From: Halieaceae bacterium
GTDB taxonomy: Bacteria > Pseudomonadota > Gammaproteobacteria > Pseudomonadales > Halieaceae
Reading direction: 5' to 3'
Assembly: GCA_018657645.1 (NCBI GenBank)
Contig: JABHWT010000076.1
Span: 1 to 35,130, forward strand
DNA: 35,130 nt
Position 1 is the first letter of the stretch. The number at the start of each line of letters is the position of its first letter. Below are positions 1-35,130 of this stretch, piece after piece. The notes below the pieces were generated by a model. That model made no database searches. It was not told the DNA's origin and saw nothing but the letters and a program-made list of their open reading frames with translations. The position numbers and the translations under genes were made by a program.

Positions 1-268
1 CTTGCTCCAGCGTGAGCAAGCCAGCCAATTCCTCGGTCGCCTCTCCCAGCGCATCTCCAATAGCATGCATCAGGCGACAACGCTCGCTGTCGGAACTTTG
101 GCTCCAGGCGGGAAACGCCCGGCGGGCAGCCGCCACCGCCCGATCCAGTTCCTCGGTGCCAGCCCTGGGGCATTGAGCAATAATCTGCTCAGTGGCCGGG
201 TTAACAACAGGAAAGGTCTCGACGGTGTCGACAGCCTTACCGTCGATAATCAGGTGATATGCAGACAT
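1..268 (-). CDS. aldehyde dehydrogenase family protein, N-terminal fragment (cut by window start)
   Basis: The reverse strand opens with ATG at 266-268 and stays open to base 1, giving about 89 residues. The fragment has the usual aldehyde dehydrogenase start: a short strand (residues 4-10), then VVNPATEQIIAQCP, then an amphipathic helix with AVAAARRAFPAWS. This is the N-terminal part of the NAD(P)-binding domain of the ALDH superfamily, which oxidises aldehydes to acids. A TGGAG ribosome site lies 7 bases before the ATG. The catalytic Cys and Glu lie outside the window, so substrate and subfamily cannot be told. It diverges from the MBL-fold gene at 511. The family is fairly sure; the specific role is unknown. 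Confidence 0.85.
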   Translation of the reverse strand, partial: MSAYHLIIDGKAVDTVETFPVVNPATEQIIAQCPRAGTEELDRAVAAARRAFPAWSQSSDSERCRLMHAIGDALGEATEELAGLLTLEQ

Positions 269-403
269 ACAGATTCTCCAGTACGTAGTATTATTCGTCG
301 TATTCCGACAGCTCATTGATCAGGTGATGTAGATTAAAGCAGGCTCCACAGCGCACTACCGGTAGATCGTTCGACCAGTTTAGCTTTTCTCATTACTCAA
401 AGG

Positions 404-409
404 TATAAT
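404..409 (+). promoter_or_regulatory. candidate -10 box (TATAAT) for the MBL hydrolase gene
   Basis: A perfect TATAAT lies in the 242-bp divergent spacer between the aldehyde dehydrogenase and the hydrolase gene at 511. The -35 region about 17-18 bases upstream (TTAGCT/TAGCTT) is poor, so the promoter may be weak or activator-dependent. It would leave a leader of roughly 95 bases. The call rests on the hexamer and its position only. Confidence 0.35.
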
Positions 410-510
410 GCGCCTCTTTTTACACTTCAGCAATCTCGGCCTCGAACCCCTTGAAGCGTAACCGCCGCCGGCACACTCGAGCGACTTAAACTATTTCGGA
501 AGCAGAAACC

Positions 511-1503
511 ATGATCGAAGAAATTGCCTCAGACCTCTACCGAATAGTCGTACCATTACCCGAAAACCCGCTCAAGGAAATCAATTCCTATATACTGAAA
601 TCCGCAGATCGTAGTCTGGTAATAGACTCGGGCCTGAACAAGCCGCTGTGCGAGGAAGTGCTGACAACTGGCCTCAATAAACTGGGCGTTGACCTGAACA
701 AGACAGACTTCGTGGCCACCCATTTGCACGCCGATCACATGGGCCTGTTTGCAAGCTTGATGACCGAAACTTCCAAGGCGTATATGGGAGCTCTCGATAC
801 CGCACCTTTTCGCAGCAAACAAGATATCTGGTCAAAAAACGGTTTGATGGGAAGTTACGGTAGCCGCTGCGGGTTCCCAGCCGATGAACTGGCAGATTCA
901 GTGAAAAACCACCCTGGATTCAAATATGCACCCGCCCGACCGGTTGACTACATTGACCTCCATGATGGCGATGTTCTGGATTGCGGTGATTACGCGTTGC
1001 GAGTCATCCATACGCCGGGGCATACCGCCGGTCATATCTGCCTGTACGCTGAGCGACAGAAGATACTCATCTCCGGAGACCACGTGCTGGGCGATATCAC
1101 TCCCAATATCGCCTCCTGGTCAGAAAATGATACACCGCTAAATAATTATCTGGACAGTCTGTCTAAAGTCGCAAAACTGGATGTGGCCCTGTGCCTTCCA
1201 GGACATCGTAGCACCATTCACAATTTCCATGATCGGGTCAATGAACTAAAGAATCATCATATGGAGCGCGCCAATGAGATTCTGGATATTCTCAGCGACC
1301 GGAAGCTAAATGCCTACGATATTGCCGGCAATATGACCTGGTCCATCAGAGCAAACTCCTGGGAAGAATTTCCGCTGATGCAGCGCTGGTTTGCAACGGG
1401 CGAAGCCATTGCCCACATTCACTACGTCGAAGACAAGGGCCTGGTCACCCGGGAGGAAACCGACGACATGGTTTACTACACGGCAACCGGAGGCAGACTC
1501 TGA
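511..1503 (+). CDS. MBL-fold metallo-hydrolase (glyoxalase II / LACTB2-like)
   Basis: This is a 330-residue cytoplasmic protein with no signal peptide. The dinuclear-zinc signature is complete: HLHADH with His71, His73, Asp75 and His76, then HTPGH with His171, SGD with Asp190, and PGHRS with His232. The last ~80 residues contain NAYDIAGNMTW, which resembles the winged-helix tail of LACTB2-like MBL proteins. Family members hydrolyse thioesters, lactones or RNA ends, and the sequence does not say which. The gene stands alone between a divergent aldehyde dehydrogenase and the convergent feoB. An acyl-CoA or hydroxyacyl-thioester substrate would fit the nearby acid metabolism, but that is inference. 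Confidence 0.9.
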   Translation: MIEEIASDLYRIVVPLPENPLKEINSYILKSADRSLVIDSGLNKPLCEEVLTTGLNKLGVDLNKTDFVATHLHADHMGLFASLMTETSKAYMGALDTAPFRSKQDIWSKNGLMGSYGSRCGFPADELADSVKNHPGFKYAPARPVDYIDLHDGDVLDCGDYALRVIHTPGHTAGHICLYAERQKILISGDHVLGDITPNIASWSENDTPLNNYLDSLSKVAKLDVALCLPGHRSTIHNFHDRVNELKNHHMERANEILDILSDRKLNAYDIAGNMTWSIRANSWEEFPLMQRWFATGEAIAHIHYVEDKGLVTREETDDMVYYTATGGRL

Positions 1504-1543
1504 CGGCAGCGCTACCTGTCCTACGGGGATTTATGGATGGGCA

Positions 1544-3379
1544 CTAACTAAACAGCGTCGCCACATTATAGGTTAGTACAGCCAGACCGTAAGCCGCCAA
1601 ACCATAAGCCGCAAATAGTTTCAGTGTCAGTGTATTAGATTCGCTCTCGCGCGCCATAATTGCCATGGTAGAGACACACATCAGGGCTATTGCAAAAAAT
1701 ACCAGCAGTGCCAGGCCCGAGGCAATACTCAGACCGCTGGCCTGAATCTGCGCCACCAGCGGCACCATATTCTCCTCGGCGCCCTCGATTCCAAACATCG
1801 TACCCAGGGTGCCCACAAAGACCTCGCGCGCGAGAAATGAGGTGAGCACAGCAACACCATATCGCCAATCCAAGCCCAATGGAGCAAACAACGGCTCTAT
1901 CCAAAGCCCCAGATAACCCAACCAGGAGGCAGCCAAATCCTGCCCAAAATTTGGGAAATACCCAAGAATCCATACCACAACGGTTACCGCAAAAATGATC
2001 TTACCGGCCTTTGTGACAAAATGCTTGGAGCGGTTCCACGAATTGCGAATAAGAGGCTGCCAGGCGGGTATTCGGTAGGGCGGCATTTCCAGGACAAAGG
2101 GAAGGTCGGCATAATGATCTTCACTCATGCGCGATACCAGCCCGGTGACTACCAAACCACTGGCCATCCCGAAAAAATAAATTGCAAACATCGCCAGGCC
2201 CTGCATGCCCAGCAGCCCCCCAAAAGCCGTTACCTGAGGAATAAAGGCAGCGATCAATAAGGTGTACACAGGCAACCGCGCGGAACAGGGCATTAATGGA
2301 ATTGCCATGTACGTCAGCAACCGTTTACGGGGTGAGTCTATCGAGCGGGCCGCGTATATTGCTGGAATGGCACAGGCCACTCCCGACAGCATGGGGATGA
2401 AGCTCTTGCCGGTCAGACCGAATACGCGTAGCGGTTTGTGACATATGAGCGCCGCCCGCGCCATGTAGCCCGAATCTTCGAGAATACCGATAACAAAGGT
2501 GAGCACGAATATCTGTGGAACAAAAACCAGAAATGCGCCAATCCCGCTAAACAGGGCATCGGCCGTAAAATCGCGTGCCATCTGGCTGCCAATGGCGGGC
2601 ACAACCCAATCCGACACCCAACCCAGAGCTGATTCAACCCCCTCCATGGCCGGTGCGGCCAGGGTAAAAATAGACTGAAACAACAGGTACATAATGACAA
2701 AAAAAGAAATGCCGCCGAAAACAGAATGCAGGAAAAAATCATCCAGCCGGGTCTGGGATTTAATCAGGATGTCACCTTTGGGGCCGTAGCGCCTCGCCAA
2801 TTGGTGGGCAGTGCCACGCAAGAAAGCATCCGGAACTTCAGCTATCCCCGAATCTACACTTTTTTCATCCAGATTAATGTCGCTATTCAGGCTCTCGACC
2901 AGGTCGTTAAAACCGATACCGGTGCGGGCCGAGATGCCGATTACCGGCGCTTTAATTTCACGGGCCAAACCCTCAAGATCAATGCTGATCTGGTGCTTTT
3001 TAAGAATGTCCATCATATTGGCCAGCACCACGACCCGCTTGCCATGGCTTTCGCATTCGCGAATCACCTGTAACATGAAGTAGACGCTTTTTTCCAGTCT
3101 TGTAGCGTCGATCAGGCACAAAACATGGACTACCTGAGGGTCATCGAGAGCGTGTTTAAAGTGCTCTACCGCGACTTCTTCCTCGCCGGAGATCGGTTGC
3201 AGGGAGTATGTGCCCGGATAATCGACAATAGTTACATCCGGCAGAGATTGCATTGGTCCCGAGGCCATATCGACGGTTATACCGGGGAAATTGGCAACCT
3301 TTTGATGCATGCCGGTGAGGCGATTAAAGAGCAGGCTCTTACCTGAATTTGGGCTGCCGATCAGGATGACTTTACGCAT
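1544..3379 (-). CDS. feoB: ferrous iron transporter FeoB (compact form)
   Basis: FeoB is an inner-membrane Fe(II) importer with a cytosolic GTPase domain. G1 is GSPNSGKS (residues 8-15), G2 is Thr35, G3 is DYPG (53-56), G4 is an NMMD variant of NxxD, and G5 is ISARTG. The permease half starts near residue 215 and contains the two Gate-like hydrophobic repeats, with the Cys-bearing SGVACAIPA and MPCSARLPVY segments that are typical of the family. At 611 residues it is clearly shorter than the ~700-780 common in enterobacterial FeoB, with shorter linker and C-terminal parts. The start codon overlaps the end of feoA by 8 bases, so the two are translationally coupled. Identification is secure. 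Confidence 0.97.
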   Translation of the reverse strand: MRKVILIGSPNSGKSLLFNRLTGMHQKVANFPGITVDMASGPMQSLPDVTIVDYPGTYSLQPISGEEEVAVEHFKHALDDPQVVHVLCLIDATRLEKSVYFMLQVIRECESHGKRVVVLANMMDILKKHQISIDLEGLAREIKAPVIGISARTGIGFNDLVESLNSDINLDEKSVDSGIAEVPDAFLRGTAHQLARRYGPKGDILIKSQTRLDDFFLHSVFGGISFFVIMYLLFQSIFTLAAPAMEGVESALGWVSDWVVPAIGSQMARDFTADALFSGIGAFLVFVPQIFVLTFVIGILEDSGYMARAALICHKPLRVFGLTGKSFIPMLSGVACAIPAIYAARSIDSPRKRLLTYMAIPLMPCSARLPVYTLLIAAFIPQVTAFGGLLGMQGLAMFAIYFFGMASGLVVTGLVSRMSEDHYADLPFVLEMPPYRIPAWQPLIRNSWNRSKHFVTKAGKIIFAVTVVVWILGYFPNFGQDLAASWLGYLGLWIEPLFAPLGLDWRYGVAVLTSFLAREVFVGTLGTMFGIEGAEENMVPLVAQIQASGLSIASGLALLVFFAIALMCVSTMAIMARESESNTLTLKLFAAYGLAAYGLAVLTYNVATLFS

Positions 3380-3620
3380 TGGCAGTCAACAGTACGACGC
3401 GTATGTGAGCGGCAACTTCTTCATCGAGGGAGAACATAGTGTTGCTCACCCGATAGACCTTAGGTGCACCGAAAGCCGGCGCCTGGACACAGGAAACCAC
3501 CTCGCCCGGATGAAAGCCCAATTCCATCACTCGCACACGATAACTATCTGCCAGAGTGTCGTCAAAACACTCAATACGGCAGCGGTCGCCTACCTTGAGG
3601 GACCAAAGGGAGATCGCCAT
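3372..3620 (-). CDS. feoA: ferrous iron transport protein FeoA
   Basis: This is a small SH3-like protein of 82 residues if translation starts at the ATG at 3618-3620; an in-frame TTG at 3650 would add ten residues. The typical FeoA pattern is visible: SLKVGDRCRIECF, then RVMELGFHPGEVVSCVQAPAFGAPKVYRV, ending in a strand with DEEVAAHIRV. FeoA binds FeoB and supports Fe(II) uptake. The ATG start is preferred because it gives the usual family length and begins just before the first beta strand; its Shine-Dalgarno is weak. It is the first gene of a feoA-feoB operon, and no feoC-like gene follows. Confidence 0.92.
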   Translation of the reverse strand: MAISLWSLKVGDRCRIECFDDTLADSYRVRVMELGFHPGEVVSCVQAPAFGAPKVYRVSNTMFSLDEEVAAHIRVVLLTANA

Positions 3621-3894
3621 TAACTCGTCTTCATCCAGTGGGTGATACAAAAGCGGACAATGTTAATGCTAACCATTCTCATTAGCAACCTCTTTTCCCA
3701 ATTGCCCCCTTATTTGCGGGCTGCCTCATTCGGCCTGGGTCAAAGACAAACCTGTTGCGTGGGCTGCATCTGGAAAACAGCCTCCTGTCAATTCCGTGCC
3801 CAGTTCAATAACCAGTCTATGTCTGACATTTCTGGATGCAAGCGGTATTATGGCCCAGCTATCGATTCAATCTACAAACTTGGAGCCAACGCCG

Positions 3895-5148
3895 ATGCTC
3901 GAACCAATAACGGGCCAGTCTCTCACGGGTATTGTCCTGATCACCAGCCTGGCCTGGTTGAGTTCGAGTAATCGGCGGCAGTTCAATACCAGGTTGGTGC
4001 TGAGCGCGATTGCGCTCCAGTTTGTACTGGCCCTGCTATTCCTGAAAGTGACACTTTTAAAGGATGCACTGTTAGTGCTCAACAGCGCCGTACTTGTCGT
4101 CGAGCAGGCAACCAGGGCAGGCACTACTATGGTATTTGGTTTCCTGGGCGGCGGAGATACTCCCTTTGACATGACCAAGCCACAAAACAGCTTTGTTCTG
4201 GCTTTTCGCGCACTGCCTATTGTAATAGTATTCAGCGCGCTGAGTGCATTGTTCTGGCACTGGCATATCACCCAGGCAATTATCGCCGGATTCTCTTTAG
4301 TGCTCAAAAAAACCATGAGAATCGGTGGAGCAGTGGGGTTGGGAAGCGCAAGCAGTATTTTCGTCGGAATGGTGGAGTCGCCCTTAATCGTCCGCCCTTA
4401 TCTGGCAACCATGAGCAACAGCGAGTTGTTTATCCTGATGACCTGCGGCATGGCGACCGTGGCCGGAACCGTCATGGGCCTGTATGGAGCGGTACTGTTA
4501 CCCGTAATGCCCGAGGCCTTGAGCCACATTATTGTGGCCTCGCTGATCAGTGCGCCAGCAGCCATTGCGCTTGCCCTGATAATGCGACCGGAGGATGGCC
4601 CCTCCACCCTGGAGATTACGGCAGGCGAGGAGAAACGTTATAAAGGGGCCATGCATGCTATTACCACCGGCACCCAGGATGGTCTGCAATTGTTTCTCAG
4701 TATTGTCGCCATGCTCATCGTGTTTGTCGCTCTGGTCAACATCGTCAATCAGTTTCTGGGCCTGTTTTCGGTTGCAGAGGAAGCATTGACCCTGCAGGCC
4801 ATTGTAGGTTTCGTCCTGCGCCCCCTCATGTGGAGCATAGGTATACCCTGGGCGGAGGTACAAACTGCAGGACAAATAATGGCCAACAAGGTAGTCCTGA
4901 ACGAATTGGTGGCCTATTTACAGCTAGCAGAACTGGATGCAGAGGCCTTGAGTGGGCGGAGTAAAATAATCCTGACCTATGCTCTTTGTGGTTTTGCCAA
5001 TTTTGGCAGCCTTGGCATCATGCTGGGTGGTTTGACCTCAATATGCCCCGAGCGTAGTGCAGATATCCTCAAATTAGCACCACTAAGCATATGGTCGGGA
5101 ATGCTGGCCACGTGCATGACCGGTGCGGTCGTGGCCGTTCTTGTGTAA
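3895..5148 (+). CDS. concentrative nucleoside transporter (CNT/NupC family)
   Basis: This is a 417-residue polytopic inner-membrane protein. CNT signatures are present: GFLGGGDTPF (residues 82-91), a Gly-rich segment GGAVGLGSASSIFVGMVESPLIVRPYL (143-170) matching the substrate-binding re-entrant hairpin, and the C-terminal GFANFGSLGIMLGG. The family imports nucleosides with sodium or protons. The start at 3895 is chosen because GGAG lies nine bases upstream and the length matches the family; in-frame starts at 3796 and 3850 have no such site and would add an unlikely hydrophilic leader. It is monocistronic and convergent with the diguanylate cyclase. The exact nucleoside and coupling ion are unknown. 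Confidence 0.92.
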   Translation: MLEPITGQSLTGIVLITSLAWLSSSNRRQFNTRLVLSAIALQFVLALLFLKVTLLKDALLVLNSAVLVVEQATRAGTTMVFGFLGGGDTPFDMTKPQNSFVLAFRALPIVIVFSALSALFWHWHITQAIIAGFSLVLKKTMRIGGAVGLGSASSIFVGMVESPLIVRPYLATMSNSELFILMTCGMATVAGTVMGLYGAVLLPVMPEALSHIIVASLISAPAAIALALIMRPEDGPSTLEITAGEEKRYKGAMHAITTGTQDGLQLFLSIVAMLIVFVALVNIVNQFLGLFSVAEEALTLQAIVGFVLRPLMWSIGIPWAEVQTAGQIMANKVVLNELVAYLQLAELDAEALSGRSKIILTYALCGFANFGSLGIMLGGLTSICPERSADILKLAPLSIWSGMLATCMTGAVVAVLV

Positions 5149-5190
5149 GTGTGAATCCCTATCGCTCGCGCCCAGAGACCAGACCAGGCA

Positions 5191-6234
5191 CTAAAACAAG
5201 TCGATCGAACTGCCCTTCTTCGGCTCCTGTATTTCCCCGGACTCAACGAGATCTTCGTAATTCCATATACAGTTGCGACCATGCTCCTTGGCGTAATACA
5301 GCGCTTTATCGGCCCTCTCAAGAATGGCCGGCGGGAAATCCTGTTCGTTGATCCTGGCGAAACCTGTGCTAATCGTTATTGAACCGATTTGTGGAAAGTC
5401 GTGCGAGGCCACCGCTTCTCTGAAGCGCTCCAAAACCATTCTTGCGTCGTCTAATCCCACCGGCTCCAGAATGATCACAAATTCATCCCCGCCAAAGCGA
5501 AACAGGATGTCCGTTTGTCGGAAGCAAGTTTTCATTTTCTGTGACAAGATGAGTAAGACCTCATCCCCGTAGATGTGGCCATAGGTGTCGTTAATCTGCT
5601 TGAACCGGTCAAAATCAAGTACAACCAGCCAGGTGGACGAGTCGATAGGTCCATCACCTCGCTTTTCCTCGTCTCCCGATTTCAGGCCCGCGTTCTTTTT
5701 TTCGCTTTGCGCTTTCAGTAATCTCCCCAGCTTTTTGTCGAATGTGCGTCGATTAAACAACCCGGTTAATGTGTCCTGCTCACTCTCTCCGAGGATGATC
5801 TGGTAGTTTTCATAGATCTTGATAATACCCATGGCCAGTTCTACTGAAGAGAGAATTTCCTCCTCGCCATAGAGGCTGACAGCACCCGCTACACCTCGCT
5901 CGCTGGAGACGGGAACTATCAATCGACAAAGCCCGTCCTCGGGCTTGCCGGCACAGGTTTCAACACTCTGGATGCACTGCTCAAGCATGGGATCTGACTC
6001 TACGATATGATATTCATCTGACCAGTTAAATTGCTCCTCGTCGGAAATGGAATCTGTAGATAAAGACAGCACCTGGGCTACCCCGGTTTTGTCAGTCTGG
6101 TGAAAAGTTTTGAAAACCTCAATCTGTCTGGCAGGCACTAGCTCTTTCAGAGTTGCAACGAGGCTGTATTCCAGCGAATCCAGGTCTCTGTTTTTAGTGA
6201 TCTCAATGACCGATTGAAGTACTTTGTTTTGCAT
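5191..6234 (-). CDS. diguanylate cyclase with N-terminal GAF-like sensor
   Basis: This is a soluble protein of 347 residues that should make cyclic di-GMP from two GTP. Residues ~1-145 look like a GAF-type sensor (LIVPVSSERGVAGAVSLYG near 105-122). The GGDEF domain begins with DTLTGLFNRRTF (154-165), has LDFDRFKQINDTYGH (206-220), and carries an intact GGDEF active site (248-252). RQTD at 239-242, five residues before GGDEF, is a canonical RxxD inhibitory site, so product feedback is likely. A hydrophilic, charged insert (175-200) separates the first helix from the core. No transmembrane segment is seen. The upstream region is A/T-rich with no clear Shine-Dalgarno. Confidence 0.92.
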   Translation of the reverse strand: MQNKVLQSVIEITKNRDLDSLEYSLVATLKELVPARQIEVFKTFHQTDKTGVAQVLSLSTDSISDEEQFNWSDEYHIVESDPMLEQCIQSVETCAGKPEDGLCRLIVPVSSERGVAGAVSLYGEEEILSSVELAMGIIKIYENYQIILGESEQDTLTGLFNRRTFDKKLGRLLKAQSEKKNAGLKSGDEEKRGDGPIDSSTWLVVLDFDRFKQINDTYGHIYGDEVLLILSQKMKTCFRQTDILFRFGGDEFVIILEPVGLDDARMVLERFREAVASHDFPQIGSITISTGFARINEQDFPPAILERADKALYYAKEHGRNCIWNYEDLVESGEIQEPKKGSSIDLF

Positions 6235-6545
6235 AGTATAAAAAATGGGAAAAAGAGTGCAGAAAATTTTAGCAGAAACACCCCAGGCTTTCGAGTACTA
6301 CATTCCAACTGGAAAGCCAAGCCTGCTCTCAGGATTAGCAGCGTGTTGAAAAACCCTCTGGCGGCACATTACTTCGTTGTTTCCAGGCTCAAAATGCTCA
6401 TTTATTGGCATATAAACTCCGCTTTCTCCCCTGAAAACGCCTCGTACTGCACTCGCCAGTGACTTTTTCAACACGCTGCTAGACTGCCACGGACTTCTAT
6501 TTAGAGATAAGCGCCATGATCAACACCATCATCTTCTTTACTACC
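6235..6545. other. intergenic stretch containing repeat copy A
   Basis: There is no gene here. Between the cyclase start and the end of the lipoprotein hydrolase lie ~100 bases with a nested inverted repeat (CAGGCTT at 6284-6290 against AAGCCTG at 6319-6325, and GGCTTTC against GAAAGCC inside it). The 146-bp terminal-repeat element follows (6336-6481), then 64 featureless bases. An open frame running 6214-6462 across the element is judged spurious. Confidence 0.6.
6336..6481 (+). repeat. MITE-like element, copy A (146 bp, 18-bp perfect terminal inverted repeats)
   Basis: The element begins TAGCAGCGTGTTGAAAAA and ends with its exact reverse complement. A second copy of nearly the same sequence lies at 15869-16015 in the opposite orientation; the two match at about nine positions in ten, including the interior, so this is a dispersed repeat and not a chance hairpin. 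It is too short to encode a transposase. The ends are TA...TA, compatible with a TA target-site duplication, but that pair is also part of the inverted repeat. It is most likely a non-autonomous element mobilised in trans by an insertion sequence whose ends contain TGTTGAAAAA. Confidence 0.85.
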
Positions 6546-7394
6546 TTAATCGTAAAATGCCGGCGCTTTTTTCAATTGCTCGAAAAATGAAAGCTCATGT
6601 TCTATCCACAGTGAAGCACCGCTCTCTTTAATAAAGGCCTCAACGGTATCCATAGAAGATAGTGTTTGTTCCCTGTCAACATTGAATTTTGGTACACGTC
6701 TGTCCCGACGACTAATTGCAAAGTGATAGAGATCTCCGGAAAGCAGGACCGGACCCGTATTGGCAAGGTTAATGAATAGTACCTGATGACCTGGTGTATG
6801 GCCGGGCGCAGAAATAATTCTCACACTACCGTCACCGAATACATCGTGGTCACCCTCGATAAAAATTCGCTCGGCCTCCTTCAATCCACCATACAGCGCC
6901 GGGATAGCGCCAGGCATTGTGACTTCATCTGCAAATGCCGCTTCATATTCAGGTTTCTGAATGATTAACGTTGCTCCACTTAGTTCATTTGCAACACCCA
7001 CGTGATCGAAGTGCATGTGAGAAAAAGCCACGTAGTCAAATGAATTCATATCCAGGTCAATGGCCGGCAACTGCTCAGCTAATGTCCGGTCGAGTCGAGA
7101 CAGCATGGCCTCGCCGTGCCAACCCTCGATGTCCGCTGTGGCCGATGGTAGGCCACCATCCCACAGCAACACCCCCTTTTTGTGCTCGATGACGTAACAG
7201 GGTACGATCAGATCTCGGATGTCGGTCTCGTCATCTGAAATAGAGAAATCCTCTAAACTATCGAGTCGCAGCATCCCGCAGTTGAATACGTAAAGCCGTA
7301 CCGTTGAGGCCATATCTGCACCCCCAGACACGGATATTCCGCTACAACTGGTTATCAAAAACATACTCAGTAGAGCCGAGATATACCTGATCAT
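6546..7394 (-). CDS. lipoprotein MBL-fold hydrolase, N-acyl homoserine lactonase-like
   Basis: The 282-residue protein starts with a lipoprotein signal: hydrophobic residues 4-14 and the lipobox ITSC, with Cys17 as the acylated residue. The mature enzyme should sit on a membrane facing the periplasm. The catalytic part has SHMHFDH (His126, His128, Asp130, His131), QKPEY (~146-150), APGHTPGH (His199, His203), SGDLYH (Asp221) and a C-terminal EHE. This order matches AttM/AiiA-type lactonases in the MBL superfamily. A lactone substrate is therefore plausible, but quorum quenching is only inferred. AGGGAG lies six bases before the ATG. No luxI/luxR pair is visible in the window. Confidence 0.85.
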   Translation of the reverse strand: MIRYISALLSMFLITSCSGISVSGGADMASTVRLYVFNCGMLRLDSLEDFSISDDETDIRDLIVPCYVIEHKKGVLLWDGGLPSATADIEGWHGEAMLSRLDRTLAEQLPAIDLDMNSFDYVAFSHMHFDHVGVANELSGATLIIQKPEYEAAFADEVTMPGAIPALYGGLKEAERIFIEGDHDVFGDGSVRIISAPGHTPGHQVLFINLANTGPVLLSGDLYHFAISRRDRRVPKFNVDREQTLSSMDTVEAFIKESGASLWIEHELSFFEQLKKAPAFYD

Positions 7395-7570
7395 GACTGT
7401 CTCCCTCTTGCCTCCTGCTCATCATCGCTTTGAAAAACAGTACTGGACATAACAGTGCACAGACTACTACGCAATTGCTCGGAATATTACTCATTTCTTG
7501 CATATTTCTTCCCCAATTGTCGAGTAGTGTTGTTACCCGAACCACACATTAATCTGATAGGACATATACC

Positions 7571-7993
7571 ATGACATCGAATGTATCATCTGTTAAATAT
7601 CTAACCGCCGCACTGGCTATGTTTGGCCTGTGTTTTTTTTCATCCGTAGGCGCAGCTGAACCCCCAGGAAGCGGCGCTGGGCCTTCTTCCCTCGGCAGTG
7701 AGGCCCCTCCCCATCGAGGGCCAGAGCATCTTGTCGAGGAACTAGAGCTCTCCGACCTTCAAGCAGAGAGTTTTTTGGCCGTCATGCACGAACAACATGA
7801 AAAGCGCATGGCTGTTCACGAACAGTACTCTGCCGCTCGAGAGGAGGAACATAACGCCCTGGAGGAGCTCCGAGGGGAGACGCTCTACAGATTGGAGTCG
7901 ATTCTGGAACCCGATCAACTGCAGAAATTTGAAGATTTGTCCGAACGACGGGGAAGGAGAGGTAAAAGGCACGGCCCACCAACACAGGGCTAA
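7571..7993 (+). CDS. Spy/CpxP-like small periplasmic protein
   Basis: This is a 140-residue protein with a signal peptide (hydrophobic 10-25, likely cleavage after Ala29). The mature part begins with a flexible Gly/Pro/Ser stretch, then has two long helices rich in Glu, Arg and Gln: LELSDLQAESFLAVM and LESILEPDQLQKFEDL. These resemble the LTxxQ repeats of Spy/CpxP-type periplasmic chaperones and metal or envelope-stress proteins, and the tail is Arg/Gly/His-rich. AGGA lies eight bases upstream of ATG. No two-component genes flank it. The fold assignment is by pattern only, and the family is loose. Confidence 0.65.
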   Translation: MTSNVSSVKYLTAALAMFGLCFFSSVGAAEPPGSGAGPSSLGSEAPPHRGPEHLVEELELSDLQAESFLAVMHEQHEKRMAVHEQYSAAREEEHNALEELRGETLYRLESILEPDQLQKFEDLSERRGRRGKRHGPPTQG

Positions 7994-8111
7994 CATCAAC
8001 CCAGCACTCTCTGGCGGCGGGCTTTGACAGTTCCCCCGCAGCCGGGGAAATCCTCCACCACATGCATCTCGTTCCCTCCCTGATAACATCCAGTGCTGAA
8101 GCGCACAAAGC

Positions 8112-8144
8112 GGTAAATACAGACACAAACACAGGGTATTTACC
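8112..8144. promoter_or_regulatory. inverted repeat upstream of the MFS aromatic-acid transporter gene
   Basis: There is a perfect 9-base inverted repeat, GGTAAATAC (8112-8120) and GTATTTACC (8136-8144), separated by 15 bases. It lies 88 bases before the ATG at 8233 and downstream of the Spy-like gene. No T-tract follows, so a terminator is unlikely. An operator for a dimeric regulator or an mRNA leader hairpin are the alternatives. Confidence 0.4.
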
Positions 8145-8232
8145 AATGTCCTGTTGAAAGATCTGGCGACTGTGGCACTATCAGGCCAACGAACGACCTG
8201 TTTCGATTACACTAATAAAAGAAGGCAGCACT

Positions 8233-9558
8233 ATGGCAGTAGAGACTATTTCCGACAATGCCGAGATTTCCTTTATCCGCGACGCAATTGATCGCAGCGC
8301 GGTAAGCAGTACCCAGATTCTCGTGATCGGCATTTCTCTGGTGCTGAATATGCTGGATGGCTTCGACATCACCGCCATGGCATTCACCGCGCATAGCATC
8401 GGCGAGCAGATGAAAATTGCTCCCGATCAATTGGGTATTGTATTTAGTGCCGCACTGGCCGGTATGATGCTGGGGGCCATGTTTGTAGCGCCCCTGTCGG
8501 ATGTGATTGGCCGGAGAAATATATTACTGATCTGCGTGGCTGGCATTGGCATCAGCATGTGCGCCACTGCTTTTGCCAATAGCCTATGGCCTCTTGTTAT
8601 TCTGCGTTCCATTACAGGTCTCGGTGTCGGTGGAATGCTGGCAAGCCTGGCTGCTATAACATTTGAGTATACGCCAGAGAAGTATCGCGGATTGTCGGTG
8701 GTATGCATCACAGCGGGCTATCCACTGGGAGCAACTCTTGGCGGCTTTGTTGCCGCGCCGCTGATTGCAAATTATGGCTGGGAGAGTGTTTTCTTCCTCG
8801 GTGGCCTGGCTACCCTGTCGATGCTTTTAGCTGTCTACTTTCTGATACCCGAGTCACTACAGTTTCTGGCGACAAAGCAGCCCAATAACGCGCTCGCCAG
8901 AATCAACGAAATACTAACCCGCCTGAAACATTCAGCGCTGAGGGAACTGCCGGATACTCTTATTGAAGAGGACGCCGGCAGGGCCAATGTCCTCAGCCTG
9001 CTAACAAAGAACCGGCGAGCTAAAACGATTACCCTCTGGAGTACATTTTTATTCTGCTTTGTCTGTCTCTACTTCCTGATGAGTTGGATACCCAAATTAG
9101 TGGTTAACTCTGGACTGTCAGAATCTCTGGGTATTTACGCATCGGCGGCTTTTAATGGCGGTGCGGTTCTGGGTATTTTTGTCCTGGGCTGGCTCTCTGC
9201 ACGCTTTTACCTATCCCGAATCATCGGGACTTTCCTGTTCAGTGCCGGGTTGGGAATGATTATTTTCGCGCTGACATCAGGCGTCGACCACCTCCTGCTT
9301 TACCTGATTGCCATCGGATTTCTGCTCCAGGGTGGCTTTGTCGGACTTTATGCTGTGGCAGCCAAGATTTATCCTACCGAGATACGCACTACCGGCCTGG
9401 GCTGGGCCATAGGTCTGGGGCGATTCGGGGCTGTGATCGGCCCCTATGTAGGTGGAATTTTAATCGCAACCGGTGTTTCTATGGAAACCAATTTCATTAT
9501 CTTTGCGGCGCCACTGCTCATTGCTGGACTGCTAGCTTATTGGCTGGCCGTTCGCTAG
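8233..9558 (+). CDS. MFS transporter, aromatic acid:H+ symporter (AAHS) family
   Basis: This is a 441-residue inner-membrane protein with 12 predicted helices. The first helix carries MLDGFDITAMAF, containing the DGxD motif (42-45) known in PcaK/BenK-type aromatic acid symporters. The loop between helices 2 and 3 has APLSDVIGRRNIL, the standard MFS motif, and LSARFYLSRIIG appears in the second half. The family imports benzoate, hydroxybenzoates or related acids with protons. No ring-cleavage genes are nearby; the convergent neighbour is propionyl-CoA synthetase, so a short-chain or aryl acid is possible. AAGG lies nine bases upstream of the start. Confidence 0.87.
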   Translation: MAVETISDNAEISFIRDAIDRSAVSSTQILVIGISLVLNMLDGFDITAMAFTAHSIGEQMKIAPDQLGIVFSAALAGMMLGAMFVAPLSDVIGRRNILLICVAGIGISMCATAFANSLWPLVILRSITGLGVGGMLASLAAITFEYTPEKYRGLSVVCITAGYPLGATLGGFVAAPLIANYGWESVFFLGGLATLSMLLAVYFLIPESLQFLATKQPNNALARINEILTRLKHSALRELPDTLIEEDAGRANVLSLLTKNRRAKTITLWSTFLFCFVCLYFLMSWIPKLVVNSGLSESLGIYASAAFNGGAVLGIFVLGWLSARFYLSRIIGTFLFSAGLGMIIFALTSGVDHLLLYLIAIGFLLQGGFVGLYAVAAKIYPTEIRTTGLGWAIGLGRFGAVIGPYVGGILIATGVSMETNFIIFAAPLLIAGLLAYWLAVR

Positions 9559-9566
9559 TGCACGCC

Positions 9567-9584
9567 GTCACTACCATGAGTGAC
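9567..9584. terminator. small hairpin between convergent genes, weak terminator candidate
   Basis: GTCACT (9567-9572) and AGTGAC (9579-9584) pair around a six-base loop in the 34-bp gap between the convergent symporter and prpE genes; outer TAGTG and CACTA can extend the structure. There is no T-run on either strand, so intrinsic termination is doubtful. The call rests on position and symmetry. Confidence 0.25.
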
Positions 9585-9592
9585 CAGGTACA

Positions 9593-11461
9593 CTAGAAAA
9601 GTGCCTTGATTTCGTCCAGTGCAGTGGGGTCCTCAATCGTCGAGGGGATCACGTAGTTCTCTCCATCGACCATAGCGCGCAGGGTCTTTCGCAGGATCTT
9701 TCCCGACCGTGTCTTTGGCAATCTTGCGACTACAAACGCCTCCTTAAACGCAGCCACCGCACCTATATCTTCGCGCACCAATGCAATCACTTGCTCGATG
9801 ATTTGATCGGGCGCCACATCCTCGGTGTTTTTTAACACTACAAAGCCCACCGGCAGTTGACCCTTTAGCTGGTCGTGGCGACCAATAACGGCGCACTCGG
9901 CAACCATGGGATGCCTGCCAACCACTTCTTCCATTTCGCCGGTAGATAGTCGGTGGCCTGCAACATTAATGACATCGTCAACTCGCCCCATGATGAAAAG
10001 ATATCCATCATCGTCGAAATAGCCACCATCTCCCGTGGTGAAATAACCGGGATAGGTTTCAAGATACTGATGCTTGAAACGATCGACATCTCCCCAGATT
10101 GTTGTCAGACAACTGGGGGGAAGCGGAAGTTTCAGTGCGATGAATCCCTGCTGGTTGTTGTCGAGCTGTGTTCCCGATTCATCGAGAATTTCGATATTGA
10201 ACCCGGGAACTGGCATGGTAGATGAGCCGGATTTGACCGGCATTTTCTCAAGGCCGTACATATTGGCCGCAATAGCCCACCCGGTCTCTGTTTGCCACCA
10301 GTGATCCAGCACCGGTACACCGAACGTTTCCTTGAGCCACTCATAGGTTGGGGGGTCGAGCCGCTCTCCCGCTGCGAATAGGGTGGTGAGGCAGGACAAA
10401 TCGTATTTTCTGGTGAGCTGACCCTCGGGGTCCTCCTTCCTGATAGCCCGGAATGCGGTGGGTGCGGTGAACAATGCCTTTACCCGGTGCTGCGAAATGA
10501 CACGCCAAAAGGCCCCGGCATCGGGTGTCATAACAGGCTTGCCTTCATAGAGCACGGTTGTACAACCGTGAATTAGTGGCCCATAAACAATATACGAGTG
10601 ACCCACCACCCAACCGACATCAGAGGCGGCCCAATAGACATCGCCCGGTTCAACCGCATAAATTGATGTCATGCTGTACTTCATCGCTACTGCATGGCCG
10701 CCATTCTCCCGCACTACACCTTTCGGCTTTCCGGTTGTTCCCGAAGTGTATAGGATATAGAGCGGGTCTGAACCTCTAACCGGCACACAGTCTACCGACT
10801 CTGCCGATTCTAAAGCGTGCTCCCAGTCTATATCGCGCCCCTCCGCCATAGGGACCGTCAGCTGAGGTCGCTGCAGTACGACACAGACCGACGGCTTATG
10901 AGTGGCAATGTCGAAAGCTGCGTCAACGATCTGTTTATAGTCGATAATACGATTGATTTCTATACCGCAGGAAGCCGTTAGCACTACTACAGGTGTGGCA
11001 TCGTCCAGACGCTGTGCCAATTCAGGAGCAGCAAAACCACCGAATACAACGGAGTGAACCGCACCGATACGGGCACAGGCCAGCATGGAAATAACAGCCT
11101 CGGGGATCATTGGCAGATATAGAATAACCCTATCCCCCTTACTCACACCACACTGCCTGAGCATGCCCGCGCACTGCGAAACCGCGTCGCGCAATTCAAT
11201 ATAGGTGAATTTCTGCTGTTGGCTAGTAACCGGCGAATCATAAATCAGTGCGGTTTGATCAGCGCGGCCGTTTTCAACATGGAAGTCCAATGCGAGATGG
11301 CAGGTGTTTAGTTCGCCATCGGCGAACCAGTGCTGGATGCCGTGTTCATCGGTGGACAATATATTTTTCGAGGGCTTATACCAGTCCAGCTGTTTTGCCT
11401 TATCGGCCCAGAACGCCTCCGGGCTATCAATTGATGCCCGGTACTCGTCTTTGTAAGCCAT
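9593..11461 (-). CDS. prpE: propionyl-CoA synthetase (PrpE-type AMP-forming acyl-CoA ligase)
   Basis: The 622-residue cytoplasmic enzyme activates propionate (possibly acetate or other short acids) to its CoA thioester through an acyl-adenylate. The ACS N-terminal segment (residues 8-60), the P-loop-like TSGTTGKPKG (239-248), DHWWQTETGW, a TTGDGG hinge and the C-terminal PKTRSGKILR with catalytic Lys588 are all present. DVGWVVGHSYIVYGPLIHG is typical of PrpE and acetyl-CoA synthetases. Length matches PrpE (~630). The prpBCD methylcitrate genes are not adjacent. The gene lies 120 bases downstream of the M20 peptidase gene on the same strand, so co-transcription is possible but unproven. Confidence 0.9.
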   Translation of the reverse strand: MAYKDEYRASIDSPEAFWADKAKQLDWYKPSKNILSTDEHGIQHWFADGELNTCHLALDFHVENGRADQTALIYDSPVTSQQQKFTYIELRDAVSQCAGMLRQCGVSKGDRVILYLPMIPEAVISMLACARIGAVHSVVFGGFAAPELAQRLDDATPVVVLTASCGIEINRIIDYKQIVDAAFDIATHKPSVCVVLQRPQLTVPMAEGRDIDWEHALESAESVDCVPVRGSDPLYILYTSGTTGKPKGVVRENGGHAVAMKYSMTSIYAVEPGDVYWAASDVGWVVGHSYIVYGPLIHGCTTVLYEGKPVMTPDAGAFWRVISQHRVKALFTAPTAFRAIRKEDPEGQLTRKYDLSCLTTLFAAGERLDPPTYEWLKETFGVPVLDHWWQTETGWAIAANMYGLEKMPVKSGSSTMPVPGFNIEILDESGTQLDNNQQGFIALKLPLPPSCLTTIWGDVDRFKHQYLETYPGYFTTGDGGYFDDDGYLFIMGRVDDVINVAGHRLSTGEMEEVVGRHPMVAECAVIGRHDQLKGQLPVGFVVLKNTEDVAPDQIIEQVIALVREDIGAVAAFKEAFVVARLPKTRSGKILRKTLRAMVDGENYVIPSTIEDPTALDEIKALF

Positions 11462-11581
11462 CTGTAAGCCTCGCTCTTTTATTTACTGACTAATTGCTTT
11501 GTTCCGGCCATGTCCTATTCGAGGGTTCATGGAGCATCAGACATTTTTCTGTAAAGTCATGCCGGTACTATCACCCCGGAA

Positions 11582-12958
11582 TCAATCATAGACCACCATT
11601 TCGACAATGGCTCGGGTATCGCTTACCCCTCGTTTCCATGCCCCAATGTTCAGCCGCTCATTGTTGCCGTGAAAACCCGCCTCGTCTTCTGACGGCATAA
11701 CAAGGGGATCAAACCCGTAGGAAGTAATACCGAGGTCGCGAAAGAAGTGGCTGTCAGTAAAGCCTGTTGTCACACCCGGTATCACGTATGAGCCCGGGTG
11801 ACGCTCGCTCGTGATCCTGCGTATGGCGTCGAACAGAACTGTATTGGTAGCCGAGACCGCGGGTGTGAAGGCCATCAATACCTCGGCCGAGACCCCCGTC
11901 CCTTCAAGCAAAGCGTTAATATCGGCAACCAGGTCGGCACTGGGCCGATCCGGTAGCATACGACAATCCATCTCTGCCCAGGCAACCGGCGGCACGGTGT
12001 TAATTTTGTTGCTGGCGCTCAAACGCGTCACCGTACACGTATCGCGCGTCAGCGCATGATGAGACGCACTCTCCTCCTGCAGTTTCCTCTGCGCCGCCAC
12101 ATCGCGAAGTGCACCTGCCATATTCATATACCGGGCCTTTTGCTCTCCCTCCATTGACCGAGCAAGCCCTTTGAAGTAGGCATCCATGGGTGCAATAACG
12201 CGAATGGGGAAGGGATTATTACGAATCGCCGCGATGCCATCCATAAGAGTATTTACTGCATTTTCTGCCCTCGGCATGGAGCCGTGTCCGGGAACGCCGA
12301 TAGCCGTAAGACGAAACCAGACAGGTACCTTCTGCGTGACCTCTACTGAAAATACTGTGGTATCGCCAACGGGGGTGCCGCTACCACCCTCGTTGAGCAA
12401 ATAGCCGGCTCCCTGAAAAATTTCTGGGCGATGCTTTACCAACCATCCTGCACCATAGGCACCACCAGCCTCTTCATCGGCGGTAGCAACAAAAACCACG
12501 TCTCTATTGAGCGACCTTGCCGAACGCTTTAGCGCCACAAAAGTTGCAAACTGGGAGATTCCCGTTCCCTTCATATCAAGTACACCGCGCCCATAGAGGT
12601 ATCCGTCTCGCTCGGTGGCCTTCATCGGGTCACTGTCCCAATAGTCTGCATCGGCGGGAACTACATCCGTATGCTGGATCAGGATGAGTGCCGGCTCATC
12701 ACCGCCTTCAAGTCTGGCCCAGATATTGCCGCGCCCGGGTGAAGACTCTGCTGAATCCCAGGGAATCCCCTCCCTATCGAGTAGTCCGCCGTAAAATGCG
12801 ACCGCCCTGCTTTCATTGCCGGGAGGATTGACCGTATCCACACCTATAAACTCGGTGAGCCATTGCAGGGCTTCATCTTCTATCGTCTCGGCATGAGTAA
12901 TACCGATTGACACGATAGATAGCAGTATTGCTGTCATAGTAGCGAGCCGAATTTTCAT
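11582..12958 (-). CDS. secreted M20-family metallopeptidase
   Basis: The 458-residue protein has a Sec signal peptide (hydrophobic 7-21, likely cleavage after THA at residue 23). M20 metal-site motifs are complete: QHTDVVP with His96 and Asp98, GVLDMKG with Asp128, and TADEEAGG with catalytic Glu162 and ligand Glu163; a C-terminal His lies near DEAGFHGNNE. The dimerisation (lid) domain sits in the middle (~200-330). Such enzymes remove amino acids from dipeptides or N-acyl amino acids, here probably in the periplasm. No partner genes are obvious. It precedes prpE on the same strand. Confidence 0.9.
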   Translation of the reverse strand: MKIRLATMTAILLSIVSIGITHAETIEDEALQWLTEFIGVDTVNPPGNESRAVAFYGGLLDREGIPWDSAESSPGRGNIWARLEGGDEPALILIQHTDVVPADADYWDSDPMKATERDGYLYGRGVLDMKGTGISQFATFVALKRSARSLNRDVVFVATADEEAGGAYGAGWLVKHRPEIFQGAGYLLNEGGSGTPVGDTTVFSVEVTQKVPVWFRLTAIGVPGHGSMPRAENAVNTLMDGIAAIRNNPFPIRVIAPMDAYFKGLARSMEGEQKARYMNMAGALRDVAAQRKLQEESASHHALTRDTCTVTRLSASNKINTVPPVAWAEMDCRMLPDRPSADLVADINALLEGTGVSAEVLMAFTPAVSATNTVLFDAIRRITSERHPGSYVIPGVTTGFTDSHFFRDLGITSYGFDPLVMPSEDEAGFHGNNERLNIGAWKRGVSDTRAIVEMVVYD

Positions 12959-13304
12959 AATTAGCCTTCTCCGGTTGTTCCTGCATTTATAGCACGAATC
13001 GATCTGCCTCTGTGACAGTTATTAATCCACTTCCCCGGCTTTTGCAATTTCGCGGTTTAACGCTTTCTTTTCATTAGTCTACTCTCCAGCACCCTCTCCG
13101 CCGGGATGACCCCTCCTACTAGCAGGGGCAACATCCTCGCCCCACCCCCAAATACATGAAATTGCACCGAAAAATTGATCCCGCAGTACAACTACCCTGT
13201 ACATTTCTGCTAATCTTTATTACTGCAAAGGTTCGAATTGAGCCCGCTGGCATCGATTCCATTATAGGCGTCAGTAGTCAGCATAAGAGGGAGGGTCCAG
13301 GAAC
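12959..13304. other. intergenic stretch between divergent peptidase and YbdK genes
   Basis: These 346 bases lie between divergent genes and should hold both promoters. I see a short inverted repeat CCCCT (13110-13114) / AGGGG (13124-13128), and a possible promoter for the rightward gene with TTGAGC near 13238 and an AT-rich ATTATAG about 17-18 bases on. Neither is strong. I find no coding potential. Confidence 0.4.
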
Positions 13305-14435
13305 ATGATTTTACCAGAGCCCGCTTTTACACTCGGCGTTGAAGAAGAATATCTGTTGGTTGATCGGGAGACCAGGGACCTGGTCAGTGATCCCCCCCCG
13401 GAATTAATGCAGGAGTGCAAAAAGCGCTGCGGCGATCAGGTCAGCGCAGAGCTGATGCGGTCACAGATTGAAATCGGGACCCGGGTGTGCAGTGACGTCA
13501 AGGTTGCCAATGAAGAGGTGCGAGAACTTCGTCAAATTATTGCCGAGGTTACCTCCAAGTATGGTTATGCGCCAATTGCAGTGTCCACCCACCCCTTTGC
13601 AAGGTGGTTGAGCCAGAAGCAAACAGAAGGCGAGCGATATATCGATTTAACCCGTGAAATGCAGGCCGCCGCTCGTCGTATGCTCATATGCGGCATGCAC
13701 GTACACGTCGGGATCGAGGATCCAGATCTCAGAATTGATCTGATGAACCAATTACCCTATTTCCTACCGCACCTTCTCGCATTATCCTGCTCATCTCCCT
13801 TTTGGGAGGGCGAAAACACGGGTCTCAGGTCGTACCGCCTAACGGTTTTTGATGCATTGCCAAGAACCGGCCTACCAGAGCAGTTTGTCAGTTTTGCTGA
13901 ATATGAGCGCCATGTCGACGTATTGATCCGAGCGGGTATAGTTGAGGATGCCAGCAAGATCTGGTGGGATCTTCGGCCCAGCGCCAGATTTCCGACCCTG
14001 GAAACCAGAATTATGGATGTGTGCACCCGCGTGGAGGATGCCATCAGCCTGGTCGCTTTAACCGTTTGTCTACACCGCATGCTCTATCGCCTGCGCCGAG
14101 ACAATCAACGGTGGCGTATTTATGCCAGAATGCTGATCAACGAGAATCGTTGGCGTGCAATGAGGTATTCCTACGATGAGGGCATGATTGATTTTGGTGA
14201 AGGCGAAGTCGTACCCTTTCCCACGCTGCTGGATGAGTTGATAGGGTTTGTCGCTGAAGACGCGCAGGCCCTGAATTGCGAAGCCGAACTGGCTCGACTG
14301 CCCGAAATATTAACCAGGGGCAGCAGTGCCCACAAACAGGTTTCAATTTATGACAGCGCCATTGTAGAGGGGCACTCCCGTCAACAGGCACTTAATGCTG
14401 TTGTAGACTGGTTGATAAGCGAAACCGTTCGATAG
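13305..14435 (+). CDS. YbdK-type carboxylate-amine ligase (GCS2 family)
   Basis: The 376-residue protein belongs to the glutamate-cysteine ligase 2 family. GVEEEYLLVD (11-20) carries the Glu cluster that binds Mg-ATP, MHVHVGI (131-137) is the family His motif, and WWDLRPSARFPTLETRIMD is the second conserved block. E. coli YbdK has weak glutamate-cysteine ligase activity, and its true substrate in this family is usually unknown. A strong purine run (GGGAGGG, then AGGA) precedes the ATG. It has its own promoter region and is followed 148 bases later by the P450 on the same strand. A role in making a small amide or thiol is inference. Confidence 0.92.
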   Translation: MILPEPAFTLGVEEEYLLVDRETRDLVSDPPPELMQECKKRCGDQVSAELMRSQIEIGTRVCSDVKVANEEVRELRQIIAEVTSKYGYAPIAVSTHPFARWLSQKQTEGERYIDLTREMQAAARRMLICGMHVHVGIEDPDLRIDLMNQLPYFLPHLLALSCSSPFWEGENTGLRSYRLTVFDALPRTGLPEQFVSFAEYERHVDVLIRAGIVEDASKIWWDLRPSARFPTLETRIMDVCTRVEDAISLVALTVCLHRMLYRLRRDNQRWRIYARMLINENRWRAMRYSYDEGMIDFGEGEVVPFPTLLDELIGFVAEDAQALNCEAELARLPEILTRGSSAHKQVSIYDSAIVEGHSRQQALNAVVDWLISETVR

Positions 14436-14483
14436 CGTTAACTGAACTTCCAGGGGCAGGCCGTCACGACACCAATAACTGCT

Positions 14484-14502
14484 GTGTATTTTAGTAGTAC
14501 AC
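14484..14502. promoter_or_regulatory. short inverted repeat upstream of the P450 gene
   Basis: GTGTA (14484-14488) and TACAC (14498-14502) flank a nine-base A/T-rich centre about 80 bases before the P450 ATG. The size suits a TetR- or GntR-like operator, but no regulator gene is nearby and the arms are short. Confidence 0.25.
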
Positions 14503-14583
14503 TGTGAAAAATGTGCGCTCAGGACACTACACCAGATTGCATGTCCAGGTGCTATTTTCTACCAAACCTACGGAGATTCCATA

Positions 14584-15831
14584 ATGCAGCCCCGTTTGCA
14601 CATACAGGATTTTGATGACGACTTTGACCCGTTCAATGCATTCCTGACGATAGGCGGAGAGGGGGACATTACCGATGTCCACCCGGAGTTAGCCAGACTT
14701 CGCCGGGACTCCCCGGTCCAGGAGCTGGATCTTCACGAGCACTTTGGCGCACCGGCGCAGCTAAATGTCCACGGTTTTCGCTCCTTCCTGATCCTGGGAT
14801 TTGACGAGTGCCTCGAGACATTTTCCAACCATGAGGTCTTTAGTAATGGGGCCTACAAAACTACGGTACTACCCACCTTCGGTGAATCTATAACAACCAT
14901 GGACCCACCTGAGCACCTGAAATACCGCAAACTGTTTCAGGCAGGCTTTACACCCAGAATGCTGATCGACCTCCAACCGCGATTCGAAGCGGTAGTAGAC
15001 CGTCTTCTCGATCAATTTGTAGACAAAAAGCAAGCTAACCTTGTTGAAGAATTCGTTATCCATTTTCCTTTTCAGTTTATCTGCGATCTAATGGATTTGC
15101 CCCTGGAGGATAGACCAATCTTCCACAAACTAGCTCACGCCCAAACCTGCATTGCTTTTGATCCCCATCACGCGAAGGAGGCGGCCCGATTACTGGGCAA
15201 TTACCTGACATCCCTTGTTAAGGAACGACGTGCACTGAAGTCCGACAGTGATTTTGTGAGCGCCATTGCAAACGCCGAGTTGGAGGATGGCGAGCGCCTT
15301 CCCGACCCGGTGGTTCTAGGTTTTTTTCGGCAGCTGATGAACGCCGGAGGCGATACCAGTTATCATGGATTTTCAAACATACTGGCTGCACTGTTTACCC
15401 ACCCCGAGCAATTGGATGCAATACGCGAGGATCGCTCGCTGATCCCTCAAACTATCGAGGAGGGGCTTCGCTGGTATGGGCCATTCACCGCTGTTGACCG
15501 CATAACTACCCGAGAGACTGAAATGGGGGGCAAAATCATCCCTGCCGGCGCCTATATCCGTGTCTGTATCGGCGCAGCCAACCGCGACGAAACTCGCTGG
15601 CCCGACCCGGACAAATTCGACATCTTCCGTGAACAGAAGCGCCACCTCTCGCTAGGCCACGGCGTTCATATTTGTGTCGGCCAGCATCTGGCCCGACTGG
15701 AACTGCAAGTGGCCTTAAATAAACTGCTCGATCGACTGCCCGGTGTGCGCCTGGATCCAGATAAAGCGCCACCACTTATTCGCGGTCTCACCTTTCGCGG
15801 TGCAGGTGAAGTCAATGTAAAATGGGATTAA
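14584..15831 (+). CDS. cytochrome P450 (bacterial class I)
   Basis: This is a 415-residue soluble P450. The oxygen-activation I-helix is AGGDTS (254-259), the ExxR motif is EGLR (Glu293-Arg296), and the haem-binding loop is LGHGVHICVG with Cys364 as thiolate ligand. The first residue of that loop is Leu instead of the usual Phe. EHLKYRKLFQAGFTP matches the conserved C-helix region. Such enzymes hydroxylate terpenes, steroids, fatty acids or aromatics using a ferredoxin and reductase; no redox partner is encoded nearby, so partners must come from elsewhere. GGAG lies eight bases upstream of the ATG. The substrate cannot be told. Confidence 0.95.
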   Translation: MQPRLHIQDFDDDFDPFNAFLTIGGEGDITDVHPELARLRRDSPVQELDLHEHFGAPAQLNVHGFRSFLILGFDECLETFSNHEVFSNGAYKTTVLPTFGESITTMDPPEHLKYRKLFQAGFTPRMLIDLQPRFEAVVDRLLDQFVDKKQANLVEEFVIHFPFQFICDLMDLPLEDRPIFHKLAHAQTCIAFDPHHAKEAARLLGNYLTSLVKERRALKSDSDFVSAIANAELEDGERLPDPVVLGFFRQLMNAGGDTSYHGFSNILAALFTHPEQLDAIREDRSLIPQTIEEGLRWYGPFTAVDRITTRETEMGGKIIPAGAYIRVCIGAANRDETRWPDPDKFDIFREQKRHLSLGHGVHICVGQHLARLELQVALNKLLDRLPGVRLDPDKAPPLIRGLTFRGAGEVNVKWD

Positions 15832-15868
15832 TCGCTTTTTCGTGCCGGTTATCAGGTTGATAGAGCAC

Positions 15869-16015
15869 TAGCAGCGCGTTGAAAAAGTCTCTTCCCGAGT
15901 GCAGTACGAGGCGTTTTCAGGTGAAAAAGCGGAGTTTATATGCCAATAAATGAGCATTTTGAGCGTGGAAACAACGAAGTAATGTGCCGCCAGAGGGTTT
16001 TTCAGCACGCTGCTA
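15869..16015 (-). repeat. MITE-like element, copy B (147 bp), inverted relative to copy A
   Basis: This is the reverse-complement relative of the element at 6336-6481. Its ends are TAGCAGCGCGTTGAAAAA and a partner with two mismatches, so its terminal repeats are less perfect than in copy A. The interior matches copy A almost throughout, apart from a small divergent block with one extra base at 15887-15894. It lies in the short gap between the convergent P450 and epimerase genes, and its last three bases form the epimerase stop codon. It has no coding capacity. Confidence 0.85.
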
Positions 16016-17023
16016 GGAAATCAGGTCCCCGGCCTCCTTTACACTCACATGCCCCGCCTCAACAAGACTCCTAATAGCGTCTCTCAGGCTTTCTTCTACA
16101 GGTCGCAGTTCAAGCCCCAGATCCGTCTTTGCAAGCGTGTCATCCATCTTCACCCAGTTGCTGGCGTAGACCATTGCCTCGTGGGTTACAGGTATGTCCA
16201 GAGGCGTATCCAATACCGCATTTATGGAATCCACCAGTCGCCCCACACCGCGCATAACGCCCCCCATCACCGGTATTTTTATCATCCGCCTGCCGGCCAG
16301 GGAGCCCAGTGCATCTCCCAGGGCAGACCAGGATAAGAAATGCCCGCCCAGCGGGTAGCGCCCCGGACTCAAATCCAGTTCCAGCAAGCGGCAATGAGCC
16401 GTCGCTATATCCCGCACATCTACCCACTGACTGCCCCCAACCATCATCGGTATCAAGCCCTTCAAACAGGTCTGCAAACCCACGTGGGGTTCGGTCAGGG
16501 CCGGGTCGTCCGGGCCGATCACACTGCCCGGGTAGGTAATATGAATAGGAGCCCCTTTGTCCTGCAACTCGCGTATATACACCTCACACGCCACTTTGGA
16601 TTTGCCATAAGCATTGTTGGCGGTTCCAGGGGGTGAGTGTTCGTTGAGTATTTTCGCCTTGGGGTTATAAAGGGCGGTAACGCTGGAGACATAGATGATA
16701 TCGGTAACACCCATATTCACCGCATTGCCAACGACCAATCGTGTCCCCCCCACATTGGTTTCGTGAACACGCTGGTTATCTTTCTTATCAATACTAACCA
16801 TGGCCGCAGTGTGAATAACACCGTTGCAACCCTCGAGCGCCTCTCTTACCTTTTTTTCGTCGGTGACATCGCCTACTACATAGTCTATAACCCTATCACC
16901 GAACAAACCTCGCATTTTTTCCTCGCTGCGAATCAGCAGGCACAGTTCATGCCCCGCATCCAACAACGCCAATGCGCTGTGATAGCCGATGAAGCCAGTA
17001 CCTCCGGTAATCATGATTCTCAT
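16013..17023 (-). CDS. NAD-dependent epimerase/dehydratase (extended SDR)
   Basis: The 336-residue protein (from ATG at 17021-17023) begins directly with the Rossmann strand MRIMITGGTGFIG, and carries GDVTD (51-55), a YVSS strand with Ser113/114, and the YxxxK pair Tyr139-Lys143. This fits extended SDRs acting on nucleotide sugars, steroids or flavonoid-like alcohols. An in-frame ATG at 17050 adds nine residues; neither start has a good Shine-Dalgarno, so the start is chosen by family alignment. The TAG stop (16013-16015) is supplied by the end of repeat copy B, so the native C-terminus may have been altered. It runs convergent to the P450. Confidence 0.88.
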   Translation of the reverse strand: MRIMITGGTGFIGYHSALALLDAGHELCLLIRSEEKMRGLFGDRVIDYVVGDVTDEKKVREALEGCNGVIHTAAMVSIDKKDNQRVHETNVGGTRLVVGNAVNMGVTDIIYVSSVTALYNPKAKILNEHSPPGTANNAYGKSKVACEVYIRELQDKGAPIHITYPGSVIGPDDPALTEPHVGLQTCLKGLIPMMVGGSQWVDVRDIATAHCRLLELDLSPGRYPLGGHFLSWSALGDALGSLAGRRMIKIPVMGGVMRGVGRLVDSINAVLDTPLDIPVTHEAMVYASNWVKMDDTLAKTDLGLELRPVEESLRDAIRSLVEAGHVSVKEAGDLIS

Positions 17024-17255
17024 AGAGGTTATTGTATTACCGATTAGCATGAGTGGCCATACGGCACTGATTAATAAGGCTGCCCCGGAGCCATCGGTTG
17101 CAGGTGCCTGGTTTCCGCGGTAGGCGACGTTGCCCGAAGTCGGGACTGCTATTGTATCCTTTGGATATCTACTGCCTTAAGGTAACATGCGGGAAATCGC
17201 CTTTAACATTACTGCATATAAAACAGCGATTTCCACCAATGCTCCGAGGACTGCC

Positions 17256-18440
17256 ATGAGTCTGTCGCATAAAGTAGGCTTGGATGACGAGCAATTACGC
17301 ATTTTATTTTCATCTTTTGGATCTGTCTCTGGCGTGGGGTTACTGTCCTATGCGGCCCTGCCTTTTCTAATTGGCGCAACCATGGAGAGCCTTGACCTCA
17401 ATGCGGCTGAAGTCGGGTTTCTTTACACTCTGGAGTTTCTGGCTGCGGCCACATCATCGCTTATTCTGGCACCCAGAACGGGTGGCATTAACCGGAGGAA
17501 TCTGGCGTTTGCCGGGGCGTCGATAGCCATTGTTGGTAGCCTGGCCTCCGCTTGGTGGTGCAGCTATGAAGCCCTACTGGTAATCAGGCCCTTTACAGGC
17601 GCCGGTGCAGGGTTAACCCTGGCCGCTGGCAATGCAACCATAGCCAATGCCAGACATCCGGCAAAAATAGCTGGACTGATGAATGTTCTTTTTGCGGCTT
17701 TAGTACTTGTACTCATGCTGCTTCTGCCGGTACTCGCCAAATCCTGGGGCGTGATAGGGGTATTTCTCGGCCTGGCGGCAGCCATGTTCATTTTCCTGGC
17801 ATTGCTGCTGCTAATGCCCCAGCGAGTCAATGTGATAGGCCCCGTATCTGAGGCTGGCCAATCAGACAACACCGTATTAATCAGTGTTTCTGCGATCGCA
17901 GTATTTGCGGCCTTTTTTTTGTTTACAATGCGGGATTCCATGGCCTGGGGGTTCGCCGAACGAATTGGCACTGAAGTGGGATATAGCTCGGCACAGGTAG
18001 GGGGCTTATTGTCGGTGCAGGCGCTTATAGGTTTGCTGGGACCGGCTTTGGCCGCTCTGATCGGTTTTAGATATGGCGTAAAACTGCCCTTGCTATTGGG
18101 CCTCACCGTAGCAGGCCTGACCACCTATGCCATATTCTTATCAGTGGATATCCCCGGCCTTTTTGAAATCCCCGTACTATGTTGGACTGCCGGATACTTT
18201 TTTGGCATCAGTTACCTGACAGCCTTTGCTGCATCACTGGACAGCGAGGGTCGAATCGCCGCTGCCTCGGGAAGTGCACTGGTGCTGGGCGTTGCTGTAG
18301 GCCCCGCATTTGCTGGCTATCTGATTACCTACGGAGGCTATGACCTGGGAGCCTGGGCGCAACTTGCGATGACAGTAGCATCGATCATAGCAGTTGTAAT
18401 TTCGCTGAAATGGGCACATGACACTTGGGTGCCTGGCTAG
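17256..18440 (+). CDS. MFS transporter (first of an overlapping pair)
   Basis: This is a hydrophobic protein of 394 residues with about 12 membrane helices, and charged loops such as RTGGINRRN between helices 2 and 3. It is a major facilitator protein of unassigned substrate. The start at 17256 has GAGGA five bases upstream; an alternative ATG at 17187 with AAGG before it would add 23 residues. Its last 16 bases overlap the start of the next MFS gene, so the two are translationally coupled. Several TM helices are rich in Ala/Gly and Leu (e.g. VLVLMLLLPVLAK). No substrate can be inferred from motifs. Confidence 0.8.
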   Translation: MSLSHKVGLDDEQLRILFSSFGSVSGVGLLSYAALPFLIGATMESLDLNAAEVGFLYTLEFLAAATSSLILAPRTGGINRRNLAFAGASIAIVGSLASAWWCSYEALLVIRPFTGAGAGLTLAAGNATIANARHPAKIAGLMNVLFAALVLVLMLLLPVLAKSWGVIGVFLGLAAAMFIFLALLLLMPQRVNVIGPVSEAGQSDNTVLISVSAIAVFAAFFLFTMRDSMAWGFAERIGTEVGYSSAQVGGLLSVQALIGLLGPALAALIGFRYGVKLPLLLGLTVAGLTTYAIFLSVDIPGLFEIPVLCWTAGYFFGISYLTAFAASLDSEGRIAAASGSALVLGVAVGPAFAGYLITYGGYDLGAWAQLAMTVASIIAVVISLKWAHDTWVPG

Positions 18441-19690
18441 GCACCACAAACACCAGGAGAAGCGCTATTTTCAGAGAGAAAGGCTTCGTCGCTTTACTGA
18501 TCATCAGCTATTTTGGGGGCTATACACTGGCTGCAAATGCGGCACTAGCACCCTATCTCGCAGCTGATTTTGGCTTATCTGCCTCTGAGATTGCCAGAAT
18601 GTTTGGGTGGCTCGCTATCGGTGCCATAGGAACCCTGTTCCTGACCCGCGCTGTGGATAAACTGGGACGCAGAAACCTGCTAATTGGTTCCCTGTGTTTC
18701 GCCGCTGCGCTGGCCGTAGCCACTGCTTTTGCGCCATCGCTGCGAGTATACATACTTTTCCAGACTACCTTTTCCCTTTTTCACGGTGCCGTTGTAGCGA
18801 CCAGTATTGTTATGGTCACGGAATATCTTCCCACGGACCTTCGGGCCAGAGGACACTCGATCTGGGTCGTCGCACACGTCCTCGGATCTGGCATGGCAAT
18901 CATTCTGATAACCGTGCTGCGCGAGTTGAATATAGAAAGCGAATGGCGCTGGATATGGGGGTTGTCGGCGCTGGTGCCCATCTGCACCCTGAAATACATA
19001 GTAGACTCGCTGAGCGAAAGCGATCACTTTCACAGCCAGCAAACTACAGAGGCCGATCACGCCAGCTGGGCAGAGCTGTTTCAAGGTGCCTACAGGCGGC
19101 GATCAATCGCTGTCATCAGTGCAGATTTCGCCATGGTTATTGCGGCCAGTGCTTCCCTGTCCTATGTCTTTTATTATCTTATAGAAGTTCTATCCCTTAC
19201 CCAGATTAACGTGGCCAGCATTGTAATCGGGGGTGGCACTCTGGGTATTCTTGGCAGCCCACTGGGAGCCAGAGCAGGCGACAGATTCGGCCGCCGCAAT
19301 ACCATTATTGTATGCTCATTACTGGTAATGCTGTGCGCAATCGGGTTTTACCTATTCCGAGCCAATGGGCCTTTTCTTGTTGTCGGTCTACTACTGTTGT
19401 TCTCCCTGATGCACGGTTTTGGCAGCGCAATCAGAGTTTGCAAACAGGCAGTCACCACAGAGTTATTCCCCACCAGGCACCGGGCGACTGTCCAGGGTAT
19501 TGTAGTATTGGTAGCCGCTGGGGCGTCGGTATTAACCCATTTTTGTGTGGCCTTACTAATCGACTACACAGGCTCCCTTACTTCCGCCATCATCGCCCTT
19601 AGCCTGCTGCGAATTTCTGTGTGTATAGCGTACATGTTTGTCCCGGAAACCAGGGGCATGGAGCTCAAAAACGCTGCGCTGGATCATTAA
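18425..19690 (+). CDS. MFS transporter, sugar/organic-acid type (second of pair, TTG start)
   Basis: The protein has 421 residues and 12 predicted helices. The paired MFS signatures are clear: RAVDKLGRRNLL (helix 2-3 loop) and GARAGDRFGRRNTI in the second half, with PTDLRARGHS and PTRHRATVQG after helices 4 and 10 and PETRGMELK at the end, as in sugar-porter or AAHS-like families. Translation must start at the TTG at 18425, inside the previous gene; I see no in-frame ATG or GTG near the N-terminus before the first helix. It runs convergent to the cytochrome c gene at 19770. The substrate is unknown. Confidence 0.82.
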   Translation: MGAWLGTTNTRRSAIFREKGFVALLIISYFGGYTLAANAALAPYLAADFGLSASEIARMFGWLAIGAIGTLFLTRAVDKLGRRNLLIGSLCFAAALAVATAFAPSLRVYILFQTTFSLFHGAVVATSIVMVTEYLPTDLRARGHSIWVVAHVLGSGMAIILITVLRELNIESEWRWIWGLSALVPICTLKYIVDSLSESDHFHSQQTTEADHASWAELFQGAYRRRSIAVISADFAMVIAASASLSYVFYYLIEVLSLTQINVASIVIGGGTLGILGSPLGARAGDRFGRRNTIIVCSLLVMLCAIGFYLFRANGPFLVVGLLLLFSLMHGFGSAIRVCKQAVTTELFPTRHRATVQGIVVLVAAGASVLTHFCVALLIDYTGSLTSAIIALSLLRISVCIAYMFVPETRGMELKNAALDH

Positions 19691-19769
19691 CGGGGAGGGA
19701 AGCAACTTGTTTCATGCCACAGCCGCTCCAGCGAGTAGTGTATTTACGCGCCGGAAAATCTGGTTTTTC

Positions 19770-20336
19770 TTATTTCGCTCGGACAAACCTCTTCAGAGCT
19801 GGCATTTCGATAGATGGCAGGTTGGTTCTGTCAACGGTGAAACTCTCGTCTACTAACTCATTGAGGTAGAGGATATATGCTGTTATGGCGTATACCTGGT
19901 TATTACTCAAACTCTTGGGATTAACATGTGGCATGGCTCTTCTAACATAATCAAAAATGGTTGTTGCATAGGGCCACTGTTGTCCGGTGGACATGACAAG
20001 TAGACCATTGACTTCCTGTATCCTCTTAATCCGAAGTGGATCCCAGATGCTAAATAGTCCAACCGAGCCAGTTAAGCGATGAGATGGCCCCTCTGTACCA
20101 CTGTCTCCGTGACATAAGGCACAGCGTTCAAAGTACACCTGTCTTCCCTCGGTGACAGAGCCACGTCCAACAGGCAAATTGTGCCCATTCGGGAAGATTG
20201 TGATATCGACTCGTTCTATCTCAGCCTCTGTCAGAGGCGTGCCCAGATTAACTGATTCTCCAAAGCCGTAACCGGCAATTGGAGCTACCAGGCTTAGCAG
20301 TAGACAACACCATCGGGCTGACTTATACAAAGACAT
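19770..20336 (-). CDS. monohaem cytochrome c, SoxD/SorB-like electron acceptor of the adjacent molybdoenzyme
   Basis: This is a 188-residue exported protein with a signal peptide (hydrophobic 9-24). One haem-binding site CALCH (Cys72, Cys75, His76) is followed by a likely axial Met in RRAMPHVNP (Met135). The lead-in LPVGRGSVTEGRQVYFERC and the order of segments resemble the haem domain of SoxD, but Paracoccus SoxD is about twice as long and dihaem, so this is a shortened partner closer in size to a sulfite dehydrogenase cytochrome subunit. Its start overlaps the end of the soxC-like gene by 14 bases, and GGGAG for its start lies in that gene. It should pass electrons from the molybdenum enzyme to the respiratory chain. 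Confidence 0.85.
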   Translation of the reverse strand: MSLYKSARWCCLLLSLVAPIAGYGFGESVNLGTPLTEAEIERVDITIFPNGHNLPVGRGSVTEGRQVYFERCALCHGDSGTEGPSHRLTGSVGLFSIWDPLRIKRIQEVNGLLVMSTGQQWPYATTIFDYVRRAMPHVNPKSLSNNQVYAITAYILYLNELVDESFTVDRTNLPSIEMPALKRFVRAK

Positions 20337-21609
20337 TGCTCACACTCCCATCTTTGTCTATCTGCCAGGCCTGAATGGCGTTGTAGTGATTGAATGTTGG
20401 GCTTGCGTATTTCTGCTTCCATACTTTCCGGGTCGGTTGAACTCTCCCCTCCTCGTCAATTGCGCGACTTTGTAGAATTGTGGATTCGCCATCCCACCGC
20501 CATGGAATAGAGAATCTGGTGAGGGCTTTATCATGAACAGGACCCTGCAGTTGTGCGCGGGCCCAACTCACTCCGTTATCCGCAGAGACGTCCACACCTG
20601 ATATCTTTCCGCGTCCCGACCACGCCAAGCCGGATATTTCGTAGAACCCTTTTTCATTCAATAACTGCCCTGCGGAGGGATGCATAATGGCGGACTTGAC
20701 CTCCATATGGAAAGAAAAACCCTCTGCATGACCACTGGTTAGATGCTCGGTATAAAGTCCCGATTCGTGGGAGGTAAATGCGGGCCTGTCGGTGACCTCA
20801 AAACGACTTAGGTACTTTACGTTAGTATTACCTTCCCATCCCGGCAGTAAGAGTCTCATCGGAAATCCCTGTTCTGCTCTTAGTCTCTCTCCGTTCTGGT
20901 AGAGGGCTATAATGCCATCATCGAGCATTTTTGACACCGGGATGCTCCTGGAATGTGAACCGCTGTCAGCCCCTTCAGCGATAATCCAACGGGCCTTCTT
21001 TGTTAGCCCCGCCTCACTCAGCAAATCCGAAACCCTGACACCCACCCATTCAGAGCAGGAGACAAGCCCGTACAGGTCCTGGCAAGTTTCATTACCTGTA
21101 AAAGGAGACATTGCATTTATTGCTGTATTTCCGGAACACTCCAGAAACCTGGTGCTGGAGACCATTGGGTAACGCAATAGATGCTCAACCGTATATTTGA
21201 GCGGCCTATCCACCAGTCCATGAATCAGTAATTCATGCTTGTTCGGGTCAATCTCCGGTACACCATAATGATAGCTGCCGAAATGAAGTCCGTTGGGTGT
21301 TATTATTCCCTGCAACTGATCAATGGGAGTAAGCCAAGCCGAAGTGCCGGCATTTTCTGGAGCAGCTGGGAGCAGAAGTTTGCGGACCACACTTTTTTCA
21401 TAGCGCGATGGTTCACCATAGGGGGAACCTTGCCCGGCCAGAGTTTTTGTCCACCGGGGAAAATCCTCAGCTATCGTTTTATCGCCTTCAATTGCCGCCA
21501 CAACTGGGCGGATAGTCGTTGCAGCCAGAAAAGAAACGCCACCGGCCAGTAGCGATCTGCGATCAATTAGGCCGCCGCCCGCAACATACTCTGTTTTCAA
21601 CCGCTTCAT
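20323..21609 (-). CDS. soxC: SoxC-like sulfite/sulfane dehydrogenase, molybdopterin subunit
   Basis: The 428-residue protein has a twin-arginine signal (DRRSLLAGG, Arg17-Arg18, then a hydrophobic run), as expected for a folded molybdenum enzyme exported to the periplasm. RFLECSGN holds Cys158, the expected molybdenum ligand of the sulfite oxidase family. LLPGWEGNTNVKYLSRFEV and a C-terminal dimerisation domain with VDVSADNGVSWARAQL follow. SoxC with SoxD oxidises sulfane sulfur or sulfite. Here it lacks soxA, X, Y, Z and B and lies 52 bases downstream of arsM on the same strand, so another oxyanion-linked role is possible. The gene family is secure; the physiological substrate is open. Confidence 0.9.
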   Translation of the reverse strand: MKRLKTEYVAGGGLIDRRSLLAGGVSFLAATTIRPVVAAIEGDKTIAEDFPRWTKTLAGQGSPYGEPSRYEKSVVRKLLLPAAPENAGTSAWLTPIDQLQGIITPNGLHFGSYHYGVPEIDPNKHELLIHGLVDRPLKYTVEHLLRYPMVSSTRFLECSGNTAINAMSPFTGNETCQDLYGLVSCSEWVGVRVSDLLSEAGLTKKARWIIAEGADSGSHSRSIPVSKMLDDGIIALYQNGERLRAEQGFPMRLLLPGWEGNTNVKYLSRFEVTDRPAFTSHESGLYTEHLTSGHAEGFSFHMEVKSAIMHPSAGQLLNEKGFYEISGLAWSGRGKISGVDVSADNGVSWARAQLQGPVHDKALTRFSIPWRWDGESTILQSRAIDEEGRVQPTRKVWKQKYASPTFNHYNAIQAWQIDKDGSVSNVFV

Positions 21610-21661
21610 AACACGCTCCCTGCATGTAGTTGGCAGGCATCACATAGAGGTCAGCCCATCC

Positions 21662-22513
21662 TCAATCTACCTGCGGTTTTCTGGCAAAAATCTTGGCGCT
21701 ACTGATCTTTCCTTCCATCTGGTGCAGCAAATCATCCAGTAAAACCTCCGCCTCCTTGGGGTCCATTCTATCGAGCAGGTCCGACAACTCCGGCACTTCT
21801 CCCCCTAAAGCAAGCCCTTTAAGGGTAGATGCGTCGTAGGTAAAGCGCTCCAGCACCCGCTCCTGGACCAGCCCGGCAGAGGCCAGATCACGAAGGTATT
21901 TTGCCTCATCTATAGCGCCAGACAAACAGGCATTGTAGAACGCCTCGGGAGCCCATTCAGGCAAGGCTCCCTGCTCCATGATAATATCCGAAACCTGCAT
22001 TGCTCCACCGGGCTTAAGCACTCTGGCTATTTCCGAAAATACTTTTCCTTTGTCCGGCGAAAGATTGATAACGCAATTGGATATCACCCAGTCGACAGAA
22101 TTGTCCTCTACTGGCAGGTTTTCTATCATCCCCTTTCTTACCTCGGCATTGGTAACACCGGCCTTTTCAATATTCTCCCTTGCATGCTCGAGCATGGCGT
22201 CTGTCATATCTACGCCAATAACCCTGCCCTCTGGCCCCACCACTTTTGCTGCCAGAAGCAAGTCAATACCGGCACCCGATCCCAGGTCCAATACTACATC
22301 GCCGGCCTTGACGCCGGCAAACGCCAGAGGATTGCCACAACCAAAGGAGTTCTCTACTGCATCACCGGGAAGTACGGACAGTTCACTGTCCCCATAGTCT
22401 GCCAATTGTGTGATGGCCGACTGTACGGTCGCCGTTTGTTCCTCCGATTCCTGCCTTAGTACCCGGGTGTAGGTTTGGGATATGGACTCGTGTAGTTCGG
22501 TTTTCTCCAGCAT
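21662..22513 (-). CDS. arsM: arsenite S-adenosylmethionine methyltransferase ArsM
   Basis: The 283-residue cytoplasmic enzyme methylates As(III). The SAM site is DLGSGAGID (76-84), and the three cysteines that bind arsenic in ArsM proteins are all present in their usual contexts: Cys59 in SFGCGNP, Cys147 in SNCVINLSPDK and Cys196 in NACLSGA. AAGGAG lies six bases before the ATG at 22511-22513, which fixes this start; an upstream in-frame ATG at 22633 would overlap arsR and is rejected. It follows the ArsR-type gene by 19 bases and precedes the soxC-like gene by 52, so the three appear to form one operon. Confidence 0.93.
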   Translation of the reverse strand: MLEKTELHESISQTYTRVLRQESEEQTATVQSAITQLADYGDSELSVLPGDAVENSFGCGNPLAFAGVKAGDVVLDLGSGAGIDLLLAAKVVGPEGRVIGVDMTDAMLEHARENIEKAGVTNAEVRKGMIENLPVEDNSVDWVISNCVINLSPDKGKVFSEIARVLKPGGAMQVSDIIMEQGALPEWAPEAFYNACLSGAIDEAKYLRDLASAGLVQERVLERFTYDASTLKGLALGGEVPELSDLLDRMDPKEAEVLLDDLLHQMEGKISSAKIFARKPQVD

Positions 22514-22532
22514 GGATATCTCCTTTACGTAT

Positions 22533-22892
22533 TTAGCTGTCACCAACGGGTATGCAGCACTCCGCCATGCACTGGCGAATTTGTGCGGCAATTGATTCCG
22601 TTTTTTCCAAGAAATAGTTGCTGTCGACATCAAAATAGATGTGCCGGCTCTCTTTAGTTCGCGTCACCAGTCCAGCGGCCAACATAGTGCCAAGGTGGCG
22701 AGAGATAACAGACCGATCCTGGGGCATGCACTGGGCAATAGTGCCGATATCACAGCAACCATTGAGCATTAGAAATTTTAAAATCTGCACCCGAACCGGC
22801 TCAGCCAGCGCCTTAAAAAAACCAGAATCCAGTTCCTGTGCCAGTTTTTCAGCGGCCTGACTCCTTCGTTTAGAATCTGTATATGTATTCAT
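22533..22892 (-). CDS. ArsR/SmtB-family metalloid-responsive repressor
   Basis: The 119-residue winged-helix regulator has FKALAEPVRVQILKFL (26-41) and the recognition helix DRSVISRHLGTMLAAGLV (59-76). The classical ELCVCDL metal box is replaced by NGCCDI with Cys46 and Cys47, Cys55 follows, and another pair sits at the C-terminus (Cys108, Cys112, Cys113). This looks like a different thiol site for As(III) or Sb(III). It heads the arsM-soxC-cytochrome group, as expected for autoregulation. The start ATG has a weak Shine-Dalgarno, and palindromes just upstream may be its operator. Confidence 0.9.
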   Translation of the reverse strand: MNTYTDSKRRSQAAEKLAQELDSGFFKALAEPVRVQILKFLMLNGCCDIGTIAQCMPQDRSVISRHLGTMLAAGLVTRTKESRHIYFDVDSNYFLEKTESIAAQIRQCMAECCIPVGDS

Positions 22893-23271
22893 ATCATAAG
22901 TTTATGTGCACATAGATGCACATGTCAAATATTAGTTTGATGTGAAAGGTCACTTTGTGAAACCGGAAATTACTCGTACACGCCCTGCATTTACGCTCCT
23001 ATATCAGAAGCAGTACTCTGCCCGGAGATCGGCACCAGGGGCAGAACTTCGGAATACCTTCCAGTCCTTAGCTGCTGGAAGGGGGTCTGTATCCACAATA
23101 GCAAAAGGCGCAGCCATTCATAGCATATTGCCGCATCTGATGAACTGTCTATTTATAACCCGGCACAAGACCGCAGCAAGTGGTTGTATGCGGCCAAATG
23201 TGTATACTGGATTGGATAAAAAAGGTGGCATTTGTTCCTCTTGGACTTTACTGATTATAAGGCACTGATTG
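22893..23271. other. intergenic stretch between divergent arsR-type and fusion-protein genes
   Basis: Apart from the palindromes next to arsR, this 379-base stretch has a stem of 8 bp (CCTTCCAG 23057-23064 / CTGGAAGG 23075-23082, loop 10) with no T-run, and a TATACT (23203-23208) that could be the -10 box for the rightward gene. A short plus-strand frame (about 23124-23219) reads like protein but is stopped at both ends. I find no convincing gene. Confidence 0.4.
22895..22914. promoter_or_regulatory. overlapping palindromes upstream of the ArsR-type gene, candidate operator
   Basis: CATAAGTTTATG (22895-22906, arms CATAA/TTATG) overlaps the perfect palindrome TATGTGCACATA (22903-22914), immediately before the ATG of the ArsR-family gene. 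A further ATGCACATG follows. ArsR-type repressors bind dyads of this size over their own promoter. No experiment supports it here. Confidence 0.5.
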
Positions 23272-25560
23272 ATGGCAAATGACAAGCAAGGGCTGTTCAA
23301 CAAGCTAAGAGCCCACCCGGTAATACGGGCTGGGACTACCTACGCGGCCGCGGCTTTCCTTATCGTTCAGGTTATAGGCCTTATAGCTGACAGCTTTGGC
23401 TTTGGCGACAACCTGATGCAGGGCGTAATTTGGGCAAGTTTTGCTGGATTCCCAGTGGTTATCTTACTGTCGCTGATTATTTCTTCTCACTTCAGTACCT
23501 TGAAACTTTTATTAATCACGGTACTACTTGTTACCGGCGGATATCTAGGTGGAGCTTTTTACTGGGTGCAATTTGTCAAATCGCCAGAACTTGAAACCGC
23601 ATTGAGCAAAGATCAATATGCCAAGTCCTGGATCATCGCCCGAGACATGAGTCAGGTATTTCCATTTTTGCCACAACTGGACCAAGCTCTTTCACAACTG
23701 GGAAGGCCAGCAAAAATTGAAATAATGCAAAATGGCGTAGATGTTTATTGGAAGCCTTTTGCATCAGACGAATACCATTGGGAGTTTTTGGGAACTTCGC
23801 CGCTAGACCCACAAAATCTACCTGTTGGCCCATTGCAATTTCGGTTGGAAAAAGAAGGTTTTCAAACCGCCTACCTAGGCGCAAACAATCCGAGCCTTGC
23901 ATTGAAAAACTTTCCAGTGAAATTGGAATTTGAGGCTAGTAAGTTTGAACTTGCCAAGGATGACGATGTACCAGAGGGGATGGTATATATTCCGGGTGGG
24001 GAGTTTTTGCCTGCCATTACCGGCGAGGGATTAACGTCTTATGTGCTCAGCCCTTACTACATCGATAAGTACGAAGTTACTAACAAGCAGTTTAAACAGT
24101 TTGTTGATGCCCAGGGCTACAAAAACCCCCGCTACTGGCAAGACACAACCTTTATTAACGACGGTAGAACGTTGAGCCTTGAACAAGCCTTAACACTGAT
24201 GGTTGACCAAACCGGCCGAAACGCACCGGCTAGTTGGGAGCTGGCAGACTACCCAGAAGGTAGCGATGACCTGCCTGTTACTGGCATTAGCTGGTACGAA
24301 GCCCAAGCCTACGCTAATTATAAAGGCAATACTCTGCCGCCACTATATCATTGGGCAAAGGCTGCATTCCCCGTCGATGAAGTTGTCTCGCCACTGGCTC
24401 CTGCAATTTTGGCAAATAGTAATTTTGCCGGCAAAGAATTACGGCGGGTTAGCCAATCTGTATCCATCGGCCCATACGGTACGTTTGATATGGCTGGTAA
24501 TGCACGCGAGTGGGTTTGGAATATCTTTGGGGGCGAGGGAATCACCATAGGTGGTGCAATTGCAGAGCGCCAATATATGGGGTTTCAAAGTGAATCTAGA
24601 CCAAGAATAGACAGGTCTGCGCACAATGGTTTTAGAACCGTAAAACTATTAAATCCCGCTGATATGAACCCATTTGGCGATCCCCTATCACTCCCCGCCC
24701 TTCCGCCCAAGGACTTTTACCAGCCCATGGATGCCAAGGCGTTTAAATTTTATTCACAACCTTACTCCTACGGAAAGCGCAAGCTAAATGCCAAAACGGC
24801 TTATGTTGAGGAAAACCATGATGACTGGATAAAAGAGAAGGTCTCTGTCGAGGTTGGTTACAATAACGAGCGCATGGATATTCTTATTTTCAGGCCCAAA
24901 AACATCTCTAGCAATATAGGTTCAGTGGTTTTTTATCCCGGCTTGGGTGCTTTTCGCTTTCCGGGGCCTCTCGACAAAATAAATCCGGGAGATTTTGGTT
25001 TAGATTATATTATTAAGAGTGGTCGAGCGCTGATATTGCCAGCTTTTAAGGAATCTCGAAATCGCTCAACCGATCCCTCCTTTCTTGACGCGGCTACCGA
25101 CGAGCAAAAAAGAGTGTTCAGAGACACCATGACTAAATGGCGCATAGATACCGGCCGGGTATTAGACTACATAGAGGAGCGGCCAGAGTTCAGCGACCAG
25201 AACATCCACTATATGGGCATGAGCTTTGGCGCTATATATACTCCAATAGTGCTGTTATTTGAGCAGCGGCGTTTTAAATCTGCAGTATACTTAAGCGGGG
25301 GTCTTGACCCATATAAGCCTCCACTCTCCGATGGCATTGTTTATCAGAACAGGATAAAAACCCCAACGCTTATGCTAAATGGTGAGCAAGATTATTTAAT
25401 GCCCATTAGTGGCCAGCAGGCGCTGTTTGACTTATTGGGCGCCGCGCCCAGCGACAAAAAGTACATTGCCTATGACGCAGGGCACTGGCCGTTACCGCGA
25501 AACCAAATGGTTAATGAGGTTTTGGCCTGGTTTGAAAAATATGAGAGTTTGCGGCCCTGA
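23272..25560 (+). CDS. membrane-anchored PEGA-like / FGE-sulfatase-like / alpha-beta hydrolase fusion
   Basis: This 762-residue protein starts at ATG 23272 (AAGG nine bases before; a TTG sits just upstream). Residues 1-18 are cytosolic and basic, followed by three membrane helices (about 22-41, 50-70, 78-98). A PEGA-like domain (150-222, with NLPVGPLQFRLEKEGF) leads to an FGE/SUMF1-like domain (232-460: MVYIPGGEF, YYIDKYEVTNKQF, GISWYEAQAYANYKG, GTFDMAGNAREWVW, HNGFR). The C-terminal ~230 residues are an alpha/beta hydrolase with GMSFG (nucleophile Ser651), Asp707 and His738. The whole protein has no cysteine, so true formylglycine-generating chemistry is impossible in the SUMF1-like part. 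Its composition looks more A/T-rich than its neighbours, which hints at transfer. Confidence 0.85.
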   Translation: MANDKQGLFNKLRAHPVIRAGTTYAAAAFLIVQVIGLIADSFGFGDNLMQGVIWASFAGFPVVILLSLIISSHFSTLKLLLITVLLVTGGYLGGAFYWVQFVKSPELETALSKDQYAKSWIIARDMSQVFPFLPQLDQALSQLGRPAKIEIMQNGVDVYWKPFASDEYHWEFLGTSPLDPQNLPVGPLQFRLEKEGFQTAYLGANNPSLALKNFPVKLEFEASKFELAKDDDVPEGMVYIPGGEFLPAITGEGLTSYVLSPYYIDKYEVTNKQFKQFVDAQGYKNPRYWQDTTFINDGRTLSLEQALTLMVDQTGRNAPASWELADYPEGSDDLPVTGISWYEAQAYANYKGNTLPPLYHWAKAAFPVDEVVSPLAPAILANSNFAGKELRRVSQSVSIGPYGTFDMAGNAREWVWNIFGGEGITIGGAIAERQYMGFQSESRPRIDRSAHNGFRTVKLLNPADMNPFGDPLSLPALPPKDFYQPMDAKAFKFYSQPYSYGKRKLNAKTAYVEENHDDWIKEKVSVEVGYNNERMDILIFRPKNISSNIGSVVFYPGLGAFRFPGPLDKINPGDFGLDYIIKSGRALILPAFKESRNRSTDPSFLDAATDEQKRVFRDTMTKWRIDTGRVLDYIEERPEFSDQNIHYMGMSFGAIYTPIVLLFEQRRFKSAVYLSGGLDPYKPPLSDGIVYQNRIKTPTLMLNGEQDYLMPISGQQALFDLLGAAPSDKKYIAYDAGHWPLPRNQMVNEVLAWFEKYESLRP

Positions 25561-25594
25561 TTACAATCGTTCCGTCGCGTGACCGCCTTCGTGA

Positions 25595-25832
25595 TCGAAG
25601 GCTCTTGAACAACAGAGGATTCTAGTCAAGCGGCAGTTGGCGGGTTGGATAGACACCCTCGGGCAGATAGCCTTCAGAGTGATGATGAAATGCCCGACCA
25701 TATTAGGGGTCAAACCCGCCAAAAAACGTAGTTGCTGGCGTCATAAAAAGCACTGGCACTGTCCACACTAAGCTTGGCTGGCTGGCAGAAACGGAGGTCT
25801 GCGATCTTATTGTAGAGTGCAAGCCTCGCTAG
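25595..25832 (+). pseudogene. frameshifted C-terminal gene remnant, family not recognised
   Basis: After the stop of the fusion gene a frame opens at 25595 and reads protein-like (ALEQQRILVKRQLAGW, then MMKCPTILGVKPAK). At a run of six A (25721-25726) the sense shifts by one base; the next frame reads NVVAGVIKSTGTVHTKLGW and ends at TAG (25830-25832). Removing one A would join the halves into one ~79-residue C-terminal tail. No start codon or ribosome site fits, so the 5' part seems lost. An antisense reading also stays fairly open, so the strand call is not firm. The rest of the 317-base gap (25561-25877) shows nothing else. Confidence 0.4.
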
Positions 25833-25877
25833 CCGCTATACTGCAACCCAGGATCTATGACTTAAGGTGCCAAAGAC

Positions 25878-26330
25878 GTGCTTCTATACAAGATAATTAA
25901 TCCCATCGTTAAAGCTCTGCTGGCGTCGCCCGTTCATGGCCTCATGAGTGACAACACAGTGGTACTGTATACTCGGGGCCGTAAAACAGGCAGAGCTTAC
26001 TCCACTCCCGTAAGCTATATGCAAGAGAGCAAGGTACTCCATTGCTTCACCGCGAGAACCTCTCCCTGGTGGCGCAATGTGGCTGCCATGGCGAAAATTG
26101 AGGTACTACTGCAAGGCCAGCGCCGCACCGCTACACCTGCGGTTATACTGGATGACGATGCCCGGAAAAATGAAGTGCTTACACGGTTTCTGCGCGCCGT
26201 TCCGCGCGATGCCGCATTCTCTGGAGTTACTATGCTGTCGTCGGGCGAACCCGATGGTGACGACATCGCCAGAGTAGTCTCAAACATGGTATTGGTAGAG
26301 CTCCACTTGAGCGAGGACAGCTCTGAATAG
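25878..26330 (+). CDS. DDN-type (deazaflavin-dependent nitroreductase family) protein
   Basis: The 150-residue protein has the short split-barrel pattern of the DUF385/DDN family: a helical N-terminus, then VVLYTRGRKTGRAYSTPVSYMQ (28-49), SPWWRNVAAMAKIEV and a mixed C-terminal half. Family members bind F420 or another flavin or haem-like cofactor; in gammaproteobacteria, which generally lack F420, the cofactor is unclear. Translation starts at GTG 25878 with AAGG ten bases upstream. It converges on the AlkD-like gene, ten bases away, and its promoter probably lies in the pseudogene stretch before it. Confidence 0.75.
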   Translation: MLLYKIINPIVKALLASPVHGLMSDNTVVLYTRGRKTGRAYSTPVSYMQESKVLHCFTARTSPWWRNVAAMAKIEVLLQGQRRTATPAVILDDDARKNEVLTRFLRAVPRDAAFSGVTMLSSGEPDGDDIARVVSNMVLVELHLSEDSSE

Positions 26331-26340
26331 TGCCAGCCGG

Positions 26341-27048
26341 TTATATTTTTCCCTTCAGATAATTCTGCCGCCTGGATTCCGGCATTTTCTCTATAGCATA
26401 CCGGAGCATGGTGCGAGGCATGTTTCTGTAGTGCGTTTTCAGGAATTTCTCCATTTCATGAGCATCTTTTTTCCACGCCTCTCTCAACATCCACCCCACT
26501 GCCTTATGGATTAAGTCGTGTTCATCTTTCAGCAAAATGTGCGCAATTTCAAATACGTTACTCAGGTCCCCATTTCGTATAAACCACCAGTTCGCTATCA
26601 TCGCAATTCGCCGAGTCCACAGGTCGTCTGAAGCAGCCCAGGCATAGAGAATACTTCGGTCCCGCTCCATCAGGTGCCTCCCAACAATGTGGGGACAGGT
26701 TACATCGACAAGATCCCAGTTATTAATATACTGGAAGCTGGCAACATAGACCTGATAGAGTTTCTCTCTATCAGCCACGGATTTACAAATGGCGTACTTA
26801 TTAACAAGGATGATGAGTCCCAGAAGTCGCTCCTCGTGGTATCTGGATTTTATAAGCGCTTTCGTATCTTTTATGCTCAACTGATTATGACTTTTCGCTG
26901 TTTTTCTTATAATTGGAACCCTTATACCCAGGAAAAGATCACCGGCCCCATACTCCCCCTTTCCCGTTTTAAAAAACCTCTGGCTATGCGCCGCAATTTT
27001 CTTGCTTCCGCACGCTCTGAAATCCTTTTGAATCTGCAAGGTCTTCAT
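26341..27048 (-). CDS. AlkD-like DNA alkylation repair protein
   Basis: The 235-residue, mostly helical protein has the HEAT-like repeat organisation of the AlkD family: KGEYGAGDLFLGIRVPIIRK near the N-terminus, YHEERLLGLIILVNKY, NNWDLVDVTCPHIVGRHL with the Trp-Asp pair typical of this family, and LWTRRIAMIANWWFIRNG followed by HDLIHKAVGWMLREAWKKD. AlkD DNA glycosylases remove cationic N3- and N7-alkylpurines. It is the third gene of a minus-strand run, 32 bases after the IsdG-like gene. It looks more A/T-rich than most of the window. Confidence 0.87.
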   Translation of the reverse strand: MKTLQIQKDFRACGSKKIAAHSQRFFKTGKGEYGAGDLFLGIRVPIIRKTAKSHNQLSIKDTKALIKSRYHEERLLGLIILVNKYAICKSVADREKLYQVYVASFQYINNWDLVDVTCPHIVGRHLMERDRSILYAWAASDDLWTRRIAMIANWWFIRNGDLSNVFEIAHILLKDEHDLIHKAVGWMLREAWKKDAHEMEKFLKTHYRNMPRTMLRYAIEKMPESRRQNYLKGKI

Positions 27049-27080
27049 TTCAAAATCACTACCGCATCTGGTTAAGACGT

Positions 27081-27389
27081 CTAAAGCACCGCCTCAAAAC
27101 CCTCAAAGCAGGGAGGGCCAAGATATAGCCCCTGAGTAGTGGCGTTACCCGCCTTAGCATGTGATTTACGAAATTGGTCCGAGTTCGTCCAATCCTTAAA
27201 GCTCTCCTCGTCCTCCCAAATAACGTGGGTTGCAAAAAGCGTGTGATCATCGCTGCTATTGCCACGTAGTAAATTGAATTGCTGAAAACCGGGAACTTCC
27301 GACAAATTCGATTCTCTCTGACGCCAGATGTCCTCAAACTCATTTTCTCTTCCCGGTGCAATCTTAAATCGGTTCATTGCTATATACAT
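27081..27389 (-). CDS. IsdG-like haem-degrading monooxygenase (ABM fold)
   Basis: This is a 102-residue ferredoxin-like monooxygenase. The three catalytic residues of IsdG/IsdI are conserved at almost the same positions: Asn6 (MYIAMNRFKI), Trp67 (SFKDW) and His77 (RKSHAKAG). IsdG-type enzymes open haem and release iron. The ATG at 27387-27389 begins right at the first beta strand; an upstream TTG at 27434 would add an unrelated 15-residue leader. It sits 53 bases downstream of arsC and 32 upstream of the AlkD-like gene, suggesting one transcript. An ABM enzyme of other function is the alternative. Confidence 0.82.
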   Translation of the reverse strand: MYIAMNRFKIAPGRENEFEDIWRQRESNLSEVPGFQQFNLLRGNSSDDHTLFATHVIWEDEESFKDWTNSDQFRKSHAKAGNATTQGLYLGPPCFEGFEAVL

Positions 27390-27442
27390 AATCGACTCTA
27401 CCTTAAATATATCCGGCCCCTGCGACAGGGACAATGAATGCG

Positions 27443-27793
27443 CTACACAATATCGTTTATATTTTCAGGTGGGCGGCCAATGACTGCCTTATTACCTGAC
27501 ACGATAATGGGCCGTTCTATAAGAACCGGATTCTCATTCATTAAAGCCAACCATTCGTGCTCTGATCGCTGATCAGATTTTGCAATCCCTAGCTCTTTGG
27601 CTAGATCTTCGTTGTAGCGAATCAAAGCCCCTGCTCCTAAGCCCAATTTGGCAACAACGTCTTTCAGTTCCTCGATGGACGGGGGAACGTCCAGATAGAG
27701 GACAATCTCAGGCTCAATACCTTTATCGTTAAGTAGCTGCAAGGATGCCCTGCTTTTACTGCAGCGCGGGTTGTGGTAAATCCTGACACTCAT
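27443..27793 (-). CDS. arsC: arsenate reductase ArsC (glutaredoxin-coupled, thioredoxin fold)
   Basis: The 116-residue protein carries HNPRCSKSR with catalytic Cys11, and the three arginines that stabilise the arsenylated intermediate in plasmid R773 ArsC: Arg59 (ALIRYN), Arg94 (IERPI) and Arg107 (GRPPE). It should reduce As(V) to As(III) with glutathione and glutaredoxin. Length is near the 116-141 of the family; it is a compact YfgD-like form, and some of those have weak or no arsenate activity. It leads the minus-strand run arsC - IsdG-like - AlkD-like and faces the XRE-cupin gene across a palindrome-rich spacer. Confidence 0.9.
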   Translation of the reverse strand: MSVRIYHNPRCSKSRASLQLLNDKGIEPEIVLYLDVPPSIEELKDVVAKLGLGAGALIRYNEDLAKELGIAKSDQRSEHEWLALMNENPVLIERPIIVSGNKAVIGRPPENINDIV

Positions 27794-27823
27794 ATTCGCT
27801 TCCCTCTGAAATTGGCTGACACT

Positions 27824-27855
27824 ATATGATCACGTTGATCATATGTTAACATATG
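27824..27855. promoter_or_regulatory. two overlapping perfect palindromes in the arsC/XRE-cupin divergent spacer
   Basis: ATATGATCA (27824-27832) and TGATCATAT (27836-27844) form a perfect 9-base inverted repeat around CGT. Overlapping it, CATATGTTAACATATG (27840-27855) is a perfect 16-base palindrome. They lie just upstream of arsC on its promoter side and far from the XRE start, so they look like a composite operator for the arsC group. The regulator is not known; the divergent XRE-cupin protein is the obvious candidate. Confidence 0.55.
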
Positions 27856-27887
27856 GGAGTCTTTTATACATTGTCAAATTGCTTGCT

Positions 27888-27902
27888 TTGTCCTATAGAC
27901 AA
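27888..27902. promoter_or_regulatory. TTGTC-N5-GACAA inverted repeat upstream of the XRE-cupin gene
   Basis: TTGTC (27888-27892) and GACAA (27898-27902) flank CTATA. TTGTC also recurs at 27871-27875, and a GACAATTGT stretch lies at 27916-27924. Repeated half-sites of this kind about 70-120 bases before the GTG of the regulator gene suggest autoregulation. Confidence 0.35.
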
Positions 27903-27992
27903 TATATTAGACATCGACAATTGTTGCTTAATCGCGCATAAGGATAGCAACAAAATATCCTGTCGAGGGCATCCTAGAGGGAGATTCTTATT

Positions 27993-28550
27993 GTGACTAA
28001 TCCAGTATGTGATGGAATTCGAAAACTGCGCGCAAGCCATCAGATGACTCAGACAGAGTTGGCCGAATTGGCGCAGATACCAAGAGCTACCTTAGCGAAC
28101 ATGGAGAAGCCCACCAGCAATCCCTCCATATCCGTGGTTGTAAAAGTCGCAACTGCACTGGGCGTACCCGTGGGAGACCTGGTTACCAATCAGCAGTCGA
28201 CCTTTGTAACTGAAGTGCCACGAAAAGACATGCCGATTGGGCGCCAGGACAGTGGCAAGTTTGTAAGCACTCGCGCCTCGCCGATTAATGTGCCCTACCT
28301 ACAGGTCAATGATATTAACATGTTGCCTGGCTGTACCACGCGAGGAAAACCACACCCACAGGGTAGTCACGAGCTATTCCTTTGTTTAGAGGGCACAGCG
28401 ACGCTGGAAATTCAGAAAGAACCATTTGAAGTTGAAGCGGGCAACCTGATTTATTTCCCGGGTAACCTGCCACATAATTATTGCAATAACGGCGTAAAAC
28501 CAGTGCACGCCATCTCCATAATCAACATTCTCGACGCCAAGAAGAAATAG
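27993..28550 (+). CDS. XRE-family regulator with C-terminal cupin domain
   Basis: The 185-residue protein has an HTH_3 domain (5-62; LRASHQMTQTELAELAQIP and LANMEKPTSNPSISVVVKVATALGV) and a cupin sensor (about 95-180) with the metal or ligand His/Glu set HPQGSHELF (His121, His126, Glu127) and LPHNY (His161). Proteins of this MppR/SutR-like type sense small molecules such as sulfur compounds or amino acids. Translation starts at GTG 27993, preceded by AGAGGGAG at a spacing of nine bases. It diverges from arsC, and the intervening palindromes are likely targets. Confidence 0.9.
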   Translation: MTNPVCDGIRKLRASHQMTQTELAELAQIPRATLANMEKPTSNPSISVVVKVATALGVPVGDLVTNQQSTFVTEVPRKDMPIGRQDSGKFVSTRASPINVPYLQVNDINMLPGCTTRGKPHPQGSHELFLCLEGTATLEIQKEPFEVEAGNLIYFPGNLPHNYCNNGVKPVHAISIINILDAKKK

Positions 28551-28671
28551 ATAGCACACCTGGCGATCAGGAAGAAAGCGATTCAGTCGAAGGCCTGTGC
28601 AGGCATCTTAATCTGGCTAGATACCACTACCCCGGATATACTGCAAAACCGCAATGCCGAGGGAACAAGAC

Positions 28672-29856
28672 ATGGCAGGACCATTGTCCGGTTATCGAAT
28701 TCTTGACCTAACAACCGTCATCTCCGGCCCCTTTGCTACCATGCTGCTGGGAGACCAGGGTGCCGATGTAATAAAAATCGAGTCTGTGACGACACCGGAT
28801 CATGCCCGGGGTGCCGGTCATGGAGAGAATCAACTCACAGCCACTTTCCTGAACAACAATCGCAGCAAGCGCGGCATGACCCTGGACCTGAAGACCGATG
28901 AGGGGAGGAAGATCCTACTCAAGCTGGTAGAGACCGCAGATGTTTTTATCCAGAACTTCCGTCCCGGCGTGGTCGATAGATTGGGCGTGGGTGAGGAGCA
29001 GGTAAGGGCAGTAAAACCAGACATTGTTTATGCCTCTATTAGCGGATTTGGCGAGAACAATCCCTGGTCCCATAAACCTGTTTACGATCCAATTATTCAG
29101 GCCATCAGCGGCCTGACCACCATTCAGGCGGGCTCTGATGAAGAGAGGCCAAAGCTGGTGCGTACTATTTTGCCGGATAAACTCACGGGGATGACTGCAG
29201 CACAGGCTATTGCCTCGGCTCTGACACATCGCGAGCGCACCGGTGAGGGACAGCACGTAAGAATTTCCATGCTCGATGCCGTAATAAGCTTCCTGTGGTC
29301 CTCAGATATGGGAGGCCAGACTTTCGTAGGCAGGGAGGTTAGTGTCCAGAAGGCAGCAACCTTCATCGATCTTGTTTACGAGACCCAAACGGGCTACATC
29401 AGTGTCTCTGCCATGACAAATGGTCAATGGCAGGCTCTTTGCCGCACCCTCGATCATGTGGAATGGCTTGATGACGAAAGATTCAAAACCCCTGCTCTGC
29501 GCGACAAATACGCCGACCAGCGTCTGGCGATGACCCAGGAAGTCCTGCTGACCAAAAGTGCCGAGCAGTGGCTGGAGCTGCTGGACGCGGCGAAGGTGCC
29601 CTGCGCCCCCGTCCTTAAACGGAAGGAGATGATTGAGCACCCGGTTATTACAGCCAGCGAGTTGATATTCGAAAGTGACCATCCGGTAGCCGGCCGAATT
29701 CGGCAAGCCGGGCCAGCGGCCAGGTTCAGTAAATCGAAACCGGAGCTCGATCGCGGAGCGCCATTACTGGGTCAACACAATAGCGAACTGCTGGATGAAA
29801 TCGGTATTCCGGCGTTGGAGCAGGAGCGGCTCAGACGAGAGGGCGTTATCTCGTAA
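28672..29856 (+). CDS. CaiB/BaiF family III CoA-transferase
   Basis: The 394-residue protein moves CoA between carboxylic acids. It begins with MAGPLSGYRILDLTTVISGP, has GADVIKIE (30-37) and NNNRSKRGMTLDLK (61-74), and the catalytic Asp is probably Asp169 in LPDKLTG, the position seen in formyl-CoA transferase. The ATG at 28672 has GAGG nine bases upstream; the in-frame ATG at 28654 adds six residues without benefit. The substrate (carnitine-, bile acid- or succinyl-type) cannot be told. It stands alone between the XRE-cupin gene and the convergent sixA-like gene. Confidence 0.92.
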   Translation: MAGPLSGYRILDLTTVISGPFATMLLGDQGADVIKIESVTTPDHARGAGHGENQLTATFLNNNRSKRGMTLDLKTDEGRKILLKLVETADVFIQNFRPGVVDRLGVGEEQVRAVKPDIVYASISGFGENNPWSHKPVYDPIIQAISGLTTIQAGSDEERPKLVRTILPDKLTGMTAAQAIASALTHRERTGEGQHVRISMLDAVISFLWSSDMGGQTFVGREVSVQKAATFIDLVYETQTGYISVSAMTNGQWQALCRTLDHVEWLDDERFKTPALRDKYADQRLAMTQEVLLTKSAEQWLELLDAAKVPCAPVLKRKEMIEHPVITASELIFESDHPVAGRIRQAGPAARFSKSKPELDRGAPLLGQHNSELLDEIGIPALEQERLRREGVIS

Positions 29857-29883
29857 TATAACGCGCAGGGAACCTACGCCCTT

Positions 29884-29902
29884 GGGGAGTCAGTCCATCC
29901 CC
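29884..29902. terminator. hairpin between convergent CoA-transferase and sixA-like genes
   Basis: GGGGA (29884-29888) pairs with TCCCC (29898-29902) around nine bases, midway in the 61-bp convergent gap. There is no T-tract, so this is only a weak terminator candidate. Confidence 0.25.
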
Positions 29903-29917
29903 GACGAGATACACTAG

Positions 29918-30436
29918 CTACAGGCGAAACTCCCCCGACCCCTTGGGATAGTCGTAACCCAACAGCCTGCCGGGAGTCAGCGATAAATCGGCCCAGGATG
30001 CCATTTCAAAGCCAATAATCGCTATTGCACAGGTGGGCATATTAACAATGCCGGCATCGGCCAACTGATTAGCCAGAGATGTAGTGGTCGGATTGTGCCC
30101 GACAATCATGACTTCTCTATATTCATCGTCTATCGATTGCAGGCAGTATTGAGTGCCCAGTGATCCTGAAAAATAGAGGCTGTCGTTGGTTACGATCTCA
30201 GAGCTATCGATGTTCAGTTCCCCTGCGATACATCTGGCGGTAGAAAGTGCCCTGGCCGCTGGGCTGGAAATAATGAGATCGGGTTTATGCCCCTGTAGAT
30301 ACAGTCTTTCCCCCATGGCAGGAGCATTAGCCAGCCCCCGTTTGTTCAGTGGTCGATCTATGTCAGCCTGCTCTGCTTCTTTCCAGGAGGACTTGGCGTG
30401 CCTGACCAGATAGAGAATTTTGGATTCTTTCTCCAT
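29918..30436 (-). CDS. sixA: SixA-like phosphohistidine phosphatase (histidine phosphatase superfamily)
   Basis: The 172-residue protein starts with KILYLVRHAKSSW, the RHG-type motif with Arg12 and nucleophile His13. DRPLNKRGLANAPAMGERL follows, and the second catalytic His lies in MIVGHNPTTTSLANQL. Length and motifs match SixA, which dephosphorylates histidine on phosphotransfer proteins such as NPr or ArcB. No PTS or two-component gene is adjacent. It is 65 bases downstream of the SDR gene on the same strand, so may be part of a fieF-SDR-sixA transcript. Confidence 0.88.
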   Translation of the reverse strand: MEKESKILYLVRHAKSSWKEAEQADIDRPLNKRGLANAPAMGERLYLQGHKPDLIISSPAARALSTARCIAGELNIDSSEIVTNDSLYFSGSLGTQYCLQSIDDEYREVMIVGHNPTTTSLANQLADAGIVNMPTCAIAIIGFEMASWADLSLTPGRLLGYDYPKGSGEFRL

Positions 30437-30501
30437 GTCTTAACAGGGATTCATCATCACATTACACTCCAGTAGTGTCGTTATGGCCCGGACAATAATC
30501 T

Positions 30502-31284
30502 CTACAGGGCTCGAGCTGTGACCGTATCGATATTTACGTTTCCGCTGCGGGTCACGACATGCAAAACAGACTCTGCCAGAACGACCGGATCCATACCACC
30601 CGTAACGCCAGTAGCAAATTTCATATGGCCGCTCTGCTCCCACAGAGGCAGGGCTAGCGCAGAAACCTGCGGGTCCATATTTTTGAAGAAGTTGCTCCCT
30701 TTCAGACCTTCGTTACCCCCTTCTATGGACGCCCCTGCGCGAAAAAGGGTCACCCGGATACCGTCTTCTGCAACCTCGCTACGCAGGCCCTGGGTAAATG
30801 TCTCCAATCCTGCTTTAGTGGCCGCATAGACTGACATATAGGGAAAGGGATTCAGTGTGCTCTCGGAAGATATATTGACGATGACCCCACCTCCGGCATC
30901 CCTCAGCAGGGGAATGGCTTCTCGGCAGCAGTAAATCTGACCCGTTAAATTACAAGCGACCATGTCGGCAATCTGCTGGTCCGATCCCTGATCAACCTTG
31001 AACATCAGCCCAATGGCTGCACAGTTAATCAATATGTTCAATTGTCCAAAATGGTCAACCACTGTCTTGAATCCCGCCCTTACCGAATCCGGGTCGCTTA
31101 TATCGACCGGGACCGCCAACACATCGCCACCCAGGGCTACTGCGGCTTCATCGAGCGCATCGCGGGTTCGAGAGAAAATGGCGACCTTGGCGCCCGCTTT
31201 GACAAACTGGTCGGCAATGCAGTAACCATAACCGCTGGCCCCACCTGTTATTATTGACACTTTACCGGCCAGGTCGTCAGCCAT
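30502..31284 (-). CDS. classical short-chain dehydrogenase/reductase
   Basis: The 260-residue Rossmann enzyme has TGGASGYG (13-20) for the cofactor, NCAA (88-91, a variant of NNAG), the catalytic Ser region NISSES (137-142), and Tyr153/Lys157 in YAATK. The segment after the first strands (IFSRTRDAL, Arg39 and Arg41) suggests NADP preference. The substrate is unknown; many relatives act on hydroxy acids or cyclic alcohols. It begins 47 bases after the end of the CDF transporter gene on the same strand. Confidence 0.92.
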   Translation of the reverse strand: MADDLAGKVSIITGGASGYGYCIADQFVKAGAKVAIFSRTRDALDEAAVALGGDVLAVPVDISDPDSVRAGFKTVVDHFGQLNILINCAAIGLMFKVDQGSDQQIADMVACNLTGQIYCCREAIPLLRDAGGGVIVNISSESTLNPFPYMSVYAATKAGLETFTQGLRSEVAEDGIRVTLFRAGASIEGGNEGLKGSNFFKNMDPQVSALALPLWEQSGHMKFATGVTGGMDPVVLAESVLHVVTRSGNVNIDTVTARAL

Positions 31285-31331
31285 TTAGATTCCTCATTCT
31301 CATGTCAGATATTCCCGGATAATGCGTGGGC

Positions 31332-32291
31332 TCAAGCATAGTCTGATGGCGTGCGTCGATCATGCAAGGTTTCATCAACCACTCCTGATGGATCCTGATG
31401 AATGACTACATCGGCACCGTTGAACATATCGGAAAGCTCTAATTCAATATCCTCGGCAACATCATGGGCTATTACCAGCGGCAATTGACCATCAAGTTCT
31501 ATGTGAAGCTGTATAAATGTATTCTGCCCCGAACGCCGGGTTCTCAGGTCATGAACACCGGCCACCCTATCGCGGCGGAAAATTGCACGGTATATATGTT
31601 CCTTTTCATCATCGCTCAATTCTCTGTCCATTAACATATCAATGGATTTTCTTCCAATTTTGTACCCACAAAGGATAATGTATATACCTATGGCGATACC
31701 GCAAATAGCATCAAACTGAGTCAGCCCAATAGTTGCCAGGAGCAATGCCAACAGAACCATCGCATTGGTTACCAGGTCGGTAATGTAATGCAGCGAGTCT
31801 GCCTCAATCGTCGTCGAAGCCACCCGTTTCATTACGAATCGCTGAAATGTCACCAATATAATCGTAATCACCATCGAGAAGGCCATTACGTAGATACCGA
31901 CGGATATTTGTTCTATTGGCAATGGATCAAACAAACGTCTAAACGAGTGGACCATCAAAAATAACGCCGAACCGCCTATAAAACCTGATTGCACCAATGC
32001 CGCAAGGGGCTCTGCCTTACCATGTCCAAACCGGTGATCTGAGTCCGGCGGCATCAGCGAGTACCGGATAGCAACCCAGTTCAGCAAAGAAGCACACCCG
32101 TCCATTACTGAGTCTATAAGAGACGCCAACAAACCCACCGACCCGGTGATCTGCCAGGCAATTAGTTTCACGACCATCAACAACAGAGCGGTTGCCACTG
32201 ATGCATTGGCTGCGAGTTTCAGAAGTCGTTCATCACGCTGTCTATCTGGGATTGATGGCACGGTTTCTAGCTCTAGGGCGCAAATGTTCAT
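31332..32291 (-). CDS. fieF: cation diffusion facilitator (FieF/YiiP-like metal efflux)
   Basis: The 319-residue inner-membrane protein has six helices and a cytoplasmic C-terminal domain. The transport site matches YiiP: Asp60 and Asp64 in SLIDSVMDG, His168 and Asp172 in SLHYITD. DSDHRFGHGKAEPLAAL (84-100) is the conserved loop, and the soluble end has GVHDLRTRRSGQNTFIQLHIELD. It would export Zn(II), Fe(II) or Cd(II) against protons. The start is taken at ATG 32289-32291; a GTG at 32375 would add 28 residues overlapping the divergent gene. It is probably the first gene of a fieF-SDR-sixA run. Confidence 0.9.
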   Translation of the reverse strand: MNICALELETVPSIPDRQRDERLLKLAANASVATALLLMVVKLIAWQITGSVGLLASLIDSVMDGCASLLNWVAIRYSLMPPDSDHRFGHGKAEPLAALVQSGFIGGSALFLMVHSFRRLFDPLPIEQISVGIYVMAFSMVITIILVTFQRFVMKRVASTTIEADSLHYITDLVTNAMVLLALLLATIGLTQFDAICGIAIGIYIILCGYKIGRKSIDMLMDRELSDDEKEHIYRAIFRRDRVAGVHDLRTRRSGQNTFIQLHIELDGQLPLVIAHDVAEDIELELSDMFNGADVVIHQDPSGVVDETLHDRRTPSDYA

Positions 32292-32403
32292 TCTACCAGA
32301 AACGATGCACCTGGGTCCCCCCGTACTCCGGCCAGGGAGACAATGACATACCGTGCACAAAACGATACTGTACACCCTTGGACAACCAAGAGCGGAGAGC
32401 CCA

Positions 32404-32712
32404 ATGATTCTGGAAGTTGCTATCCTGGATGTAAAACCCGATCGCGAGGCATTGTTTGAAGAAGCGTTTTGTCGCGCTCAAGAAATTATTTCCGGCATGC
32501 CGGGCTATATCTCCCACCAACTACAAAAATGCCTGGAGGTGCCCAACCGATATTTGCTGCTGGTAAACTGGGAGACCCTGGAGGATCACACCATGGGATT
32601 CCGCAATTCCGATCAATACCAGGAGTGGCGCTCTCTACTTCACCACTTCTACGACCCTTTCCCCACGGTAGAGCACTACGCCCTCGTATCCACGACCCGT
32701 GTAGAAAAATAA
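32404..32712 (+). CDS. ABM-fold (antibiotic biosynthesis monooxygenase-like) small protein
   Basis: The 102-residue ferredoxin-like protein has the ABM pattern MILEVAILDVKPDREALFEEAF, MPGYISHQLQKC and RYLLLVNWETLEDHTMGFRNSDQYQEWRSLL. It lacks the Asn-Trp-His set seen in the IsdG-like protein at 27081, so haem degradation is not expected. The ATG at 32404 has GGAG six bases upstream; the ORF also opens at 32353 but the extra residues are not family-like. It diverges from the fieF-like gene across 112 bases. The function is unknown; a quinone- or stress-related role is possible. Confidence 0.85.
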   Translation: MILEVAILDVKPDREALFEEAFCRAQEIISGMPGYISHQLQKCLEVPNRYLLLVNWETLEDHTMGFRNSDQYQEWRSLLHHFYDPFPTVEHYALVSTTRVEK

Positions 32713-32789
32713 CCACTATCCGGGCCTTCTGCCTTCACCACTCACCCGGCCACAAAGGCCAGACTTATTTCGAGTCACCGATAATCGTT

Positions 32790-34502
32790 TTATTCCAGCG
32801 CCCCAGAGTCAAAGACGATCTCTCCGCCAGCAATGGTCATCAGCACCGGAATCGCTCCTATATCATGTGGGTCAACGGTGAGAATATCACCTCCGATAAC
32901 ACATAAATCGGCGAGCTTCCCCACTTCTATCGAACCCTTAACATCCTCCATATGATCCTGCCAGGCAGGGTTAATGGTGTAACTCCGGATAGCCTCCTCC
33001 ACCGTTATACACTGCTCCGGGCCGCTGACTTGCCCCGAAACCAACCCCTCTCTCAGAACCGCAGCCTGCACACCCAGCCGCCAGTTGGGGTAGGTCACCG
33101 GTGCATCGGAGCTGCTTGTCAGCTTAAGGCCAGCATCCAGGGCCGTTCGGGTGGGCCACTCGTAAGCCGCCCTTTCCTCCCCGACTACGGCGGCGTCGAA
33201 ATCCGAAATCATTACGCCGATGTAGGGCTGCATAGCGATCCCGCAATTGAGCTCAGAGAGCTTCAATGCGCTGGCGCCGCTGGTGAAATCACCGTGAATA
33301 ATATAGTGCCGTGGATCGCCCCCCGGTTTTTCATTAAACGCCTGGGCAAAGCCCTCGACCGCTATGTCGATCGCTCTGTCGCCGGTGGCATGCACGCCAA
33401 TCTGGTAGTCATATCGATGAACCAGTTTTATCATGTCAATCAGTCTGTCGCGCTGCTCCTCATCCGTATCTCCCGGGATAACCGAGGTTCCATGCCCTGC
33501 ATCACCGCTGATATAGTCCTCGTTCATCCAGGAGGTGTAAGTCAAGGGAATGCCGTCTGCAAAAATTTTGACGCCTGGGAACTGCAACCATTGCTCATCG
33601 ACATCGGTGGGCACTTTGAAGGTGTTAAGTCCATGTTCCAGGTCTGCATATGTCAGCGCTCCATATTCTCCCAGCAGTAACAGGACAGTTACCCGAGTCG
33701 TCAATGCCCCCTCTATCTGTAACTCCCTGTATATATCAACAAATTCGCCACTCATGACGCCGTATAGGAAAGAGTCTCCTCCCGGGCCTATGGCGGCATC
33801 GGTGAAGCTGGTTACGCCGTTCTCATTGAGATGCCGCTGAGCCGTAATCAGAGCTGTTTTTTTCTCCTCCCGGGTCAACAAGGGTACGTGATTCGCGACC
33901 ATGGACTGGGCTCCAGACTCCTTAAAAATGCCCGTGGGCTCCCCGTTTTCATTGCGCTCCATTTCACCGGTGGCCGGATCCGCCGTGTCGCTGGTTATAC
34001 CCGCGATTTCCAGCGCCTTACTATTGGCCAGCAGCGTATGACCCGAGAAGTCGGAAAAAGCGACCGGGTGGTCTGGTGCCACTTCATCGAGGTCCCACCT
34101 GCGGGGCAATCGCGACGGATCATCCTTGCACTCAGCCAGAGAGCTCTGATCCCATCCAAAACCTCTAATCCATGTGCCCGCTGGAACCTGGGCAACCTTG
34201 TCTCGCAGTGCATTGGCGATATCTGGAATCGACTGCACCGTGGGAAAAGTCAGGTCCAGGGACAGTGGCGGACGACTGACTCCAAAAAAAGGCCCATGCA
34301 TGTGCGAGTCGTTAATTCCAGGAAGGATGGTCTTGCCCTGCAAATCTATGACTCGCGTCTCGGGACCTGTTAACAAATTGATCTCGGCATTGCTGCCAGT
34401 GGCCGCAATTTGTCCTCCCTTGATAGCCAACGCCTCGACGATACTGAAGTCATTGTCAACCGTAATCACTTTGCCGTTGATGATTGCCAGGTCAGCTTTC
34501 AT
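32790..34502 (-). CDS. amidohydrolase family 3 (YtcJ-like) metal-dependent hydrolase
   Basis: This is a 570-residue cytoplasmic enzyme. The metal motif HMH (His67, His69) follows the conserved GKTILPGINDSH, later blocks are IGVHATGDRAID and RHYIIHGDF, and LTSSSDAPV carries the catalytic Asp. The N- and C-terminal segments form the usual beta-sandwich. YtcJ-like enzymes cleave N-formyl, carbamate or other amide bonds; the actual substrate is unknown. Its ATG overlaps the end of the VOC gene by 11 bases, and the Shine-Dalgarno GGGAGAAGG lies within that gene, so they are coupled. Confidence 0.92.
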   Translation of the reverse strand: MKADLAIINGKVITVDNDFSIVEALAIKGGQIAATGSNAEINLLTGPETRVIDLQGKTILPGINDSHMHGPFFGVSRPPLSLDLTFPTVQSIPDIANALRDKVAQVPAGTWIRGFGWDQSSLAECKDDPSRLPRRWDLDEVAPDHPVAFSDFSGHTLLANSKALEIAGITSDTADPATGEMERNENGEPTGIFKESGAQSMVANHVPLLTREEKKTALITAQRHLNENGVTSFTDAAIGPGGDSFLYGVMSGEFVDIYRELQIEGALTTRVTVLLLLGEYGALTYADLEHGLNTFKVPTDVDEQWLQFPGVKIFADGIPLTYTSWMNEDYISGDAGHGTSVIPGDTDEEQRDRLIDMIKLVHRYDYQIGVHATGDRAIDIAVEGFAQAFNEKPGGDPRHYIIHGDFTSGASALKLSELNCGIAMQPYIGVMISDFDAAVVGEERAAYEWPTRTALDAGLKLTSSSDAPVTYPNWRLGVQAAVLREGLVSGQVSGPEQCITVEEAIRSYTINPAWQDHMEDVKGSIEVGKLADLCVIGGDILTVDPHDIGAIPVLMTIAGGEIVFDSGALE

Positions 34503-35130
34503 ACCTTCTCCCTCCCGTCACTTCAACCCAGAACCTGGCTCCGTTCACGGCTTTCCTGTCCAACTCCAGATTCGCTTCCAGCCCCGCAACGGCCGTGGTA
34601 CCGATGCCCGCCTCTGCAAGCACTTGTTCAATTTCTGATCGCTCACCACTTCGCAGTACCAGAGCATAAATGCCCTCGCCGCGTGAGGCCAAGCTTTCTT
34701 CCAGAGCCGCGGAAAAAACCCTGTTGCCATTATGCACTTCCATCAATTCAATGGCCCCGCCGCCAGGCGGCTTACAAAGCGCAGAGCGCACGCCAAGTGC
34801 ATCGCTAACAATGGGCGCTGACACTTGCATAGCAAATTGTTCGCCGTAGGTAATCAGGGCATTATCCAGGTTCGCCACCGCCAGAATCACTCGTTGGATC
34901 CCCGACAATGCGCTTGATTCAACCCCATCGAGTTGACCAGGAGGAAGCACATCGACAATTGAATCGGTTGGGTAGACCCGTATCAATACACCGTGAGTTG
35001 AATTGGGATGTACGTCTCGCCCTCCAGCACCTTCCATTCTGGGTAGTACATTCAATCCCCGCCCTAATAAATCTGCCGCTTCCAGGTCGGGTTCTGCGGC
35101 TTCCAGCATCAACGCGAAATGGCCCTCGCC
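34492..35130 (-). CDS. VOC (glyoxalase/dioxygenase-fold) protein, cut by window end
   Basis: The frame is open to the right edge, so the gene starts outside the window; 212 residues are visible. Two VOC-type halves can be seen: GEGHFALMLEAAEPDLEAADLLGRGLNVLP with the end GVLIRVYP, then IQRVILAVANLDNALITYGEQF with AIELMEVHNG. This resembles two-domain VOC proteins that bind small ligands or metal (glyoxalase or ring-cleavage type). The C-terminus overlaps the amidohydrolase start by 11 bases, so the two form one operon and may act on one compound. The metal ligands cannot be fixed without the N-terminus. Confidence 0.78.
   Translation of the reverse strand, partial: GEGHFALMLEAAEPDLEAADLLGRGLNVLPRMEGAGGRDVHPNSTHGVLIRVYPTDSIVDVLPPGQLDGVESSALSGIQRVILAVANLDNALITYGEQFAMQVSAPIVSDALGVRSALCKPPGGGAIELMEVHNGNRVFSAALEESLASRGEGIYALVLRSGERSEIEQVLAEAGIGTTAVAGLEANLELDRKAVNGARFWVEVTGGRRYES

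Follow-up and report, generated by a model that had tools for sequence, protein, structure and literature searches.

The window analysed here, a stretch of 35,130 nucleotides from a Halieaceae bacterium, encodes a protein that can be read, with moderate confidence, as a membrane-tethered serine (ester) hydrolase facing the periplasm and related to receptor proteins. In the proposed mechanism, a two-helix hairpin and a third helix would anchor the protein, with residues ~113-762 exposed on the outer side. In this exposed part, an FGE/EgtB-like domain lacking the cysteine pair and a PEGA-like module would hold or present a ligand beside the hydrolase, which would use its Ser-Asp-His triad to cleave, most likely, a carboxylic ester bond or a comparable acyl bond. 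In relatives, the same outer unit is joined to a kinase, a winged helix, a TIR domain or a cyclase, and would there serve as the ectodomain of a receptor that binds its ligand, cleaves it, or does both. The features are collected in Table 1.

Table 1. Position of the gene, its protein parts and the adjoining repeat in the window
Feature	Residues	Window position	Strand	Basis or remark
Dispersed repeat copy, ~70-75 bp		23168..23242	+	Just upstream of the gene, outside the protein
Whole gene	762 plus stop	23272..25560	+	ATG at 23272; no Cys
Two-helix membrane hairpin	16-71	23317..23484	+	Hydropathy and model; site of kinase, wHTH and TIR heads in relatives
Third helix	76-112	23497..23607	+	Equivalent of the single TM helix accompanying the outer unit under other heads
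Helical hairpin and PEGA-like beta-module	116-230	23617..23961	+	Pfam, relatives, model
FGE/EgtB-like domain (FGE fold), without Cys pair	235-460	23974..24651	+	Pfam, NCBIfam, fold match
Alpha/beta-hydrolase with linker	478-757	24703..25542	+	Ser651 in GMSFGA, Asp707, His738

The gene and its reading frame

The gene is the single full-length match in its genome, a 5.4-Mb assembly of 491 contigs, 89% complete, in which the window is C205:1-35130. Translation of the ORF bears out the first-pass annotation, which had described a protein of 762 residues without any cysteine. The chance estimate for such a protein is 0.99^762, or about 5e-4, and the 20 other listed genes of the window encode 0.44-2.31% cysteine. 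Sequence comparison indicates that the frame is genuine, because orthologues at 46-61% identity exist and SAR86-type pairs have low dN/dS. The orthologues comprise ten intact copies (L035-L043 and L045), eight titled SAR86 and two titled just Gammaproteobacteria. The whole architecture is common to them, so that the fusion proposed earlier is conserved. They resemble the window protein in length, anchor, domain order, absence of cysteine (10/10) and triad but differ from it in their neighbours and in their low-GC loci (33-37% in the seven measured). The proteins encoded next to them in the ten loci contain 1.05% cysteine over 26,809 residues. A further SAR86 copy (L044:5004-7238) is split in three frames, possibly by sequencing errors; an adjoining frame in this MAG is split too.

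In the three of four SAR86-type pairs with estimable dS, dN/dS was 0.035-0.058 for the hydrolase part (dS high, 1.3-1.8) and 0.047-0.061 for the FGE-like part (dS also high); in the fourth pair, both parts were too saturated for an estimate. These two are the most constrained of the four protein parts in the three judgeable pairs, and both are under strong purifying selection in SAR86-type pairs.

Membrane anchor and topology

Hydropathy peaks and the AlphaFold model agree on three membrane helices (residues 16-42, 46-71 and 76-112), the number given by the first-pass annotation. Residues 1-15 contain three Lys or Arg against one Asp or Glu. The loop between helices 2 and 3 is short and uncharged, so that positive-inside support for the topology comes from the N-terminus alone. 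The relatives provide another argument. Kinase and winged-helix heads must be cytoplasmic, and with one TM helix the common unit then lies outside; a hairpin plus this TM helix brings the remainder of the window protein to the same side. Residues ~113-762 would be periplasmic, with the N-terminus inside, and the SUMF1-like and enzyme parts probably face outward from the inner membrane. A comparable hairpin is present at the start of TPR, AAA/STAND and TolB_N-like proteins in other genomes.

In the family alignment, cysteine accounts for 134 of 50,011 residues in the outer part versus 140 of 21,981 in the N-terminal parts, a low content that may be weakly compatible with export. A conserved disulfide was considered as topology evidence and dropped. 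The commonest outer cysteine positions, 415 (42 of 78 rows) and 456 (40 of 78), are non-catalytic and independent, with both occupied in 21 rows and neither in 17 (Fisher p 0.82); without co-occurrence, they offer no sign of a disulfide that would point to an oxidising compartment.

The PEGA-like module and the FGE-like domain

The PEGA-like part is mostly beta in the model, with the beta-module at residues 144-206 after two short helices. The Pfam PEGA match of the window protein (12.0 bits, E 0.21) lies under the cut-off of 20.8, while two relatives give 27.3 bits (L071, over the cut-off) and 20.1 bits (L046). The PDB fold search barely probes the residues before 235.

The FGE-sulfatase-like domain was recognized correctly from the sequence. 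Pfam PF03781 matches residues 235-420 with an E value of 2.4e-25 (90 bits versus a cut-off of 23.3), and FGE structures are among the top Foldseek matches of the model. The nearest PDB fold of residues 235-460 is EgtB (Z 22.8, rmsd 2.3, 209 aligned), which is also the best NCBIfam match of the protein, at 63.6 bits versus a cut-off of 360. The fold is thus like those of both the formylglycine-generating enzyme (SUMF1) and EgtB, but the window protein lacks the redox cysteine pair of the former and the DinB domain of the latter, which Pfam did not find at E<=1.

The catalytic or redox cysteines of FGE are spaced as C-x4-C. This motif occurs in the FGE-like part of none of the 78 aligned family rows, including the orthologues in which active-site cysteines had been named as a point against the earlier reading. 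One row of the 78 (L102) has a lone cysteine in the stretch expected to hold the pair. Conservation of cysteine loss holds in part: all 11 members of the clade formed by the window and SAR86-type proteins are free of cysteine, but only 14 of the 78 rows are so in total, and what is family-wide is the absence of the pair. This absence upholds the view that the SUMF1-like part is not an oxygenase of the known FGE kind, although FGE domains without the cysteines are already known (PMC5915273). The domain may hold a ligand or a surface.

The hydrolase domain

Both the FGE-like and hydrolase folds are supported by the AlphaFold2 model (pLDDT 91, pTM 0.85), for which 73 rows served as input and L004, L033, L055, L059 and L076 were left out. 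Residues 434-761 are closest to CE7 acetyl esterases, with a VIA-align Z of 23.8 to 3fyt (rmsd 2.9, 258 aligned), and the family profile also matched PETases or polyester hydrolases, the esterase 4ao6 and an MHETase in the PDB. An alpha/beta-hydrolase fold is therefore predicted in the C-terminal part, whose lack of such a fold had been listed as a possible refutation. CE7 enzymes carry the motifs RGQ, GxSQGG and HE. Although the CE7 acetyl xylan esterases/cephalosporin C deacetylases are the nearest solved fold for residues 434-760, identity is 12-20% and these motifs are absent from the window protein, which has GMSFGA and GHW, so that the likeness is one of fold only. Pfam hydrolase families remain below their cut-offs in the window protein (Abhydrolase_1 21.7/25.8 and Peptidase_S9 21.3/22.6), and the SAR86-type orthologue L037 exceeds them for Peptidase_S9 (23.7/22.6) and DLH (21.2/21).

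Over the 78 rows, the nucleophile is Ser in 77, Asp is found in all and His in 77, L046 stopping before it. The triad is complete in 76 of the 77 rows readable at all three positions, and the exception has Cys for Ser. This row, L053, reads GVCFGA at the nucleophile, and its N-terminus is cut by a contig end. With its conserved triad and predicted fold, the full Ser-Asp-His hydrolase of the first-pass annotation stands, and the model supports an alpha/beta-hydrolase with an apparently intact triad.

Exchangeable cytoplasmic heads

Pfam (E<=0.01) identified N-terminal heads in many of 77 relatives: Pkinase in 51, Trans_reg_C in four, TIR_2 in two, and guanylate cyclase and BTAD in one each; the scan patterns were built from three sequences, and these counts are not natural frequencies. 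A TolB_N head is present in two relatives, under the Pfam cut-off, and 14 have the hairpin anchor only, as labelled from their sequences. The labels of L104 (TIR, no Pfam match) and L113 (BTAD) were given by eye, and L050, unlabelled in the tree, was later assigned to Trans_reg_C, a head of the ToxR/CadC type.

The Ser/Thr kinase relatives, many of them from Acidobacteriota (e.g., L047 and L092), have the same TM helix, outer unit and triad at about 30-38% identity, but carry a Pkinase head of ~300 residues in place of the hairpin; the window protein has no Pkinase match. Similarly, winged-helix (L004, L033, L114, L050) and TIR members (L046, L071) combine the same TM helix and outer unit with a Trans_reg_C or TIR_2 head. 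The two TIR_2 proteins contain TM, PEGA-like, FGE-like and hydrolase parts (L046 ends early), and it is possible that they are membrane receptors with a TIR output.

In a tree of the outer unit, computed by a quick method with SH-aLRT support only and including 18 rows of odd amino-acid make-up, the head labels need 13 changes versus 25.7 in shuffles. The window protein groups with L035 and L036 (support 99) as part of a clade of 11 in which all members carry the anchor (100); this clade is nested in a set of 19 (100) in which TIR, kinase and TolB_N-like heads also occur. Two pairs locate the point of exchange. In L055 (anchor plus TolB_N-like) and L058 (kinase), identity is 82% over a region that starts ~26-29 residues ahead of the TM helix and runs to the end, and no similarity between them was found upstream of this region. 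For L089 (cyclase) and L104 (TIR-like by eye), the shared region starts ~48 residues ahead of the TM helix, with 58% identity from there onward. Because the shared regions begin ahead of the TM helix, the swapped segment stops short of the membrane, and helix 3 corresponds to the TM helix of the family itself. The sequences thus indicate that the head has been swapped repeatedly, in one case between copies that share 82% identity downstream. The earlier proposal that a membrane anchor takes the place of the kinase needs to be narrowed: 51 of 77 relatives do have a kinase there, but just helices 1 and 2 replace the head.

Distribution of the family

Scanning of genome contigs yielded 259 confirmed loci, of which the best 80 by similarity to the window protein were analysed. 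The 78-row alignment excludes L044 (in pieces) and L078, L081, L097 and L108 (short) and includes L004, L033 and the window protein; some of its rows, such as L053, L056 and L113, are cut by contig ends. Among these best 80 of 259 loci, the distant relatives are 29-38% identical to the window protein, typically over residues ~98-757. Of the 69 non-SAR86-type loci in this set, 41 are titled Acidobacteriota or subgroups, the others belong to Gemmatimonadota, Bacteroidota, Gammaproteobacteria and further groups, and 53 have frames of 850-1100 residues.

In the taxonomic family of the window, a close match was found in 3 of 140 genomes, including the genome of the window itself. The other two members, L004 and L033, are 31% identical and have a Trans_reg_C winged helix replacing the anchor. 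Samples of the class (369 genomes, E<=1e-20) and the phylum (398 genomes, E<=1e-15) contained no match besides the genome of the window. L035 comes from the SAR86 genome G916; in a sample of 151 genomes of its order, 11 match, one through a fragment of ~130 residues and six being known beforehand. This patchy occurrence (3/140 and 11/151) marks the gene as accessory. In the phylum of G924 (titled Acidobacteria, the source of L047), 149 genomes were sampled with a hydrolase-only profile (A6, built from 36 rows); 19 of them contained 26 matches, of which 21 lie in frames of 849-1428 residues and five in frames of 341-467. A viral origin was rejected, as scans of viral contigs confirmed no relative. 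Among plasmids, 18 records were obtained, none spanning 80% of the query; the 15 listed lay in or near the FGE-like part, and two weak records contained the hydrolase part.

Genomic surroundings

The gene has 46.7% GC versus 51.5% in its flanks, and its GC3 of 47% is the lowest of the 21 listed genes. Eleven related genomes, including two from the same genus, have no DNA match to the 12 kb around it. With a tetranucleotide distance of 0.22, the 5-kb bin 20001-25000, in which most of the gene lies, exceeds the contigs of the genome itself. For the whole window, the distance to nine contigs of the genome is 0.107 (theirs being 0.101-0.186) versus 0.603 to SAR86 L035. The position inside the SAR86-type clade and the deviating composition of the gene suggest that it has likely been transferred between lineages.

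Upstream of the gene, the dispersed repeat is one of 21 matches in the genome, several of the others being nearly identical to each other; their flanks are unrelated. From its sequence, it resembles a small element of mobile or repetitive type. A structured element was considered and rejected (DNA fold z -0.55), and Rfam gave no match in the window. Divergent from the gene, the minus strand at 20323-22892 encodes in succession an ArsR-type regulator (22533-22892), a SAM methyltransferase (21662-22633) that looks ArsM-like by eye, and a molybdopterin oxidoreductase of the sulfite-oxidase type (20323-21609). A DNA alkylation repair enzyme (26341-27048, minus strand) has the lowest GC of the 21 listed genes (44.9%), and this gene and the low-GC gene studied here possibly form one imported segment.

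In eight of the ten intact SAR86-type loci (L037-L043 and L045), the gene is divergent from a conserved block encoding a CMD-family protein, an acyl-CoA synthetase, a TauD dioxygenase and an EamA transporter. No signalling protein was present among ten SAR86 neighbours scanned (seven of L045 and three of L035). The gene neighbours were also considered as a guide to the substrate; they differ between the window and SAR86 and give no consistent hint.

Possible functions

The window/SAR86-type form is probably an enzyme in its own right, because it has no cytoplasmic output domain and its outer part is under strong purifying selection. The head-bearing relatives are presumably receptors, which raises an alternative of lower but appreciable probability, namely that the anchored form is still a receptor. 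It would signal through its TM helices to a cytoplasmic partner, or in oligomers with hairpin-anchored proteins, the hydrolase being the sensing step. The kinase, TIR, winged-helix and cyclase heads of related copies fit this reading, as do the triad preserved under them and the likeness of the hairpin to the starts of TPR, AAA/STAND and TolB_N-like proteins, but the surroundings of the SAR86-type copies are metabolic in eight of ten loci and free of signalling proteins among the ten neighbours scanned.

An unlikely reading is that of a structural or surface-binding protein, in which the PEGA-like and FGE-like parts would attach to polymers of the cell wall or outer surface, with a hydrolase that is vestigial or serves only as a binding fold. 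A vestigial domain would be at odds with a triad that is almost always complete and with the hydrolase and FGE-like parts being the most constrained in the judgeable pairs. In its favour are the PEGA-like module and the loss of the cysteine pair of the enzyme, and fungal OCTIN FGE domains without catalytic cysteines form crystals, according to PMC5915273. It is very improbable that the gene is an artefact, either of a contig misbinned from another organism such as SAR86 or of an assembly join that created the fusion. The nearest relatives are indeed of SAR86 type, and the low GC and GC3, the 12 kb without a match and the deviating 5-kb bin could be taken in this sense. However, the window fits the host contigs in tetranucleotide composition and is far from SAR86 L035, the repeat adjoining the gene recurs at 20 other places of the host genome, and the fusion is seen in many independent assemblies.

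With the membrane-tethered enzyme as the preferred reading of the window/SAR86-type form, the retention of the triad under different heads argues for hydrolysis as the sensing step in the relatives, by analogy with D14/KAI2 and RsbQ. These are soluble hydrolase receptors. A more speculative and rather doubtful extension would be a widespread class of transmembrane enzyme-receptors, which sense through hydrolysis of a ligand or acylation by it, exchange their heads, and have been stripped to a tethered enzyme in SAR86-type bacteria and the genome of the window.

Relation to known systems

Bacterial FGE domains without catalytic cysteines, with kinase, caspase, DinB and PEGA extensions, have already been described (PMC5915273). 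The OCTIN superfamily treated there likewise has an FGE domain without catalytic cysteines and N-terminal extensions, some with kinase or PEGA, but no hydrolase partner domain is mentioned in the passages available, unlike the window protein. Metacaspase-FGE proteins (PMC3501461) and FGS domains in conflict systems (PMC7159879) have also been described. No mention of formylglycine or PEGA was found in the available part of the paper on the PknS kinase (PMC13147305), nor of FGE or PEGA in that of a kinase review (PMC6213207). Searches of titles and beginnings of abstracts, several of them with broad and noisy queries and all with thin coverage of subscription journals, returned no description of the FGE-hydrolase outer unit, the head exchange or the headless SAR86-type form. 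While FGE domains lacking the cysteine pair and joined to kinase or PEGA are known, these three features are apparently new.

The finding provides a function-bearing context for FGE-domain proteins annotated as 'SUMF1/EgtB/PvdO family' but belonging to neither FGE nor EgtB. As a natural experiment, the headless SAR86-type form parts the outer function from signalling. The triad is kept almost always under six kinds of cytoplasmic head, which raises the question of whether these bacteria sense by hydrolysis.
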